This document shows positions 1-64,000 of a stretch of 64,000 bases of DNA, one piece after another. Source of the DNA: Cloacibacillus sp. An23 (lineage in GTDB: Bacteria > Synergistota > Synergistia > Synergistales > Synergistaceae). Within the stretch, counting starts at the first letter, position 1. Every line of letters begins with the position of its first letter. The notes below the pieces were generated by a model, which was given only the letters and a program-made list of their open reading frames with translations, had not been told where the DNA came from and ran no database searches. Location: the NCBI RefSeq assembly GCF_002159945.1, contig NZ_NFJQ01000004.1:1-64000 (forward strand), in the 5' to 3' direction. The position numbers and the translations under genes are program-made.

Positions 1-116
1 TGACGCGCCAGCGTCTTCGTGATCGCCGCCGTCAGCGTCGTCTTGCCGTGGTCGATGTGTCCTATCGTACCTATGTTGAGGTGCGGCTTATTACGTACAA
101 AATGTTCCTTTGCCAT
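1..116 (-). CDS. tuf: Elongation factor Tu, N-terminal part only
   Basis: Only the first 38 codons lie in the window; the gene continues past position 1. The start ATG is at 116-114, preceded by a good GAGGAGG site. The visible protein carries the EF-Tu N-terminus and the G1 P-loop [12 protein letters not shown]-Tu delivers aminoacyl-tRNA to the ribosome. It is the last visible gene of the streptomycin-type operon, 35 bases downstream of fusA, and is probably co-transcribed with it. Confidence 0.97.
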
Positions 117-151
117 AGTTCTTAACCTCCTCTGATAATTCTCTAGGTATT

Positions 152-2218
<2,067 letters not shown>

Positions 2219-2258
2219 CGTCAACACCACCAAACAAGATTAAGATTTATCGTTTTCA

Positions 2259-2729
2259 CTACCAACGGTAATGAGCGAAGGCACGGTTGGCTTCAGCCAT
2301 ACGGTGAGTGTCCTCGCGCTTCTTTACAGAACCGCCCTCACCCTTGCAGGCGTCGCCGAACTCTCTCGCGAGACGCTCGACCATCGGAATGCCCTTGCGG
2401 GAACGAGAGTAGCTGATGATCCATCTGATCGCCAGCGCCTGCGCCCTGTCGGGCTTCACTTCGACGGGGACCTGGTACGTGGCTCCGCCGACGCGCCTTG
2501 GACGGACTTCCACCAACGGGCGGACGTTCGTCATCGCTTTTTCAAATACTTCGCCGGGCTCCATATTCAGCCGGCTTCCGGCCAATTCCAGCGCACCGTA
2601 GAGTATACGCTCGGCGGTGCTCTTCTTTCCGCCCATCATGAGACAGTTGATGAACTTCGTCACAGACGGATTGCCATAGATGGAATCGGGCGGCGTTACA
2701 CGTTTTTTTACATGACCTTTACGCGGCAT
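2259..2729 (-). CDS. rpsG: 30S ribosomal protein S7
   Basis: S7 is a primary 16S rRNA binder that nucleates assembly of the 30S head. The 156-residue protein starts MPRKGHVKKR and has the conserved stretch ending KREDTHRMAEANRAFAHYRW. The usual length is 155-156 residues. The start ATG follows a GGAGG site. Its position between rpsL and fusA is the standard bacterial str operon order. In other bacteria S7 can repress this operon, but no such site is recognised here. Confidence 0.97.
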   Translation of the reverse strand: MPRKGHVKKRVTPPDSIYGNPSVTKFINCLMMGGKKSTAERILYGALELAGSRLNMEPGEVFEKAMTNVRPLVEVRPRRVGGATYQVPVEVKPDRAQALAIRWIISYSRSRKGIPMVERLAREFGDACKGEGGSVKKREDTHRMAEANRAFAHYRW

Positions 2730-2758
2730 AAATAACTACCTCCACTGAAATTCCAAAA

Positions 2759-3130
2759 CTACTTCGGCCTACGCGCACCATAGAGCGAACGGCTCTGACG
2801 GCGGTTTTCGACTCCACCGCAGTCGAGCGTGCCTCTGATTATGTGATAACGGACGCCCGGCAGGTCTTTTACACGACCGCCGCGCACAAGCACGACAGAG
2901 TGCTCCTGAAGATTGTGCCCTACTCCGGGGATATAGGCGGTAACCTCTATACCGTTCGTAAGACGGACACGCGCGACCTTGCGAAGAGCCGAGTTCGGCT
3001 TCTTAGGCGTAACTGTGTATACGCGGGTGCAAACGCCGCGGCGCTGGGGATTTTCCTGGAGCGCAGGAGCGCTGGAACGGCGCCTCTTCTCTTCCCTGCC
3101 CGTGTGAATGAGCTGATTAATTGTTGGCAA
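2759..3130 (-). CDS. rpsL: 30S ribosomal protein S12
   Basis: S12 is the decoding-centre protein. The 123-residue protein contains the near-invariant [11 protein letters not shown] and [12 protein letters not shown] segments, where streptomycin-resistance lysines and the RimO-modified Asp lie in other bacteria. Both lysines are the sensitive wild-type residue by motif. The start is a TTG codon placed after AAGGAGGGAGCTAG; no ATG is available at the family start position. It is co-directional with rpsG (29-base gap) and follows the L7Ae-like gene. Confidence 0.96.
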
Positions 3131-3159
3131 CTAGCTCCCTCCTTTTCATAGTAGTCGTT

Positions 3160-3408
3160 CTACTTTTTAAGAATCGCCGCGACTGCCGTTTTGTGTGGCA
3201 TTACGCAGGCTCTTCCTAACTTCACCGAATCTTCCGCTGTCTCTATGGGAGTCCGCGTTTCCTCAGAAACACGCCTTACCTCTCCCGCAAGCTTTTCGTC
3301 AGCGTCGTCCGCCAGAAAAATCTTCATCACTTCGCCGCGCCGCAGGCTCCTCATGACGCTGTTGAAACCCGCCGTCCTCGGTGAAGAGGATAATTCGATT
3401 AAAGGCAC
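3160..3408 (-). CDS. L7Ae/L30e-type ribosomal protein (YbxF-like)
   Basis: A small RNA-binding protein of the L7Ae/L30e fold, about 82 residues. In Firmicutes and Thermotogae such genes sit just upstream of rpsL, as here. Family features are a central hydrophobic stretch (MKIFLADDADEKL) and the segment KLGRACVMPHKTAVAAIL. The longer frame reaches 3435, but the GTG at 3408 lies seven bases after a perfect AGGAGG, so I choose it. Kink-turn RNA binding is known for relatives and inferred here. It is the first gene of the str operon. Confidence 0.8.
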   Translation of the reverse strand: MPLIELSSSPRTAGFNSVMRSLRRGEVMKIFLADDADEKLAGEVRRVSEETRTPIETAEDSVKLGRACVMPHKTAVAAILKK

Positions 3409-3441
3409 ACGAACACCTCCTGTGCGCAGCCGCACCGATAT

Positions 3442-3470
3442 ATATTAACAGCGCGGGGCATACGTGTCAA
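3442..3470 (-). promoter_or_regulatory. Promoter of the str operon
   Basis: Minus-strand -35 TTGACA (3470-3465), 17-base spacer, -10 TAATAT (3447-3442). It lies 34 bases upstream of the L7Ae-like GTG start and overlaps the rpoC-distal hairpin at 3445-3495. It is a sigma-70-like match by eye only. Confidence 0.6.
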
Positions 3471-3495
3471 TAAAGACGATGCCCTGCGCTGTTAA
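3445..3495 (-). terminator. Long hairpin between rpoC and the str operon
   Basis: Arms 3445-3461 and 3479-3495 pair over 17 base pairs, one of them G-U on the plus strand, with a 17-base loop. The minus-strand distal side is followed by AT-rich sequence but no clean T-run. It may be a weak terminator or processing site for rpoC mRNA. It also contains the str promoter. Confidence 0.5.
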
Positions 3496-3526
3496 AATTA
3501 ACGCTGAATGCCGAGCGGAAAAGATT

Positions 3527-6500
3527 CTATTCCGCGAACGAGACCTCGGTCGGTTCGGATTCTGTCGCGTCGTCGCCGATTTCGGTTATCTCTACCTTGC
3601 GGTGACGCTCGACTCCGGTTCCAGCGGGAATCAGGAGGCCGATGATGACGTTTTCCTTCAGGCCCGCCAGGGTATCGACGTCGCCTCTCACTGCCGCAGC
3701 GGCGAGGACCTGAGCCGTCTGCTGGAACGACGCCGCTGAGAGGAAGCTGTCCGTCGCGAGCGCCGCCTTCGTCACGCCGTGTACGACGGGGCGCCACTGC
3801 GGCTCTTCGCTGAGCCGTCTTACAAACGACACTCTCTGCATAAGTTTCTTGTACTCAGAGGCAGACGACTTGGAGCGCACCGTGATCGTACCGTGCGCGG
3901 CGGAGGCTATCTTATCGAGCAGGGAGCTCGTGATCTCCTGCGCGCCGGCGACGGCGACGCCGCCCTTCTCGTCGGTGATGGGCTCGAGCAGTATCTTGCC
4001 GAGCACGCGCTCAGTGAGGAGAAGCTTCAGTACGCGCTCGCGCGTCAGAATCATGTCGTCGCATTCAACGCCGCTTATGGAGCCGTCGATGAGTCCGCTT
4101 ATCACCGCGCCGTCTATGACGTGCGGGATGTCGGTTATAACTTCGCCGTCGGCGTTCATCGCCTGCTTCACGGCTTTCCCGAAGAAGTGCTCGATAAGCA
4201 CGTGGTGCATCGCGTCCGTGAGATTGATAACCTCTGGCGACTTCCAAAGCTTTATCTGCTTCACGTTATGCTTTCTGAGCAGGGCGATAACGTCGTCGTT
4301 CAGCACGGCGTCTGATTTTACTATGACATTTCCTTCCTCGTCCGTTATGTCGCCTGATATCCATGCCTTGTCTTTGTTCTCTTCGAGCAGGTTCATGTCA
4401 CGGATGCATACAGGTCTCGGAGCGAATCCGGTTATCGCGGAAAGGTCCGAGGATGCGAGGCGCGTGCCTTCTTTTATAAGCACTTCGCCGCTCTCGGGCG
4501 AGGTGAAGTCGCTCGTCAGCTCAAGGCCTTCCATAGCGCGTCTGAAATTGCTGTCGCCTATGATCACGCGCACCTCTCCGGCGGAGTCCTCGGCGATTAT
4601 CTCTGTCGCCGGGCTGCCGGGCTGCAGTATGGTCTCCAGCATTCCCTTCGAGAACGAGGAGAAGTCCTGCGAGCCGTTCTCGGGCGCGGCGGCCCCTACG
4701 ACGTCGGTCACCTTGTAGTTCTTTATAAACTCGTAGGACTCGTCGAGCGACTGCGCGTTCTGCTCGCGTATCTCTTCGACGGCCTTCTCGAGGTCGTCCT
4801 TCCAGACGAGTTCGCCGGAGACGAAGGCGCTGTCGCCCTCCTTCATTACGCGGACCCGGTTGACCGGAGCGACCTTGCGCAGGATCGTCTCGATGTGTTT
4901 GTCGTTGATGGAGACGCCCTGTGAACGGTAGACTTCCTGGATGCCGTCGAGCAGATAGTGCTGTACGGCTTCGAGCCCTTCGACTTCAAGGAGCTGCTGA
5001 GGATCGATATAGCCTTCGGTGAGGAGCTGCCCCTTCTTGATGTGGCTGCCCTCTTCTATGCCGGAGAGAAGGTTCTGCGAGGCCGGGATGTTGTAGGAGA
5101 CGCGCTCTTCCGTTCCGTCCTCGTGCTCTTTCGCTATTATCAGTTTGCGCTTGCCGTCCATTTCGCGCACCTCGACGAGCGTGCCCTCTTCCTCCGCGAG
5201 GATGGCGACCTTTTTCGGGCGGCGGACTTCAAAGAGCTGTTCGATTCTCGGAAGGCCCTGCGTGATGTCTTCACCGGTGAACTGGCGTACGCCTCCGGTG
5301 TGGAATGTGCGCATCGTAAGCTGCGTACCCGGTTCGCCTATCGACTGGGCGGCGACGACGCCGACCGATTCGCCTATGGCGACCTTCTTTCTCGTCGCCA
5401 GGTCGCGTCCGTAACAGGTGCGGCAGATGCCGTGGCGCAGGCCGCAGGTCAGCGGGCTGCGTACCCAGACGGAGGTTATGCCGAGGGATTCGATATATTT
5501 CGCCTTCTCGGCCGAGATTTCTTCGTTTCTTTCAAGAAGGAGCTCGCCCGTCTCCGGGTTCTTAACGTCCTCGAGGCTGACTCGGCCAGTCAGGCGCTCG
5601 GACATGCTGATCGTCGCCTTGCCGTCCTGCTGCAGGAGCGGACGAATCTCGACGCCGTGATGCGTGTCGCAGTCCTCTTCCATTATTATAAGATCCTGCG
5701 CGACGTCTACGAGACGGCGGGTCAGGTATCCCGATTTAGCGGTACGAAGGGCCGTGTCGGCGAGTCCTTTTCGGGCTCCGTGCGTGGATATGAAGTATTC
5801 CAGCGTATTGAGCCCTTCTTTGAAGTTCGCAGTGATCGGGTAACGGATGATGCGTCCCGACGGGTCGGCCATGAGTCCGCGTATACCGGCCATCTGCGCG
5901 ACCTGTCCGCGCGAGCCTCGGGCTCCCGAGTCGACCATGACCCACAGCGCGTTGTTGAGGTCCATGCCCTCCATTATCTTGTCGGAGATGCGGCGTCCCG
6001 CGTCGGACCAGAGTATATCTTTCTGGCGCATGTACTCGTCCTCGGTGAGGATACCCATTTCGTACTGGCTCGTGAGGTCCTCCTCCTGGACGAGAGTGAC
6101 GTCGAGTATCTCCTCTTTTTCCTTCGGAACGATGACGTCGCCGACGCCGAGGCTGATGCCGCTTATCGTGGACCACTTGTAGCCGAGCGCCTTGATGGCG
6201 TCGAGCATGACGACCATGCCGGTCTGTCCGACTTTGTCGTAGGCCTCGTCAAGAAGCTTGCCCATTACTTTCTTATTTATTATCTCGTTCTTGTAGCGGA
6301 AGCCGGGGTGCAGCGCGCAGTTGAAGAGCACGCGGCCCGGAGTCGTCTCTATCCATTTGCCGTCTACAGTGTCGCACTCCCACGCCGGGTCTTTTTTGAG
6401 CAGCACCTTTGAGTTGACGTGGACGAGCTCGTGATCGAGCGCCGAGAGCACGTCGTCCATGTCGCGGAAGTGCATACCCTCTCCCTTCATGCCGTCGCGC

Positions 6501-8541
6501 ATCGTCGTGAGGTAGTAGACGCCGAGGATGATGTCCTGCGTCGGCGTTACGACCGGCTTGCCGCTCGCCGGCGAGAGCAGGTTGTTCGAGGAGAGCATGA
6601 GGACGCGCGCCTCGGTCTGCGCCTCGAGCGAGAGCGGGACGTGGACGGCCATCTGGTCTCCGTCGAAGTCTGCGTTGAAGGCTGTGCAGACGAGCGGATG
6701 CAGGCGTATCGCCTTTCCTTCTATAAGCACCGGCTCGAACGCCTGTATACCGAGGCGGTGGAGCGTCGGCGCGCGGTTGAGCATGACGGGGTGGTCCTTG
6801 ATGATGTCCTCGAGGATTCCCCATACCTCGTCGCGTCCGCGTTCGATGAAGCGGCGGGCGCTCTTGACGTTCGGAGCGAGGCCGCTCTCGACGAGCTTGT
6901 GCATGACGAAGGGCTTGAAGAGCTCGAGCGCCATCTGCTTAGGCAGTCCGCACTGGTATATCTTGAGGTGCGGGCCGATGACGATGACGGAGCGGCCGGA
7001 GTAGTCGACGCGCTTGCCGAGAAGGTTCTGACGGAAGCGGCCTTTCTTTCCGCGCAGAAGGTCGGTGAGGCTCTTGAGCGGACGGTTGCCGGCACCAAGC
7101 ACCGCCTTGCCGCGGCGTCCGTTGTCTATAAGCGCGTCTACGGACTCCTGGAGCATACGCTTCTCGTTGCGCACGATTATCTCGGGCGCGCGGAGCTCCT
7201 GAAGCTTGCGCAGACGGTTGTTGCGGTTTATGACGCGGCGGTACAGGTCGTTGAGGTCGGAGGTCGCGAAGCGTCCGCCGTCGAGCTGGACCATCGGGCG
7301 AAGGTCGGGCGGGATGACCGGAAGGACGGAGAGCACCATCCATTCTGGGCGTGAGTCGCTCTTGCGGAAATCCTCGGCCACCTGGAGGCGCTTGATCAGC
7401 TTGCGCTTCTTCTGCCCTGAGCACTCGGCTATCTCCTCGCGGAGCTGGTCGACGAGCGTGTCGATGTCTATCTCGTGCAGCAGCGTGTAGACGCCCTCTG
7501 CTCCGATGCCGGCCTTGAAACCGCCGTCGTAGGCTGCGCAGATATCCTGCTCTCGCTCGAGGATTATGTCGCCGCGCTCGAACGGCGATTCGCCGCCGTT
7601 GATGACGATGTAGCACGGGTCTTCTATCGTCTCCGTCTCCTCGACAGCCTGAAAGCGCTTCGGATATTTCTGCGTGTAGAGACGAGACTCGCTTTCTGAT
7701 ATTACGTCGTTTTTCGCGAAAGGAAGGTGGACGACGGCCGTGACTATGTACGCCTCCTGGTTGTTGAGAACCGTGCGGTCGGCCTTGAGCTCCGGATCGC
7801 GCTCAAGCATCACCTTTTTCTTGGTTTCCGATACGGTCTTGGCATCTTCCAGGGCTTCACCCTCTTTGTAGACCCTGTAGGCGGGCTCGACCTTGAAGAG
7901 GTCGTCTCCGAAGTCGCTGCGGAAACGGCTGACCTGAGACGCGGTGATGATATCGCCTTCGTCGACGGGGACGTCTTCGACCTTCGTTATGCGGTAGGCC
8001 TCCTCGGCCTTGAACTTCGGGTCGTAGAAACGATGGATGCGCTCCTCCGAAGCCGACATGAGAGAGCCGCGGCGGGCGAGGTCTATCCTGCGGCCTTCGC
8101 TGACTACCTTATATACCTTTTCACGGCGGCGAGTCGGAGCGAAATATACGACTTTCTCAAGTTCCTTCGTCGAAGCGCCGAGCAGCAGGCTGAGGCGGCT
8201 CGGTATGCCGCGGAGGTACCAGATATGGACGACGGGAGCGGCGAGCTCGATGTGCCCCATCCTCTCGCGGCGCACACGGTTGTCCGTGACCTCGACTCCG
8301 CAGCGTTCGCAGACAACGCCGCGGAATTTCGGGCCGCTGCGCTTATATTTGCCGCAGGCGCACTCGTAGCTCCTGATTGGGCCGAATATGCGCTCGCAGA
8401 ACAGGCCGTCCTTTTCGGGACGGAGCGATCTGTAGTTTATGGTTTCGGGCTTTTTGACTTCCCCGCTGGAGAGCTCCCTGACTCTCTCCGGGGAAGAAAG
8501 CCTCATTCTTACTCCGGCGATTTCATGGCCTATGTTAGTCA

Positions 8542-8542
<1 letters not shown>
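3527..8542 (-). CDS. rpoC: DNA-directed RNA polymerase subunit beta'
   Basis: The beta' subunit forms the RNA polymerase catalytic centre. The protein has 1671 residues. It has the N-terminal zinc site C61, C63, C78, C81, the absolutely conserved [12 protein letters not shown] catalytic loop near residue 625, the second cysteine cluster ([11 protein letters not shown]) near 1035, and the family C-terminal motif [19 protein letters not shown] near 1590. It is about 250-300 residues longer than E. coli RpoC. Two insertions are visible: a repetitive one at roughly residues 150-350, and one of about 310 residues just before GVTKAAL. Its ATG overlaps the rpoB stop as TAATG, implying translational coupling. 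Confidence 0.98.
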
Positions 8543-12222
<3,680 letters not shown>

Positions 12223-12256
12223 GGGCGCATCCTCCCCATTCAAGAATTTATAAGAA

Positions 12257-12270
12257 TGTACAATCGTACA
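12257..12270. repeat. Short inverted repeat in the rpoB leader
   Basis: TGTAC-aatc-GTACA lies between the leader terminator and the rpoB ribosome site. It is a five-base-pair stem and may be chance. Confidence 0.3.
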
Positions 12271-12285
12271 AATGGAAATTATAAC

Positions 12286-12319
12286 AAAAAAGCGACAGCT
12301 GTCAATAGACAGGTGTCGC
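12286..12319 (-). terminator. Intrinsic terminator (possible attenuator) in the rpoBC leader
   Basis: Arms 12292-12303 and 12308-12319 form 12 pairs with one G-G mismatch and a four-base loop. On the minus strand the stem is followed at once by six T (12291-12286), a textbook intrinsic terminator. It lies downstream of the rpoB promoter and about 63 bases before the rpoB ATG. On the plus strand the stem is followed by CTGTTTTT, so it could also act in reverse. Confidence 0.75.
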
Positions 12320-12373
12320 CTGTTTTTATATTCGGCAAGTATTTCCTCTGCGTCCGGTTTCCCGACGTAGGCT

Positions 12374-12403
12374 ATTATGTAACAGCGGACGGTGTTTTGT
12401 CAA
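12374..12403 (-). promoter_or_regulatory. rpoBC promoter
   Basis: Minus-strand -35 TTGACA (12403-12398), 18-base spacer, -10 CATAAT (12379-12374). The start point would be near 12366, giving a leader of about 145 bases that contains the 12286-12319 terminator. Confidence 0.65.
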
Positions 12404-12413
12404 GCTTTTAGCG

Positions 12414-12443
12414 CGCCATCACACCGCGCCCAGCGTGATGGCG
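12414..12443. repeat. Nine-base-pair hairpin in the rpoB / 12525 divergent region
   Basis: CGCCATCAC (12414-12422) and GTGATGGCG (12435-12443) are perfect inverted arms with a 12-base loop, between the divergently transcribed rpoB and the 12525 gene. It has no T-run. It could be an operator or a leader structure of the plus-strand gene. Confidence 0.4.
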
Positions 12444-12524
12444 TTGCCTCGCGGCGCGACGCGCGCTAATATGTCGCTTGACGCGCGCGGAAGTCGCGGC
12501 GCGCGGTACAAAGGAGTGTTGTGA

Positions 12525-13055
12525 GTGAAGAATTATGAAAATCTCTCGTCTTTCAGTAAGGACGAGCTGATAAGGCTCATTGAGATATATTCAAAGAACT
12601 GGCTGGCGATGGACGGCGTGTGGTTTCAGTCGGTCGAGCGGCGCGACGGCATGGACGCGGCTATGTATCACGACGCGGAGGCGTGGCGGCGCTTCACGGT
12701 CATCGAGGCTAAGCGGATCAAGGAATTTCTCGGGTTGCCGGAGCGCGCGGGGCTCGAAGGGCTGGCTAAGGCGCTTCGGCTTCGCTTCTACGCGAATCTC
12801 AACGAGGACGAGCTTACGATAGAGGGGGACAGGCTCGTCTACACGATGGTGAAGTGCCGCGTGCAGACGGCGCGCGGGCGCAAGGGTATGCCCTTCCATC
12901 CGTGCAGGCCGGTCGGCTGCATCGAGTACGCCGGCTTCGCGCGAACGATAGACGACCGTATCTCATGCCGCTGCCTGAGCTGCTATCCAGAGGTGACGGA
13001 CGAGGGCTGCTGCTGCAAGTGGGAGTTCGCGCTCGAAGACGTGGAGGAAGCGTAG
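12525..13055 (+). CDS. Conserved protein of unknown function (DUF6125-like)
   Basis: A 176-residue soluble protein. The opening WLAMDGVWFQSVE and a central Asp/Glu-rich helical part resemble the DUF6125 family, whose function is not established; I recognise this only by eye. The C-terminal third is cysteine-rich (C at HPCRPVGC, SCRCLSCYP and GCCCKWEF), suggesting metal binding. The start is GTG at 12525, eight bases after AAGGAG. It is divergent from rpoB and appears monocistronic. There is no signal peptide or membrane segment. Confidence 0.8.
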   Translation: MKNYENLSSFSKDELIRLIEIYSKNWLAMDGVWFQSVERRDGMDAAMYHDAEAWRRFTVIEAKRIKEFLGLPERAGLEGLAKALRLRFYANLNEDELTIEGDRLVYTMVKCRVQTARGRKGMPFHPCRPVGCIEYAGFARTIDDRISCRCLSCYPEVTDEGCCCKWEFALEDVEEA

Positions 13056-13469
13056 CGCAAGGACGGCCGGTCCGCGTGAAGTGACGTTAGAAAATTCCGA
13101 GTGGGGCCGAAACGCGCCGGCGCGCGGCAGTTTGCGCCAGGCGCGCCGTCCCGGCGGCGTCCGGATAAAACAGGCGCCGCTTACTCCACGCGTGCAGACG
13201 GAGCGGCGGCTTCGCCCGCGCGCCGTGAGTATGCGGCGCTTTTGTTGATTTATGGATTTTTCGAAGAACCCGCAGGCTTCTCCGCGGCGCATGGAAATTT
13301 CCGCGGTTCTGCGGATTTTTCCAAACTAATGGAATTCTCCGTAAGCTTACGACGTTTTCATAAGTTCCGTTAAGATTTCCTTTGGCGCGCGAAGCTTTCC
13401 AAAGCTTCCGGAAATTGCCGCGCTCGCAGCGTTTTCCGGCGCGCGGAGCTGATTACGCGCAGCGCGCGG
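13056..13469. other. Intergenic region without a recognised gene
   Basis: A 414-base stretch between the 12525 gene and the convergent DUF1847 gene. Frames here are arginine- or proline-rich readings of GC-rich DNA with no ribosome site. No clear terminator with a T-run was found. A locally AT-richer patch lies at about 13240-13400. Confidence 0.5.
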
Positions 13470-14072
13470 CTACGCCTCGCTTTCGTGCTCCTCGGCGTAT
13501 TTGCTCGCCTCGCGCGTCATGCGCTTGTATATCGCGGAGCAGTAGAGCGCGCCCATCGGGTTGTGCGCGAGGACGCGGTCTTTCGCGGCGACGGGGACGA
13601 CCGGCGCTTTAGAATATTTTATGAAGAGCGCGTCGTGTCCGACGCAGAGGCCGAGCAGCAGGTTGAGGTCGGTTTTAGCTTCTGCGAGCACTGCGGCCTG
13701 TTCGATGGGGTTGCACGAGACTTTGCCGACGCGTTCGCTCTGCATCGCGCCCATCTCGGCCTTCGGCACGCCGCAGACTTTGCAGTTGACGGTCGCTATC
13801 TCGAAATATTTTTCGAGTATCGCCGAGAGCTTGGCGGCTTCCTCCGAGAAGGCCGAGCAGAAGGCGAGGCCGAGCTTTTTATAGCCCATTTTCTGCGAGA
13901 ATATTATTATCTCCTGTATGCGGTTCGCCTCGCCGTAGTATTCGGCCTCGACCTCCGAGGCCGCCCGCATCATGCGGCGGTCGGTCTCGTCCGCGTAGAG
14001 CGCCGCGGCGTCGCACGAAGTGCAGGCGTTTCCCTCGCGGCACGGTTTTTCAGTGCATTTGTCGCATCTCAT
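13470..14072 (-). CDS. DUF1847 family cysteine-rich protein
   Basis: A 200-residue protein matching the DUF1847 pattern: an N-terminal CDKCTEKPCREG cysteine cluster, a central helical part, then LLLGLCVGHDALFIKYSKAP and KDRVLAHNPMGALYC. Cysteines at CKVCGVP suggest a bound metal or cluster. The molecular function of the family is unknown. The start ATG directly abuts the stop codon of the upstream pseudouridine synthase, so the pair is probably one transcript. It is the last gene of a three-gene minus-strand run with the RluA-like and YhaM-like genes. Confidence 0.85.
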   Translation of the reverse strand: MRCDKCTEKPCREGNACTSCDAAALYADETDRRMMRAASEVEAEYYGEANRIQEIIIFSQKMGYKKLGLAFCSAFSEEAAKLSAILEKYFEIATVNCKVCGVPKAEMGAMQSERVGKVSCNPIEQAAVLAEAKTDLNLLLGLCVGHDALFIKYSKAPVVPVAAKDRVLAHNPMGALYCSAIYKRMTREASKYAEEHESEA

Positions 14073-14972
14073 CTATAACTCGCCTCTTTCGTATTTTTTC
14101 ATATCGTCTGGTATCGGGGCCTCTATCGCGCGTCCGCGCAGCGCCGGCGGCAGGGCCGGGTCGTCGGGGAATTTCACGAGCCGCGCGTGGAGCAGCGGCC
14201 GTTTTCCCATTTTGCCGCCGTATTTCGCGTCGCCGGCTATCGGGTGGCCTATCGCGGCGAGGTGAGCGCGCGCCTGATGCGGGCGGCCCGTCACGAGCTC
14301 CGCCTCGACGACGCTCCTGTCTCCGGCTGTCGCTATCCTTCTGTATATCGTCAGCGCGCGCTGCCCGCGCTCGTCGGGGCGCACCGTGTTCGTCCGCGCG
14401 TCCTTGAGCAGCGGGATTTCGATTCGCCCGCTCTCCTCCGTCACGCCCTCGACGACGGCGCGGTATATCTTTTTTATTTTCCGTTCGCGTACCAGCTCGG
14501 CGAGCACGCGCTGCGCCCGCCCAGTGAGCGCTATTATCACCGCGCCCGATGTGTTCCTGTCGAGGCGCTGCACCGTCGCGGGGCGGTAGTCGCTCCGGCT
14601 CCAGCCGAGCTCCGCGAGCGCGCGCGTAATCAGCGAGTCGCCGCCGCGCTCGTCGGGCTGGGTCAGAAGCCCCGCCGGTTTGTTGACTATCCAAGCGAAA
14701 TCGTCCTTGTAGAGCGTTTCTAGCGGCTTCGCGCGGACAGGCCCGCGTTCCGGCGCGGCCGTCTCTTTTAAGCCGTCTTCCCACGGCACGGTCAGCCGCT
14801 GGCCTTCGGCGAGGCGCGCTTCGCCTTTGGTGCGCTTCCCGTCGAGGCGCACTTCGCCGGTGCGTATCGCCTTCATTATCGCGCCGAGCGGCACGCCGGG
14901 CCACAGGGTCCGCAGCACGCGGTCGACCCTGCGCCCGTCGTTGTCGGCGGATATTATCAGCTCGCGCGCCAT
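14073..14972 (-). CDS. RluA-family RNA pseudouridine synthase
   Basis: A 299-residue enzyme that isomerises uridine to pseudouridine in rRNA (RluC/RluD class) or tRNA; the exact target cannot be read from sequence. An S4-like RNA-binding region covers about residues 1-65. The catalytic motif is VQRLDRNTSGAVI (HRLD in most relatives; here QRLD), with the Asp being the nucleophile. The later GRPHQARAHLAAIGHPIAGD block is typical. It ends one base before DUF1847 and starts one base after the YhaM-like gene stop, so the three genes form a compact operon. Confidence 0.92.
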   Translation of the reverse strand: MARELIISADNDGRRVDRVLRTLWPGVPLGAIMKAIRTGEVRLDGKRTKGEARLAEGQRLTVPWEDGLKETAAPERGPVRAKPLETLYKDDFAWIVNKPAGLLTQPDERGGDSLITRALAELGWSRSDYRPATVQRLDRNTSGAVIIALTGRAQRVLAELVRERKIKKIYRAVVEGVTEESGRIEIPLLKDARTNTVRPDERGQRALTIYRRIATAGDRSVVEAELVTGRPHQARAHLAAIGHPIAGDAKYGGKMGKRPLLHARLVKFPDDPALPPALRGRAIEAPIPDDMKKYERGEL

Positions 14973-14973
14973 G

Positions 14974-15987
14974 CTATTTTTTCCAGAAACGGCGCTGCGT
15001 CGAGTTGTTCCACGCTGATATGGGCTGCTCGTCCGTAAGGTTCTTGACCGAGTCCTTCCAGCAGAACATCTTGAAGTCGAGCTCGTCCGCCGACGAAACT
15101 ATGAGCGCCTCGGGCGTCGCGGGGACGACGGGCGAGCCGTACTCGCGCAGCCCGTGGTGGCTGAGCAGTATGTGCGAGAGGTGCGTCCTGAGCTTTTCGG
15201 AGAGGCCGAACTGCGCGGCGAGCTCCGAGAATTTCAGGTAGCCCTGCGCGACGTGGTCGAGCAGCGCGCCTTCGACCGTGATTTCGGGGACGGGCGTCAT
15301 GCGGTATGATTCGAGCTTGCCGATGTCGTGCAGCAGGGCCCCCGCGATTACAATTTCCTTGTCCACGTCGTAGCCCGAGGCCGCCATAGACTCGGCCATC
15401 GCCTTCGCGCACGATGCGACGGAGACCGTGTGCTCGAGCAGACCGTTGGCGTAGGCGTGATGGTGGCTCACTGCGGCCGGCCAGTCGCGGAAGCGCGTCC
15501 AGCGGTCGCCGCCGAATACGAAGCGCAGGAACTTCCCCGCCTCGCCGCGGCACTCGTTCACGAGCCCCTCAAAGCGCGCAGTAAGCTCGCCGACCGGTAT
15601 CGGCGAGTGCGGCAGGTAGCCCGCGGGCGGATATTTTTCCTGATTGAGCAGAGTTATCTTGTTGAAGTTGAATTGAAGCAGTCCGCGGTACTCGGCGACC
15701 TTGCCGTTGACGCCGACCGTGCGGCCAGTTAGCTGGACTATGCGCTCGGGCGGCAGCTTGTCGTCGTCGCTCTGCGGCGCGGCCTCGGACTTGTCGAGCC
15801 ACTGGGCGTCGGACCAGACCTTCGCCTCGACCGTGCCGAGCGCGTCGGTCGCGGTCACGTCGTAGTACGGCTTGCCGTTTTTATCGCTTTTCTGCGAGAT
15901 ATAGCTGATGACGAATATCGCCTTGAAGAGCGCGCCCGCGGGGAGCTTGCGCACTTCCTGGCTGTTGAGAAGCGTGTTGGAGGTCAT
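14974..15987 (-). CDS. HD-domain 3'-5' exoribonuclease, YhaM-like
   Basis: A 337-residue protein with an N-terminal OB-fold (residues about 15-110, with VSWxxx-like KPYYDVTATDALGTVEAKVW) and an HD metal-dependent phosphohydrolase domain: HHHAYANGLLEHTVSVA, then ALLHDIGKLESYR and later LSHHG. This order is that of Bacillus YhaM, a 3'-5' exoribonuclease involved in RNA turnover. The start ATG follows GGAAGGAAG. It is first in the operon with the RluA-like and DUF1847 genes. Confidence 0.88.
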   Translation of the reverse strand: MTSNTLLNSQEVRKLPAGALFKAIFVISYISQKSDKNGKPYYDVTATDALGTVEAKVWSDAQWLDKSEAAPQSDDDKLPPERIVQLTGRTVGVNGKVAEYRGLLQFNFNKITLLNQEKYPPAGYLPHSPIPVGELTARFEGLVNECRGEAGKFLRFVFGGDRWTRFRDWPAAVSHHHAYANGLLEHTVSVASCAKAMAESMAASGYDVDKEIVIAGALLHDIGKLESYRMTPVPEITVEGALLDHVAQGYLKFSELAAQFGLSEKLRTHLSHILLSHHGLREYGSPVVPATPEALIVSSADELDFKMFCWKDSVKNLTDEQPISAWNNSTQRRFWKK

Positions 15988-16112
15988 ACTTCATCTTCCT
16001 TCCGTAAAGGCAGTTTCGCATTTGCTAATGATAGCATTTTTCCGCCGATTTCAAAGCGCCGCGGACATTTAATACATCAGCGCTTCGGACAGCGCGCATG
16101 CAGCGGCGCGTG

Positions 16113-16118
16113 TATAAT
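16113..16118 (+). promoter_or_regulatory. Probable -10 element before the aminotransferase
   Basis: A perfect TATAAT 42 bases upstream of the aminotransferase start. No convincing -35 hexamer is at the right distance, so it is only a partial promoter call. Confidence 0.4.
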
Positions 16119-16159
16119 ATGGATATGCCATGATTGCTCATTAAAAGGGGGAAATGTCC

Positions 16160-17371
16160 ATGAGTACGGTCAACTGGGAAACAAGGCTTTCCGAGGCGGC
16201 GCTCAGCGTCAAGCCGTCGCCGATACGCGCGCTCCTGAAGTACACGAAGACGCCCGGCGTCATATCTTTCGCCGGCGGCAACCCCGACCCCGCGGTCTTC
16301 CCCGTCGCCGAGTTCGCGGAGGCCGCGCAGATACTCTCACGCGAAGGACGCGACGTGCTCCAGTACGGCGCGACGAACGGCTACGAGCCTCTCAAAGATT
16401 ATGTTGCGAAGTGGATGGCCCCGCGCATGGGACGCGAGACAGCGCCCGACGAGATGCTTATCACGACCGGCTCGCAGGAGGGGATGGACCTTCTGTGCGC
16501 CGTCCTCATAAACGAGGGCGACACGATAATAGTCGAGGGGCCGACATATCCCGGAGCGCTCCACGCGATGCGCAACCGCGGAGCACGCTTCCTTTCCGTA
16601 CCGTGCGACAAGGACGGCCTGCGCGTCGATCTTCTGCCTTCCGTCATAGAGGAGGGACGGAAGAACGGGCACAATATCAAATTCATCTATACGATAGTGA
16701 ATTTTCAAAATCCATCCGGCGCTACTCTGACGGCGGAGCGGCGCGCGGAGCTTCTAAAAATTGCCGAAAAGTACGACCTCGTCATATTCGAGGACGACCC
16801 GTACGGACATCTGCGCTACGAGGGCGCGGACGTGCCTACAATCTTCTCGATGGACAAAGAGCGCAGCGGGCGCGTCGTCTACGCCTGCTCCTTCTCGAAG
16901 ATACTCGCGCCCGGCACTCGCGTCGCGTGGATAGCCGGCGACAAAGAGCTTATAAACAAGATGGTGATGATAAAGCAGGGGACGAACCTCTGCACCAGCG
17001 TCGTCGCGCAGGCGCTCGTCTACGAGTACTGCCGCCTCGGCCACCTCGACGGCTTCCTGCCGAAGATAATCTCGCACTACGCGAAGAAGCGCGACGCTAT
17101 GGACGCGGCCTTCAGGAAGCACCTGCCGCGGAACGCGGTCTTCCACAGGCCGGAGGGAGGCTTCTTCTTCTGGATTCAGGTTCCCGGCGTAGACTCGACG
17201 CAGCTCTTTATGAAGGCGATAGAACACGGCGTCGCTTTCGTCACGGGGCCTTCCTTCTACGCCGAGCCGGGAATGGGGACGGACTTCATGCGCACATGCT
17301 TCACCTTCGCGCAGCCCGAGGAGATAGAAGAAGGGGCGAAACGTCTCGCCGCGGCGATAAAAGAGCTGTAA
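16160..17371 (+). CDS. PLP-dependent aminotransferase, class I/II (LysN / 2-aminoadipate type)
   Basis: About 403 residues. The fold type I signature is clear: GVISFAGGNPDPAVFP near the N-terminus, TTGSQEGMDLLC, NFQNPSGATLTAERR, and the PLP-binding lysine in ACSFSKILAPGTRVAW (near residue 246). The pattern is that of the 2-aminoadipate / broad aminotransferase group (LysN, MocR-type catalytic domain without HTH). The substrate is not determinable. Two ATGs are in frame; the second (16160) sits eight bases from GGGGG, the first is too close. A terminator follows at 17396. Confidence 0.9.
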   Translation: MSTVNWETRLSEAALSVKPSPIRALLKYTKTPGVISFAGGNPDPAVFPVAEFAEAAQILSREGRDVLQYGATNGYEPLKDYVAKWMAPRMGRETAPDEMLITTGSQEGMDLLCAVLINEGDTIIVEGPTYPGALHAMRNRGARFLSVPCDKDGLRVDLLPSVIEEGRKNGHNIKFIYTIVNFQNPSGATLTAERRAELLKIAEKYDLVIFEDDPYGHLRYEGADVPTIFSMDKERSGRVVYACSFSKILAPGTRVAWIAGDKELINKMVMIKQGTNLCTSVVAQALVYEYCRLGHLDGFLPKIISHYAKKRDAMDAAFRKHLPRNAVFHRPEGGFFFWIQVPGVDSTQLFMKAIEHGVAFVTGPSFYAEPGMGTDFMRTCFTFAQPEEIEEGAKRLAAAIKEL

Positions 17372-17395
17372 CGCCGCAGATTTAAGAAAAGCGCG

Positions 17396-17423
17396 AAGCC
17401 GGGGGCGAGCCTCCGGCTTTTTC
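17396..17423 (+). terminator. Intrinsic terminator after the aminotransferase
   Basis: Inverted arms 17396-17406 and 17409-17419 (AAGCCGG...CCGGCTT) are followed by TTTTTC. It lies 25 bases past the aminotransferase stop and before mnmE. Confidence 0.75.
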
Positions 17424-17489
17424 GTTTTCTTTACAGCGGCGGCGCGCGGTGCTAGACTTTGCCGGAAAACTTGGATTTACGGGGAGAAC

Positions 17490-18863
17490 ATGCAAAAAAT
17501 GGCGGAAGACATAATCACTGCGCAGGCGACGGCGTGGGGCGAGGGCGGCATCGCGATAGTGCGCCTCTCGGGCGAGGGGTGCGCGCGGCTCGCTGGGAAG
17601 ATTTTCAGCGGGCGGCGCCCGTTCGAGGAACAGCCGCCGCGATATATGGCGCTCGGCACGCTGCGCACGCGCGGCGGCGAAGCCTTCGACGAGGCTCTCG
17701 CGGTGCGTTTCCCGCGCGGCGCAAGCTATACAGGCGAGGAGAGCGCGGAGATACACTGCCACGGCGGCCTCCTCTCGGCGCAGAAATGCGTGGAGGAGCT
17801 CTGCGCGCTCGGCGCGAGGCTCGCTGAGCCCGGCGAGTTCACGCGGCGCGCCTTCGTCAACGGGCGCGTGGATCTCGCGCAGGCCGAGGCGGTGCTCGGG
17901 ATAATAAAGGCGCGCAGCGACGAGGCGCTAAAAGCCTCGGCCCGCGCCCTACAGGGAGGGCTGACCGCCGAAATCAAAAAATTCATGGACGAGCTGACGG
18001 AACTCGCCGCGGCGCTCGAAGTAGACCTGGATTTTCCCGAAGAGGGCGAGGGCTTCATAGCGCCGGACGAAAGCGCGGCGCGCATAAAGGCTCTCGCGGC
18101 ACGCGGCGCCGAGCTGCTTTCGAAATGCCGCGCCGGGATGCTGCTCCGCGAGGGGGCGCGCGTCGCCATAATAGGCCGCCCGAACGTCGGCAAATCCTCG
18201 CTGCTCAACGCCCTGCTGGAAGAAAACCGTGCGATAGTTACCGCCGCGCCGGGCACGACGCGCGACAGCATAGAGGAAACCTTCATATATAAGGGACTCC
18301 CGATACGCATAATAGACACGGCCGGCATCCGCGAGACCTCCGACGAGGCCGAGGCGATAGGCGTCGGCCGCTCGCTGCGCGCGATGAAAGAGGCCGACGT
18401 AGTCCTCTGGGTCATAGACGGCTCGGCCCCCGACCTGTCGTGCGGCCCCAACGGCGGTTCCGCCGCGCCCGACGGAACGATAATAGTAGTGAACAAGAGC
18501 GACCTGCCGCAGAAAATCACCGAAGAAACCCTGAACGCGGAATACCCCGGCGCGGAAACAGTCTCCATATCGGCGGCGCGCGGCGACGGCATCGAAGAGC
18601 TCAAAGAAATAATATTCCGACGCGTCTCCGGCGGAGGCGCGCTCGCGGGCGGCTACGCCGTCACGGCGCGGCAGATGGAATGCCTGACAGAGGCCGGGAA
18701 GGCGATAGACGAGGCCGCGGCCTCGATAGAGGCCGGAGCCGGAAACGACGCGACGATAGCCTGCGTGGCGGAGGCGCGCGCCGCGCTTTCGTCGCTGCTC
18801 GGCCTCGACGCCTCTGAGAACCTTCTCGACAAGGTCTTCGGAAATTTCTGCGTCGGGAAATAA
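17490..18863 (+). CDS. mnmE: tRNA modification GTPase MnmE (TrmE)
   Basis: With MnmG, MnmE installs the carboxymethylaminomethyl group at U34 of certain tRNAs. The 457-residue protein has the N-terminal tetrahydrofolate-binding domain (DIITAQATAWGEGGIAIVRL), the helical domain, and an inserted G domain with GRPNVGKSSLLN, DTAGIRET and NKSD. It ends in NFCVGK, matching the conserved C-(I/L/V)-G-K terminus whose Cys is catalytically important. GGGGAG precedes the ATG at 17490; a second ATG nine bases later is an alternative start. mnmG is not nearby. Confidence 0.97.
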   Translation: MQKMAEDIITAQATAWGEGGIAIVRLSGEGCARLAGKIFSGRRPFEEQPPRYMALGTLRTRGGEAFDEALAVRFPRGASYTGEESAEIHCHGGLLSAQKCVEELCALGARLAEPGEFTRRAFVNGRVDLAQAEAVLGIIKARSDEALKASARALQGGLTAEIKKFMDELTELAAALEVDLDFPEEGEGFIAPDESAARIKALAARGAELLSKCRAGMLLREGARVAIIGRPNVGKSSLLNALLEENRAIVTAAPGTTRDSIEETFIYKGLPIRIIDTAGIRETSDEAEAIGVGRSLRAMKEADVVLWVIDGSAPDLSCGPNGGSAAPDGTIIVVNKSDLPQKITEETLNAEYPGAETVSISAARGDGIEELKEIIFRRVSGGGALAGGYAVTARQMECLTEAGKAIDEAAASIEAGAGNDATIACVAEARAALSSLLGLDASENLLDKVFGNFCVGK

Positions 18864-19003
18864 CGTCTTGCCCGAAGAATTTCCGCAGAAGTGCCGCCGC
18901 GCGAAGTCGTAAAAAACTCTCCGTTGCAATTTCATAGCGATATGATAGGATTATAAAAAGTTACGGATTCAGGAAATTGTCCAAAAAGGGAGGGGTGCGG
19001 CCG

Positions 19004-19069
19004 ATGAAAACGCTGAGAATACATAATTGTAATCTAATAGCCATTACCCCCCCCCCGTGCATACTGTAA
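19004..19069 (+). CDS. Possible small leader ORF containing a C10 tract
   Basis: AGGGAGGGG (18987-18995) lies eight bases before an ATG at 19004. The frame encodes MKTLRIHNCNLIAITPPPCIL, 21 residues, then TAA. A run of ten C (19047-19056) sits inside it, so slippage changes the end of the frame: 11 C gives 26 codons, and 9 or 12 C opens a longer frame to about 19200. Whether it is translated is unknown. It may be a leader peptide, part of a dispersed repeat, or chance. Confidence 0.3.
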   Translation: MKTLRIHNCNLIAITPPPCIL

Positions 19070-19112
19070 GTATTCGTCATTAACTCCACGTGCCAGATAT
19101 ACTCGGACTAAA

Positions 19113-19166
19113 ACGGCGCTCCGTGCGCGGCGTTTTCCTGACGCCGCCGCGGAGCGCCGTCTTTTC
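19113..19166 (+). terminator. Strong hairpin with T-run after the small ORF
   Basis: ACGGCGCTCCG (19113-19123) pairs perfectly with CGGAGCGCCGT (19150-19160), with further inner pairing (GCGGCG/CGCCGC). CTTTTC follows on the plus strand and TTTTAG on the minus strand. It is probably an intrinsic terminator or attenuator upstream of the YadA-like gene. Confidence 0.6.
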
Positions 19167-19408
19167 ATGCAGTACGGAAAATTCGCCGACGACTCGTAGC
19201 GCGCGAGGACGGCGCACGCCGCCTGCCTTTTTATACTCGTCAACATCCTAGAAATAATCCAAACCCAACGGCATAAAGGAAGGAACACGGCGCGCATGCT
19301 GCTGTTGGTGGTGTGCGCTTCGGCGGACGGTTTTGCGGAACGGCGCGGATTTCGGGAATGCGCGCAAAAACATGCGACAAAAATTCTTAGAAAGGAAGCA
19401 ACGCAAAG

Positions 19409-20764
19409 ATGATTTCGTCAAAAAGCAGGAAGAAAAAATTTTTCAGAGCGCTCGCAGTCTGCGCGGTCGCGCTGATGTTCAGTACGTCGGTAGTTATTAG
19501 CGTGGAAGCGGCAAACGTCGCTCATCCAGACGGAGATGCAAGCGCTACGGGAGTCAACAGCACCGCACTAGGCTCAACAGCCAAAGCAGAAGGCAATCTC
19601 AGCACAGCAGTAGGCTACGGCGCTCATACAGACACTACACATGAGGGTACTGCCATCGGATACAACGCACAGACAGGCGGATATCAGGCTACAGCCAGCG
19701 GTTCAGGCGCTAACGCAACGGCGCTTCGCAGCACAGCAACAGGAGCTGCCGCCGAAGCGTCTGGCACTCGCGCCACAGCAAGCGGGTACAACGCAGAAGC
19801 AACAAAGGAAGATAGTACTGCAACTGGGGTAAACGCATCTGCGTCGGGTACGCGCAGCTCGGCATACGGCAATGCGGCACAAGCCAGTGCAATGGAAAGC
19901 ACCGCCATCGGTGACGGCGCAATCGCAGAGGCCAATCACAGCTCCGCTTTCGGCGTTGGGGCACATGCGCAGGGAATACAGAGCACGGCCATAGGGCACG
20001 ATTCACAAGCATCCGGTGTTCTTAGTTACGCAAGTGGGTATCAAGCGAACGCCTCTGGCAATGAAAGCATTGCTATGGGTACGAACGCGACATCAACAGG
20101 CTACGCCAACGTCGCCATCGGAAGTAACTCCCAGACGGCAAACCACTACAGCGTAGCAGTCGGAGCAAACAGCAGTGCAACTGCGGAAAACTCTGTCGCA
20201 ATAGGATACGATTCCATAGCCAACCGAATGAACACCGTCTCCTTCGGTAACGACACGCTCAAACGCCAGCTGACGAACATCGCGGACGGCGGTGTCTATC
20301 AGGGAAGCTCTGACGCCGTGACGGGCAATCAGCTCTGGAACGCATACCAGCGCATGGACGACCTGAAGGAAGACATCAACATCGTCGGCGCGCACGCCGC
20401 GGCTCTCTCGGGGCTTCACCCGATACAGTACGACCCAGATATGCCGACGACCCTTTCCGCCGCCGTCGGCACGTACCGCGACGAGTACGCAGTCGCGGTC
20501 GGCGTCTTCCACTACACGCGCGAGACGGTGATGTTCAACCTCGGCGCTTCGATATGCTCGGACGGCGACCTCATGGGGCGCGCGGGCGTGAGCTTCGCGG
20601 TCGGCAAGGGCGGTGAGAAGTCGAATAAGCGCGCGAAGGACGCCGCCTCGATGCAGAAGCGCATGGACGAGTTGGAAGCGATGCTCGCGAAGCTGATGGA
20701 GGAAAACGAACAGAACAAGCAGACCATCATCGAGCTTACGTCGCAGCTCGAAGCAAAGAACTGA
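19409..20764 (+). CDS. YadA-like head-repeat outer-membrane protein with C-terminal coiled coil
   Basis: 451 residues. A basic N-terminus and hydrophobic signal peptide (about 1-34, ending VEAAN) are followed by roughly 16 degenerate 14-residue head repeats (about 38-275) of the form xSxAxGxxAxAxG, as in trimeric autotransporter heads. A neck-like segment NTVSFGND leads to a YadA-anchor-like region (about 290-395: VGAHAAALSGLHPIQYD, AAVGTYRDEYAVAVGVFHY, NLGASICSDG, GVSFAVGKG). Unlike classical YadA, the protein does not end there: a charged heptad-rich coiled coil of about 55 residues follows. The head region is less GC-rich than neighbouring genes. Function in adhesion or envelope tethering is inferred. 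Confidence 0.85.
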   Translation: MISSKSRKKKFFRALAVCAVALMFSTSVVISVEAANVAHPDGDASATGVNSTALGSTAKAEGNLSTAVGYGAHTDTTHEGTAIGYNAQTGGYQATASGSGANATALRSTATGAAAEASGTRATASGYNAEATKEDSTATGVNASASGTRSSAYGNAAQASAMESTAIGDGAIAEANHSSAFGVGAHAQGIQSTAIGHDSQASGVLSYASGYQANASGNESIAMGTNATSTGYANVAIGSNSQTANHYSVAVGANSSATAENSVAIGYDSIANRMNTVSFGNDTLKRQLTNIADGGVYQGSSDAVTGNQLWNAYQRMDDLKEDINIVGAHAAALSGLHPIQYDPDMPTTLSAAVGTYRDEYAVAVGVFHYTRETVMFNLGASICSDGDLMGRAGVSFAVGKGGEKSNKRAKDAASMQKRMDELEAMLAKLMEENEQNKQTIIELTSQLEAKN

Positions 20765-20773
20765 CGAAATTCC

Positions 20774-20800
20774 GCAGGAGCGACTCAGCTCCGCTCCTGC
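20774..20800 (+). terminator. Hairpin after the YadA-like gene
   Basis: GCAGGAGCG (20774-20782) and CGCTCCTGC (20792-20800) are perfect arms nine bases after the stop codon. The following TTAGG is T-poor, so termination may be weak. Confidence 0.45.
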
Positions 20801-20903
20801 TTAGGCACGGCCCGCGCGCGGGCGCGCGCCGAAACTCTTAAAAAAGTAAAAAAGTTTGGCGCGCCGCCGCGATTCTGCCAGGGGGACGGCGGCGCGTTAC
20901 AAG

Positions 20904-20934
20904 AATCGGGACGGCGAAATCTGCCGTCCCGATT
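20904..20934. terminator. Bidirectional terminator candidate between convergent genes
   Basis: Perfect 12-base arms AATCGGGACGGC (20904-20915) and GCCGTCCCGATT (20923-20934) with a seven-base loop, between the YadA-like gene and convergent proS. T content on either side is modest. Confidence 0.55.
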
Positions 20935-20967
20935 TGGTTTACGCTGTCCGCGAACGGAGCGCGGAGT

Positions 20968-22410
20968 TTAGTACGACTTCGCGAATATCGCCTTTCTCGC
21001 GTTTTCCTTGCCCGTGTAGAAGCATTTGCCGCGCTCTTCGGAGTGGGCGAAGGGGAAGCAGCGCGGGGTCGCGCCTGTCGCTTCTTTGATTGCCTGCTCG
21101 TCTTCCTTGCTTCCCGCGAAGAACACTTCGATGAAGCCGCCCTTTTCCTCGAGCACTTTCTTGAATTCCTCAAGGCTCCCGGCCTTGTGGGTGTTCGCGA
21201 TGCGGAACTGGAGCGCGCGGTTGTAGAGGTTCTGCTGTATCTCGTCGAGCAGCGCGGGAATCGCGGACGCGGCTTCGCTCCACGCTATGTCGAGCTTCTC
21301 GCCTGTGTCGCGGCGCACGACGCGCAGCTTCTCCGCAGCGTATTCCTTTTCTCCGAGCTCGATGCGGAGCGGCACGCCTTTCTGGAGGTGCGAGAAGAAG
21401 CGGTCGCCCGGGCGCATGTGGAACTGCTTGTCGATGTTGACGCAGCGTCCGCCGAGCGCGGCGTTGAGCTGCGCGCGGAGCTCCTCTGCCTTCGGCAGCA
21501 GCGCGCTCTCGATCTTCGCGTCGTCGGTCGAAATCGGGACTATGACGCATTTGACGGGGGCGATGCGCGGCGGCAGGACGAGGCCGTCGTTGTCGGAGTG
21601 CGTCATTATGAGAGCTCCGATGAGGCGCGTCGAGACGCCCCAGCTCGTCGTATAGGCGTATTCCATCGCGCCGTCCTTGTTCTGGAACTGGATGTCGAAG
21701 GCCTTCGCGAAGTTCTGTCCGAGGAAGTGGCTGGTCCCGGCCTGAAGCGCTTTCTTGTCGCTCATCATGGCCTCGCAGGTGTATGTGCTGTCGGCTCCGG
21801 GGAAGCGCTCACCCTCGGTCTTTTCGCCCTCGAGCACGGGAAGCGCGAGGTATTCCGTCATTATGCGGCGGTAGACTTCGAGCATACGCAGCGTCTCTTC
21901 GACGGCCTCTTCTTTGGTCGCGTGGGCGGTGTGCCCTTCCTGCCAGAGGAATTCGGAGGTGCGGAGGAAGAGGCGCGGGCGCTTCTCCCAGCGCATGACG
22001 TTTGCCCACTGGTTGATGAGTATGGGCAGGTCGCGCCACGACTGCACCCACTTGCTGTACATGTGGCCGATGACGGTCTCGGAGGTCGGGCGCACGATGA
22101 GCGGCTCCTCGAGCTCCTCGCCGCCGGCGTGGGTGACGACGGCGCACTCGGGCGCGAAGCCCTCGACGTGCTCGGCCTCTTTGGAGAGGAACGACTGAGG
22201 TATCAGCAGCGGGAACGAGGCGTTGACGTGCCCGGTTTCCTTGAATGCGTCGTCGAAGTGCTTCTGTATCATTTCCCAAATCGCGTAGCCGGTCGGGCGT
22301 ATTACCATGCAGCCGCGCACCGGCGCGTAGTCCGCCATCTCCGCGGCGCGGATGACGTCGAGATACCACTGCGAATAATTTTGTTCCTTCGGCGTAATGT
22401 TCTTTGCCAT
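20968..22410 (-). CDS. proS: Prolyl-tRNA synthetase, short (archaeal/eukaryote-like) form
   Basis: Charges tRNA-Pro. The 480-residue length and the lack of an editing insertion place it in the short ProS group, not the roughly 570-residue E. coli type. Class II motifs are visible: motif 1 around VRGCMVIRPTGYAIWEMIQK, motif 2 RWEKRPRLFLRTSEFLWQEGHTAH, and motif 3 near GVSTRLIGALIMTHSDNDG. The C-terminal zinc-like domain ends in the AKSY tail characteristic of this form (KAIFAKSY). The ATG follows GGAGG. It is monocistronic. Confidence 0.95.
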   Translation of the reverse strand: MAKNITPKEQNYSQWYLDVIRAAEMADYAPVRGCMVIRPTGYAIWEMIQKHFDDAFKETGHVNASFPLLIPQSFLSKEAEHVEGFAPECAVVTHAGGEELEEPLIVRPTSETVIGHMYSKWVQSWRDLPILINQWANVMRWEKRPRLFLRTSEFLWQEGHTAHATKEEAVEETLRMLEVYRRIMTEYLALPVLEGEKTEGERFPGADSTYTCEAMMSDKKALQAGTSHFLGQNFAKAFDIQFQNKDGAMEYAYTTSWGVSTRLIGALIMTHSDNDGLVLPPRIAPVKCVIVPISTDDAKIESALLPKAEELRAQLNAALGGRCVNIDKQFHMRPGDRFFSHLQKGVPLRIELGEKEYAAEKLRVVRRDTGEKLDIAWSEAASAIPALLDEIQQNLYNRALQFRIANTHKAGSLEEFKKVLEEKGGFIEVFFAGSKEDEQAIKEATGATPRCFPFAHSEERGKCFYTGKENARKAIFAKSY

Positions 22411-22716
22411 ATCCTGTCCTCCAATGAAATTCTATCTTGACGCTTTTTTCAAAGACTTTTTTCCGTAACGGAACGCAGCGCCGCCGCGAGGCCGCGCTTA
22501 CCTCCTATTCTATCACTTTACGCGCGGCTTTTGAACTTTTACGCGTACGGCGGAGCGCCGCCCTCCGGAGGCGAAGCTCTGGATAACGCCGCCGCGTACG
22601 GATTGGCATGGCGCTATACAGATGAATGCGGCTCACGCTTGACTTTTGCCGCTTCGCTGGTATATTTTAATATAGTCGCGAACTAAAGCGCTGAATAAAA
22701 TACCGGAGGTTCAGCA
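22411..22716. other. Divergent intergenic region between proS and the TrpR-like gene
   Basis: 306 bases. The plus-strand promoter at 22639-22666 is the only element I can support. The middle holds GC-rich partly palindromic sequence with no gene. Confidence 0.5.
22639..22666 (+). promoter_or_regulatory. Promoter of the TrpR-like operon
   Basis: -35 TTGACT (22639-22644), 16-base spacer, -10 TATATT (22661-22666), about 50 bases before the start codon. Confidence 0.55.
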
Positions 22717-23049
22717 ATGTCAAATCAGTGGAAAGACGATTTTACGGACCAGCTTTGCGACGCCATCGTCGCAATCACCGACAGGGACGAAGCGTACCGC
22801 TTCCTCGAGGACCTGGCGACCTTTTCTGAAATCAAGGCCTTTTCGCAGCGGCTCCAGGTCGCCGGGCTTCTCATAAAAGGCTTCTCGTATCCGCAGATTG
22901 TCCAGGCGACTGGCGCGAGCACGGCGACTATCAGCCGCGTCAAGAAATTCGTCGAGTACGGCACGGACGGCTACCGCGACGTGCTGCGCAAGCTCGAGAG
23001 CAAGGCCGCCGAGGAGGCCGCGCCGAAGAAGAAAAGCGTGAAGAAGTAA
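22717..23049 (+). CDS. TrpR-like regulator, YerC/YecD family
   Basis: A 110-residue all-helical protein. The helix-turn-helix (EIKAFSQRLQVAGLLIKGFSYPQIVQATGAS, then TATISRVKKFVEYG) matches the YerC/YecD branch of the TrpR superfamily. The ligand of this branch is unknown and Trp binding should not be assumed. The tail is lysine-rich (PKKKSVKK). The ATG follows ACCGGAGG. Its stop overlaps the start of the next gene as TAATG, so the SDR-like protein is probably co-translated. Confidence 0.88.
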   Translation: MSNQWKDDFTDQLCDAIVAITDRDEAYRFLEDLATFSEIKAFSQRLQVAGLLIKGFSYPQIVQATGASTATISRVKKFVEYGTDGYRDVLRKLESKAAEEAAPKKKSVKK

Positions 23050-23573
23050 TGCGCTGCGTATTTTTCCCGCTCGCGCACGGCGGGCCGCTGCCGGACGAGA
23101 TGGCGGCGCTTCTCGACGGCGCTTCCGTCTGGCTGACCGCACGCGGCGAGGACGAAATTTCACGGCTTTCCGAGACTCTGCCGCCGGGAGCCGAATTTGC
23201 GGGCGGTTCCGTGACGGCGGGCGCGGCGCTGTCCGACGTGGCGCCCGCCGCGGTCGCCTGCGCCGAGGCGCTCGGCGGGATAGACGCCCTCGTTTTCGCG
23301 CCGGCATTGTCGTCGAAGGAACGCCTGCTCCTCGACATATCGCCCGTGGATTTTTCGGCGCACGTCTCGGCGCTGAACGTTTTCTTCGAGGCCTGCAAAT
23401 GCGCGCTGCCTTATATGATGGGGCGGGAAGCCCCCGTCATAGCCGTGCGGCTGCCCGGCGAGCCCGCGAATCTCACTGAGCGCATGTACCGCGCCGCGAT
23501 GGAGTCGATGCTGGAGGACATGGCGTCGGAGCTCGGCGAGTGGGGCGTGGCTGTTAAGAAATTTTACGATTAA
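23049..23573 (+). CDS. Degenerate short-chain-dehydrogenase-like protein
   Basis: 174 residues, unknown function. The middle reads like an SDR core: GGIDALVFAPALSSKERLLL (the iDxLVxNAG strand), then DISPVDFSAHVSALNVFFEACKCALPYM. The C-terminus matches the helix that normally bears the YxxxK active site, but reads MYRAAMESM, with Met in place of the catalytic Lys. The N-terminal TGxxxGIG nucleotide motif is absent. I infer a non-catalytic SDR relative, perhaps a partner of the TrpR-like protein. It ends tail-to-tail with the next gene, overlapping by four bases. Confidence 0.7.
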   Translation: MRCVFFPLAHGGPLPDEMAALLDGASVWLTARGEDEISRLSETLPPGAEFAGGSVTAGAALSDVAPAAVACAEALGGIDALVFAPALSSKERLLLDISPVDFSAHVSALNVFFEACKCALPYMMGREAPVIAVRLPGEPANLTERMYRAAMESMLEDMASELGEWGVAVKKFYD

Positions 23574-24019
23574 GAGGATTTTTCGGCTACGGCGGCCCCG
23601 GCCCAGCGCAGCAGTATCGCGTAGGCGGCGAGGTCGTCGACGTTTCTCGGCGGCGTGCGCAGCGAGAGCGGGACGAGCTTCATGAGCCCGCGCGGCGGGT
23701 GCAGCCGCCAGTATATTTCGCGCGCTTCGAGCGTGGTTCCGTATTCTTCGACGACCGTATGAGGAAACGTCAGCGCCGAGCGAAATTCCCCGGACGAGGT
23801 GCCGCTTCCGACGTATACGGCTTCGGGGCGGATCTGCGGGATTTCCACGGCGCTCCCCTCCTGTTCCCACTCCGCGAGAGATTTCCAGTCGCCGCGCTCT
23901 ATGGCGAGAATCAGCCTTTTTCTCTCGTCCGACGGCACGATTGCGGAAAAGAGCAGCCGCCCGCCGTCCGCGAGCGCGAAGCCCGTCTTCCAGCGGCCCG
24001 GGTCAATTCCCGCGATCAT
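23570..24019 (-). CDS. RNase H-fold nuclease-like protein (YqgF/RuvC-like)
   Basis: 149 residues. It opens MIAGIDPGRWKTGFAL, the D-x-G-x-x-K-x-G strand of YqgF/RuvC-like RNase H folds, and ends with RNVDDLAAYAILL, where the last acidic catalytic residues of this fold lie. The centre is divergent, so it is not a clear RuvC or RuvX. Nuclease activity on Holliday junctions or pre-rRNA is a family-level inference. Its first 17 bases overlap the acyltransferase gene upstream, implying co-translation. Confidence 0.7.
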   Translation of the reverse strand: MIAGIDPGRWKTGFALADGGRLLFSAIVPSDERKRLILAIERGDWKSLAEWEQEGSAVEIPQIRPEAVYVGSGTSSGEFRSALTFPHTVVEEYGTTLEAREIYWRLHPPRGLMKLVPLSLRTPPRNVDDLAAYAILLRWAGAAVAEKSS

Positions 24020-24908
24020 TGAATATCCCGCGCTCGACCGACTCCCAGCGCGGATACATCCACATCCACTGCTCGGGGTGGGCCTTTATGCCCTCCGATA
24101 TGACGGCGTTGAGGTCGTCTGTGCTTGTCTGTATGTTCTTGCCGAAGGGTTCGCCGTTCCGTCCCTTCATCGGCGGGTAGAATTTCATCGAGAAGGTCAC
24201 GCCGTCAGGATTGCGCACGCATATCCCGGGAATCACGTCGCAGCCGAGCTTCGCCGCGAGCTTGGCCGGGCCGAGAGGCGTGCTCGCCGGGAAGCCCATG
24301 AAGGGCGAGACAACCCCGGCCTCCTTCGCGTCCTGGTCTACTGGGACGGCTATTATTTCGCCGTTTTGGAGCGCCTTTATCATCGACTTGAGGTCGTTCG
24401 CCTTGCCGAGCGCCTTCGCTCCGCCCGCACGGCGCAGCTCTTTTATCAGCTCCGTTATGCGTTCGTCGCGCTGGTCGGCCCCGAGAGAATTTATCGGCAG
24501 GCCGTGGTGCGCCAGCCAGCAGGCGGAATACTCCCAGTTGCCGATGTGCGCCGTCGCGAGCATCGCACCGCGCCCCGACTTCACCGCCTCGAAGAGATAT
24601 TCGTGTCCCTCGCTGCTTACGAGCGAGTCTATCTTGTCCGCCATCAGCGGCATACGCGCGAACTCGGCGGCGGCGCGCCCGAAGTGTTCGTATGCCCCGC
24701 GCACTATCTCCTCGGCGCGCCCGCGCGAAACCCCGAGGACGCGCGAGCAGCGTTCGGCGGCCTCGGCGACCTTCCTGCGCGAGAAGCGCGCGACGAGCGA
24801 GCCGAGCTTTCCGCCGAGCGCGACGGCGCGCTCGTGCTCCATGCGGCAGCAGAGCGCGCGGAATATATTAAGAGAATGCCATATAAGCGGCTGTCCTTTT
24901 CCCGGCAT
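24003..24908 (-). CDS. LpxL/HtrB-family lipid A acyltransferase
   Basis: A 301-residue inner-membrane enzyme transferring acyl chains to a lipid A precursor. The catalytic HxxxxE dyad is TAHIGNWEYS (near residue 120). Other family blocks are VPVDQDAKEAGVVSPFMG and the C-terminal HPEQWMWMYPRWE. It indicates an LPS-bearing diderm. The canonical N-terminal membrane anchor is weak. The start ATG follows AAGGGGAG. It is followed in the operon by the YqgF/RuvC-like gene. Confidence 0.9.
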   Translation of the reverse strand: MPGKGQPLIWHSLNIFRALCCRMEHERAVALGGKLGSLVARFSRRKVAEAAERCSRVLGVSRGRAEEIVRGAYEHFGRAAAEFARMPLMADKIDSLVSSEGHEYLFEAVKSGRGAMLATAHIGNWEYSACWLAHHGLPINSLGADQRDERITELIKELRRAGGAKALGKANDLKSMIKALQNGEIIAVPVDQDAKEAGVVSPFMGFPASTPLGPAKLAAKLGCDVIPGICVRNPDGVTFSMKFYPPMKGRNGEPFGKNIQTSTDDLNAVISEGIKAHPEQWMWMYPRWESVERGIFNDRGN

Positions 24909-24973
24909 GAGAACTCCCCTTATGCGGCGCGGCTCTCCGCGCCCGCGTCATATATGCAGAAATTATACTATAA

Positions 24974-25001
24974 GCGCGGGGCCCCGAACGAAGCCCCGCG
25001 C
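24974..25001 (-). terminator. Terminator downstream of the TRAP permease
   Basis: Perfect arms GCGCGGGGC (24974-24982) and GCCCCGCGC (24993-25001), ten-base loop, followed on the minus strand by TTATAG. Only a short T-run. Confidence 0.5.
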
Positions 25002-25023
25002 CTTTCGCCTTCGCGCCGTGAAG

Positions 25024-26985
25024 CTAGAGAGCTGCGGCGCTGTTTTTGGTTTTTCTGAAGTAGAGTATAAGCACCGCGATTCCGGCGATTGCGGCGACAC
25101 TCGCTAGGATGTCGTAATGTATCGCGGCGACCGCCGTCAGCCCGAAGGCGACGCGCTCCCAGCGGCGCAGGTTCCTGTAGAACCAGCCCTCGAACGCGCC
25201 CGCGAGAGCTATGACGCCGAGCACCGCCGAGACGACGAGTATCACGAGCTCGACCGGCTCCACGTTCTGAAGCAGCAGCATCGGGTTATAGACGAAGCAG
25301 TAGGGCAGCAGGTACGACGCAAGCGCTATCTTCGTCGCGGTGACGCCGGTCTTCGCCGGACTCGCGCCCGCAATGCCCGCGCCGGTGAAGGCCGCGAGGC
25401 AGACCGGCGGCGTCAGGTCGGCCATGATGCCGAAGTAGAAGACGAAGAGGTGCGCCGATAGCGGCAGGACGTTCATGCCGATGAGCGCCGGCGCTATTAT
25501 CGTGCTGCACACGATGTAGTTCGCCGTCGTCGGGAGCCCCATGCCGAGTATGAGGCAGGCGACCATCGCCATTATAAGCGTCAGCAGCAGGCTGCCGCCC
25601 GAGATTTCTATTATGTTGTTCGAGATGGTGAGGCCGAGCGAGGTCAGAGACGAGGTGCCGACGATGAAGCCGACGAGCGCGCAGGCGAGAGCGACCCCGA
25701 GGGCCCCGCGCGCGCCCTCGACGAGCGCCTCTATGTTGTCGCGCAGCGACATGCGCGTGTTCTTCTTGAGCGCGCTGACGAGTATGACCGAGACGACGCC
25801 GATGAAGCCCGCGCGCAGCGGCGTGTACTTCATGAGCAGCGTCACGATTATAACGATGACGGGAATCAGCAGATGTCCGTCGCTCTTCATGACCTCGCGC
25901 GCGCTTGGGAGCTCCTCCTTCTTTATCCCCTCGAGCCCGTCGCGGCGCGCGCGGACGTGGACGTTGGTGAATATAGCGGTGTAATAGATGAGCGCCGGGA
26001 TTATCGCCGCCGCCGCTATCGAAAGATAGGGGATGTTAAGGAACTCGCTCATGATGAAGGCTCCGGCCCCCATTATCGGCGGCATGAGCTGACCGCCCGT
26101 CGAGGCGCAGGCCTCGACCGCGCCCGCGTAGTGCGGCGCGTAGCCGACCTTTTTCATAAGCGGTATCGTGAAGGTGCCCGTAGTCGCGACGTTGGCGACC
26201 GACGAGCCGTTTATCGTGCCGAGCAGCCCCGAGGCCACGACGGCGACCTTGGCAGGGCCGCCCGGGCTGCTGCCCGCGAGCGCGAGCGCGAGCTCGTTGA
26301 AGAACTTCGCGCCGCCGCTCTTGCCGAGGAAGGCCCCGAAGATTATGAACACTATGACGAAGGTCGCCGAGACTCCGAGCGCGAGACCGAAGATGCCTTC
26401 GGAGGTAAGGTACATGTGCTGTATTATCCTGTTGAGCGAATAGCCGCGAATCTGGAACATCCCGGGCACGTAGTTGCCGAAGTAGCAGTAGAGCAGGAAC
26501 AGCACGCTGAGACAGGGGAGCACGTTTCCGACGACGCGCCGCCCGGCCTCGACGACCAGCACTATCGCGGCGATGCCGAGATATATCTCGTAGCCGAGCG
26601 GCTCCGCGCCGCGCCGCGCGATGTCGTTGAAGAACACCGCGATGTAGCCGACGACGCAGGCCGATGCCGCCGCGAGCAGCCAGTCATACCACGGCGTGCT
26701 GACCTTGGACGACCTGCGCGTCGCGGGATAGAGCACGAATACCGCGACGATGGCGAACGTCAGATGCACCGCGCGCTGTATCGTTATCGGTATCGTCGCG
26801 ACGCCGGCCGTGTAAAGGTGGAACAGCGACATCGCGGCGAGCCAGCAGGTTATGAAGAGCCCCTGCCCGCCCGAGAGTTTTCTGTAGCGGCTCTCCTGGT
26901 CGTACTTCTCGACCAGGTTCTGGACCTCCGCCTCGTCCATGCTCACTTTGTCGAGCAGCGACGCGGAGTTTCTGTTTTCTTCCAT
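25024..26985 (-). CDS. TRAP transporter fused permease (TAXI type)
   Basis: A 653-residue polytopic membrane protein fusing the small (DctQ) and large (DctM) TRAP permease subunits, the form found with TAXI binding proteins. The cytoplasmic N-terminus (about 45 residues) is followed by many hydrophobic segments. Diagnostic blocks are GTINGSSVANVATTGTFTIP and LILGMGLPTTANYIVCST. It should be an ion-driven secondary importer whose substrate is set by the TAXI proteins. The ATG follows GAGGAGGAT. It is co-directional with two TAXI genes immediately upstream. Confidence 0.95.
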   Translation of the reverse strand: MEENRNSASLLDKVSMDEAEVQNLVEKYDQESRYRKLSGGQGLFITCWLAAMSLFHLYTAGVATIPITIQRAVHLTFAIVAVFVLYPATRRSSKVSTPWYDWLLAAASACVVGYIAVFFNDIARRGAEPLGYEIYLGIAAIVLVVEAGRRVVGNVLPCLSVLFLLYCYFGNYVPGMFQIRGYSLNRIIQHMYLTSEGIFGLALGVSATFVIVFIIFGAFLGKSGGAKFFNELALALAGSSPGGPAKVAVVASGLLGTINGSSVANVATTGTFTIPLMKKVGYAPHYAGAVEACASTGGQLMPPIMGAGAFIMSEFLNIPYLSIAAAAIIPALIYYTAIFTNVHVRARRDGLEGIKKEELPSAREVMKSDGHLLIPVIVIIVTLLMKYTPLRAGFIGVVSVILVSALKKNTRMSLRDNIEALVEGARGALGVALACALVGFIVGTSSLTSLGLTISNNIIEISGGSLLLTLIMAMVACLILGMGLPTTANYIVCSTIIAPALIGMNVLPLSAHLFVFYFGIMADLTPPVCLAAFTGAGIAGASPAKTGVTATKIALASYLLPYCFVYNPMLLLQNVEPVELVILVVSAVLGVIALAGAFEGWFYRNLRRWERVAFGLTAVAAIHYDILASVAAIAGIAVLILYFRKTKNSAAAL

Positions 26986-27057
26986 AAAATTTTTATCCTC
27001 CTCAAAGCCGAATGCGCGGCGCGCTTATCCCGCCGCGCGCATCAAAGCGGAATTTCG

Positions 27058-28005
27058 TTATTTCGCGCTTCCGGCCTCACCGTAATATCTCTGCGCTCCC
27101 GGATGGAGCGGTATCTGTATGAATTTAAGGTTCTCGGGCGACATCGAGGAAAGCCTAGACGAAACGTTGAGAATGTCGCCCTTCTTATCGTAAAGAGCCT
27201 TCGTCATGCTGTAAGCGAGCTCCTCGCCGAGTTTGTCGTTCGTAACGAGGACGTTCCAGCTCGCCATGGACCTCACGGCCTTCTCCTGTCCTTTATAAGT
27301 GTTCGCCGGTATCTCGAAGGGCAGATAGTAGGGCAGCGCCTTGCAGAGGGTCCCTATCACGCCCGGCTCGAAATCTATCAGCTCCGCCGTGTCCACCGTC
27401 GTTATCTCAACGACGCCGGCGATGCCCAGAGCTCCGACGACGAGCCCCGCGTCGATCTGCTTGTCGGAAAACGCCGAAGCCGTCTCCGAAAGGCCGAGGT
27501 TCTCCGCGCGGATGTCCTTGTCCGGATCTATGCCGTTCGCCTTGAGCAGCGCGCGCACTGTTATCTCCGTGCCGCTTCCGACCGCGCCGACCGAGACGCG
27601 CTTACCTTTGAGGTCCTTAATGCTCTTTATGCCGCTGCCCTTGGCGACGAGGAAATGTATCGGCTCGGCGTAGAGCGGCGCGATAGCGCGCAGCCCTTTC
27701 ATCGCCCTGCCCTCGAACATCCCTTTGCCCTCGTAGGCGAAATAGTACAGCCCGTCGGCGAAGATGACCTCCGCCTCGCCCTTCGAAAGAAGCGAGAGAT
27801 TCTGCGCCGTGCCGCCAGTGGACTGCGCGTTCGCCCTCATGTCCGGGATCGAGTCGTTCCACACCTTCGCCATCGCCGCTCCGACGGGATAGTATGTTCC
27901 TCCGGTCGATCCCGTCGCTATGTTGATAAAGGTAGCCGCCTCGGCCCCGGCCGCGCACGCGCAGAGCGCGAACACCGCAAACGCCGCTCTCACAAAATTC
28001 TTCAT
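27058..28005 (-). CDS. TAXI-family TRAP solute-binding protein
   Basis: A 315-residue periplasmic protein capturing substrate for the TRAP permease. The signal peptide MKNFVRAAFAVFALCACAAG ends near AEA. The TAXI signature is ATGSTGGTYYPVGAAMAKVW, followed by DMRANAQSTGGTAQNL and KGKRVSVGAVGSGTEITVRA. Known TAXI proteins bind glutamate or related acids, but the ligand here is unknown. The frame extends to 28029, but the ATG at 28005 follows GGAGGG by nine bases and gives a clean signal peptide. The gap to the permease start is 72 bases. Confidence 0.93.
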   Translation of the reverse strand: MKNFVRAAFAVFALCACAAGAEAATFINIATGSTGGTYYPVGAAMAKVWNDSIPDMRANAQSTGGTAQNLSLLSKGEAEVIFADGLYYFAYEGKGMFEGRAMKGLRAIAPLYAEPIHFLVAKGSGIKSIKDLKGKRVSVGAVGSGTEITVRALLKANGIDPDKDIRAENLGLSETASAFSDKQIDAGLVVGALGIAGVVEITTVDTAELIDFEPGVIGTLCKALPYYLPFEIPANTYKGQEKAVRSMASWNVLVTNDKLGEELAYSMTKALYDKKGDILNVSSRLSSMSPENLKFIQIPLHPGAQRYYGEAGSAK

Positions 28006-28053
28006 ACTGATATACCCTCCGGCTCTCAAAAAGTTTCAAGCGCCTCATCGTTA

Positions 28054-28068
28054 TGTGAAATTTTCACA
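28054..28068. promoter_or_regulatory. Palindromic operator candidate upstream of the TAXI gene
   Basis: TGTGAAATTTTCACA, seven-base perfect arms around one base, 50 bases upstream of the TAXI start. A second half-site TTGTGAAAT lies at 28156-28164. It resembles a Crp-type site but its spacing is one base short, so the regulator is unknown. Confidence 0.45.
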
Positions 28069-28189
28069 ATAGATTCGTATCACTTGCAATAGAGAGAGGG
28101 TACTATAACGCGGCGCGCGTGTATATAGTTCTACAGACGCATTTGTTCATACAAATTGTGAAATGCCTAAATTATAATAGCCGCTGAAA

Positions 28190-28218
28190 GGCGGCCGGCA
28201 CGGCACAGGCCGGCCGCC
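28190..28218 (-). terminator. Terminator/hairpin after the frameshifted TAXI gene
   Basis: Perfect ten-base arms GGCGGCCGGC (28190-28199) and GCCGGCCGCC (28209-28218), followed on the minus strand by TTTCAG. Lies ten bases past the stop at 28229. Confidence 0.55.
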
Positions 28219-28228
28219 CGGGCGCGTC

Positions 28229-29182
28229 TTACTTGACCGCGCCTATTTCCTTGTAGTACTTCTCCGCGCCGGGGTGGAGCGGTATCTTTATGTCCTTGAC
28301 GTAGCTCGGGTCCATCTCTGACATTCTCGCGCTGATGACGACGAGTTCGTCCTTGTGATCGAAGAGCGCCTTCGTCATCTGATATACGGACTCGTCGGAG
28401 AGCTTTTCGTGGACGGCGAGGATGTTCGGGCTGCAGAAGGTCTTTACGTCGCGCTCCTGCCCCTTGTAGCTGCCTTTCGGTATCGTGAGCGGAGCGTAGT
28501 AGGGGGTTATCTCTATCATCTTCGCGACGACGCCGTCCGGCACGTCGATAAGGTCCACGATGCCGAGCGTCATAGGCTCGACGACGCTGGCTATGCCTAT
28601 CGCGCCGACAGTGATGGCGGCGTCGATGTGCTTATCCTGGAAGGCCGCGACGGATTCGCTGTGTCCGAGGTATTCCTTCTTTATGCTCGCGGGGTCGATA
28701 CCGGCGCACTTGAAAAGATTCTCCGCCGTAAGCTCGACGCTGCCGCCGACCGCTCCGACAGAGACGCGCTTGCCCCGCGAGGTCGGCGAGCGTCTTGATG
28801 CCGCTGTCCTTGTGCGCGACGATGTGTATCGCCTCGGGATAGAGCGGAGCCATCGCGCGCAGGAAGGTCTTGGGCTGTCCCTCGTAGCTGTCGCGCCCGT
28901 TGTAGGCGTCGTAGTGCAGGCCGTCGGCAAAGATGACCTGCGCCTCGTCCGACTCCATGAGCTGGATGTTGTTGCGCGTGCCGCCGCTGGCCTGCGCGTT
29001 GGCGCGCATGTCCTTGACGTTGGCCGTCCATATCTTGGCTATGCCGGCTCCGACCGGGTAATACGTGCCGCCGGTCGGCCCCGTGCCTATCGTGACGAAC
29101 TCGACCGCCTCGGCGGGACTGCTGCGGACGCGACGGCGAAGGCCGCCGCTACGGCGAAAAATTTCCTGAACGACTTATTCAT
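28229..29182 (-). pseudogene. TAXI-family binding protein, frameshifted twice
   Basis: The second TAXI gene, a paralogue of 27058-28005. Start ATG 29182 follows CAGGAGG and opens a signal peptide (MNKSFRKFFAVAAAFAVASA). The frame then shifts: a one-base loss near 29115-29130 separates the signal from the mature region FVTIGTGPTGGTYYPVGAG. A second shift, one extra G in GGGG near 28774, breaks LADLAGKRVSVGAVGG. The rest reads cleanly to 28229. The two shifts have opposite sign. Apart from them the protein is intact with conserved motifs, so a recent pseudogene and assembly error are both possible. Confidence 0.8.
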
Positions 29183-29507
29183 GATTATCCTCCTGTTGTC
29201 TCATGTTATTCCTGATGCCGTAAAAGAAACGACCGCACGGCACAGCGCGCGAGAAATGCTTCAGAGTAGGACAGAGAGCGGGAGGCGGAGAAGACTTTAT
29301 TTGAAAAGAAGCGATGAAGCGCCGCTTCCGGCCGTCGCAGCCGCCCTCTTAAAACGCACGCCGTGCGCAAAGACCGGGCAGCCGCGTCAGAGATGTAACG
29401 GAAGCATCGCCTCACCGCCTTTCATTTAATACAAGCGAGAAATCAAACACTTTGAACAGAATAACATCTAAATATCTCGCCCGTCTATATGCAAAGCAAC
29501 AAAAAAG
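29183..29507. other. Intergenic region between fumarase and the second TAXI gene
   Basis: 325 bases. The 29400-29510 part is AT-rich, as expected for the promoter of the TAXI/TRAP group, but no hexamer pair is convincing. No gene is supported; short frames are arginine-rich. Confidence 0.45.
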
Positions 29508-30071
29508 TTACTGTATTAACTTTCTCGCCTCCTCGGGGCCGGTTTCGTACAGGTTGCCGCCGTGGCAGTCGGCTATTACGGTCAGCGGCATGGCCTCGAC
29601 CTCGAGACGCAGCACGGCCTCGGGGCCTAAGTCTTCGTAGGCTATCGTTTCGGCGCTTTTCACGCAGTCGGCGAGCAGCACGGCGGTTCCGCCGGTCGCG
29701 CCGAAGTAGACGGCCTTGTGAACCTTCATCGCGTCGAGCACGGCCTGAGTGCGCTTGCCCTTGCCTATCATGCCGCGCAGCCCTTTTTCGATGAGCAGCG
29801 GCGCGTACGGGTCCATGCGGCCGCTCGTCGTCGGCCCTATCGGGCCGATGACCGCTCCGGGCGGCGTCGGCGCTGGGCCGGCGTAGTATATGACTTCGCC
29901 GCTTATGGGAACGGGCGGCTCTTCGCCGGAGTTTATCGCCTCGACTATGCGCTTGTGCGCAGCATCGCGCCCGACTAATATCTTGCCGGACAGGCGCACG
30001 ATGTCGCCCGCGCGCAGGGATTCCGCCGTTTCGTCGTCGAGCGGCAGAGTTATGTATTTTATCTCGCTCAT
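29508..30071 (-). CDS. Class I fumarate hydratase (or tartrate dehydratase) beta subunit
   Basis: A 187-residue subunit corresponding to the C-terminal domain of FumA. Blocks include GDIVRLSGKILVGRDAAHKR, YYAGPAPTPPGAVIGPIGPT, TTSGRMDPYAP and MIGKGKR, with substrate-contact residues in the SGRMD segment. The frame reaches 30092, but ATG 30071 lies four bases past the alpha-subunit stop and after GGGAGAGG, giving a tight two-gene unit. The hydratase interconverts fumarate and malate. Sequence alone does not exclude L-tartrate as substrate. Confidence 0.92.
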   Translation of the reverse strand: MSEIKYITLPLDDETAESLRAGDIVRLSGKILVGRDAAHKRIVEAINSGEEPPVPISGEVIYYAGPAPTPPGAVIGPIGPTTSGRMDPYAPLLIEKGLRGMIGKGKRTQAVLDAMKVHKAVYFGATGGTAVLLADCVKSAETIAYEDLGPEAVLRLEVEAMPLTVIADCHGGNLYETGPEEARKLIQ

Positions 30072-30075
30072 TATG

Positions 30076-30942
30076 TTAGCCTCTCCCTTCAAGACGTCCG
30101 TGCGCGTGGCGCAGCGCGTGGCAGCAGATGTTGACGGCGACCGGCATTCCCGCGATGTGGGTCGGCTTCGCTATTATGTGCGCGTCGAGCGCCGTCACTG
30201 TGCCGCCGCAGCCGGACGGGCCTATGCCGAGCCTGTTGACCTCGCGCAGTATGTCGGCCTCGAGCTTCGCGTAGAACTCGGTCTTGTTGCGCACGCCGGA
30301 GGGGACGAGCAGCGCCTCCTTTGCTGCGAGCGGAGCGGTCTCGAAGTTGCCGCCGATGCCGACGCCTATCACTATAGGCGGACATGGGTTGGAGCCGGCC
30401 TCGCGAACCGTCTCGACGACGGCCCTGAGCACGCCCTCCGCGCCGTCGGCGGGCTTTAGCATGTATACACGGCTCATGTTCTCGCTGCCCATGCCCTTCG
30501 GCGTTATGGTTATGTTTATGGCCTTGCCGGGGACTATCTTCCAGTGGATTATCGCGGGCGTGTTGTCGCCGGTGTTTTTCCTGTCGGCGAGCGGGTCGCC
30601 CACGACGGATTTGCGCAGGTAGCCTTCTTTGTAGGCACGACGCACGCCTTCGTTGACCGCATCCTCGAGGCTCCCGCCCTCGACGTGCAGGTCCTGCCCG
30701 AGCTCGATGAACAGCACCGCCATGCCGCAGTCCTGGCATACCGGCATGTATTTTTCAGCGGCGAGTTCCGCGTTCTTTATTATCTCGTCGTACAAAGAGC
30801 GCGCCCTCTCTACCCTTTCCGCCGCGCGCGCCCTCCTGAGAGCCTCCGCAACGTCCTCAGGCAGATACATATTGGCGGTCAGCGCGAGCTCGCAGACCTT
30901 GTCCGAAATCTCCGCCGCCGTCAGCGTGTATATTTTAGACAT
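30076..30942 (-). CDS. Class I fumarate hydratase (or tartrate dehydratase) alpha subunit
   Basis: A 288-residue iron-sulfur subunit. The three cluster cysteines are visible: CQDCG (near residue 70), the Cys of SNPCPPIVIGVGIGG, and GPSGCGG (near 240). Also present are GDNTPAIIHWKIVPGK and the mixed KGMGSENMSR segment. It is an oxygen-sensitive 4Fe-4S enzyme forming a heterodimer with the beta subunit. Its GAGGGG ribosome site is inside a hairpin (30950-31004), so translation may be controlled. It is divergent in role from the upstream phosphatase. Confidence 0.93.
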   Translation of the reverse strand: MSKIYTLTAAEISDKVCELALTANMYLPEDVAEALRRARAAERVERARSLYDEIIKNAELAAEKYMPVCQDCGMAVLFIELGQDLHVEGGSLEDAVNEGVRRAYKEGYLRKSVVGDPLADRKNTGDNTPAIIHWKIVPGKAINITITPKGMGSENMSRVYMLKPADGAEGVLRAVVETVREAGSNPCPPIVIGVGIGGNFETAPLAAKEALLVPSGVRNKTEFYAKLEADILREVNRLGIGPSGCGGTVTALDAHIIAKPTHIAGMPVAVNICCHALRHAHGRLEGRG

Positions 30943-30949
30943 AGCAACA

Positions 30950-31004
30950 CCCCTCGCTCATATTTGTTGGAACTGTCCGCCGAATATGATAACAGAGCGA
31001 GGGG
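30950..31004 (-). promoter_or_regulatory. Leader hairpin that sequesters the fumarase ribosome site
   Basis: On the minus-strand RNA, CCCCTCGCT (31004-30996) and CATATT (30988-30983), separated by seven unpaired bases, pair with AATATG (30964-30959) and AGCGAGGGG (30958-30950). The last arm is the GAGGGG ribosome site, seven bases before the fumarase alpha ATG. The apical loop is 18 bases. Confidence 0.55.
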
Positions 31005-31073
31005 CTTTGCGGCGAGACGTGCGGCAGGACGCGCCGGATTTTTTCGTGAAGGATATGAATCTTGGAAAAGCGC

Positions 31074-31721
31074 CTACATGCTGTCGAAGTCGTCGGCGAT
31101 TTTCAGATTTTTCAGATGTTCGGTAATGTTGAGCGTGCGAAGAGTAAAGCCGCGCTCGGGAGTGTGCGTCAGTACGCCGTAGGCGGCGTTGTCGAGGTGG
31201 AGACGCCAGAAGAACGGCGGCGCTACACCGAGCGCGCCCGCGAGCATCGGCTTGAGCAGCGCGCGGTGCGAGACGAGGGCTATCGTCCGGCCTTCGTACT
31301 CGGCTATGGTGTTCTGAAGTTCGCGCAGCGAACGGTCGCGGACTGCGTAAAGGCTCTCTGCGCCCTCGACGCGCAGTTCCTCTGGACGAGTCGTCCATGT
31401 GCGCCACTGTTCGGGAAACTCGCGCATGATCTCGCTTTGCAGTCTGTTTTCCCATGCGCCGAAGCAGATGTTGCGGAAGCCCTCTTTTATGACCGGCTTT
31501 GCTCCGACGGCCTCGCCGAGTATGCTCGCCGTCTCGAGCGCGCGCGCGAGCGGGCTCGTCACTATCGCAGTGATTCCCGCGTTTTTCAGCCGCGCGGCGA
31601 GGGCGTGCGCCTGCTTCACGCCGTTCTCGTTGAGCGGGAAGTCTACGCAGCCGCGTATCCTTTTGTCCCTGTTGCCGTCGCATTCGCCGTGTCTGATGAA
31701 ATATACCGTCGTTTCGCTCAT
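31074..31721 (-). CDS. Histidine phosphatase / phosphoglycerate-mutase-family protein
   Basis: About 215 residues. The phosphohistidine motif is FIRHGECDGN near the start, with the later VTSPLARALETASILGEAVG, the FGAWENRLQSEI acidic block, and VSHRALLKPML, containing the second His. This is the cobC/GpmB-like branch of the superfamily; substrates there vary (phosphoglycerate, alpha-ribazole phosphate, others). ATG 31721 is preceded by GAGAGGGG; the frame extends to 31736. A terminator separates it from the DUF6672-like gene upstream. Confidence 0.9.
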   Translation of the reverse strand: MSETTVYFIRHGECDGNRDKRIRGCVDFPLNENGVKQAHALAARLKNAGITAIVTSPLARALETASILGEAVGAKPVIKEGFRNICFGAWENRLQSEIMREFPEQWRTWTTRPEELRVEGAESLYAVRDRSLRELQNTIAEYEGRTIALVSHRALLKPMLAGALGVAPPFFWRLHLDNAAYGVLTHTPERGFTLRTLNITEHLKNLKIADDFDSM

Positions 31722-31752
31722 TGCCGCCCCTCTCATACTCCCACAAAAGCAG

Positions 31753-31779
31753 GGCCGCGCACATACGCTGCGCGCGGCC
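31753..31779 (-). terminator. Terminator of the ABC permease operon
   Basis: Arms GGCCGCGC (31753-31760) and GCGCGGCC (31772-31779), followed on the minus strand by CTGCTTTTG. Lies 22 bases past the DUF6672-like stop. Confidence 0.6.
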
Positions 31780-31801
31780 TCTGATATTTTTGCAGTATCC
31801 G

Positions 31802-32281
31802 TTATTCCCCGAACGAGGGGCCGGCGTCCATGCCGCCGGTGGGAGCTTCCTCTTCCGGCGCTGCTGCCGCCTGCTGGAGATGCGGGAGCGGGAGTTCCAC
31901 GTTTTCCGCCTCTTCCGCTATCGCGGGCAGCGAGACCATGATTCCCGGTATCGTGCCGAGGCTGAGCCTGCGCTCGACGGTCTTGACGACTTCTTCGGTG
32001 TCCTCGTCCATCACTACGATCTTGATCGTGTGGTTCGGGCCGCGGAGCTTCACCACGTCGCGGTCTCCGGCGAAGTATTCCACCGCGTCGTCGTCCTTGC
32101 CGTCGAATGACACCGCGATGTATTCCATCTCGGCGTATTCTTTGCCGTCTATCGTAACGGTCTTGTTGTCTATGTAGACGTCGTGCTCTTTGCCTATGTA
32201 GTAGAGGCCGAAGCAGAGCAGCACCAGCAGAACGACGAGCGTTATGCGGATGACGAGCCTTCTTTTGTTGATGCCTTCCAT
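31802..32281 (-). CDS. Membrane-anchored protein with extracytoplasmic domain (DUF6672-like)
   Basis: 159 residues, unknown function. Basic MEGINKRRLVIR is followed by one membrane span (about 11-29) and then an extracytoplasmic domain of beta-rich character (DVYIDNKTVTIDGKEYAE). The C-terminal tail is Pro/Ala/Glu-rich. I recall DUF6672 proteins with this anchor next to ABC permeases, but assign this tentatively. The ATG follows GAGAGGAG and lies two bases after the permease stop, so it is part of the ABC operon and probably an accessory subunit. Confidence 0.75.
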   Translation of the reverse strand: MEGINKRRLVIRITLVVLLVLLCFGLYYIGKEHDVYIDNKTVTIDGKEYAEMEYIAVSFDGKDDDAVEYFAGDRDVVKLRGPNHTIKIVVMDEDTEEVVKTVERRLSLGTIPGIMVSLPAIAEEAENVELPLPHLQQAAAAPEEEAPTGGMDAGPSFGE

Positions 32282-32283
32282 CG

Positions 32284-33375
32284 TTATTCTCCTCTCAGGC
32301 TGCTGCGCGCCGCTATCTTGTCGCGGTGGCGCTTCCACGCGTGGAGCACGAGCGCGAGCGCTATTATTCCGTACGAGACGAAGACGCGGAAGTATTCGCC
32401 GAGCTGCGCCTGTCCTATGAGCTCCTTGCCGGCCATCGGCGATACGACGAACATCAGGTGGAAGAGCACGACGCCGACGAAGACGTTGGCTATCGTCGCG
32501 CGGCTGACTGAGGCTCCGCCTATGAGTATCGCCGCTATCGCGAACATGCCGGCCTGGTCATGGCTGTTGTAGGTGTTCATCGTGCCGATGTTCTGAAGGA
32601 ATATTATCTGTCCGAAGCAGGCGAGCACGGTCGAGATTATTATCGCGATTATCCTCGTGCGCTCGACCGGGATGCCCGCGGCCTCGGCGACCGCCATGTC
32701 CTGCCCTATCGCGCGCATGTCCTGCCCCAGCTTCGTGCGGCGGAACCATATTATGAACAGGCAGAACACGCCGATGAGTATGAACGTCGCGACGGGCACG
32801 TCTATCGTACCTATTTTGAACGGGATGAGGGTGTCGAGGGTGCGGCGGATGCCGGTGAGGTTGATGGCGTTGCGTATGCCGTAGCCGCGCGAGAGGACGA
32901 GCTGCGGGTTGGATATCGGTATCAGCCTGCCCATGCCGTAGAGCACGACGAGCTGGTAGACGCCGTTGATGAAGAACCCGAGGATATACGAGGTGACCAT
33001 TTCGCGTCCTTTAGCCCTGTTGAGGACTGCGCCGCATATATAGCCGAGCACTATAGCTATCGGCATTCCGACGATAGACGCGAGCAGCATCCCCGGCCAT
33101 CCCGCGACGGCCCAGTCGGTGACGAAGATCAGCCCTATCTGACCGGCCATAGCGCCGAGCACCATCCCGAAGTTCAGCCCCATGCCCGCGAGTATCGGGA
33201 TGAGCAGCGATAGAACTAGGAAGGAGTTGCGCGCGAGGCGCGTCAGCATTTCCTGTATGAGGTACGTCGCGGAGAAGCCCGAGAGCGGAATGGCTATCGC
33301 CGAGAGGCCGATGAAAACGATCGGGACGGCGTAGTCCGCGAGCACGCTTCTTATGTCTTTTTTATTGCCGGCCAT
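32284..33375 (-). CDS. ABC transporter permease 2 (RbsC-like)
   Basis: A 363-residue multi-pass permease of the BPD_transp_2 type used by ribose, nucleoside and LIV-like ABC importers. At least eight hydrophobic segments are visible. The coupling region reads AGIPVERTRIIAIIIST, and the LIGGASVSRATIANVF block is typical of RbsC/YufP relatives. Its start overlaps the stop of permease 1 by one base. Heterodimer formation with permease 1 is inferred from the two similar-size genes. Confidence 0.93.
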   Translation of the reverse strand: MAGNKKDIRSVLADYAVPIVFIGLSAIAIPLSGFSATYLIQEMLTRLARNSFLVLSLLIPILAGMGLNFGMVLGAMAGQIGLIFVTDWAVAGWPGMLLASIVGMPIAIVLGYICGAVLNRAKGREMVTSYILGFFINGVYQLVVLYGMGRLIPISNPQLVLSRGYGIRNAINLTGIRRTLDTLIPFKIGTIDVPVATFILIGVFCLFIIWFRRTKLGQDMRAIGQDMAVAEAAGIPVERTRIIAIIISTVLACFGQIIFLQNIGTMNTYNSHDQAGMFAIAAILIGGASVSRATIANVFVGVVLFHLMFVVSPMAGKELIGQAQLGEYFRVFVSYGIIALALVLHAWKRHRDKIAARSSLRGE

Positions 33376-34421
33376 TATCGTTTCACCGTCACTTTCCTGG
33401 TAAGAGCGTAGAGGATCATTCCGTTGCTGACTATGATTCGTATGACTTCGGACATGTCCGTCTGCATGACGCTGTTGATGACGGACGGAGTCATCGTGAG
33501 TATCCCCTGGAAGAGGAAGGTGCCGACTACGACGTTCACCATGGTGGCCTTATTCACCGTAGCTCCGCCGAGGAGTATAGCGGCGACCGCGGGGAAAGCC
33601 ATGTAGAACGGCCCCATGTAGAGCTGGATGAATCCGAAGCTCTGCTCGTAGACGAGTATCCCTATAGCTCCGAGCACGGTGGACATGACGACCGATATGG
33701 TGCGCATTTTATCGACGTTGATGCCGGAGGCGCGCGCGAACTCAGGGTTCGAGCCGACGGCGGTTATCGCGGTCCCGGTCTTGGTGCGGAAGAAGGCCCA
33801 GACGAGGAATGCCACGAAGGCGAAGAAGAGGAACATCCCGACGGGGATGTAGAAGAACTCGCCTATCCTGATGTTGACGTACTGGCTGAGCGCGTTGAGC
33901 CAGAAGCCTTCGACGCTTATCGTCGTGCGGAGGCCGGAGCCGCCGTAGCCCCATATCATAGTCGGACTCGTGTATGGCAGCAGAAGCCACGCTATGCACA
34001 TGAGCGCGACGGATGAGAATCCGACGTAGGTCGCTATCATCATTTCGTCGCCCTTGACCTTGTTGAGAAGCTGTCCGTACATCCATCCGAGGACGGCGGC
34101 TATCGGGACGGCTATCGCCAGCGCAATGACGAAGCCTATCGCGCCCTCGACGCCTATCTGTATGGAGGTGACGGCTCCGAGAAGTCCCGCGATTATGCCG
34201 AGCGGCAGCCCGAAGTTGAGGCCGCACCCCGACTGTATCATCGGCACCATCGCTAGCACCAGTATGCCGTTCATTCCGACGCGGACGAGCGTGTCGGAGA
34301 TGGATGCGTCGAGCCTGACGCCGACGAACGGCGCCGCGACGAACAGCGCGAGAAGGAACAGCGCTATTATTATTCGCGGCCAGCCGGCGTTTTCGATAAA
34401 TTCATGCAGTTTGCCCTTCAT
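33375..34421 (-). CDS. ABC transporter permease 1 (RbsC-like)
   Basis: 348 residues, homologous to permease 2. Shared blocks are QSGCGLNFGLPLGIIAGLLG (compare AGMGLNFGMVLGAMAG in permease 2), ASGINVDKMRTISVVMST, and ILLGGATVNKATMVNVVVGT. Hydrophobic segments run through the whole length. The ATG lies 22 bases after the ATPase stop. Like permease 2 it is of BPD_transp_2 type. It should build the transmembrane channel fed by the DUF3798 binding proteins. Confidence 0.93.
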   Translation of the reverse strand: MKGKLHEFIENAGWPRIIIALFLLALFVAAPFVGVRLDASISDTLVRVGMNGILVLAMVPMIQSGCGLNFGLPLGIIAGLLGAVTSIQIGVEGAIGFVIALAIAVPIAAVLGWMYGQLLNKVKGDEMMIATYVGFSSVALMCIAWLLLPYTSPTMIWGYGGSGLRTTISVEGFWLNALSQYVNIRIGEFFYIPVGMFLFFAFVAFLVWAFFRTKTGTAITAVGSNPEFARASGINVDKMRTISVVMSTVLGAIGILVYEQSFGFIQLYMGPFYMAFPAVAAILLGGATVNKATMVNVVVGTFLFQGILTMTPSVINSVMQTDMSEVIRIIVSNGMILYALTRKVTVKR

Positions 34422-34443
34422 TAGTCTCTCACCTGTCGTTCAT

Positions 34444-36066
34444 TTATTGGTTTGCCGCGGCGGCCTCTTCGGAGACGTGGCCGAGCATCAGCATACCGAA
34501 CTCCTCGGCCTCCGCCGACGCCGGAAGTATTCCGCATACGCGCCCTTCGTTGATTATCGCTATGCGGTCGCATATCGAACGGAGCTCCTCGAGCTCCGAG
34601 GAGGTCATGATGATCGTCGTGCCGTTCTCCCTGTTGGCGCGCCGCAGCGTGTCTAGGACTAGCTTCTTCGCGCCGACGTCGATGCCGCGCGTCGGCTCTG
34701 ATACGAAGAGTATCTCAGGCTTCACGGCGAAAGCTTTCGCGAGGCACACCTTCTGCTGGTTGCCGCCCGAGAGCTCTATCGCGCGCTGCTTCGGTCCAGT
34801 GCAGCGTATTTCGAGCGACTTGATGTATTCGCGCGCGCATTCCTCGATGGCCTTGTCGTCGCGCCACTTCACAAGCCCGCCGAAGAGATTCTTTATAAAT
34901 TTCTCCTGCACCTGCATCGCCGTGAAGGTTATGTTCCAGTCTATTCCCTCTTCGAGAAGAAGGCCGACCCCGCGGCGGTCCTCAGAGACGAAAGCCATGC
35001 CCTCCTTGAGCGCCGCGTCGGGGTCGTTGAGCTTTATCTCCTTGCCGCGCAGCCACACCTTGCCGCCCGCGGCGTAGAGGCCCATGATTCCGTTGGATAT
35101 GCCGACTTTTCCCTGTCCCGCAAGGCCGCCGAAGCCTAATATCTCGCCGCGGCGCACCTCTATCGACACGTCGCGCACAGTTTCTCCAGGCATGTCCACC
35201 CACAGGTGCTCCGTCTTCAGAATGACGCCGCCGATTTCTCTTTCATGCGCCTGTTCGTCCTTGACCTCTTCGACGGGGCCGCTCCCCTTTCTGTCGACCA
35301 TCCACGCGGCTATCTGGCGCACGTTCGTCTCCGAGGTCTTGGCCTCCTGTATGACGCGCCCGTCGCGCAGCACTATGAGTTTGTCGCAGAGGTCTATTAT
35401 CTCCTGAAGGCGGTGGGATATGAATATTATCGCGATGCCCTGCTCCGAGAGCTTGCGCAGCGCCGATATGAGGACCGTCGCCTCGCTCTCCGCAAGGACC
35501 GCCGTAGGCTCGTCGAGAACGAGCAGCCTCGTCTTGCTCCTGTCTATCTCTCGGGCTATTTCCGTGAACTGCTTGTGCCCTACCGGCATCTCGCTGATCA
35601 GAGTGTCGGGGCTGAGGTCGACGCCGAGCGTCTTGATGGCCTTCTCCGCCCTCGCTCTCATGTCGGCCCTGTCGAGCGTCTTGAGCCTGTCGCCGAACAC
35701 CTCGACGATGACGTTGTATTTTGTCGATTCTCTGTTAAGCAGGATGTTCTCCGTCGCCGTGAAGCCGGGAATGAGCGAAAATTCCTGATGCACCATTCCA
35801 ATGCCGGCTTTGAGCGCGTCGAGCGGGTCCTTAAAATGAACTTCTTCCCCGTCGATTTTTATTTTCCCTTCATATCCGCCGGTTTCTGCGATGACTGGCA
35901 TACCGAAAAGTATATTCATCAGCGTGGATTTACCGGCGCCGTTCTCGCCGACCAGCCCCATAATCTCCCCCGGCTGAAGCGAAAAGCTGACGTCCTGGAG
36001 AACGCGGTTTCCAAAGTATTCCTTCCCGATGTTCTCCATCTTCAATAGCGGGACTCCTGTGCCCAT
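34444..36066 (-). CDS. Double-domain ABC ATPase of the DUF3798 importer
   Basis: About 540 residues with two nucleotide-binding domains (RbsA/NupO type). Domain 1 has Walker A GENGAGKST, Walker B LLVLDEPTAV and a degenerate signature (MPVGHKQ). Domain 2 has signature LSGGNQQKV but a poor Walker A (GLAGQGKVG) and Ser in place of the Walker B Asp (FVSEPTRGID). One functional and one degenerate ATP site are therefore expected, as known for this class. The frame begins at GTG 36075, but ATG 36066 sits six bases from GAGGTG. It heads the operon with two permeases and the DUF6672-like gene. Confidence 0.94.
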   Translation of the reverse strand: MGTGVPLLKMENIGKEYFGNRVLQDVSFSLQPGEIMGLVGENGAGKSTLMNILFGMPVIAETGGYEGKIKIDGEEVHFKDPLDALKAGIGMVHQEFSLIPGFTATENILLNRESTKYNVIVEVFGDRLKTLDRADMRARAEKAIKTLGVDLSPDTLISEMPVGHKQFTEIAREIDRSKTRLLVLDEPTAVLAESEATVLISALRKLSEQGIAIIFISHRLQEIIDLCDKLIVLRDGRVIQEAKTSETNVRQIAAWMVDRKGSGPVEEVKDEQAHEREIGGVILKTEHLWVDMPGETVRDVSIEVRRGEILGFGGLAGQGKVGISNGIMGLYAAGGKVWLRGKEIKLNDPDAALKEGMAFVSEDRRGVGLLLEEGIDWNITFTAMQVQEKFIKNLFGGLVKWRDDKAIEECAREYIKSLEIRCTGPKQRAIELSGGNQQKVCLAKAFAVKPEILFVSEPTRGIDVGAKKLVLDTLRRANRENGTTIIMTSSELEELRSICDRIAIINEGRVCGILPASAEAEEFGMLMLGHVSEEAAAANQ

Positions 36067-36089
36067 ACACTTCACCTCATTGAACGATA

Positions 36090-36119
36090 CGTATAATTTT
36101 ATGGCTTACATTATGTCAA
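36090..36119 (-). promoter_or_regulatory. Promoter of the ABC ATPase-permease operon
   Basis: -35 TTGACA (36119-36114), 18-base spacer, -10 TATACG (36095-36090), on the minus strand, 24 bases upstream of the ATPase ATG. Confidence 0.55.
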
Positions 36120-36212
36120 TCGCTTTGCGCATAAAACCCAACTTATGATAGTTGATTTGTCTAAAAACTACAAGATAACAAGGAGGATACGATACAGCGC
36201 TTTACGCAGAAA

Positions 36213-36248
36213 AAAAATCTTTCCGGCGCTGCCGCCGGAAAGATTTTT
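36213..36248 (-). terminator. Strong terminator after the first DUF3798 gene
   Basis: A perfect 16-base-pair stem (36213-36228 with 36233-36248) with a four-base loop and T5/A5 ends on both strands. It lies 25 bases past the stop of the binding-protein gene, separating its message from the ATPase operon. Confidence 0.85.
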
Positions 36249-36273
36249 AGGCGAACTCACAAAACGAGCGAGT

Positions 36274-37464
36274 TTACTTTATCGTCATATATTTCTCAGG
36301 GACCTGGACGTTGGTGATGCCCATGTAGCCCTTGCCGAAGATGTAGGTGTCCTGGTAGACGAGCAGGAAGTTGCGCATCTTGACCTGCGTCGCCACGTCG
36401 AAGTACTCGGAGCCCATCCACTGCGCGCCGGGCGTGTACTTGTCGTAGCAGGCCCAGAGGTCCTTCAGGCGGTAGAGCTTCGCGTCGCCCTCGACTATGC
36501 GCTTGCCGTATTCGGCCAGCGCGCAGACGGTGCTCCATCCGAAGGAGTAGCTCCACGTCCCCATCCTTCCGGCTCCTCCGGCGTCTATGACGGCCTGCTC
36601 GACCTTCTTCATTATCGCCGGGAAGTCGCCCGACTCGTCTTTAAGGTCGATGCCGAGAGCTCCGGGGTAGCCCATGAGGGGCGACGGAAGGTCGGGTTCA
36701 ACGAAGATTCCGCCGTATTTCGCTATCTGCTTGAGAAGAGGCTCGGTCTGAGCGTCGTTGGTGCAGAAGAAGGCCGTTTCCTTGCCGTACTTGTCTATCC
36801 AAGCCGGGGTCTTTTCGAGTACGAACTGCTGCGCGCCCGCTACGCCGACGTCGCTCGTCGGGTCCGGGGCCGTCTCGAAGATGAATTCGAGGCCGAGGTC
36901 TTTGCAGGCCTGTTCCATTATCGCGCGGCGGCGCGCGAGGGTCTCATAGCTCATGTGGCGCGGGAAGGAAATGTGGACGAATTTCTTCGCGCCGAGCTTC
37001 TTCGCGGTGTCTATCATAAGGTAGCCGCGCGAGATGAAGTCCACGCTGACTGAGAGGTCTGCGACGCTCGATATGACGCCGGGATCCTCCTGCGGCTGTC
37101 CCGCAAAGCAGAGAATGTCCTTCCTCTTTTCCTTGACGCGGCGGAAGGCTTCCGTCGTGCCGGGGATGGCGTCATCGACTACGATGACCTTCATCTTGGG
37201 GTCGTCGGCGAGGCCGACTATCTGCGATATGGTCGTCTCCATCTCGGACATGAAGTTGTCCGGCATCGTGACGTGCTGGATCATCCCGCCGTCGGCTACG
37301 TCGCCGTATTCCTTGATCATGCGCTCTGCGCCGCGGTAGGTGTCTTCAGCCTGCGAGACGGTGAGCGTGGCGATGCCGATGTGGAACGGAGCTTCCGCGA
37401 ACGCGGCGGCCGTCATGACGAGCGTCGCCGCCAATGCAAGAATCAATGCGCTGGTTCTTTTCAT
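36274..37464 (-). CDS. DUF3798 periplasmic binding protein 1
   Basis: 396 residues: a signal peptide (MKRTSALILALAATLVMTAA, cleaved near AFA) and a mature DUF3798 domain starting EAPFHIGIATLTVSQAEDTYRG. Conserved landmarks shared with its two paralogues are the MPDNFMSEMETTISQI segment, AIPGTTEAFRRVKEKR and FVHISFPRHMSYETLA. The fold resembles type I periplasmic binding proteins; the ligand is unknown. The ATG follows GAGGAGG. It lies 64 bases downstream of the M24 peptidase gene on the same strand, with a palindrome in between. Confidence 0.92.
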   Translation of the reverse strand: MKRTSALILALAATLVMTAAAFAEAPFHIGIATLTVSQAEDTYRGAERMIKEYGDVADGGMIQHVTMPDNFMSEMETTISQIVGLADDPKMKVIVVDDAIPGTTEAFRRVKEKRKDILCFAGQPQEDPGVISSVADLSVSVDFISRGYLMIDTAKKLGAKKFVHISFPRHMSYETLARRRAIMEQACKDLGLEFIFETAPDPTSDVGVAGAQQFVLEKTPAWIDKYGKETAFFCTNDAQTEPLLKQIAKYGGIFVEPDLPSPLMGYPGALGIDLKDESGDFPAIMKKVEQAVIDAGGAGRMGTWSYSFGWSTVCALAEYGKRIVEGDAKLYRLKDLWACYDKYTPGAQWMGSEYFDVATQVKMRNFLLVYQDTYIFGKGYMGITNVQVPEKYMTIK

Positions 37465-37505
37465 CTTCCCGTTTCCTCCTCAGAAAAAATGAATAATGTA
37501 TGCGC

Positions 37506-37523
37506 TAAGTCCGCGCGGACTTA
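37506..37523. promoter_or_regulatory. 18-bp perfect palindrome between the M24 gene and binding protein 1
   Basis: TAAGTCCGCGCGGACTTA. It is an operator candidate or a small RNA hairpin. It has a CGCGCG-type centre like the palindrome at 38820-38837. Confidence 0.5.
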
Positions 37524-37528
37524 ATGCC

Positions 37529-38635
37529 TTATTCGCCGCAGATCGTTATGTCGCGCGTGAAGTGGTTCAGCGCCTCGCCGGTCCCGTCCTTTCTGACGGC
37601 GACGAGGTTCTCGATGCGGACGCCGAACTTTCCTGGGATGTAGATGCCAGGCTCGACGCTGAATACGTTGCCCGGTTCGAGCGGCACGGTGTTGCCCTCT
37701 ATCATGTACGGCCCCTCGTGTACCGCGACGCCTACTCCGTGGCCCACGCGGTTGAAGAAATATTTGCCGTAGCCCGCATCTATTATGACCTGGCGCGCGG
37801 CGCGGTCGACGTCCTGCCCGGTCGCGCCGGGCTGCACCGCCGCTTCGCCGGCCGCCTGCGCTTTACGTACTATTTCGTAGATGTCGCGCATCTCCTGCGT
37901 CGGCGTGCCGGTGAAGAATGTGCGCGTCGTGTCGGAGCAGTAGCTCTTCCAGCGTCCGCCTAGGTCGAGGATCATTATATCGTTCTCTTCTATCACGCGG
38001 CCGCCGCCGGAGTAGTGCGGCATGGAGCCGTTGGGGCCGCTCGCGACTATCGGACTGAAGGACATCTGCGTCACGCCGTCCTCCTCGAAGAACTCGGCTA
38101 TCTTCTTCGCCACGTCGCGCTCCTTCATGCCTGGCTTTATGAATTTCTGGAGCTTTGCGACCACATTATCGACGATACGCGACGACTCGCGCATTATCTC
38201 GAGCTCCTCGTCGTCTTTGCGCGAGCGCTGGCCCGTGAGGATGTCGAAGCCGTTGACCATCTCGAGCGGCATCGTGTCGCGCACCGCGAGCATATCCACG
38301 GCGCGCACGCCGTCGTTGAAAGCAATCTTTCCACCGACTATGCCGAGGTGCTCGCAGCCGCGGCGGAAGGCCCCTGTGAAGCCCTCGTGGTCGTCCCACT
38401 CGGCGTAGAAAGGCACGTCTCCGAACGCCTTGACCATCTCCTCGCGGTAAAGCAGCGGCGTCATTGCGAAGCAGCGCCCGTCCTTCGCGACCATGAGGCC
38501 GCGCACACGCTCGTCTGGATGGGTGTCGAGCCCGCTGATATATTCAAGGTCAGTAGACGGCCCGATATAAACGGCGTCAAGCCCCCTCCTGCGAAGCTCT
38601 TCCGCGAGGCGCGCGACCCTTTCTTTTCTTATCAT
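37529..38635 (-). CDS. M24-family metallopeptidase (Xaa-Pro aminopeptidase-like)
   Basis: 368 residues. An N-terminal creatinase-like domain (about 1-130) precedes a pita-bread M24 domain. The five metal ligands can be read: Asp in IMILDLGG, Asp in SDTTRTFF, His in RVGHGVGVAVHEGP, Glu in FSVEPGIY and Glu in GVRIENLVAV. Such enzymes cleave X-Pro dipeptides or deaminate/hydrolyse creatine-type compounds. There is no signal peptide, so it acts in the cytoplasm, perhaps on the imported substrate. It shares a strand and short gap with binding protein 1. Confidence 0.93.
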   Translation of the reverse strand: MIRKERVARLAEELRRRGLDAVYIGPSTDLEYISGLDTHPDERVRGLMVAKDGRCFAMTPLLYREEMVKAFGDVPFYAEWDDHEGFTGAFRRGCEHLGIVGGKIAFNDGVRAVDMLAVRDTMPLEMVNGFDILTGQRSRKDDEELEIMRESSRIVDNVVAKLQKFIKPGMKERDVAKKIAEFFEEDGVTQMSFSPIVASGPNGSMPHYSGGGRVIEENDIMILDLGGRWKSYCSDTTRTFFTGTPTQEMRDIYEIVRKAQAAGEAAVQPGATGQDVDRAARQVIIDAGYGKYFFNRVGHGVGVAVHEGPYMIEGNTVPLEPGNVFSVEPGIYIPGKFGVRIENLVAVRKDGTGEALNHFTRDITICGE

Positions 38636-38789
38636 TAAAGAGGACCTCCAATGTGAGTTGAGATGTTTTCCGTTCTCTTAAAGTTTCCCGTAACGGGGTC
38701 AGCCGCCGAACAAACAAGCCGAAACGGCAATTTCGGTCAATTTTTTACAAAACTTTAAGCAAACGAACGAAACTTGCTCTACATTGATG

Positions 38790-38819
38790 ATAATATTACA
38801 AGCAATCGGCGTTAGTCAA
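38790..38819 (-). promoter_or_regulatory. Promoter of the M24 peptidase / binding protein 1 unit
   Basis: -35 TTGACT (38819-38814), 18-base spacer, -10 TATTAT (38795-38790). The 18-bp palindrome 38820-38837 abuts its -35. Confidence 0.6.
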
Positions 38820-38837
38820 GATACGGCGCGCCGTATC
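38820..38837. promoter_or_regulatory. 18-bp perfect palindrome between divergent promoters
   Basis: GATACGGCGCGCCGTATC, touching the M24 -35 and 31 bases upstream of the binding-protein 2 -35. Best candidate for a shared operator of the DUF3798 locus. Confidence 0.55.
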
Positions 38838-38868
38838 GGCGATTATGCCTGTACCTTCGGGCGCGCGG

Positions 38869-38898
38869 TTGACACCCGCGCGCGGGGGCAACTATAAT
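38869..38898 (+). promoter_or_regulatory. Promoter of DUF3798 binding protein 2
   Basis: -35 TTGACA (38869-38874), 18-base spacer, -10 TATAAT (38893-38898); both hexamers are perfect. The spacer begins with CCCGCGCGCGGG, a 12-base palindrome. Confidence 0.8.
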
Positions 38899-38988
38899 GC
38901 GGCTAACTCACGGAACAAGGGCAAGCGGAAGGTTTCAGCGTTTGAACTGCGCGCCCCGTTCCGTAAATTTCAGAGGGAGGAATTTTTT

Positions 38989-40191
38989 ATGAAAAAGGCA
39001 GCGTTGATGCTGGCCGTCGCTATGCTGGCGTTCTGCTTCTGCGCCCCGGCTATGGCCGACGCCCCGTTCCACATCGGGATAGTCACAGGCACGGTCTCGC
39101 AGAGCGAGGACGACCTCCGCGGCGCGGAGCTCATGATCCAGAAGTACGGCGACGTCGCCGACGGCGGAATGATCCAGCACCTAACCTACCCCGACAACTT
39201 CATGTCAGAGATGGAGACGACCATCTCGCAGATAGCGGGTCTCGCCGACGACCCGAAGATGAAGGTCATCGTCGTCAACCAGGCAATCCCGGGAACGGCC
39301 GAAGCTTTCCGCCGCGTCAAGGAGAAGAGGCAGGACATCCTCTGCTTCGCCGGTGAAGCCCACGAAGACCCGAACGTCATCACCTCCGTCGCGGATATGG
39401 CGGTAAACGCCGACTTCGTATCGCGCGGCTACCTCATTATCGACACCGCGAAGAAACTCGGCTGCAAGACATTCGTCCACATTTCCTTCCCGCGCCACAT
39501 GAGCTATGAGACTCTCGGACGCCGCCGCGCGATAATGGAGCAGGCCTGCAAGGACCTCGGCATCCAGTTCGTCTTCGAGACGGCTCCGGACCCGACGAGC
39601 GACGTCGGCGTAGCGGGCGCGCAGCAGTTCATCCTTGAAAAGACTCCCGCGTGGGTCAGCAAGTACGGCAAGAACACTGCGTTCTTCTGCACCAACGACG
39701 CGCACACCGAGCCGCTTCTCAAGCAGCTCGCGAAGCACGGCGGATACTTCATCGAAGCCGACCTTCCCTCGCCGCTCATGGGCTACCCGGGAGCGTTCGG
39801 CATCGACCTCACCAAGGAAGCCGGAGACTGGCCGACGATACTCAAGAAGGTCGAGCAGGCCGTCTGCGACGCGGGAGCGAAGGGCCGCATGGGCACCTGG
39901 GCCTACTCCTACGGCTACACCAACAGCGCCGCTCTCGCCGAGTTCGGCAAGCGCATAGTCGAGGGCAAGGCGAAGCTCAACAGCAAGAAGGACCTCCTCG
40001 CCTGCTACGAAGAGTACACGCCAGGCACGAAGTGGAACGGAAACTACTACACCGACCTCGGCACCGGCGTGACGAAGCGCAACCTCATGCTCGTCTACGA
40101 GGACACCTATATCCTTGGCAAAGGCTACATGGGAACGACGAGCATAGAAGTCCCCGAGAAGTACATGAAGATCAAATTCAGCGGAAATTAA
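38989..40191 (+). CDS. DUF3798 periplasmic binding protein 2
   Basis: 400 residues. Signal peptide MKKAALMLAVAMLAFCFCAP, mature ADAPFHIGIVTGTVSQSEDD. It shares nearly every landmark with proteins 1 and 3 (for example FVHISFPRHMSYETLGRR and KTPAWVSKYGKNTAFFCTND). The open frame continues upstream to 38845, but ATG 38989 follows GAGGGAGG and starts the signal peptide. It has its own promoter and a terminator at 40214, so it is monocistronic and probably abundant. The ligand is unknown. Confidence 0.93.
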   Translation: MKKAALMLAVAMLAFCFCAPAMADAPFHIGIVTGTVSQSEDDLRGAELMIQKYGDVADGGMIQHLTYPDNFMSEMETTISQIAGLADDPKMKVIVVNQAIPGTAEAFRRVKEKRQDILCFAGEAHEDPNVITSVADMAVNADFVSRGYLIIDTAKKLGCKTFVHISFPRHMSYETLGRRRAIMEQACKDLGIQFVFETAPDPTSDVGVAGAQQFILEKTPAWVSKYGKNTAFFCTNDAHTEPLLKQLAKHGGYFIEADLPSPLMGYPGAFGIDLTKEAGDWPTILKKVEQAVCDAGAKGRMGTWAYSYGYTNSAALAEFGKRIVEGKAKLNSKKDLLACYEEYTPGTKWNGNYYTDLGTGVTKRNLMLVYEDTYILGKGYMGTTSIEVPEKYMKIKFSGN

Positions 40192-40213
40192 CGAAAATCC
40201 GTAAATTTCATGA

Positions 40214-40244
40214 AGAGGCCGCGGGCTTGCCCCGCGGCCTCTTT
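40214..40244 (+). terminator. Terminator after binding protein 2
   Basis: Perfect 12-base arms (40214-40225 and 40231-40242) with a five-base loop, followed by TTTC. Located 22 bases past the stop. Confidence 0.75.
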
Positions 40245-40280
40245 CGTATGCGCGCGCGGAGCCGCGGGGCGCTCCGGCTG

Positions 40281-40310
40281 TTGACACTCGCGTTCAGACG
40301 CAACTATAAT
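40281..40310 (+). promoter_or_regulatory. Promoter of DUF3798 binding protein 3
   Basis: -35 TTGACA (40281-40286), 18-base spacer, -10 TATAAT (40305-40310). The same layout and flanks (TATAATGCGG, then ACTCACGGAACAA) as the protein 2 promoter. Confidence 0.8.
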
Positions 40311-40402
40311 GCGGGTGACTCACGGAACAAAGCAAGCGAAAAAATATGAAACGTCCGAACCGCACGCCGCGTTCCGCAAATTTCCCAGAGGGAGGAATTT
40401 TT

Positions 40403-41605
40403 ATGAAAAAGGCAGCGTTACTGTTGGCGGCCGTCATGCTGGCGTTCTGCTTCTGCGCCCCGGCTATGGCCGACGCCCCGTTCCACATCGGGATAGTCAC
40501 AGGCACGGTCTCGCAGAGCGAGGACGACCTTCGCGGCGCGGAGCTCATGCTCCAGAAGTACGGCGACGTGTCGAACGGCGGAATGATCCAGCACCTCACC
40601 TACCCGGACAACTTCATGTCCGAGATGGAGACGACCATCTCGCAGATAGCGGGGCTCGCCGACGACCCGAAGATGAAGGTCATCGTCGTCAACCAGGCCA
40701 TCCCGGGAACGGCCGAGGCCTTCCGCCGCGTCAAGGAGAAGAGGCCGGACGTCCTCTGCTTCGCCGGAGAGCCGCACGAGGACCCGAACGTCATCGCCTC
40801 GGTAGCGGATATGTCCACACATACGGACTTCGTCAACCGCGGCTACCTCATCATCCACACGGCGAAACAGCTCGGCTGCAAGACATTCGTCCACATCTCC
40901 TTCCCGCGCCACATGAGCTATGAGACGCTCGGACGCCGCGCCGCGATAATGGAGCAGGCCTGCAAGGACCTCGGCATCCAGTTCGTCTTCGAGACGGCCC
41001 CGGACCCGACGAGCGACGTGGGCACCGCCGGAGCGCAGCAGTTCATCCTTGAAAAGACCCCTGCGTGGGTCAGCAAGTACGGCAAGGACACGGCGTTCTT
41101 CTGCACCAACGACGCGCACACCGAGCCTCTTCTCAAGCAGCTTGCGAAGTACGGCGGATATTTCATCGAGGCCGACCTTCCCTCGCCGCTCATGGGCTAC
41201 CCCGGAGCGTTCGGCATCGACCTTAAGGACGAGGCCGGAGACTTCCCCGCGATAATGAAGAAGGTCGAGCAGGCCGTCATAGACGCGGGAGCGAAAGGGC
41301 GCATGGGCACCTGGGCTTACTCGTACGGCTACACGAACAGCGCCGCTCTCGCAGAGTTCGGCAAACGCATAGTCGAGGGCAAGGCGAAGCTCAACAGCAA
41401 GAAGGACCTCATGGACGCATTCAACTCCTACACGCCCGGCGCGACGTGGAACGGAGCCGCCTACACCGACGTCGGCACAGGCGTGACGATGAGAAATTAC
41501 ATGATGATCTACGAGGACACCTACATCTTCGGCAAGGGCTACATGAACGCGACGGAAGTACAGGTGCCGGAGAAATACCAGACCATCAAATTCAGCGGAA
41601 ATTAA
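40403..41605 (+). CDS. DUF3798 periplasmic binding protein 3
   Basis: 400 residues, very close to protein 2 along its length, including the signal peptide (MKKAALLLAAVMLAFCFCAP) and C-terminus (IKFSGN in both). It differs in short patches, such as MSTHTDFVNRGYLIIHTAKQ and the C-terminal FNSYTPGATWNGAAYTDVG. ATG 40403 follows GAGGGAGG. Its own promoter and terminator flank it. It is the product of a tandem duplication of the promoter-leader-gene unit. Ligand preference may have shifted; not determinable here. Confidence 0.93.
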   Translation: MKKAALLLAAVMLAFCFCAPAMADAPFHIGIVTGTVSQSEDDLRGAELMLQKYGDVSNGGMIQHLTYPDNFMSEMETTISQIAGLADDPKMKVIVVNQAIPGTAEAFRRVKEKRPDVLCFAGEPHEDPNVIASVADMSTHTDFVNRGYLIIHTAKQLGCKTFVHISFPRHMSYETLGRRAAIMEQACKDLGIQFVFETAPDPTSDVGTAGAQQFILEKTPAWVSKYGKDTAFFCTNDAHTEPLLKQLAKYGGYFIEADLPSPLMGYPGAFGIDLKDEAGDFPAIMKKVEQAVIDAGAKGRMGTWAYSYGYTNSAALAEFGKRIVEGKAKLNSKKDLMDAFNSYTPGATWNGAAYTDVGTGVTMRNYMMIYEDTYIFGKGYMNATEVQVPEKYQTIKFSGN

Positions 41606-41626
41606 CGAAGCTCCGCATGATACAGG

Positions 41627-41658
41627 AAAATGCCGCCGGCTCGCCCGGCGGCATTTTT
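41627..41658 (+). terminator. Terminator after binding protein 3
   Basis: Arms AAAATGCCGCCGG (41627-41639) and CCGGCGGCATTTT (41645-41657) with a five-base loop and T5, 21 bases past the stop. Confidence 0.85.
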
Positions 41659-41783
41659 CATGCGTGCCGCGCACAGCCATCGCGCGCGTAAGCCGCGCCG
41701 CATTCCATCGCAGAACGCGCGCGCTTCGGATGCGAGGGCTTTTCCTCGCGTTAGGCGGCGAGCGGGAAATTTTCGCGCGGCCT

Positions 41784-41812
41784 TTGACAGCGCGGGGATT
41801 TGTCTGTATAGT
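41784..41812 (+). promoter_or_regulatory. Promoter of the polyamine operon
   Basis: -35 TTGACA (41784-41789), 17-base spacer, -10 TATAGT (41807-41812). About 80 bases upstream of speD. Confidence 0.75.
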
Positions 41813-41890
41813 CTTGCATTGACTGCGGATGTGTTCCGGCAGCGAAAAAATATAAGGCCTTGCGGCTTGAGAAGGGACGTGGGGATAGGG

Positions 41891-42703
41891 TTGAACGAGA
41901 AGATCCAGCTTTATGGCTTCAACAACCTGACTAAGACTCTTAGTTTCAACATCTACGACATATGCTACGCAAAGACGGAGCGCGAGAAGAAGGATTATAT
42001 CGCCTACATCGACGAGCAATATAATTCCGAACGATTGACGAACATTCTGTGCGGCGTCACGGACATCATCGGAGCGTGCGTGCTCAACATATCGAAGCAG
42101 GACTACGACCCTCAGGGCGCGAGCGTCACGATCCTCATATCTGAGGAGACCGTCCCCCCGGAGCAGATCGACGAAACCTGCAACGGCGGATACTGGGCAA
42201 AGAAGATAAACGACGAACGCGAGACGGTCGTCGCGCATCTCGACAAAAGCCACGTGACCGTGCATACCTACCCTGAATTCCATCCGAACAACGACATCAG
42301 CTCTTTCCGCGTCGACATCGACGTATCGACCTGCGGCAAAATATCGCCGCTCAACGCGCTCAACTTCCTCATCGGACAATTCGACTCTGACGTGCTCGCG
42401 CTCGACTACCGCATCCGCGGCTTCACGCGCGACGTGAACGGGAAGAAATATTATAAAGACCACGACATAAACTCTATACAGAATTTTATCGACGAACAGA
42501 CGCTCGCACGCTACGACGCGATAGACGTCAACGTCTATCAGTCGAACATCTTCCATACGAAGATGATGCTGAAGGAGATACGCCTCGCGGACTATCTCTT
42601 CAACATCGACCCGCGCGAGCTCCCGCCGCAGGAGCGCCTTTCGATAAAGGACCGAATAACGAAAGAGATGCTCGAAATCTACTACGGCATGAACATGTAC
42701 TAG
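41891..42703 (+). CDS. speD: S-adenosylmethionine decarboxylase proenzyme (E. coli type)
   Basis: 270 residues. It decarboxylates AdoMet to give the aminopropyl donor for spermidine. It starts like E. coli SpeD ([20 protein letters not shown]) and has [14 protein letters not shown] and [13 protein letters not shown]. The self-cleavage bond that makes the pyruvoyl group is K119-S120 in HLDKSHVTV. The start is a TTG at 41891, judged from alignment with the known N-terminus; a GTGGGG stretch lies just before. It is the first gene of the operon and ends one base into the longest frame of the next. Confidence 0.95.
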
Positions 42704-42717
42704 TGCAGGGCGGAAAA

Positions 42718-44181
42718 ATGTCAGAAACGACGTACCGTCTCGACCAGCGGCGCGCGCCGCTGTACGAAGCGCTCGCGGAGTACCGCAGGAGCCGCGTCGT
42801 CCCGTTCGACGTGCCGGGGCACAAGCAGGGGCGCGGCACGCCGGAGCTGACGCGCTTCCTCGGCAGGGAGTGCCTCTCTGTCGATGTGAACTCCATGAAG
42901 CCGCTCGACAACCTGAGCCATCCGACCTCGGTTATTAAAGAGGCGGAGGAGCTCGCCGCAGACGCCTTCGGAGCCGGCGCCGCCTTCCTCATAGTCGGAG
43001 GCACGACGGCGGCGGTGCAGGCTATGGTGATGTCCGTCTGCAAGGCCGGCGACTCTATGATAATTCCGCGCAACGTCCACAAGTCGGCGATAAACGCAAT
43101 GATTCTGTGCGGGGTCACTCCGGTCTACGTAGACCCCGGCATACACCCGGAGCTCGGGATATCGCTCGGGATGCGCGCGGAGGACGTGGAAGCCGCGATA
43201 AAGGCGCACCCCGAGGCGAAGGCCGTATTCGTCAACAACCCTACATACTACGGGATATGCACAGACATCCGGCGCATAACCGAAGCGGCGCACGCGGCCG
43301 GCATGGCCGTGCTCGCCGACGAGGCGCACGGCACGCATTTCTACTTCGGCGAGGGGATGCCGCTTCCCGCGATGGCGGCGGGCGCGGATATGAGCGCCGT
43401 CAGCATGCACAAGACCGGCGGCTCCCTTACGCAGAGCTCGCTGCTGCTCATGCGCCGCGGCCGCGTCAACGCGGACTACGTGCGGACGATAATCGGACTG
43501 ACTCAGACGACGAGCGCATCATACCTGCTCATGAGCTCGCTCGACATCGCGCGCAAGGCGCTCGCGACGGAGGGGCGCGAGACCTTCCGCCGCGTCGTCT
43601 CGCTCGCGGAGTACGCGCGCGGGGAAATAAACAAAATCGGCGGCTATTACGCCTTCTCGCGCGAGATTATCGACGGCGGCGCGGTCTACGACTTCGACGT
43701 GACGAAGCTCTCCGTCAACACGCTTAAGACGGGGCTCGCGGGCGTGGAGGTCTACGACCTTCTGCGCGACGACTACGGCATACAGATAGAGTTCGGCGAC
43801 ATGGGCAACATGCTCGCTATAGTCTCGGTCGGCGACAACCATTACGCGATAGAGCGGCTCGTCGCGGCGCTTTCGGAAATCAAGCGGCTGCACGGCAAAG
43901 AGGGTCTGAAGCTGCTCGACCACGAATACATCACGCCGGTCGTGCGCATGACGCCGCGCGACGCCTTTTACGCACCGAGCGAACCGGTGCCGGTGCGCGA
44001 AAGCCTCGGCAGGATAACGGCGGAATCCGTCATGTGCTATCCGCCGGGAATCCCGATACTCTCCCCGGGCGAAGAGGTCACGCCCGAGGCGCTGGAGTAC
44101 ATACTGTACGCGAAGGAAAAGGGCTGCCTCGTCATGGGGCCGCAGGACATGAATCTCGACAATCTATACGTTGTGAAATAG
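42718..44181 (+). CDS. Orn/Lys/Arg decarboxylase, probably arginine decarboxylase (SpeA-like)
   Basis: 487 residues, fold type I PLP decarboxylase of the short Gram-positive-like type. Visible motifs are PFDVPGHKQGRGTPEL, the PLP site SMHKTGGSLTQSS (K232), and the C-terminal YPPGIPILSPGE. With agmatinase in the operon, arginine is the likely substrate, giving agmatine; lysine or ornithine cannot be excluded from sequence. The ATG at 42718 follows AGGGCGG; the frame reaches GTG 42703, overlapping the speD stop. speE starts 12 bases after its stop. Confidence 0.93.
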   Translation: MSETTYRLDQRRAPLYEALAEYRRSRVVPFDVPGHKQGRGTPELTRFLGRECLSVDVNSMKPLDNLSHPTSVIKEAEELAADAFGAGAAFLIVGGTTAAVQAMVMSVCKAGDSMIIPRNVHKSAINAMILCGVTPVYVDPGIHPELGISLGMRAEDVEAAIKAHPEAKAVFVNNPTYYGICTDIRRITEAAHAAGMAVLADEAHGTHFYFGEGMPLPAMAAGADMSAVSMHKTGGSLTQSSLLLMRRGRVNADYVRTIIGLTQTTSASYLLMSSLDIARKALATEGRETFRRVVSLAEYARGEINKIGGYYAFSREIIDGGAVYDFDVTKLSVNTLKTGLAGVEVYDLLRDDYGIQIEFGDMGNMLAIVSVGDNHYAIERLVAALSEIKRLHGKEGLKLLDHEYITPVVRMTPRDAFYAPSEPVPVRESLGRITAESVMCYPPGIPILSPGEEVTPEALEYILYAKEKGCLVMGPQDMNLDNLYVVK

Positions 44182-44192
44182 GAGGAAAAATT

Positions 44193-45044
44193 ATGGAGCT
44201 TTGGTACACGGAGGAGCATACGCCCTCGACGCGCTTTTCGATAAAGGTAAAGAAGCAGCTCTTCAGCGAGAAGAGCCCCTTCCAGCAGATAGACGTCTTC
44301 GACTCCGAGGAGTTCGGACGCTTCTTCACGCTCGACGGCCTCATGATGCTGACCGAGAAGGACGAATTCATCTACCACGACATGATAGTCCACGTGCCGA
44401 TGGCGACGAACCCGAATATAAAGCGCGTGCTCGTCATAGGCGGCGGCGACGGCGGCACCGTGCGCGAGCTGACGCGCTACAAGACCGTCGAAAAGATAGA
44501 CATGGTGGACATCGACGAGCTGGTCGTAAAGACCTGCATGAAGCTGCTGCCCTTCACGGCGTGCGAGCTCGACGACCCGCGCGTGACGCTGCATTTCGAA
44601 GACGGTCTGAAGTTCGTCCGCACGGTGGAAGAGAAATACGACCTCATCATCGTCGATTCGACCGACCCGTTCGGCCCCGGCGAAGGGCTCTTCACGAAGG
44701 AGTTCTACGGCAACTGCTTCAAGGCGCTCGGCGACGACGGCATACTCGTCAACCAGCACGAGAATCCCTACTACGAATCATACTCCGCGGCGATGAAGCG
44801 CGCGCACCAGCGCATCGAGGACTTCTTCCCGATATGCCGCGTCTATCAGGCGCATATCCCGACCTATCCGTCGGGCCACTGGCTCTTCGGCTTCGCCTCG
44901 AAGAAATACGACCCCGTCAAAGACCTCGACGCGGCGGCGTGGAACGCGCTCGGCATCGAGACGAAATACTACAACACCGACCTGCACGCCGGCTGCTTCA
45001 TGCTGCCGACCTACGTCAAAAAGGCGCTGGCGCTGAAAGACTAG
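44193..45044 (+). CDS. speE: Spermidine synthase
   Basis: 283 residues. It transfers the aminopropyl group of decarboxylated AdoMet to putrescine (or possibly to agmatine). It opens MELWYTEEHTPSTRFSIKV. The nucleotide-binding GGGDGGTVRELTRY motif and the catalytic block DLIIVDSTDPFGPGEGLF are clear. ATG 44193 is preceded by AGGAGG. It sits between the decarboxylase and agmatinase. Confidence 0.96.
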   Translation: MELWYTEEHTPSTRFSIKVKKQLFSEKSPFQQIDVFDSEEFGRFFTLDGLMMLTEKDEFIYHDMIVHVPMATNPNIKRVLVIGGGDGGTVRELTRYKTVEKIDMVDIDELVVKTCMKLLPFTACELDDPRVTLHFEDGLKFVRTVEEKYDLIIVDSTDPFGPGEGLFTKEFYGNCFKALGDDGILVNQHENPYYESYSAAMKRAHQRIEDFFPICRVYQAHIPTYPSGHWLFGFASKKYDPVKDLDAAAWNALGIETKYYNTDLHAGCFMLPTYVKKALALKD

Positions 45045-45051
45045 CGGCGCG

Positions 45052-45900
45052 ATGAAAAGCTCGATACAGGGCTTCATAAACTGCGAAAGCGAGTGGAACG
45101 AGGCGCGCGCCGTGATATTCGGCGCGCCGTTCGACTCGACGACCTCCTTCCGCCCCGGCGCGCGATTCGGCCCGGCGGCGATGCGATCAGAATCATTCGG
45201 CATCGAGACCTACAGCCCCTATCAGGACAAGGACCTCGAGGACTTAAAAGTTTTCGACGCCGGCGACCTGGAGCTGCCATTCGGCAACGCGGCCGCCGCG
45301 CTCGACGAGATAGAGAACGCCGCGGACGAGATACTGAGCGCGGGAAAGACGCCCGTCATGCTCGGCGGCGAGCATCTGGTCACGCTCGGCGCCGTGCGCG
45401 CGGCGGCGAAGAAATACCCGGAGCTGCGCATCGTCCACTTCGACGCGCACGCCGACCTGCGCGAAGACTACCTCGGCGAAAAGCTCTCTCACGCATCGGT
45501 AATCCGCCGCTGCTGGGACATATTGGGCGACGGCAGGATATTCCAATTCGCGATACGCTCCGGCAGCCGCGAAGAAATGTATTGGGGCCGCGAACATACG
45601 ACGATGGAGAAATTCCACGCTGCTACGATAAACGAAGCCGTCCGCGCGATAGGAGGCGCGCCGGTATACGTGACGCTCGACCTCGACGCGGTAGACCCGT
45701 CGGAATTTCCCGGCACCGGCACGCCGGAGGCCGGCGGCCTTCGCTTCACGGAGCTTCTCTCGGCTCTGCTCGCGCTGCGCGGCCTTAACGTCGCAGCATT
45801 CGACCTCTGCGAGCTGTCGCCGCACTACGACCACTCCGGAGCCTCCACGGCTCTGGCCTGCAAGACGCTGCGCGAGATGCTGCTGGCCTACTGCGGATAA
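45052..45900 (+). CDS. speB: Agmatinase (ureohydrolase)
   Basis: 282 residues of the arginase superfamily; it removes urea from agmatine to give putrescine. The metal motifs are GGEHLVTLG, VHFDAHADLRED and TLDLDAVDPSEFPGTGTPE, containing the His and Asp ligands for two Mn ions. The start ATG is eight bases after the speE stop. A terminator follows at 45921. In some thermophiles a related enzyme acts on N1-aminopropylagmatine instead; that alternative fits this gene order. Confidence 0.93.
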   Translation: MKSSIQGFINCESEWNEARAVIFGAPFDSTTSFRPGARFGPAAMRSESFGIETYSPYQDKDLEDLKVFDAGDLELPFGNAAAALDEIENAADEILSAGKTPVMLGGEHLVTLGAVRAAAKKYPELRIVHFDAHADLREDYLGEKLSHASVIRRCWDILGDGRIFQFAIRSGSREEMYWGREHTTMEKFHAATINEAVRAIGGAPVYVTLDLDAVDPSEFPGTGTPEAGGLRFTELLSALLALRGLNVAAFDLCELSPHYDHSGASTALACKTLREMLLAYCG

Positions 45901-45920
45901 GACGCACGCGTCAAAAGATA

Positions 45921-45967
45921 AAAAACGGCGGCAGGGACGGCATCGCGCCTACCCGCCGCCGTTTCAC
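45921..45967 (+). terminator. Terminator after speB
   Basis: Arms AAACGGCGGC (45923-45932) and GCCGCCGTTT (45955-45964), with further GGG/CCC pairing inside. It is followed by CACTTTTG, a weak T-run. Confidence 0.55.
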
Positions 45968-46173
45968 TTTTGAAGCTCAGCGTATCAAAAGGCCCGCTTG
46001 CTATTCCGTGATTTTACAAATATTTGCAGTTTCCCGGTGTAGGGCCTGCGCCGCGCGGTTTCTGCAATTTTTGCGCGGCTTTGATTTTCGGCCTCTTTTG
46101 AGCAGCTAGAAAGGCCTCCTCTGTTATATACTTGTCATATCTTTCGGATATGCGAGGCGATTGGCCAGCCGCT

Positions 46174-47355
46174 ATGAAAACGCCGTATACGAAACAGATA
46201 CTTATCTACATTCTGATATTTTTCAGCATAACCTTCACAAGCGCTTCGATGGAGAGCGGCTACTACTTCCTCATACCGTTCCTCGAGGCCGCCGGCGCGG
46301 AGGTCGGGACGCTGGGCGGCCTCGTGATGGGGGCCTGCTACGGCGTTTCGCTCGTTCTGCGTCCGCTCGTGCCGTTCTTTGAGCGGCTAGCCGGCAAGGA
46401 AAGGGTCATACGGGCGGGGTATTTCTGCTTCTTCATCAGCGCCTGCGGCATCGCGCTCTTCGCGCGCACGGCGGAGGGAGTCATTCTGTGCCGCGCGATA
46501 GCCGGCGTCGGGATGGGCGTCGTCACTATAATCCTGCAAAGCTACGAATATCAGCTCCTTCCCGCCGGCGTGCGCGGGCGCTGCGTCTCGCTGATAACGG
46601 TCGCCTACAGCCTTCCGGCGCTGATAGTCGTGCCGCCGATGGAATATCTGATACGGAGCGGGCATTACAACATGTACGCCGCGACATTCCCGTTCATCGC
46701 GGCGCTCGGCCTCTACACCGTGATGAAGCTGCCGAAGACGGGAGGCTCTGCCGCTCCGGCGAAAAGCGCGCCGGAAGAAAAGGTTTCGTACCTTTGGCTG
46801 CTGCGCTCGCCTCAGGTGCTCTTTTTCGCGCTGTCCGCCGCGCTCTTCGCCTTCACCGACGCCGGACAGCTCCGCTTCGTGCAGCTCGCCGGCGAACGCG
46901 GCCCAGCCGCCTCGTATTTCTTCAGCGTCTCGGCATGCACCGCGATGATATTCCGCCTATCGTGCGGCAAGCTCGTGGACAAGCTGCCGCGCAAGGTATG
47001 CGCCCCGGCCTCTACTCTGCTGACGGCCGGAATGATGTTCGCGGCGGCCTTCGCCTCAAGCCCGCGCGCCTTCATGCTCTGCGGCTTTATATTCGGCCTC
47101 GGCATGGGCTTCGGTTATCCTGCCTTCATGTGCCTGACTCTCGACATAGGAGGCCGCCGCTCAGCCGTGACGACGCTCGCCGTCGTCTTCGGCTTCATCT
47201 ACTCGCTGCAGTCCTTCGTCTGTCCGATATTCCTCCAGCAGGTCATCAACATCGCCGGCAGCGTGACGTGGGCCTACCGCGCCATGTACGGGACGGTGAT
47301 ACTGCTCGCCGCAGTCATCGTCTACTTCAGCCCGAGGGTTTACAGGGACTTATAA
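46174..47355 (+). CDS. Major facilitator superfamily transporter
   Basis: About 393 residues with 12 predicted hydrophobic segments in two halves, separated by a charged loop (KTGGSAAPAKSAPEEKVS). The RPLVPFFERLAGKERVIRAG segment after TM2 resembles the MFS motif A region. The frame continues upstream to 46132, but no start has a good ribosome site. I choose ATG 46174 because it gives the usual short N-terminus before TM1 (MKTPYTKQILIYILIFF). Substrate is unknown. It is convergent with the GntR gene, 19 bases away. Confidence 0.85.
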   Translation: MKTPYTKQILIYILIFFSITFTSASMESGYYFLIPFLEAAGAEVGTLGGLVMGACYGVSLVLRPLVPFFERLAGKERVIRAGYFCFFISACGIALFARTAEGVILCRAIAGVGMGVVTIILQSYEYQLLPAGVRGRCVSLITVAYSLPALIVVPPMEYLIRSGHYNMYAATFPFIAALGLYTVMKLPKTGGSAAPAKSAPEEKVSYLWLLRSPQVLFFALSAALFAFTDAGQLRFVQLAGERGPAASYFFSVSACTAMIFRLSCGKLVDKLPRKVCAPASTLLTAGMMFAAAFASSPRAFMLCGFIFGLGMGFGYPAFMCLTLDIGGRRSAVTTLAVVFGFIYSLQSFVCPIFLQQVINIAGSVTWAYRAMYGTVILLAAVIVYFSPRVYRDL

Positions 47356-47374
47356 GCGGAAGCTCGATGGGCCG

Positions 47375-48055
47375 TCAGACCCACTCGCGCCGCGTGAGGC
47401 TCAGGTATGTGGACTTGATGTGCTCTGACATGACGGAGGCCGCGGCCTCGGCTTTGCCGGAGGCTATCGCCTCAACCAGCGCGTCGTGCTCGCGGCAGCT
47501 TTTCGACTCGGACGGGTCCCAAAGCTTTTTCCTCGTCGGGATGGCGCCCTTGTCGTAAAAGCGGTCGAAGAAGAAGATATAAAGTTCCGAACGCCAGTAG
47601 CACTGCGAAAGATAGCGCTCGACGTAGGCGTTCTTAGACAGCATCCCTACGCCGAGGTGGATGCGCTCGTTCACCCCGGCGTAGGAGGCGACGTCGCCTT
47701 TTCTGTAGTAATCTTTTTCCTCTTCCAGAAGCTTGAAAAGATTCTCCACTTCGACGTTCGTCGCCCGCATCGTAGCGAGCGCCGCTGCCTTCGATTCGAG
47801 AATCTCGCGCGTCTGGAAGACGCTCTCCATATCGTAGGGAGTCAGCACCGGCACACGGCAGCCGATATTTTTGACGTACTCCAGCATTCCGCACGCTGCC
47901 ATTTTTTTCAGAGCGCCGCGCACCGGCGTGCGGCTCATGTTAAGATCCTCCGCGACCTTGGCCTCGGTGAGCCTGTCGCCAGGCATATACCTTTGTCTCA
48001 CTATTGCGTGCAGTATTTCGGAATAGGCCCTTTCTTCTGCCTCGGCGTCTCTCAA
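47375..48055 (-). CDS. GntR-family regulator, FCD subgroup
   Basis: 226 residues. The N-terminal winged helix reads ILHAIVRQRYMPGDRLTEAK, then VAEDLNMSRTPVRGALKK. The C-terminal helical FCD domain binds small organic acids in relatives. The start is a TTG at 48055, eight bases after AGGAGG; upstream frame sequence has no GntR character. It lies downstream of the NhaC and saccharopine-dehydrogenase genes, but a terminator at 48143-48190 intervenes. A TATAC-centred palindrome in the nhaC promoter is a plausible operator. Confidence 0.9.
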   Translation of the reverse strand: MRDAEAEERAYSEILHAIVRQRYMPGDRLTEAKVAEDLNMSRTPVRGALKKMAACGMLEYVKNIGCRVPVLTPYDMESVFQTREILESKAAALATMRATNVEVENLFKLLEEEKDYYRKGDVASYAGVNERIHLGVGMLSKNAYVERYLSQCYWRSELYIFFFDRFYDKGAIPTRKKLWDPSESKSCREHDALVEAIASGKAEAAASVMSEHIKSTYLSLTRREWV

Positions 48056-48142
48056 ATGCAGCTCCTCCTGTCGCGCGGCGAAAAACGCGAAAAAATTGAA
48101 CGATGCCGTTATATTAGCACTTTTGTCTCGCGGACGGCTAGT

Positions 48143-48190
48143 AAAAATACGCCCGCGGGCGAAGATGGAACACTTTCTCCGTCCGCGGGC
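48143..48190 (-). terminator. Terminator after the saccharopine-dehydrogenase-like gene
   Basis: Arms GCCCGCGG (48151-48158) and CCGCGGGC (48183-48190), long loop, followed on the minus strand by GTATTTTTAC. Lies 36 bases past the stop. Confidence 0.5.
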
Positions 48191-48225
48191 TGAATTTTCG
48201 TTATCGCGCCAAGTTTCGCGCCGGG

Positions 48226-49557
48226 CTAGGCTTCCTCTTCGTGCTCGGCGAAGGATATACCTTCCCTGCCGAGCTCTTCGAGCGCAGGAACGTATATATC
48301 CTCCGTCGTCGGGATGAGGACGCCGGTTCCCTTTACTGCTCCGGAAGCGGCCAGGTGCGCGCCTATTCCCATAGGCAGCCCCGTCGTGCGCGCTATCGCG
48401 CTCTCCTCCGAAACGACCCCGCGGTCGACCATCGTAGACGTTACGCGCTTGCGCGCGCCGCACTTTTCGCGGACGACGTACTGATGCTGCATGACGACTA
48501 TATCCTTTTCGCCCGGCTCGAAAACGAGCTTCTGCCCGTAAATCGCCGTTATCATGTCGCGCAGGCTCCCATTCGCGGGCATGACCGGCTTTTCGTCGAA
48601 CAGTCCGAGCCATTCAAGCTTCATTATGGAGGTCGAATAGGGTTCGACGCCGAGGAACTCAGCCGCGCACGCTTTCGCGCCGCGCCCGTCTCCCGCCATG
48701 CCGCACAGCTCTTTCGTCAGCGCGGCGTAGGTGTACCCGCCGAAATCGCGCGGCTCTTCGTCGAAGATGTGAAGCTTCTGCATGTGCGTCACCATTTCGC
48801 ACCAGCCCGGATAGCGCAGCGTCCCGCGCTCAATCGTGGTCGCGCCGTCGATGCCGTAGGCCTCAAGGTAAGGAATGGAATCGGCGTTGCAGTAGGTTTC
48901 GAACCACCCCAGCCCCTTTATCTCCATAAACGACGGATTCTGATACGTCGTGCCGCCGTTCATCTCGCGCACCGCTCCGTCCGTCATTATCCTGGCGTCG
49001 CGCAGGCTCGCGCCGACGAGGCTCTCCGGGGCCCATGAGAGCTTGTAGCCTATCGGGTTGTTGTTCGCGGAAAGGTCTGGCAGCGCGCCGCAGACCGAGA
49101 CGAAGCTCTCGATTTCTCCCCCCGCAGCCTGTATCTCCTTGATTTTATGCACCGCCGACATATGGTCTATTCCGGGGTCTACGCCCATCTCGCACAGTAT
49201 GCGGAGCCCCTTCGCCTTGGCTTCGGCGTCGAGCGCGCGCACCGGCTCTTTAGCGTAGGATGCGCCTATCATCGAAACGCCTTCGTCGAGGCACTTTTTC
49301 GCCGTCTGCGCCATGAACGCGGTCGGAAGCATACAGACTACGACGTCGGGCGCGAACTCGCGTATATACTTCTCCGGCTCGGCGACCGCGTTGCCGACCA
49401 CCGGGACGGCGTTCGGGTGTCCGCCCGCGGTGCGCAGCACGTTCTGCTCGAACTGATCGACCACCATCACCTTGTAACCGCGCCTCAGAAGATACTGCAC
49501 GCAGGGCTTGGATATTTTACCGGCGCCAAAAGCGAGAATTTTCTTTTCTTTGCTCAT
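48226..49557 (-). CDS. Saccharopine dehydrogenase-like oxidoreductase
   Basis: 443 residues. The N-terminal Rossmann motif is ILAFGAGKISKPCVQYLLRR, with NAVAEPEKYIREFAPDVVVC following, and a C-terminal saccharopine-reductase catalytic domain containing GALPDLSANNNPIGYKLSWA. This is the LYS9 type, which in other organisms interconverts saccharopine, glutamate and aminoadipate semialdehyde. Its actual reaction here is uncertain; a role in lysine degradation fits an amino-acid fermenter. It lies 34 bases downstream of the NhaC-type antiporter. Confidence 0.88.
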   Translation of the reverse strand: MSKEKKILAFGAGKISKPCVQYLLRRGYKVMVVDQFEQNVLRTAGGHPNAVPVVGNAVAEPEKYIREFAPDVVVCMLPTAFMAQTAKKCLDEGVSMIGASYAKEPVRALDAEAKAKGLRILCEMGVDPGIDHMSAVHKIKEIQAAGGEIESFVSVCGALPDLSANNNPIGYKLSWAPESLVGASLRDARIMTDGAVREMNGGTTYQNPSFMEIKGLGWFETYCNADSIPYLEAYGIDGATTIERGTLRYPGWCEMVTHMQKLHIFDEEPRDFGGYTYAALTKELCGMAGDGRGAKACAAEFLGVEPYSTSIMKLEWLGLFDEKPVMPANGSLRDMITAIYGQKLVFEPGEKDIVVMQHQYVVREKCGARKRVTSTMVDRGVVSEESAIARTTGLPMGIGAHLAASGAVKGTGVLIPTTEDIYVPALEELGREGISFAEHEEEA

Positions 49558-49591
49558 CTTTGCTTCCTCCGTATAGTTTTGTATTTTTTAG

Positions 49592-51097
49592 CTATCTGAT
49601 TCTCTGTCCCCAGAGCTTTGAAAAGACGACTGTGAGGATGAACACCGCCGCCAGAGACACGGCGAGCACCGCGGGAGTCGGGAAAAATCCCGCTACGATA
49701 TATCCGACGAGGCTGGCTGCCGCGACGGTCAGAGCGTAAGGGAGCTGCGTCTTGACGTGGTCGAGATGGTCGCAGCCCGCGCCCATCGACGAAAGTATCG
49801 TCGTGTCGGAAATCGGCGAGCAGTGGTCGCCGAACAGCCCGCCCGAAAGCACGGCGCCTATGCAGGGCAGCAGCGGCGCTTCGAGGCCGTAGGCCATAGG
49901 GATGGCGAGCGGGATAAGGATCGCGAACGCGCCCCACGAAGAGCCGGTCGAAAAACTGATTATCGCGCCGGTGACGAAGAGCAGGGCGGGGACTATCCAT
50001 CCGGGCACGTTGCCCTGCGCCATCATTACTATGTACTGCGCGGTGCCGACCTTCTTGCACACTGAGCCTATCGACCAGGCGAGCACGAGAATGAGAAGAA
50101 TGAACACAATTTCTTTCACGCCGCGCATATACATCTCATACGCCTCCGAGGTCGTCTTGACCTTCGCGTGGACCATGAGGGCTATACAGGCTATCGAAGC
50201 GACGAAATACCCCGAGCAGAGCGCGGTGCGGAGCAGGGCCCCAGGCGCGGGCTTCACAGGGAAGCCGGTCGGAATGAGAATGGCGAGGAACACTGTGAAC
50301 ATAAGTATAAGCGGGACGACGATGAAGCGCGCCTTGCCGTGCGTAATGTCGTCGGCGTCCACGCTGCCCATGACCTTCGCTTCCGGCCAGTAAGGCATAC
50401 CGGTATCGACGGTCCTCTTCTCCGCCCTGTGCATCGCGGAAAATTCAAATCCCATCACGGCGACCAGCGGAACGAGCAGCAGCGCGCCGAGAGCGTAGAA
50501 CTGATAAGGGATGACCTCGATGAAGGTCGTCCACTCCGAAGCGTGGTTGCCGAGCGCGTCGAACTCGTTGCGAATAAGTCCCTGGATATATATGCCCCAC
50601 CCGATGAACGGGATGAGTATGCAGACGGGCGAAGCGGTGGTGTCGAGCATCCACGCGAGCTTCTCGCGGCTGACCTTCATGCGGTCGCATATCGGGCGGA
50701 AGATGGAGCCGACGAGCAGCGGGCTGCACGAGTCGGAGAAGAAAATAAGTATCCCCGCGAGCCACGTGCCTATCTGCGCGCCGGTGCGTCCGCCTATCTT
50801 ATTCGCCGCGAGTTCGGCGAACGCCTTCGCGCCGCCTGAATATGTGACCACCCCGACGAAGCCTCCGACGAACACCATCATGACGAGCAGATTGGAATTA
50901 TACGAGTCCGCAGCCTGGACTAAAATAAAGTCCTTTACGAGCATAACGAGCGCGGCGAACGGGTTCCATCCGGTCAATATGAGAGCGCCGACATACGCGC
51001 CGAGAAAAAGAGCGACCAGAACATTCTTGAACTTCCACGCCACAAGAACCGCGACGACCGGCGGCAGAACAGATAAAATACCGAAATAACCTTCCAC
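49592..51097 (-). CDS. NhaC-family Na+/H+ antiporter-type transporter
   Basis: 501 residues with about 11-12 membrane segments. Characteristic blocks are SDSCSPLLVGSIFRPICDRM, DTTASPVCILIPFIGWG, STGSSWGAFAILIPLAIPMA and GGLFGDHCSPISDTTILSS, the last two being NhaC hallmarks. Members exchange Na+ for H+ or for solutes. The start ATG is 215 bases downstream of an inferred promoter at 51319-51347, whose -10 is covered by a palindrome. Confidence 0.93.
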   Translation of the reverse strand: MEGYFGILSVLPPVVAVLVAWKFKNVLVALFLGAYVGALILTGWNPFAALVMLVKDFILVQAADSYNSNLLVMMVFVGGFVGVVTYSGGAKAFAELAANKIGGRTGAQIGTWLAGILIFFSDSCSPLLVGSIFRPICDRMKVSREKLAWMLDTTASPVCILIPFIGWGIYIQGLIRNEFDALGNHASEWTTFIEVIPYQFYALGALLLVPLVAVMGFEFSAMHRAEKRTVDTGMPYWPEAKVMGSVDADDITHGKARFIVVPLILMFTVFLAILIPTGFPVKPAPGALLRTALCSGYFVASIACIALMVHAKVKTTSEAYEMYMRGVKEIVFILLILVLAWSIGSVCKKVGTAQYIVMMAQGNVPGWIVPALLFVTGAIISFSTGSSWGAFAILIPLAIPMAYGLEAPLLPCIGAVLSGGLFGDHCSPISDTTILSSMGAGCDHLDHVKTQLPYALTVAAASLVGYIVAGFFPTPAVLAVSLAAVFILTVVFSKLWGQRIR

Positions 51098-51316
51098 GTT
51101 TTTCCCTTCTTTCTACAGCTTGTACCCCACTTCTCTGCGCCTCGCGGCGCGCGCCCAGCAGGCCGCCCGCGCGCTGCGGCGCCGTATTAACGCGCTCCGT
51201 CCCTCCTTTCCGCAAACTCCCGCCCGGCGCGCGCCGTACATAGACGCCCGTGGCCGCACGGCGCGCGCTGACGAATAAATTATTTTCAGAAATATAGTAT
51301 CCTTATTTCAGTGAAG

Positions 51317-51328
51317 ATAGTATACTAT
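51317..51328. promoter_or_regulatory. Palindromic operator candidate (ATAGTATACTAT)
   Basis: A 12-base perfect palindrome with GTATAC centre, like FCD-GntR operators, overlapping the -10 of the nhaC promoter. A similar half-site TATAGTAT is at 51292-51299. Confidence 0.55.
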
Positions 51329-51347
51329 AAAGAATACAAGCTTTCAA
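51319..51347 (-). promoter_or_regulatory. Promoter of the nhaC-type operon
   Basis: -35 TTGAAA (51347-51342), 17-base spacer, -10 TATACT (51324-51319). Predicted leader is about 215 bases. Confidence 0.65.
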
Positions 51348-52223
51348 TATATTTTTTCAATTCAATTGATTGCAAATCAAAAAAGAAAAATTTGTTATTA
51401 TTCTTATATCGTTATGACGATTTGTTTTTCAGTATAAAAGCATACCCTTAGAGCGAAGCCGCCAACCTAAGGCCGTAGAGCCCGCTCGCCGGCGGTGCGG
51501 CACGCCTTCGCCTTTAAGTAAAAGCATGAAAGGCTCCGCCGGCATTTAAAAACTGCGCAAGCGCAGCACGGCAAGCCACGCAGCCCTCGCCGCGGCACTC
51601 GCAGCGCACGGACTTTATAAAATGCAATTTGCATCTCTGCCGCGTAGATTCCGAAAACGCACGGCGCACGGTCGGAGTTCTGCCGGACCGCCGTGAGCGT
51701 CCGGCGCGCCGGCCGGCGAGCGCGCGCTCCGCATTCTTTCAGCTTCACGGATGACGCGGCCGACGGAGCATCGCGCTTCGCTGCCATAGGTTCTGCCGTA
51801 AGAATTTCACCCATGATCCCCCGCCATTCGCGCCGCGCGCGGCATATACCATCCAGACGCCTCCGTCGCCTGCGCCCGCCTTTTTCATACAATGCGCCGG
51901 CCCGGACTGGCGGATATTCATATCCTGAAAAATGCGGCGTAACAATATAACCAGCCTCATTCGAAATCTATTAAGCGGATTGTTTTTCCCCGCCCCGGAT
52001 CATACAGTCCGTCATCGCGGAAAACACGAAACGAGCGGGCAATCGCGCATTCCTTTCAATCAATTCCGCGCACCGAGCGCCGCTTGCGTTCATCGCCTGC
52101 GGAACCCCGCGTCCATGCGCCGTTCGCGCGCTTTCGACGCGCTTACGGCGGCGGTGCGGCGTTATAACGACGCCCCGAAGACGCTTTATGCGCATAAGCC
52201 CGCACAGATATGCGGATTTTCTA

Positions 52224-52252
52224 TTGACAAATGCCGCAGAGTACCATACAAT
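52224..52252 (+). promoter_or_regulatory. Orphan promoter in the gene-poor region
   Basis: -35 TTGACA (52224-52229), 17-base spacer, -10 TACAAT (52247-52252). No supported ORF follows. The downstream frame at 52388 has GGAG nearby but its product resembles no protein. Confidence 0.45.
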
Positions 52253-52812
52253 ACAATCAGGAACAAAAGTATCAAAAATATTTTCTGCAATTTATTTTAT
52301 TCCTGCTCTATTTTCACTGCCTTCATCTCAACGGGCAGAGAGAGCCTTGCACTATCCGCCCGCGGCGCGGCGGCATGCGGAGTTTATATGGGGACGGACG
52401 GATTTTTTTCGTCCGGGGCGCGTGAGGATCGTTCCGTCTGTCGGGTTGGGGATCGTCCTGTTGGTTTGCCGTCATTACCGCAGCGCGTTGATGGGCGCGC
52501 CGAACGTTTGAAGCGGCGGCCCGGCGTCGGAACATCGCGGTGTGGATGCGTTTTCAGCGCGGTTTCGCGCTTTCGCCTTCATTAACCACTTCAAAACATC
52601 TTTTCCCCAGACAGCGGCTTTCCCGCTGCGCTTTCAAGGAGCCCTCGCGTTTTTCTACAACTTCACCGCGCGGGCTTCTTTAATTTTTGCCGCCTCCGCG
52701 CGAGTCTAATCCGACCGGCCGCGGCGGCGGCCGACAGTTTCAGCCTTTCCGTCCCAGGAGCGTCGCCGGTCCGCGGCTTCCCGACGTCAGAATCCGTTTG
52801 AAGCCCCGGATA

Positions 52813-53023
52813 TATAGTGAATTAACTAAAACAGCAAACATTTATGTCATTCCGGCAATCTTCTGGCCGGAATCTCCATCCCCAGCACCGAGGCTGAATG
52901 AAGCGGTATAGAGGCGACGGAGGCTATTAGGCATGGGGCGGAGGCCCCGCCCACAGTTTCACTCACCGGGTGCAGGCGATTTGCGGGACGGCATACATTT
53001 TTTTAAAAAGTTAATCAAGTATA
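52813..53023. mobile_element. MITE-like element with terminal inverted repeats
   Basis: TATAGTGAATTAACT (52813-52827) and AGTTAATCAAGTATA (53009-53023) are inverted repeats matching at 12 of 15 positions. Inside is a hairpin ATTCCGGC...GCCGGAAT (52849-52856, 52866-52873) and a GGCGG/CCGCC stem near 52935. The 211-base length, TA-rich ends and lack of a gene fit a Correia-like or IS630/mariner-type MITE. Confidence 0.5.
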
Positions 53024-53154
53024 GCGTCTCGCATTGCCGCGGCGCCGTCACGAATTTTGGCCGTTTGCTGAGAAAATGAGTCGATCAGCCGCGCCTATGC
53101 TCAGGCGGCGGGAGGCGTCTGCCGTTTCGCGCGGCCCGCGCGCGCAGTCTGCTG

Positions 53155-53847
53155 CTACAGCAGCAGGGCCGCGAGCGGGACCGCCGCCACGGTGACGAGG
53201 CCGGCCGCCGCTATCGCGAGGCTGCTCATGGCTCCCTCCGCCTCGCCCATCTCGAACGCCTTGAGCGTGCCGAAGGCGTGTGAGCTGGTGCCTATCGCTA
53301 TGCCTTTCGCCACCGGGTCTGTAACGCGCAGCAGGCGCAGCAGCGGAGCCGCGGTGAGGTATCCGAAGGCCCCTGTTATTACGGTCGCAAGCATCGTGAG
53401 CGCCGCGACGCCGCCCATTTCCTCGCTGAGTTTCATGCCTATCGCCGCCGTGATGGATTTCGGCAGAAGCGTAGTGTAGACATGGTGCTCGAAGCCTGCG
53501 AGGGCGGAGACGGCGAATATGCTCAGCACGTTGGCTGCGACGCCCGCCGCAATGCCGCAGCATATCGCGCGCGCGTTGCGCTTCAGCAGGTGGAGCTGGC
53601 GATAGAGCGGTATCGCGAGGCAGACGGTAGCGGGGGTGAGCAGGTCGCCGATGTATTTAGCTCCAAGGTTGTATGTGTCGTAGGAGACGCCGGAGACCGC
53701 GAGGAAGGCTATCACGAGGACGTTGGTCGTGATGAGCGGGTTCAGCAGCGGCGTCTTCACTTTTTTGTGCAGGGCGGAGCCTATGAGGTACGCGCCGAAG
53801 GTGAGCGCGAGGCCGAAGAAGAGCGAGCCGGAGATTATTCCGTCCAT
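53155..53847 (-). CDS. lrgB: LrgB/CidB-family membrane protein
   Basis: 230 residues with 7-8 hydrophobic segments. Family blocks are KTPLLNPLITTNVLVIAFL, YIGDLLTPATVCLAIPLY, LPKSITAAIGMKLSEEMGG and GTSSHAFGTLKAFEMGEAEG. LrgAB/CidAB proteins modulate murein hydrolase activity or transport pyruvate or glycolate-like acids in other bacteria. Its start overlaps the lrgA end by 13 bases, so the pair is co-translated. It is last in the prmA-rsmE-lrgA-lrgB run. Confidence 0.95.
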   Translation of the reverse strand: MDGIISGSLFFGLALTFGAYLIGSALHKKVKTPLLNPLITTNVLVIAFLAVSGVSYDTYNLGAKYIGDLLTPATVCLAIPLYRQLHLLKRNARAICCGIAAGVAANVLSIFAVSALAGFEHHVYTTLLPKSITAAIGMKLSEEMGGVAALTMLATVITGAFGYLTAAPLLRLLRVTDPVAKGIAIGTSSHAFGTLKAFEMGEAEGAMSSLAIAAAGLVTVAAVPLAALLL

Positions 53848-54197
53848 CTGCCGCTTTTCCTCCTTATCACGTGCTGGGTGACGAGGCCCGTGACCGCCAT
53901 CACGACGACGGTCGAGAGCAGCACCGCGATGACGAACGGCCAGAGGACGCGCATGACCTCTTTGTAGTGCTCGATGACTCCCGCGGAGCCCGGAATGAAC
54001 ATCAGCGGCATCATTTCTATCAGGAAGCGCCCGGCGTCTTCTACGTCAGGAAGTTTCACTATGCCGGCGCAGAGCGCCACGAGCATCAGCAGGAGGCCGT
54101 AGACGCCGGCGGGGATCGGGAGCGGCACGCAGAGGTTGCAGAGCTCCCCGAGGAAGCTTATGAAGAATATGATAAAGACCTGTTTCAAATATTTCAT
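53835..54197 (-). CDS. lrgA: LrgA/CidA-family holin-like membrane protein
   Basis: 120 residues, four hydrophobic segments. The LPIPAGVYGLLLMLVALCAG and AGRFLIEMMPLMFIPGSAGV segments match LrgA/CidA. It is a small membrane partner of LrgB, described as holin-like or as part of a pyruvate carrier. The start ATG lies 54 bases downstream of rsmE. Translation is probably coupled to LrgB through the overlap. Confidence 0.94.
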   Translation of the reverse strand: MKYLKQVFIIFFISFLGELCNLCVPLPIPAGVYGLLLMLVALCAGIVKLPDVEDAGRFLIEMMPLMFIPGSAGVIEHYKEVMRVLWPFVIAVLLSTVVVMAVTGLVTQHVIRRKSGRWTE

Positions 54198-54251
54198 TAA
54201 GAGTAAATCTCTCCAAGCGCGGGCAGGAGGCCCGCAAGAAAAGCTTTTGTT

Positions 54252-54968
54252 TTATTTTTTGTACAGCATCGCCGCGCCTGAGCAGAAGGCGGCGACGGCG
54301 GTGCTCGCGCGCATTATCCTGGCGCCGAGCGAAACGGGGGCGAAGCCCTCGGCGAGCAGCAACTCCGCCTCTTCCGGAGCCCAGTCGCCCTCGGGGCCTA
54401 CGGCGAGCGCGAGCGCGCTTTCTATAGCAGCATCGCGCAGCGGCAGGGTTCCGTCGGAAAGCATCGCGGCCAGGCGCTGCGCCGGCATCGCTGCGAAATC
54501 CATCGCGGAGAGGGGCACAGGCTCGCACAGCAGCGGCGGCGCGGCGGCCCCGGCCTGTTTCGTCGCTTCGTCGAGGATTTTGCGCCAGCGCTTCATCTTA
54601 TCGGCGAGGCGCGCGCCCTCGTAGCGCGGGACGCTTCTTTCGCAGACTGCGAGGTGTATGCGGAATACCCCGGTCTCGGCGCAGAAGCGCAGCGCCTCGT
54701 CGAGCTGGTCGTTTTTGAGCAGCCCCAGCACGAGCTCCATGCGCGGCTCGAAGGCCGCCTCCGTCTCGCGCGAAAGCTCGCGCGCCGTGACCGCGCCGCC
54801 GCCGCAATGAAGCCGCAGAGTTATCTTCTCTCCGTTCAGCAGCCCTTCGACCAGCGAGCCGGTGTAGCAGTGACGGACGCGGACGAGGTGGTGCGCCTCC
54901 TCCGCGTCTATCGTCCAGATGCCGTTATCGAAGGAACAGCGCTCAAGCCTCAGCCTTGGCAGCGACAC
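54252..54968 (-). CDS. rsmE: 16S rRNA m3U1498 methyltransferase
   Basis: 238 residues of the SPOUT methyltransferase family. An N-terminal PUA-like segment (HHLVRVRHCYTGSLVEG) is followed by the knotted AdoMet domain with LAVGPEGDWAPEEAELL and SLGARIMRASTAVAAF. The known target is U1498 of 16S rRNA; this is assigned by family. The start overlaps the end of prmA by 26 bases. prmA-rsmE is a common bacterial gene pair. Confidence 0.93.
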   Translation of the reverse strand: MSLPRLRLERCSFDNGIWTIDAEEAHHLVRVRHCYTGSLVEGLLNGEKITLRLHCGGGAVTARELSRETEAAFEPRMELVLGLLKNDQLDEALRFCAETGVFRIHLAVCERSVPRYEGARLADKMKRWRKILDEATKQAGAAAPPLLCEPVPLSAMDFAAMPAQRLAAMLSDGTLPLRDAAIESALALAVGPEGDWAPEEAELLLAEGFAPVSLGARIMRASTAVAAFCSGAAMLYKK

Positions 54969-55815
54969 CCCACCATTCTCCTTTTACGAGCTGTTCAACC
55001 GGCTTCATTCCCGCCTTTTTCAGCGCTTCGAGGAAAACGGGCTTTTCCTTCTCGAGCATGCCGGAGAATATCGCCGTTCCCTCCGCGCCTATAACGCCGG
55101 GAACGTCGCCTACCATCGTCGTGAGCGGGTCGAGCAGGATGTTCGCCGTCAGTATGTCGGCCTTATGCCCGAAGTCTTTGAGCAGGTCTCCGACTGCAAG
55201 GTCTATCTTCTCCGGCGGCAGGTCGTTGAGCTCGAAGTTTTTGCGTACTTCTTCGATGACCGCCGGATCTATGTCGCGCGCGTAGGCGAAGTCAGCGCCG
55301 AGCTTAAGCGCGCCTATCGTCAGTATGCCGGAGCCGGTGCCGATGTCCGCCGTCGTCATGCCGGGGCGCAGATATTTTTCAAGCAGCTCGAGCACTATCT
55401 GAGTGCTCTCATGGTATCCCGTGCCGAAGGCGCTTCCCGGGTTGATGTACAGCGGTATGCGGTCCGCCGGCTCCGTCCCGCGGTGCCACGGCGCGAGGAC
55501 GACGAGGCCGCGGCCGACGGGAAGCGGAGGGAAAGCCTCTTCTACGACGACGTTCCACGGCTGGTTCTCAATCTTGCCGGAATCTTCTATCTCTACGCCG
55601 GGGAATTCCTTCATAGCCTCGGCGAGCCTGTTTTTCCAGTACGATATGTCTTCGGCGCTCTTATAGTACATGCGGAGTCTCGAAACGCCGTCGGGCATCT
55701 CCTGAAGCTCCGTGCCGATGCTTCCAGATATATCTGCGAGCGAAAGGAGATTATCCTCGCAGCCCGCGCTCGTATTTATAGTTATATACCACCAGTAGCC
55801 GTCAGCGGCGTTCAT
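54943..55815 (-). CDS. prmA: Ribosomal protein L11 methyltransferase
   Basis: 290 residues. PrmA methylates ribosomal protein L11. The N-terminal substrate-binding domain starts MNAADGYWWYITINTSAGCE. The class I AdoMet domain has PGSAFGTGYHESTQIVLELL, the motif I strand TTADIGTGSGILTIGALKLG and ILTANILLDPLTT (NxL motif IV). It is first in a run with rsmE and lrgAB. A terminator at 55840 isolates it from the zinc-ribbon gene. Confidence 0.95.
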   Translation of the reverse strand: MNAADGYWWYITINTSAGCEDNLLSLADISGSIGTELQEMPDGVSRLRMYYKSAEDISYWKNRLAEAMKEFPGVEIEDSGKIENQPWNVVVEEAFPPLPVGRGLVVLAPWHRGTEPADRIPLYINPGSAFGTGYHESTQIVLELLEKYLRPGMTTADIGTGSGILTIGALKLGADFAYARDIDPAVIEEVRKNFELNDLPPEKIDLAVGDLLKDFGHKADILTANILLDPLTTMVGDVPGVIGAEGTAIFSGMLEKEKPVFLEALKKAGMKPVEQLVKGEWWGVAAKAEA

Positions 55816-55839
55816 GGCGACAGCCTCCTTCCGCCTTTA

Positions 55840-55863
55840 TAAAAAGGCCCGCGCGTCGCGCGG
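55840..55863 (-). terminator. Terminator after the zinc-ribbon gene
   Basis: CCGCGCG (55849-55855) and CGCGCGG (55857-55863) form a tight hairpin, followed on the minus strand by CC and five T. Lies ten bases past the zinc-ribbon stop. Confidence 0.6.
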
Positions 55864-55873
55864 AATATCTTTT

Positions 55874-56341
55874 CTAGTTGAGCTTGGCTCCGCAGTCGGT
55901 GCAGAACTTCGCGCACTCCTCGTTCACCGCGCCGCACGACGGACACACGACGACCGAGGGCTGCGGCTTTTCAAGCTGCGCGCCGCACTCCTGGCAGAAC
56001 TTCGCCTGTTTCCCGTTTTTCGCGCCGCACGCCTGGCAGGTGACGAACGAAGCTTCCGCAGCCTCCTTGGCCGCGCGCTCGCGTTCGAGCTCGGCTTCGA
56101 GTTCTGATATGACCCTCATGTGCTCGTCTATCTCTATGCAGTATTCGAGAATGTCGTCGTCTACCGGCCCCATGTCGCCGGCGCGCTTCGCGTAATAGTA
56201 TTCGCCTATCTTGCGGCACGCCTCGTCGACGGCCCTTTTTTCGGAGCTTATCCTGCTCTTTATGCGCGTGGTCTCTACGGCGTCGTTCGCCGCATCCTTC
56301 ACGCTTTTAGCCAGATCGTTGAGCTTGTCAAAAAACGCCAT
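55874..56341 (-). CDS. Double zinc-ribbon protein with N-terminal coiled coil
   Basis: 155 residues. The first two thirds are a long charged helix (MAFFDKLNDLAKSVKDAAND to about 95). Two zinc ribbons follow: CQACGAKNGKQAKFCQECG and CPSCGAVNEECAKFCTDCG. There is no membrane segment. Proteins of this build are common in gut anaerobes but their function is not known. The frame continues upstream to 56440, but ATG 56341 follows GGAGGAGGAG. Confidence 0.82.
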   Translation of the reverse strand: MAFFDKLNDLAKSVKDAANDAVETTRIKSRISSEKRAVDEACRKIGEYYYAKRAGDMGPVDDDILEYCIEIDEHMRVISELEAELERERAAKEAAEASFVTCQACGAKNGKQAKFCQECGAQLEKPQPSVVVCPSCGAVNEECAKFCTDCGAKLN

Positions 56342-56480
56342 TACGTCTCCTCCTCCGTATTGGATGACACACTTACCAGTATAGCACATCGCGCCGCGCG
56401 CGAAGCGCCGTGAAACGGAGGAACGGGCGCGGAACGGCATCGCGGCGGCAGTTCCGCGTTTCCTTATCCACGTTCTTTCG

Positions 56481-57863
56481 TTACGCGAACACCTGCCGGT
56501 ATTTCTCTTTCAGCGCGTCGGGCGCGGCCTTGATAATCTCGCCGCCGCCATTTCCGGACTCACGTCCCCATATCGCCCAGAGCACGCCGCGCCATAGGAA
56601 GTCTTTCGCATCCTCGTCATGCTCATCCTCTTCCGGCAGATAATCTGCCAGACGGTTCTTGATTTCAAGCAGAGAGTCGAGGCTTTCGTCATTGGCTATC
56701 AGAGAGCGGAACTCTTTCGCTGGGTCAAGCGACTGCATAGACTGGACGCCGTGGAGCAATACGGGCATGGTCTGCCGCGTGAAGCCGAACTTTTTAAAAA
56801 AGGCGTGGATGAATTTTTCCTGCAATGACGAATGTTCGTCGTCGCAGAGGTCTAAGTAACCGCACACCAGAGGCAGCCATTCAGGCCCCTCCATGCCGAG
56901 CGCGAATACGGCGAATGTTCCGGGCATTGCGCAGAGCTCGTCGCTCATGTTGTTGTACCACTCGTCCTCGCGCATAGCGAGCCGCGCGTACCGCTCTATC
57001 AGGCCGTGAAGCCGCGGATACCGCACCGCGCAGGCGAAGAGCTGGTTGACTCCCTTCTTCGGAAGCCCGGGAATTGGCAGGTAAATCTTTTCCGGCCCGC
57101 GGAACTCTACGGAGTAGCTGCGCGGAAACTCCGGATGCTCCAGCGCCTCGCACAGATAGCCCAGCGCCTCGGCGCAGCATTCCTCGGAGCAGTCTCTCGC
57201 TGTGATGCGGATCACGGCGAACGCGTCGTTGGCGGACGCGGTTAGATGTTCTGTCTTCCTCTTTTGAATATTGGGAGGCAGTTTGCCGCTTCCGTTGTTT
57301 TTAAGCTCCTTCACTATGTCGGGGCGAAGCTGCGAAACCAGTCCAAATAAATGCCTCGTTGTCACGGATTCAAAGCTGGCACCGTAGACCGTATGGCAGA
57401 CCGCGGCGTAGCACGTGAAGCGGAGCAGGTTTTCGTCCACATCTTCCTGCCGCAGCTCCGGGGATACCGTGCATGGCGGATAGCACGAAAAATAGTTGTC
57501 TTTCTCCCCCTCCACAAAATAGCGTTTCTGTACGGTCTTTTCTATGTATTTTCCCAACGAATGACCGATCTCGCGCCAGCCGGCCAGCCGCCGCAGAGCG
57601 TCGCAGAAGGCGACTGCCTCATCGTAGGGGAATCCTTTCAGCGGCAGCCGCCCCAAGTATCGCTCAAGAATTTGCCATGGGAGGAACGGCGTCCCGTTGT
57701 GACTGCGCACAACCGTCGGGAAGGCCGAGTGGTTTTCCAGTGCGGTTCCGTCAAACACGTCCTGAATACATACATCCGCCTCCGCCAGCAGCTCCGGCGC
57801 TGTGTCCGGCTCGTGTATCAGATAGTACCGGCCGTGCAGGCCGTCTCGTTTTGGTAAGTTCAC
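56481..57863 (-). CDS. Unknown protein (possibly DUF6138-like)
   Basis: 460 residues, soluble, with no signal or membrane span. The N-terminus reads NLPKRDGLHGRYYLIHEPDT, with later helical segments and several Cys/His. I do not recognise it with confidence; DUF6138 is a faint possibility. The start is GTG 57863, seven bases after AAGGAGG. It lies 98 bases downstream of a DUF4304 gene on the same strand, so the two probably share a transcript. Confidence 0.7.
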   Translation of the reverse strand: MNLPKRDGLHGRYYLIHEPDTAPELLAEADVCIQDVFDGTALENHSAFPTVVRSHNGTPFLPWQILERYLGRLPLKGFPYDEAVAFCDALRRLAGWREIGHSLGKYIEKTVQKRYFVEGEKDNYFSCYPPCTVSPELRQEDVDENLLRFTCYAAVCHTVYGASFESVTTRHLFGLVSQLRPDIVKELKNNGSGKLPPNIQKRKTEHLTASANDAFAVIRITARDCSEECCAEALGYLCEALEHPEFPRSYSVEFRGPEKIYLPIPGLPKKGVNQLFACAVRYPRLHGLIERYARLAMREDEWYNNMSDELCAMPGTFAVFALGMEGPEWLPLVCGYLDLCDDEHSSLQEKFIHAFFKKFGFTRQTMPVLLHGVQSMQSLDPAKEFRSLIANDESLDSLLEIKNRLADYLPEEDEHDEDAKDFLWRGVLWAIWGRESGNGGGEIIKAAPDALKEKYRQVFA

Positions 57864-57961
57864 AGCGTTTCCTCCTTGAAAATCATGATTTTTCTCGTTG
57901 GTGTGTTTCGCCCTACGGGCATATTCCCGCGGCACTCCGCGCGGCAGAGCATTGCACGCCG

Positions 57962-58714
57962 CTATCTCAGCCCCAGCTTCGCCGCGAGCCCGTCCAGATA
58001 GTCGAGATGCCCGCGGCTCGCGCCGTATATTGTGACGAAGCCGTCCTCCTGCGCGGTTATATCCTGCCCCATGTACACGATACGCTCGCCTTTTTTCAGA
58101 TAATAACGCCGGCCGTTCTTCGTCATGTCATTGTATTCTTCCAGCTTCAGCCTGTAGTGCTTTTCAAAAAGCTCTCTCGCTTTCTCCACATCGCCGAGAT
58201 GTCCGTATATCATGGATTCTTCGAGCAGTATCTGGTTTCTGCATAAAACGTCGAACGACGGGAAATCCCTGCGGCGCGTGAGTACGGCCCGTCTCTCCGA
58301 GAGAATGTCGAAAACCGGCAGAACTTTGTTCAGCACGTCGCAGAGTATCTCATTTGCGGCGGCCTCCGTGCCGTCCGTGACACGGAAGCATTTCTCCACT
58401 CCGCCGTCGATAAACCCGAGTCTCGAACGGATAGTGCATTCGTATTCCTTGTAATATTTTTTCACGGGCCTTGACGGGAAGAACTCCCTCTCAGAGCATT
58501 CCGGCACTCTTATTCCGAGGTTGACCCACATACGGTCCGTATCGCCTCTGTACGCCTGCCCGCATTGGAAACTGATTACCTGCGATATGTCCTCGGAGAC
58601 GAATCTGTGAAGTGTACGCCCGTGTTTGCGGAATCCGAATTTTTTTATTCCGGCGTATACTGCACCTTCAATAGCGTTGATCGCCTCGGTTACCGGCGAA
58701 GCCGCGTTCTTCAT
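57962..58714 (-). CDS. DUF4304-domain protein
   Basis: 250 residues. The N-terminal half fits DUF4304: KKFGFRKHGRTLHRFVSEDI, SFQCGQAYRGDTDRMWVNLG. The C-terminal half is helical (DVEKARELFEKHYRLKLEEY) and ends in ASRGHLDYLDGLAAKLGLR. DUF4304 proteins are often found near polymorphic-toxin or immunity genes; no toxin is visible here. ATG 58714 follows GAAGGAG; the frame reaches 58840. Confidence 0.82.
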   Translation of the reverse strand: MKNAASPVTEAINAIEGAVYAGIKKFGFRKHGRTLHRFVSEDISQVISFQCGQAYRGDTDRMWVNLGIRVPECSEREFFPSRPVKKYYKEYECTIRSRLGFIDGGVEKCFRVTDGTEAAANEILCDVLNKVLPVFDILSERRAVLTRRRDFPSFDVLCRNQILLEESMIYGHLGDVEKARELFEKHYRLKLEEYNDMTKNGRRYYLKKGERIVYMGQDITAQEDGFVTIYGASRGHLDYLDGLAAKLGLR

Positions 58715-58821
58715 TAAAATTCTCCTTCGTCTCGCGGCCAGCCGTTCCGCCGCGGAAATATGATCCTCTTTACCAGTATTATACCGCCGCGCGCATTTCA
58801 CGCCGCCGGCGGACGATACGG

Positions 58822-58852
58822 AAAAGGGGCGCGGAATCATCTTCCGCGCCCC
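58822..58852 (-). terminator. Terminator of the liv operon
   Basis: Perfect 11-base arms GGGGCGCGGAA (58826-58836) and TTCCGCGCCCC (58842-58852), five-base loop, followed on the minus strand by TTTTCC. Lies 29 bases past the livF stop. Confidence 0.8.
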
Positions 58853-58881
58853 GATTTATGCTGCTTTGCCGTAATTTGAGC

Positions 58882-59613
58882 TTATTTTTTGCCGCCGAGG
58901 TAGGCTTCCTCGATTTCCGGATTGTGGAGCAAGTCTTCGGAGCGTCCTTCCATGATTATCGTTCCGGTCTGAATGACGTAGGCGCGGTGCGAAAGTTGGA
59001 GCGCCTTTTTCGCGTTCTGCTCGACTATCAGTATCGCCATGCCGAGCTTCCTGTTGATCTCGGTCAGCTCTTTGAATATTTCGTTGATGATGATAGGCGC
59101 GAGGCCGAGCGACGGCTCGTCGAGCAGCAGCACGCGCGGACGCGCCATAAGCGCGCGGCCTATCGCGAGCATCTGCTGTTCTCCGCCGGAGAGCGTGCCC
59201 GCGTACTGGTTCTTGCGTTCAAGCAGGCGCGGGAACAACTCGAAGACGCTTTGCTTGAGATGCTCTATCTCGGCTTTGTCGGAAAGCGGGAAGGCTCCCA
59301 TGTCAAGGTTTTCAAGAACCGTGAGCGGCGCGAAGACCTTGCGTCCCTCGGGCGAAATGCTGACGCCGGCGGAGACGACCTGGAAGCTCTTCGCAGGCAG
59401 CGCTCTGCCGTCGAGCAGTATCTCGCCCGATACGCGCGGGACGTCGCCCATGATGGCGTTCATCATCGTCGATTTTCCCGCGCCGTTCGCGCCGATGACG
59501 GCGACTATCTCTCCCGGGTAGACGTCGAGCGACGCCCCTTTGAGCGCCTGTATCGCGCCGTAGCGGACTACGAGGTCTCTTACAGCCAGAATAGGAGTGC
59601 GGGCTTCCGTCAT
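58882..59613 (-). CDS. livF: Branched-chain amino-acid ABC ATPase LivF
   Basis: 243 residues. Walker A GANGAGKST, signature LSGGEQQMLAI, Walker B LLLDEPSLGLAP, and the H-loop equivalent at ILIVEQN. It is the smaller of the two LIV-I ATPases. ATG 59613 is four bases after the livG stop and nine bases after AGAGGAGG; the frame reaches 59634. It is last in the operon and a terminator follows. Confidence 0.96.
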   Translation of the reverse strand: MTEARTPILAVRDLVVRYGAIQALKGASLDVYPGEIVAVIGANGAGKSTMMNAIMGDVPRVSGEILLDGRALPAKSFQVVSAGVSISPEGRKVFAPLTVLENLDMGAFPLSDKAEIEHLKQSVFELFPRLLERKNQYAGTLSGGEQQMLAIGRALMARPRVLLLDEPSLGLAPIIINEIFKELTEINRKLGMAILIVEQNAKKALQLSHRAYVIQTGTIIMEGRSEDLLHNPEIEEAYLGGKK

Positions 59614-59617
59614 TTCC

Positions 59618-60385
59618 CTATTCCTCCTCTCCAAGGTACGCCTTGAGAACGTCGGGATGGCTCTGTATCTCCGAAGGCGTGCCTTCGGCTATCTTCGCGC
59701 CGAAGTTCATGCAGACGATGTGCGGGCATATCGCCATGACCATGTCCATGTGGTGTTCTATGAGCAGTATCGTGAGGTTGAAGTCGCGGTGGATGCCCGT
59801 AATCAGATCGTTGAGCTGTAAAACCTCGTCTGCGTTCATACCGGCCGCAGGCTCGTCGAGAAGCAGCAGCTCGGGTTGGAGCGATATGGCGCGCGCTATC
59901 TCAAGACGGCGCTGCAGTCCGTAGGGCAGAGTGCCTGCGGCCTGGTTCGCTCTGTCGGCGAGGCCGACGCGGTCGAGAAGCTCCATGCTTTCTTTGCGCG
60001 TGGCGGCTTCCTTGCTTCTCCAACGTCCCATGTGAGTGACGGCTTCGAGGAAGTTGTATTTGTAATGCTGCTGCGCGGCCGTCATGACGTTCTCAAGCAC
60101 CGACGAGGCCGCGAAGAGGCGCAGATTCTGGAACGTCCTCGCGATGCCGCGCGATATGACCTGGAAGGTCTTGAGCTTCGCTATGCTCTCGCCTTTGAAG
60201 ACGATGTCGCCGCTCGTCACGTCGTAGACGCCGGTGACGAGGTTGAATATCGTCGTCTTCCCGGCTCCGTTCGGGCCGATGAGTCCCGCGAGCTCCCCCT
60301 TCTCTATCTTGAAGGTCATGTCGCGGACGGCGTGGACTCCGCCGAATTTTTTGTTGACTTCTTTCAGTTCAAGCAATGCGCTCAT
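59618..60385 (-). CDS. livG: Branched-chain amino-acid ABC ATPase LivG
   Basis: 255 residues. Walker A GPNGAGKTT, signature LPYGLQRRLEI (the usual LivG variant), Walker B LLLDEPAAGMN, and H-loop LIEHHMDMVM. It pairs with LivF to power the LivHM channel. Its ATG overlaps the livM stop by one base. Confidence 0.96.
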   Translation of the reverse strand: MSALLELKEVNKKFGGVHAVRDMTFKIEKGELAGLIGPNGAGKTTIFNLVTGVYDVTSGDIVFKGESIAKLKTFQVISRGIARTFQNLRLFAASSVLENVMTAAQQHYKYNFLEAVTHMGRWRSKEAATRKESMELLDRVGLADRANQAAGTLPYGLQRRLEIARAISLQPELLLLDEPAAGMNADEVLQLNDLITGIHRDFNLTILLIEHHMDMVMAICPHIVCMNFGAKIAEGTPSEIQSHPDVLKAYLGEEE

Positions 60386-61266
60386 CAGCGGGCTCCCTCC
60401 TCTGCCGTTCCGGTCTTTTTGCGCGAAAAGAGCTTCTTAAGGTAGGACGGCGTCAGCTCGTTCGTGCCCATGATACCCTCGGGGCGCAGAACCATGACGA
60501 GCACGAGGACGAGCCCGTAGATAAGCATACGGTACTGCGATATCGGGCGGAAAAGCTCCGTGACGAGCGTCAGTATCGTCGTGCCGAGCAGGCATCCGCT
60601 CATGGAGCCGAGTCCTCCGAAGACGACGATGGAAACGAGCTCCGTCGACTTCGCCATGTCGAACATTATCGGCTGTATGAAGGACATATATCCGGCTATC
60701 AGCGCTCCGGATACGCCGCAGTAGAAGCCCGATATTGCGAGGCTCAGGTTGCGGTAGTGCGCCGTGTTGAATCCGAGCAGCGACGCCGCCACATAGTCGT
60801 CGCGGCATGCCTTGAAGGTGCGCCCGTAGCTGCTGTTGACGAGGAAGAACATCGCAACGGCGAGCACAACGAAGAAACCGACAGCGACCGGCATACTCGT
60901 GAAGCCGTCTATGCCGGGGTAGCCGCGCGCGCCGCGCGTAACGCTGTTCCAGTTCTCGATGATGAGGCGTATCGCTTCGCCGAGGCCGAGCGAGACTATG
61001 GCGTAATAGTCGCCGACGAGCTTCAGCGTCGGAAGGCCTATCAGGTAGGCCAGTATCATCGCAAGGATTCCGCCCGCGATAATGGCCGGGATGAAGTGCA
61101 GCCCGTATTCGACAGTGAGTATAGCCGCGGTGTACGCGCCTATCGCCATATAGCCGGCGTGGCCCAGCGTGAATATGCCGGTAAAGCCGGTGAAGAGCGA
61201 GACGCCCATAGCGGCGATGCAGTTTATAGCAAGGAGGGTGATAACGCCAACGGCATAACCTTCCAT
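60385..61266 (-). CDS. livM: Branched-chain amino-acid ABC permease LivM
   Basis: 293 residues with eight or more hydrophobic segments. Family blocks are GFTGIFTLGHAGYMAIGAYT, IGLPTLKLVGDYYAIVSLGL, and the C-terminal VVFGGLGSMSGCLLGT with LRPEGIMG. A short basic tail ends KKTGTAEEGAR. The start is 16 bases after the livH stop. It forms the translocation pore with LivH. Confidence 0.96.
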   Translation of the reverse strand: MEGYAVGVITLLAINCIAAMGVSLFTGFTGIFTLGHAGYMAIGAYTAAILTVEYGLHFIPAIIAGGILAMILAYLIGLPTLKLVGDYYAIVSLGLGEAIRLIIENWNSVTRGARGYPGIDGFTSMPVAVGFFVVLAVAMFFLVNSSYGRTFKACRDDYVAASLLGFNTAHYRNLSLAISGFYCGVSGALIAGYMSFIQPIMFDMAKSTELVSIVVFGGLGSMSGCLLGTTILTLVTELFRPISQYRMLIYGLVLVLVMVLRPEGIMGTNELTPSYLKKLFSRKKTGTAEEGAR

Positions 61267-61282
61267 AACAGACCGCCCTCCT

Positions 61283-62167
61283 TTACACTTTCTCGCCGAC
61301 GGATTTTCCGAAGAGTCCCGTCGGACGGACGATAAGCGTGATGATCAGGATGCCGAATACGACGAGGTCGCGGAACTGGCTCGATATAAATCCAGCCGTG
61401 AGCATCTCGGCGAGGCCGAGTATGATGCTACCGATAACGGCTCCAGGCAGCGAGCCTAGGCCGCCGATGACGGCGGCGACGAACGCCTTCGTCGTTATCA
61501 TGCTGCCGAGCTGCGGATAGAGCGTGTAACGGACAGACAGGAATATACCGCCGACGCCCGCGAGAAGCCCGGCGACGAAGAACACTATCGAAATCAGCCT
61601 GTTGACGTTGACGCCCATAAGTCCGGCCGTTTTAAGGTTATAGGACGCGGCGCGGATTGCGAGCCCCCACTTCGTTCTGACGAGGAAAAGCTGGAGGCCG
61701 GCGAGGAACACGACCGCGGTCACGAGAGACAGTATGTCGAAAGCGCTCGTCGTAGCGAGGCCGAGGAAATTTACCGGGTCAGTCGGGATGACTGGGGGGA
61801 GCGCGCGGAAGCGGCCTCCGACCGTCACCACGAAGATATTTTCAATGACTATGCTCATGCCCATCGACGCGATAAGCATATAGAGCGTGATGGGAGTACG
61901 TTCGCGTATCGGGCGATAGGCGAGGCGCTCGACTATTATCGCCGAAATTCCCGCGCCTATCAGCGCCGCGAACGAGGCCACCCAAATGTTGGCGCCGCCG
62001 GAACGCAGCGCGTAGTAGCATATATAGCCGCCTATTACGAGAAATCCGCCGTGGGCGAAGTTAGAAAACAGAAGTACAGAATACACAAGCGAATATCCGA
62101 CGGCGATAAGAGCGTAGACCGAGCCGAGGGACAATCCGTTGATAAGCTGCTGGATAAAGGTCTCCAA
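61283..62167 (-). CDS. livH: Branched-chain amino-acid ABC permease LivH
   Basis: 294 residues. It starts like known LivH (ETFIQQLINGLSLGSVYALI). The central AGLMGVNVNRLISIVFF coupling region and AAVIGGLGSLPGAVIGS are typical. The start is a TTG at 62167, six bases after GAGGTG and aligned with the family start; the frame extends to GTG 62176. It is separated from the binding-protein gene by a strong hairpin. Confidence 0.95.
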   Translation of the reverse strand: METFIQQLINGLSLGSVYALIAVGYSLVYSVLLFSNFAHGGFLVIGGYICYYALRSGGANIWVASFAALIGAGISAIIVERLAYRPIRERTPITLYMLIASMGMSIVIENIFVVTVGGRFRALPPVIPTDPVNFLGLATTSAFDILSLVTAVVFLAGLQLFLVRTKWGLAIRAASYNLKTAGLMGVNVNRLISIVFFVAGLLAGVGGIFLSVRYTLYPQLGSMITTKAFVAAVIGGLGSLPGAVIGSIILGLAEMLTAGFISSQFRDLVVFGILIITLIVRPTGLFGKSVGEKV

Positions 62168-62226
62168 TAGCAACACCTCAAACTTTCTTGCCTGGATAAA
62201 CGGGTAAGCGTGAGCTTATTTAATGA

Positions 62227-62264
62227 GACGTCCAAGGCTCTCGCACCAAAAAGCCTTGGACGTC
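62227..62264 (-). terminator. Strong hairpin between the binding-protein gene and livH
   Basis: Perfect 13-base arms GACGTCCAAGGCT (62227-62239) and AGCCTTGGACGTC (62252-62264), 12-base loop, no T-run. It is probably a partial terminator or mRNA-stabilising structure that keeps the binding protein in excess. Confidence 0.65.
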
Positions 62265-62276
62265 CGTCGGATGTGC

Positions 62277-63425
62277 TTATTTAGGTTCGACTTTCTTGTA
62301 GAACTTAGCTTTCAGGTCGTCGCCGACTTTAAGGATGATACCGGCCTTGTTCACGGGGTCGTGGGTCGCCGGGTCGATGGTCAGGGTCGCGTGGTTGAGC
62401 TTGAGGTCCTTCGTCTCTTCGAGAGCCTTCGCTATCGCGGGGCCTTCGGCCTTTCCGGCGCGGTTGATCGCGTCTACCAGCCACGTCATCGCGTCGTAGG
62501 ACATCGTGCCGTTCACGAACTCTTTGCACTCGTCGTTGTATTTTTCTTTATAGCGGGCGAATATCGGAGCCATCGCGGGGTCTTCCATGTAAGTGTGGTT
62601 GACCCAGTAGGTTCCGACCATCGCGGGGCCGGCTATCTCGTTCATGAATTCGGCGTATCCGTCGCCGCCGACGATTGTAATGTCAAGCCCCAGCTCCTGA
62701 GCCTGCTTGATGGCGAGCGCCATATCTTTTCCCATTCCGGGGAGAAGCATCATTTCGGCGCCGGAGTTCTTGATCTTCGTAAGCTGGGCGCGGAAGTCAA
62801 CGTCGGTCTCACGGAAGCCTTCATCGGCGACTATCTTTCCGCCGAGTTCCTCGTAGCGCTTAATGAAGAACTCTCTGAGCCCGTGGGCGTAGTCGGAGCC
62901 GACGTTGTAAAGGATGGCGGCTTTGCTCTTCTTGAGGTCGTTGTAGGCGAGATCCGCCGCAAGAGCTCCCTGATAGGGGTCGGTGAAGCATATGCGGAAG
63001 GAATAGGGGCGGACTTTGCCTTTATTGTCTACTGTGACGAACGGGTTGGAGGCGACGGTGCCTATCTGAGGGACCTTGCCGTCGGCGACTATCGGGGCGG
63101 TGGCTATATTGATGCCGCTCGAGTTCGCGCCGACTATCGCGCAGACTTTATCTACTTCTATCATGCGGCGGACGGCGTTGACCGCGTCCTCGTTGCGCGT
63201 CTTGGTGTCATAGGGGACGAGTTCGAGCGGACGTCCGAGCACGCCGCCCTTGGCGTTTACTTCGTCAACAAAAAGCTTGGCCATGTTCACTTCGGTGATG
63301 CCGTACTGGGCATAGTCGCCGGTGAGGGCTGCGAGGTAACCGATCTTGATAGGTTCGGCCGCGAAAGCGGCGCCGGCTGCGAGGACTACGATAACAAGAG
63401 ACAGAATAGCTAGTACCTTTCTCAA
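62277..63425 (-). CDS. Branched-chain amino-acid-type periplasmic binding protein
   Basis: 382 residues. Signal peptide (L/M)RKVLAILSLVIVVLAAGAA, cleaved near AFA; mature EPIKIGYLAALTGDYAQYG as in LivJ/K. Later landmarks are GANSSGINIATAPIVADGKV, RICFTDPYQGALAADLAY and VGSDYAHGLREFFIKRY. The ligand (leucine, other amino acids, or amides) is not fixed by sequence. The start is a TTG at 63425, seven bases after GGAGGTG. It is first of the five-gene LIV operon. Confidence 0.94.
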   Translation of the reverse strand: MRKVLAILSLVIVVLAAGAAFAAEPIKIGYLAALTGDYAQYGITEVNMAKLFVDEVNAKGGVLGRPLELVPYDTKTRNEDAVNAVRRMIEVDKVCAIVGANSSGINIATAPIVADGKVPQIGTVASNPFVTVDNKGKVRPYSFRICFTDPYQGALAADLAYNDLKKSKAAILYNVGSDYAHGLREFFIKRYEELGGKIVADEGFRETDVDFRAQLTKIKNSGAEMMLLPGMGKDMALAIKQAQELGLDITIVGGDGYAEFMNEIAGPAMVGTYWVNHTYMEDPAMAPIFARYKEKYNDECKEFVNGTMSYDAMTWLVDAINRAGKAEGPAIAKALEETKDLKLNHATLTIDPATHDPVNKAGIILKVGDDLKAKFYKKVEPK

Positions 63426-63473
63426 TATAGTGCACCTCCATATTGTGTTGTGTAGCTGTGTGACTCTGGCTCT

Positions 63474-63502
63474 ATTGTATAAGTTGTGAAGGGATATGTA
63501 AA
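63474..63502 (-). promoter_or_regulatory. Promoter of the liv operon
   Basis: -35 TTTACA (63502-63497), 17-base spacer, -10 TACAAT (63479-63474). AT-rich direct repeats AGTTAATTT/AGTTAATTA (63516-63533) lie just upstream, as an UP-element or operator would. Confidence 0.7.
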
Positions 63503-63575
63503 GAAAAATCGGCATAGTTAATTTAGTTAATTAAAATTTTTGAAATGAACGAGCGGCGGAGTTCAGTTTTTACAT

Positions 63576-63611
63576 AAAAAAACGGCTCCTCCGTTCTGTG
63601 GAGGAGCCGTT
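63576..63611 (-). terminator. Terminator of dnaJ
   Basis: Perfect 12-base arms AACGGCTCCTCC (63581-63592) and GGAGGAGCCGTT (63600-63611), followed on the minus strand by six or more T. Lies 28 bases past the dnaJ stop. Confidence 0.88.
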
Positions 63612-63638
63612 AGTATTGCCGAAAAACGCGCGGCGCCG

Positions 63639-64000
63639 CTAGGCTTTCACCTGCTGTCCGCTCTCGCGCGCGAGCTGGATGAGAAGCTCTCGCTCTTTTG
63701 CGCTGAGGGATTTCGGAACCTTCACGCGCACGAGTATATTCATGTCGCCGCTGCCTTTGCCGCGGAGCCTCGGCATGCCGCGCCCCTTTATGCGAAGCTT
63801 GGAGCCGGCCTGAGTGCCCGCCGGGATGTCGAGCTTCTCGACGCCGTCGAATGTGTCTACCTTCACCTCGCAGCCGAGAGCGGCCTGCGGGTAGGATATC
63901 TCTATCGTCGTGTTGAGGTCGTCGCCCTTCCTCGTGAACCTGGCGTCGGGCATCACTTCAGTAAGTATGAAGAGGTCGCCTGCCGGGCCGCCGTTGATTC
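63639..64000 (-). CDS. dnaJ: Chaperone DnaJ, C-terminal part
   Basis: About 120 C-terminal residues; the N-terminal J-domain and zinc region lie beyond 64000. It reads GGPAGDLFILTEVMPDARFT, then RKGDDLNTTIEISYPQAALG, the typical DnaJ substrate-binding domain II. The segment GDMNILVRVKVPKSLSAKER near the end is also typical. The segment that usually reads HPxFxRxGxDL here reads PDARFTRKGDDL. It is a co-chaperone of DnaK. A type-II DnaJ-like protein without zinc fingers is possible, since only the C-terminus is visible. Confidence 0.9.
   Translation of the reverse strand, partial: INGGPAGDLFILTEVMPDARFTRKGDDLNTTIEISYPQAALGCEVKVDTFDGVEKLDIPAGTQAGSKLRIKGRGMPRLRGKGSGDMNILVRVKVPKSLSAKERELLIQLARESGQQVKA

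What the first reader, a model, noticed from the sequence alone, without database searches (positions are those of the whole stretch)
19409..20764. YadA-like protein whose anchor is followed by a coiled-coil tail
Classical trimeric autotransporters end with the membrane barrel. Here the YadA-like anchor region continues into about 55 residues of heptad-rich coiled coil (TASMQKRMDELEAMLAKLM-like pattern). If the barrel inserts normally, this tail would lie in the periplasm and could tether the envelope.
Basis: partly seen in the sequence, partly recalled or inferred. Interest (0 to 1): 0.5.

Follow-up and report, generated by a model that had tools for sequence, protein, structure and literature searches.

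The report
Trimeric adhesin with a periplasmic tail
This is a YadA-type surface adhesin whose membrane barrel carries an extra coiled-coil tail that should hang inside the cell envelope; extensions of this kind were already reported in this bacterial group, but a few relatives end in a cell-wall-binding SPOR domain, which hints at how such adhesins may be held in place.

Summary
ORF 19409-20764 is a trimeric autotransporter adhesin. The tail is no accident: 84 of 84 YadA anchors found in 185 Synergistota genomes are followed by 41-192 residues, and 60 of 60 in six Negativicutes genomes by 37-178; 7 of 7 in five genomes of other phyla by 0-8. The tail holds the trimerization motif R-h-x-x-h-E in register (RMDELE), present in 41 of 72 distinct Synergistota tails versus 4.7 +/- 2.0 in shuffles. 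But the architecture is in print: Bechon et al. 2020 (PMC7549365) describe coiled or SLH domains after the YadA anchor in Veillonella, and extra domains there in Synergistetes and Fusobacteria, the coil's function unknown. Tethering is not shown for this protein; its tail has no recognised wall-binding domain. Apparently unreported (listings only): in one Synergistaceae genus five adhesin tails and one monomeric autotransporter end in a SPOR domain. I read the tail as a trimer clamp and pull-out stop on which wall-binding modules were built.

The parts
19409..20764 (+). Whole TAA gene, 451 aa plus stop
   Evidence: ORF; Pfam YadA_head, YadA_stalk (below cut-off), YadA_anchor
19409..19510 (+). 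Putative signal peptide (basic start, hydrophobic core, ending near ...SVEAA, residue ~34)
   Evidence: read from the sequence; no predictor run
20009..20089 (+). Best-scoring YadA_head stretch (residues 201-227) of nine
20267..20371 (+). YadA stalk-like segment (residues 287-321)
   Evidence: 23.9 bits, below the 28.4 cut-off
20315..20410 (+). Predicted helix through the barrel pore (residues 303-334)
   Evidence: AlphaFold2; pore placement by analogy with Hia/YadA (recalled)
20426..20596 (+). YadA_anchor with four predicted strands (DNA 20447-20476, 20483-20521, 20528-20557, 20570-20596)
20597..20761 (+). C-terminal tail, 55 residues (397-451)
20630..20758 (+). Predicted tail helix (residues 408-450)
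   Evidence: pLDDT block mean 63 at its start, then 82-95
20660..20677 (+). Trimerization motif RMDELE (R at g, M at a, L at d, E at e)
   Evidence: motif definition PMC3653964 (passages)

Best explanation
A type Vc (trimeric) autotransporter adhesin with a periplasmic coiled-coil extension. Three chains form the 12-stranded barrel; each fourth strand ends on the periplasmic side and, after a linker of about 11 residues, runs into a helix of 43 residues. The three helices most likely zip into a parallel trimer on the barrel axis (about 6 nm if fully helical). It would work as a clamp that holds the three chains in register and as a hydrophilic stop that must be unfolded or pulled through the membrane before the adhesin can be torn out. 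In some relatives the same scaffold carries a peptidoglycan-binding type of module (SPOR in one Synergistaceae genus, SLH in Negativicutes), which would turn the stop into a tether. Shown: gene, domains, tail present at every anchor examined in the two lineages, in-register motif, SPOR/SLH modules. Predicted: strands and helix. Inferred: trimer, periplasmic side, clamp and stop.
For: Four strands and tail helix predicted; folds like Hia, AtaA and YadA anchors. Tail in 84 of 84 Synergistota anchors (one, L068, frameshifted in the tail; four cut by contig starts) and 60 of 60 in six Negativicutes genomes (one, L161, has a stop in the anchor), against 7 of 7 anchors in five genomes of other phyla ending within 0-8 residues. 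Heptad score p<0.05 in 70 of 72 distinct tails. R-h-x-x-h-E in 41 of 72 distinct tails versus 4.7 +/- 2.0 (largest 12 of 1000) with I, L, M, V held in place; after collapsing similar tails 12 of 21 versus 0.99 +/- 0.95 (largest 7). The charge-reversed control E-h-x-x-h-R is in 10 of 72. The motif specifies parallel trimers, and mutating its Arg destabilises the periplasmic coil of FapF (PMC3653964, PMC6173795, passages). In simulations periplasmic TpgA-N about doubled the peak force needed to extract the AtaA barrel (PMC13082670 abstract). SPOR or SLH in the tails of some relatives.
Against: No trimer model; AlphaFold2 was run on one chain. [quoted passage not shown] it is absent from every tail of 6 of the 19 genomes (G124, G133, G134, G167, G168, G035) and is in only 10 of 60 Negativicutes tails (1.8 +/- 1.2 in shuffles). 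In the CbpF cryo-EM work the part after residue 274, barrel and tail included, was not in the 3.8 A map; an 8.3 A map of a small subset fitted the predicted autotransporter region and adjacent helix linkers. I found no mechanical data on any such tail in the passages read.
Confidence: 0.55

Rival explanations
1. Biogenesis only: the tail is a folding seed that trimerises the chains in the periplasm, or a docking site for a Skp/OmpH-like chaperone, and has no role once the barrel is in.
For: OmpH-like ORFs lie directly upstream of two paralogous TAAs in the same genome (35.5 bits on C1, above the 32.4 cut-off; 17.9 on C3, below it). A trimerization motif near the C-terminus suits a seed. 68 of 73 Synergistota rows have no SPOR, and SLH is not among the 25 of 31 families listed.
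Against: TAAs of other phyla end without a tail (7 of 7). No OmpH match among the window TAA and eight neighbouring ORFs scanned. SPOR and SLH in tails would be pointless for biogenesis alone.
Confidence: 0.22
2. Direct tether: the tail itself binds peptidoglycan or another wall component and links outer membrane to wall.
For: PF00691 OmpA-type wall-binding domains were found in 0 of 8 Synergistota genomes searched, so other tethers may be needed. SPOR/SLH-tailed relatives suggest that wall binding at this position is used.
Against: No wall-binding domain in this tail. 7 of the same 8 genomes have SLH proteins; the one read in full here is a 568-aa frame with an SLH domain that resembles OmpM-type tethers as I recall them (no barrel was tested), so a general tether is probably present. 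A 43-residue helix is short.
Confidence: 0.15
3. A passive relic: a lineage-specific extension kept by descent, with no function of its own.
For: Tail lengths vary (41-192 residues) and the motif is not universal.
Against: Present at all 84 anchors found; heptads and trimer motif kept far above shuffles; dN below dS against the C8 paralogue, on eight changes.
Confidence: 0.06
4. Not a membrane protein: the anchor region does not form a barrel and the protein is soluble.
For: None found.
Against: Four predicted strands and matches to solved TAA barrels.
Confidence: 0.02

Closest known systems
TAAs with an extra domain after the YadA anchor in Veillonella, other Negativicutes, Fusobacteria and Synergistetes (Bechon et al. 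2020, PMC7549365)
   Same: YadA anchor not at the C-terminus but followed by a further part, a coiled coil here; the paper names Synergistetes
   Different: The window tail has no SLH. The paper (passages and whole Discussion seen; its Data Set S1 not seen) leaves the coil's function open; its Discussion names SLH, coiled and OmpA-family extensions and no SPOR
CbpF of Fusobacterium nucleatum (PDB 9gh4/9gh5, PMC12012533)
   Same: The profile of anchor plus tail matches over both parts (E 1.8e-38)
   Different: Another phylum; the tail was in the construct (S24-K479) but not in the 3.8 A model (passages)
AtaA-TpgA of Acinetobacter (PDB 9vnj, PMC13082670)
   Same: Same barrel fold; a periplasmic part below the barrel strengthens anchoring
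   Different: There the part is a second, peptidoglycan-binding protein (introduction). PF00691 was found in 0 of 8 Synergistota genomes, and the window tail is in the same chain
FapF periplasmic coiled coil (PMC6173795)
   Same: Trimeric periplasmic coiled coil with R-h-x-x-h-E joined to an outer-membrane barrel protein (passages)
   Different: N-terminal, and each chain has its own 12-stranded barrel
YadA, Hia
   Same: Head/stalk/anchor order and four strands per chain
   Different: They end at the barrel (recalled)

Membership tests
Trimeric autotransporter adhesin (type Vc) | YadA-type anchor domain | tested here: met
   PF03895 47.1 bits, cut-off 22.7
Trimeric autotransporter adhesin (type Vc) | Four beta strands per chain after a pore helix | tested here: met
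   AlphaFold2 prediction; Foldseek to Hia, AtaA, YadA
Trimeric autotransporter adhesin (type Vc) | Modular passenger of head and stalk | tested here: met
   9 YadA_head stretches; stalk match below cut-off
Trimeric autotransporter adhesin (type Vc) | Homotrimer in the outer membrane | not testable with these tools
   single-chain prediction only; motif RMDELE is indirect
Trimeric autotransporter adhesin (type Vc) | Anchor at the very C-terminus (typical, not defining) | tested here: not met
   55 residues follow
TAA with post-anchor extension (Bechon et al. 2020) | Coiled coil or SLH after the YadA anchor | tested here: met
   heptad score, 2 of 300 shuffles as high; helix 408-450 predicted
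SLH-tailed TAA (Negativicutes) | SLH domain after the anchor | tested here: not met
   only YadA_anchor in the window's anchor-plus-tail row
SPOR-tailed TAA (relatives found here) | SPOR domain after the anchor | tested here: not met
   absent in the window protein; present in 5 of 73 rows
AtaA-TpgA two-part anchor | Wall-binding OmpA-type partner protein | tested here: not met
   PF00691 in 0 of 8 genomes including the window's own; that TpgA carries this domain is recalled; other partner types not searched

The most novel reading that the evidence does not exclude
In one Synergistaceae genus (G135, G136) surface proteins of two unrelated barrel types, trimeric and monomeric autotransporters, have separately gained a C-terminal SPOR domain. 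SPOR domains bind wall glycan stripped of peptides, which is enriched at the division site (PMC6895207, passages). These adhesins would then be tethered to, and placed at, the septum and young poles from inside the envelope, the coiled-coil tail being the trimeric scaffold that made this possible.
Probability: 0.35. Interest if true: 0.65.

Novelty: new member of a known kind. Interest (0 to 1): 0.4.

Why it matters
How surface adhesins resist being pulled out of a fluid outer membrane is described as largely unexplored (PMC13082670 introduction), and the published view of these coiled tails is that their function is unknown (PMC7549365). A tail at every anchor examined in two lineages, its in-register trimer motif and the swap of the far end between nothing, SLH and SPOR give a testable picture: a trimeric rod below the barrel on which wall-binding modules can be mounted. 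SPOR tails would in addition offer a way to place an adhesin at the division site from the periplasmic side.

Tried and rejected
Chance or frameshift as the origin of the tail: rejected. Soluble protein: rejected. A partner with an OmpA domain: none in 8 genomes. SLH in Synergistota tails: not among the 25 of 31 listed families for 73 rows (six families not shown; besides SPOR the listed ones are mostly coiled-coil families, and PF11924 inverse-autotransporter barrel matches 6 rows). A retroelement behind the poly-C tracts: no PF00078 match in the genome. The SPOR end of L103 against PDB by sequence: no hit at E <= 1; fold search of its model lists SPOR structures CwlC, RlpA, DedD and DamX, but with weak E-values, 0.011 to 0.36. 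Pfam on L093: SPOR only, nothing for its barrel; NCBIfam gave TIGR01414. Centring a genome search on Negativicutes failed. Literature: 'SPOR domain' with 'trimeric autotransporter' gave 2 papers, and at least two of 'SPOR domain', 'autotransporter', 'Synergistaceae' gave 8; none looked relevant by listing. Seen only as listing: the OmpM paper PMC10628300.

Full report
What is there. The ORF at 19409-20764 codes for a 451-residue protein with a likely signal peptide (read by eye), nine YadA_head stretches, a weak YadA_stalk match (below cut-off) and a YadA_anchor at residues 340-396. Neighbours include an aminotransferase, mnmE and, on the other strand after it, proS; of the eight neighbouring ORFs scanned none looks like a partner. 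The genome has four YadA anchors.

The tail. 55 residues follow the anchor. AlphaFold2 on residues 285-451 with a 27-row alignment predicts a helix (303-334), four strands (347-356, 359-371, 374-383, 388-396), a linker and a 43-residue helix (408-450), mean pLDDT 84.3, pTM 0.57. By fold the four matches at E <= 0.001 are three Hia structures and AtaA-TM with TpgA (9vnj); YadA 2lme follows at 1.6e-3. A profile of anchor plus tail matches CbpF of F. nucleatum (9gh4) over both parts with E 1.8e-38; in that work the part after residue 274 was not in the 3.8 A map, while an 8.3 A map of a small subset fitted the predicted autotransporter region and adjacent helix linkers (PMC12012533, passages).

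Distribution. Of 185 Synergistota genomes searched, 19 have YadA anchors, 84 in all. I extracted every one: all 84 are followed by 41-192 residues before the stop. Four anchors are cut by contig starts and one tail (L068) is frameshifted; all are counted. 70 of 72 distinct tails have heptad scores with p < 0.05 against their own shuffles, without correction for multiple tests; the exceptions are L068 and L081. In six Negativicutes genomes, chosen because a TAA of theirs had been found, 60 of 60 anchors have tails of 37-178 residues (L161 has a stop inside the anchor). Among 204 genomes outside the phylum (389 searched less the 185), 5 have anchors, 7 in all, and 7 of 7 end 0-8 residues after the anchor. 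One Fusobacterium TAA examined has a coiled tail. The Escherichia and Neisseria plasmid-collection hits were not examined for tails.

A trimer mark. The motif R-h-x-x-h-E, which specifies parallel three-stranded coils (definition and caveats in PMC3653964, passages), is in 41 of 72 distinct Synergistota tails; shuffles that keep I, L, M and V in place give 4.7 +/- 2.0, at most 12 in 1000. E-h-x-x-h-R is in 10, K-h-x-x-h-E in 5, R-h-x-x-h-R and E-h-x-x-h-E in 0. After collapsing related tails it is 12 of 21 against 0.99 +/- 0.95. In the window it is RMDELE with R at g, M at a, L at d, E at e. Counting every anchor, 50 of 84 have it, in 13 of 19 genomes; G124, G133, G134, G167, G168 and G035 lack it. 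In Negativicutes it is in 10 of 60 against 1.8 +/- 1.2.

Wall-binding ends. hmmscan of 73 Synergistota anchor-plus-tail rows finds SPOR (PF05036) in 5. They are L032, L070 and L076 in G135 and L015 and L071 in G136 (L032 31.4 and L015 29.7 bits, cut-off 21; the matching places of all five). AlphaFold2 of L103, a named copy of L015, gives anchor, a 79-residue helix, a linker and a strand-helix-strand-strand-helix domain that Foldseek pairs only weakly with SPOR structures (E 0.011-0.36). In G135 a monomeric autotransporter (L093, frame open to the contig start; TIGR01414, 30.5 bits, cut-off 16) also ends in SPOR (34.5 bits). L094 and L095 of G135 end in SPOR after OmpH domains over cut-off, and L096 of G136 ends in SPOR without one. 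SPOR is present in 172 of 185 Synergistota genomes, mostly once or twice; G135 has 7, and G136, G120 and G121 have 4 each (those of G120 and G121 were not looked at). In Negativicutes 18 of 59 rows hold SLH and none SPOR. In 8 Synergistota genomes OmpA-type domains (PF00691) are in 0 and SLH in 7.

What is known. Bechon et al. 2020 (PMC7549365; passages and whole Discussion seen) report an SLH or coiled domain after the YadA anchor in all Veillonella TAAs, such extra domains also in other Negativicutes, Synergistetes and Fusobacteria, and OmpA domains in Streptobacillus; they state the function of the coil is unknown and suggest wall attachment for SLH. An earlier paper (PMC5491611, passages) describes SLH after the anchor in Negativicutes. 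I found no mention of SPOR-tailed autotransporters in the held library (by listing only; Data Set S1 of Bechon et al. could not be read).

How it most likely works. Topology places the tail in the periplasm (inference from the even strand number and solved TAA barrels). The best reading is a trimeric rod that clamps the three chains and resists extraction, as a hydrophilic periplasmic part does in simulations of AtaA-TpgA (PMC13082670, abstract and introduction). For the window protein a tether to the wall is not shown; its tail has no recognised binding domain. A role in assembly only is the main rival, supported by OmpH-like ORFs directly upstream of two paralogues (the second match is below cut-off).

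Limits. No trimer could be modelled. The SPOR-tailed proteins come from two genomes, one a MAG and one unnamed, though their frames run unbroken at several loci. Counts are of sequences, not independent events. The tail's dN/dS rests on eight changes.

Noticed in passing
window 19047-19056 (+), and L200, L201: A C10 tract lies 352 bp upstream of this TAA, another C10 upstream of the C8 paralogue, and a C9 about 700 bp upstream of the C1 paralogue; the genome has 8 distinct C10 tracts. Possible phase-variation or leader element (in the window the tract lies in a short frame, MKTLRIHNCNLIAITPPPCIL).
   Followed up: partly
L205 2535-2609 (G000:C6:177073): C11 tract soon after the start codon of a surface-protein-like gene, after which this frame meets a stop: may be a phase-variable gene in the off state.
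   Followed up: partly
L203, L206, L207, L204: C8 followed by GTnnnCAnnnnCTAA recurs (8 places with up to 2 mismatches; 0 for the pattern read backwards), several beside genes that look phage-tail-like by eye. No reverse transcriptase match in the genome. Unexplained.
   Followed up: partly
L093 1-3954 (G135:C97): Monomeric autotransporter barrel (TIGR01414) followed by a Pro/Lys/Glu-rich linker and a SPOR domain.
   Followed up: partly
L094, L095, L096: Proteins ending in SPOR, two with OmpH/Skp-like domains over cut-off.
   Followed up: partly
L201 2249-2719, L202 2476-2949: OmpH-like ORFs directly upstream of two other TAAs of the same genome (35.5 and 17.9 bits; cut-off 32.4).
   Followed up: partly
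tails of e.g. L010, L016, L018, L132, L143, L152: A shared linker between barrel and coil, roughly RYK.GPIS..YVMQ.E; a loose pattern for it is in 29 of 72 Synergistota tails (8 genomes) and 7 of 60 Negativicutes tails (all in G392): some tails look homologous across phyla.
   Followed up: partly
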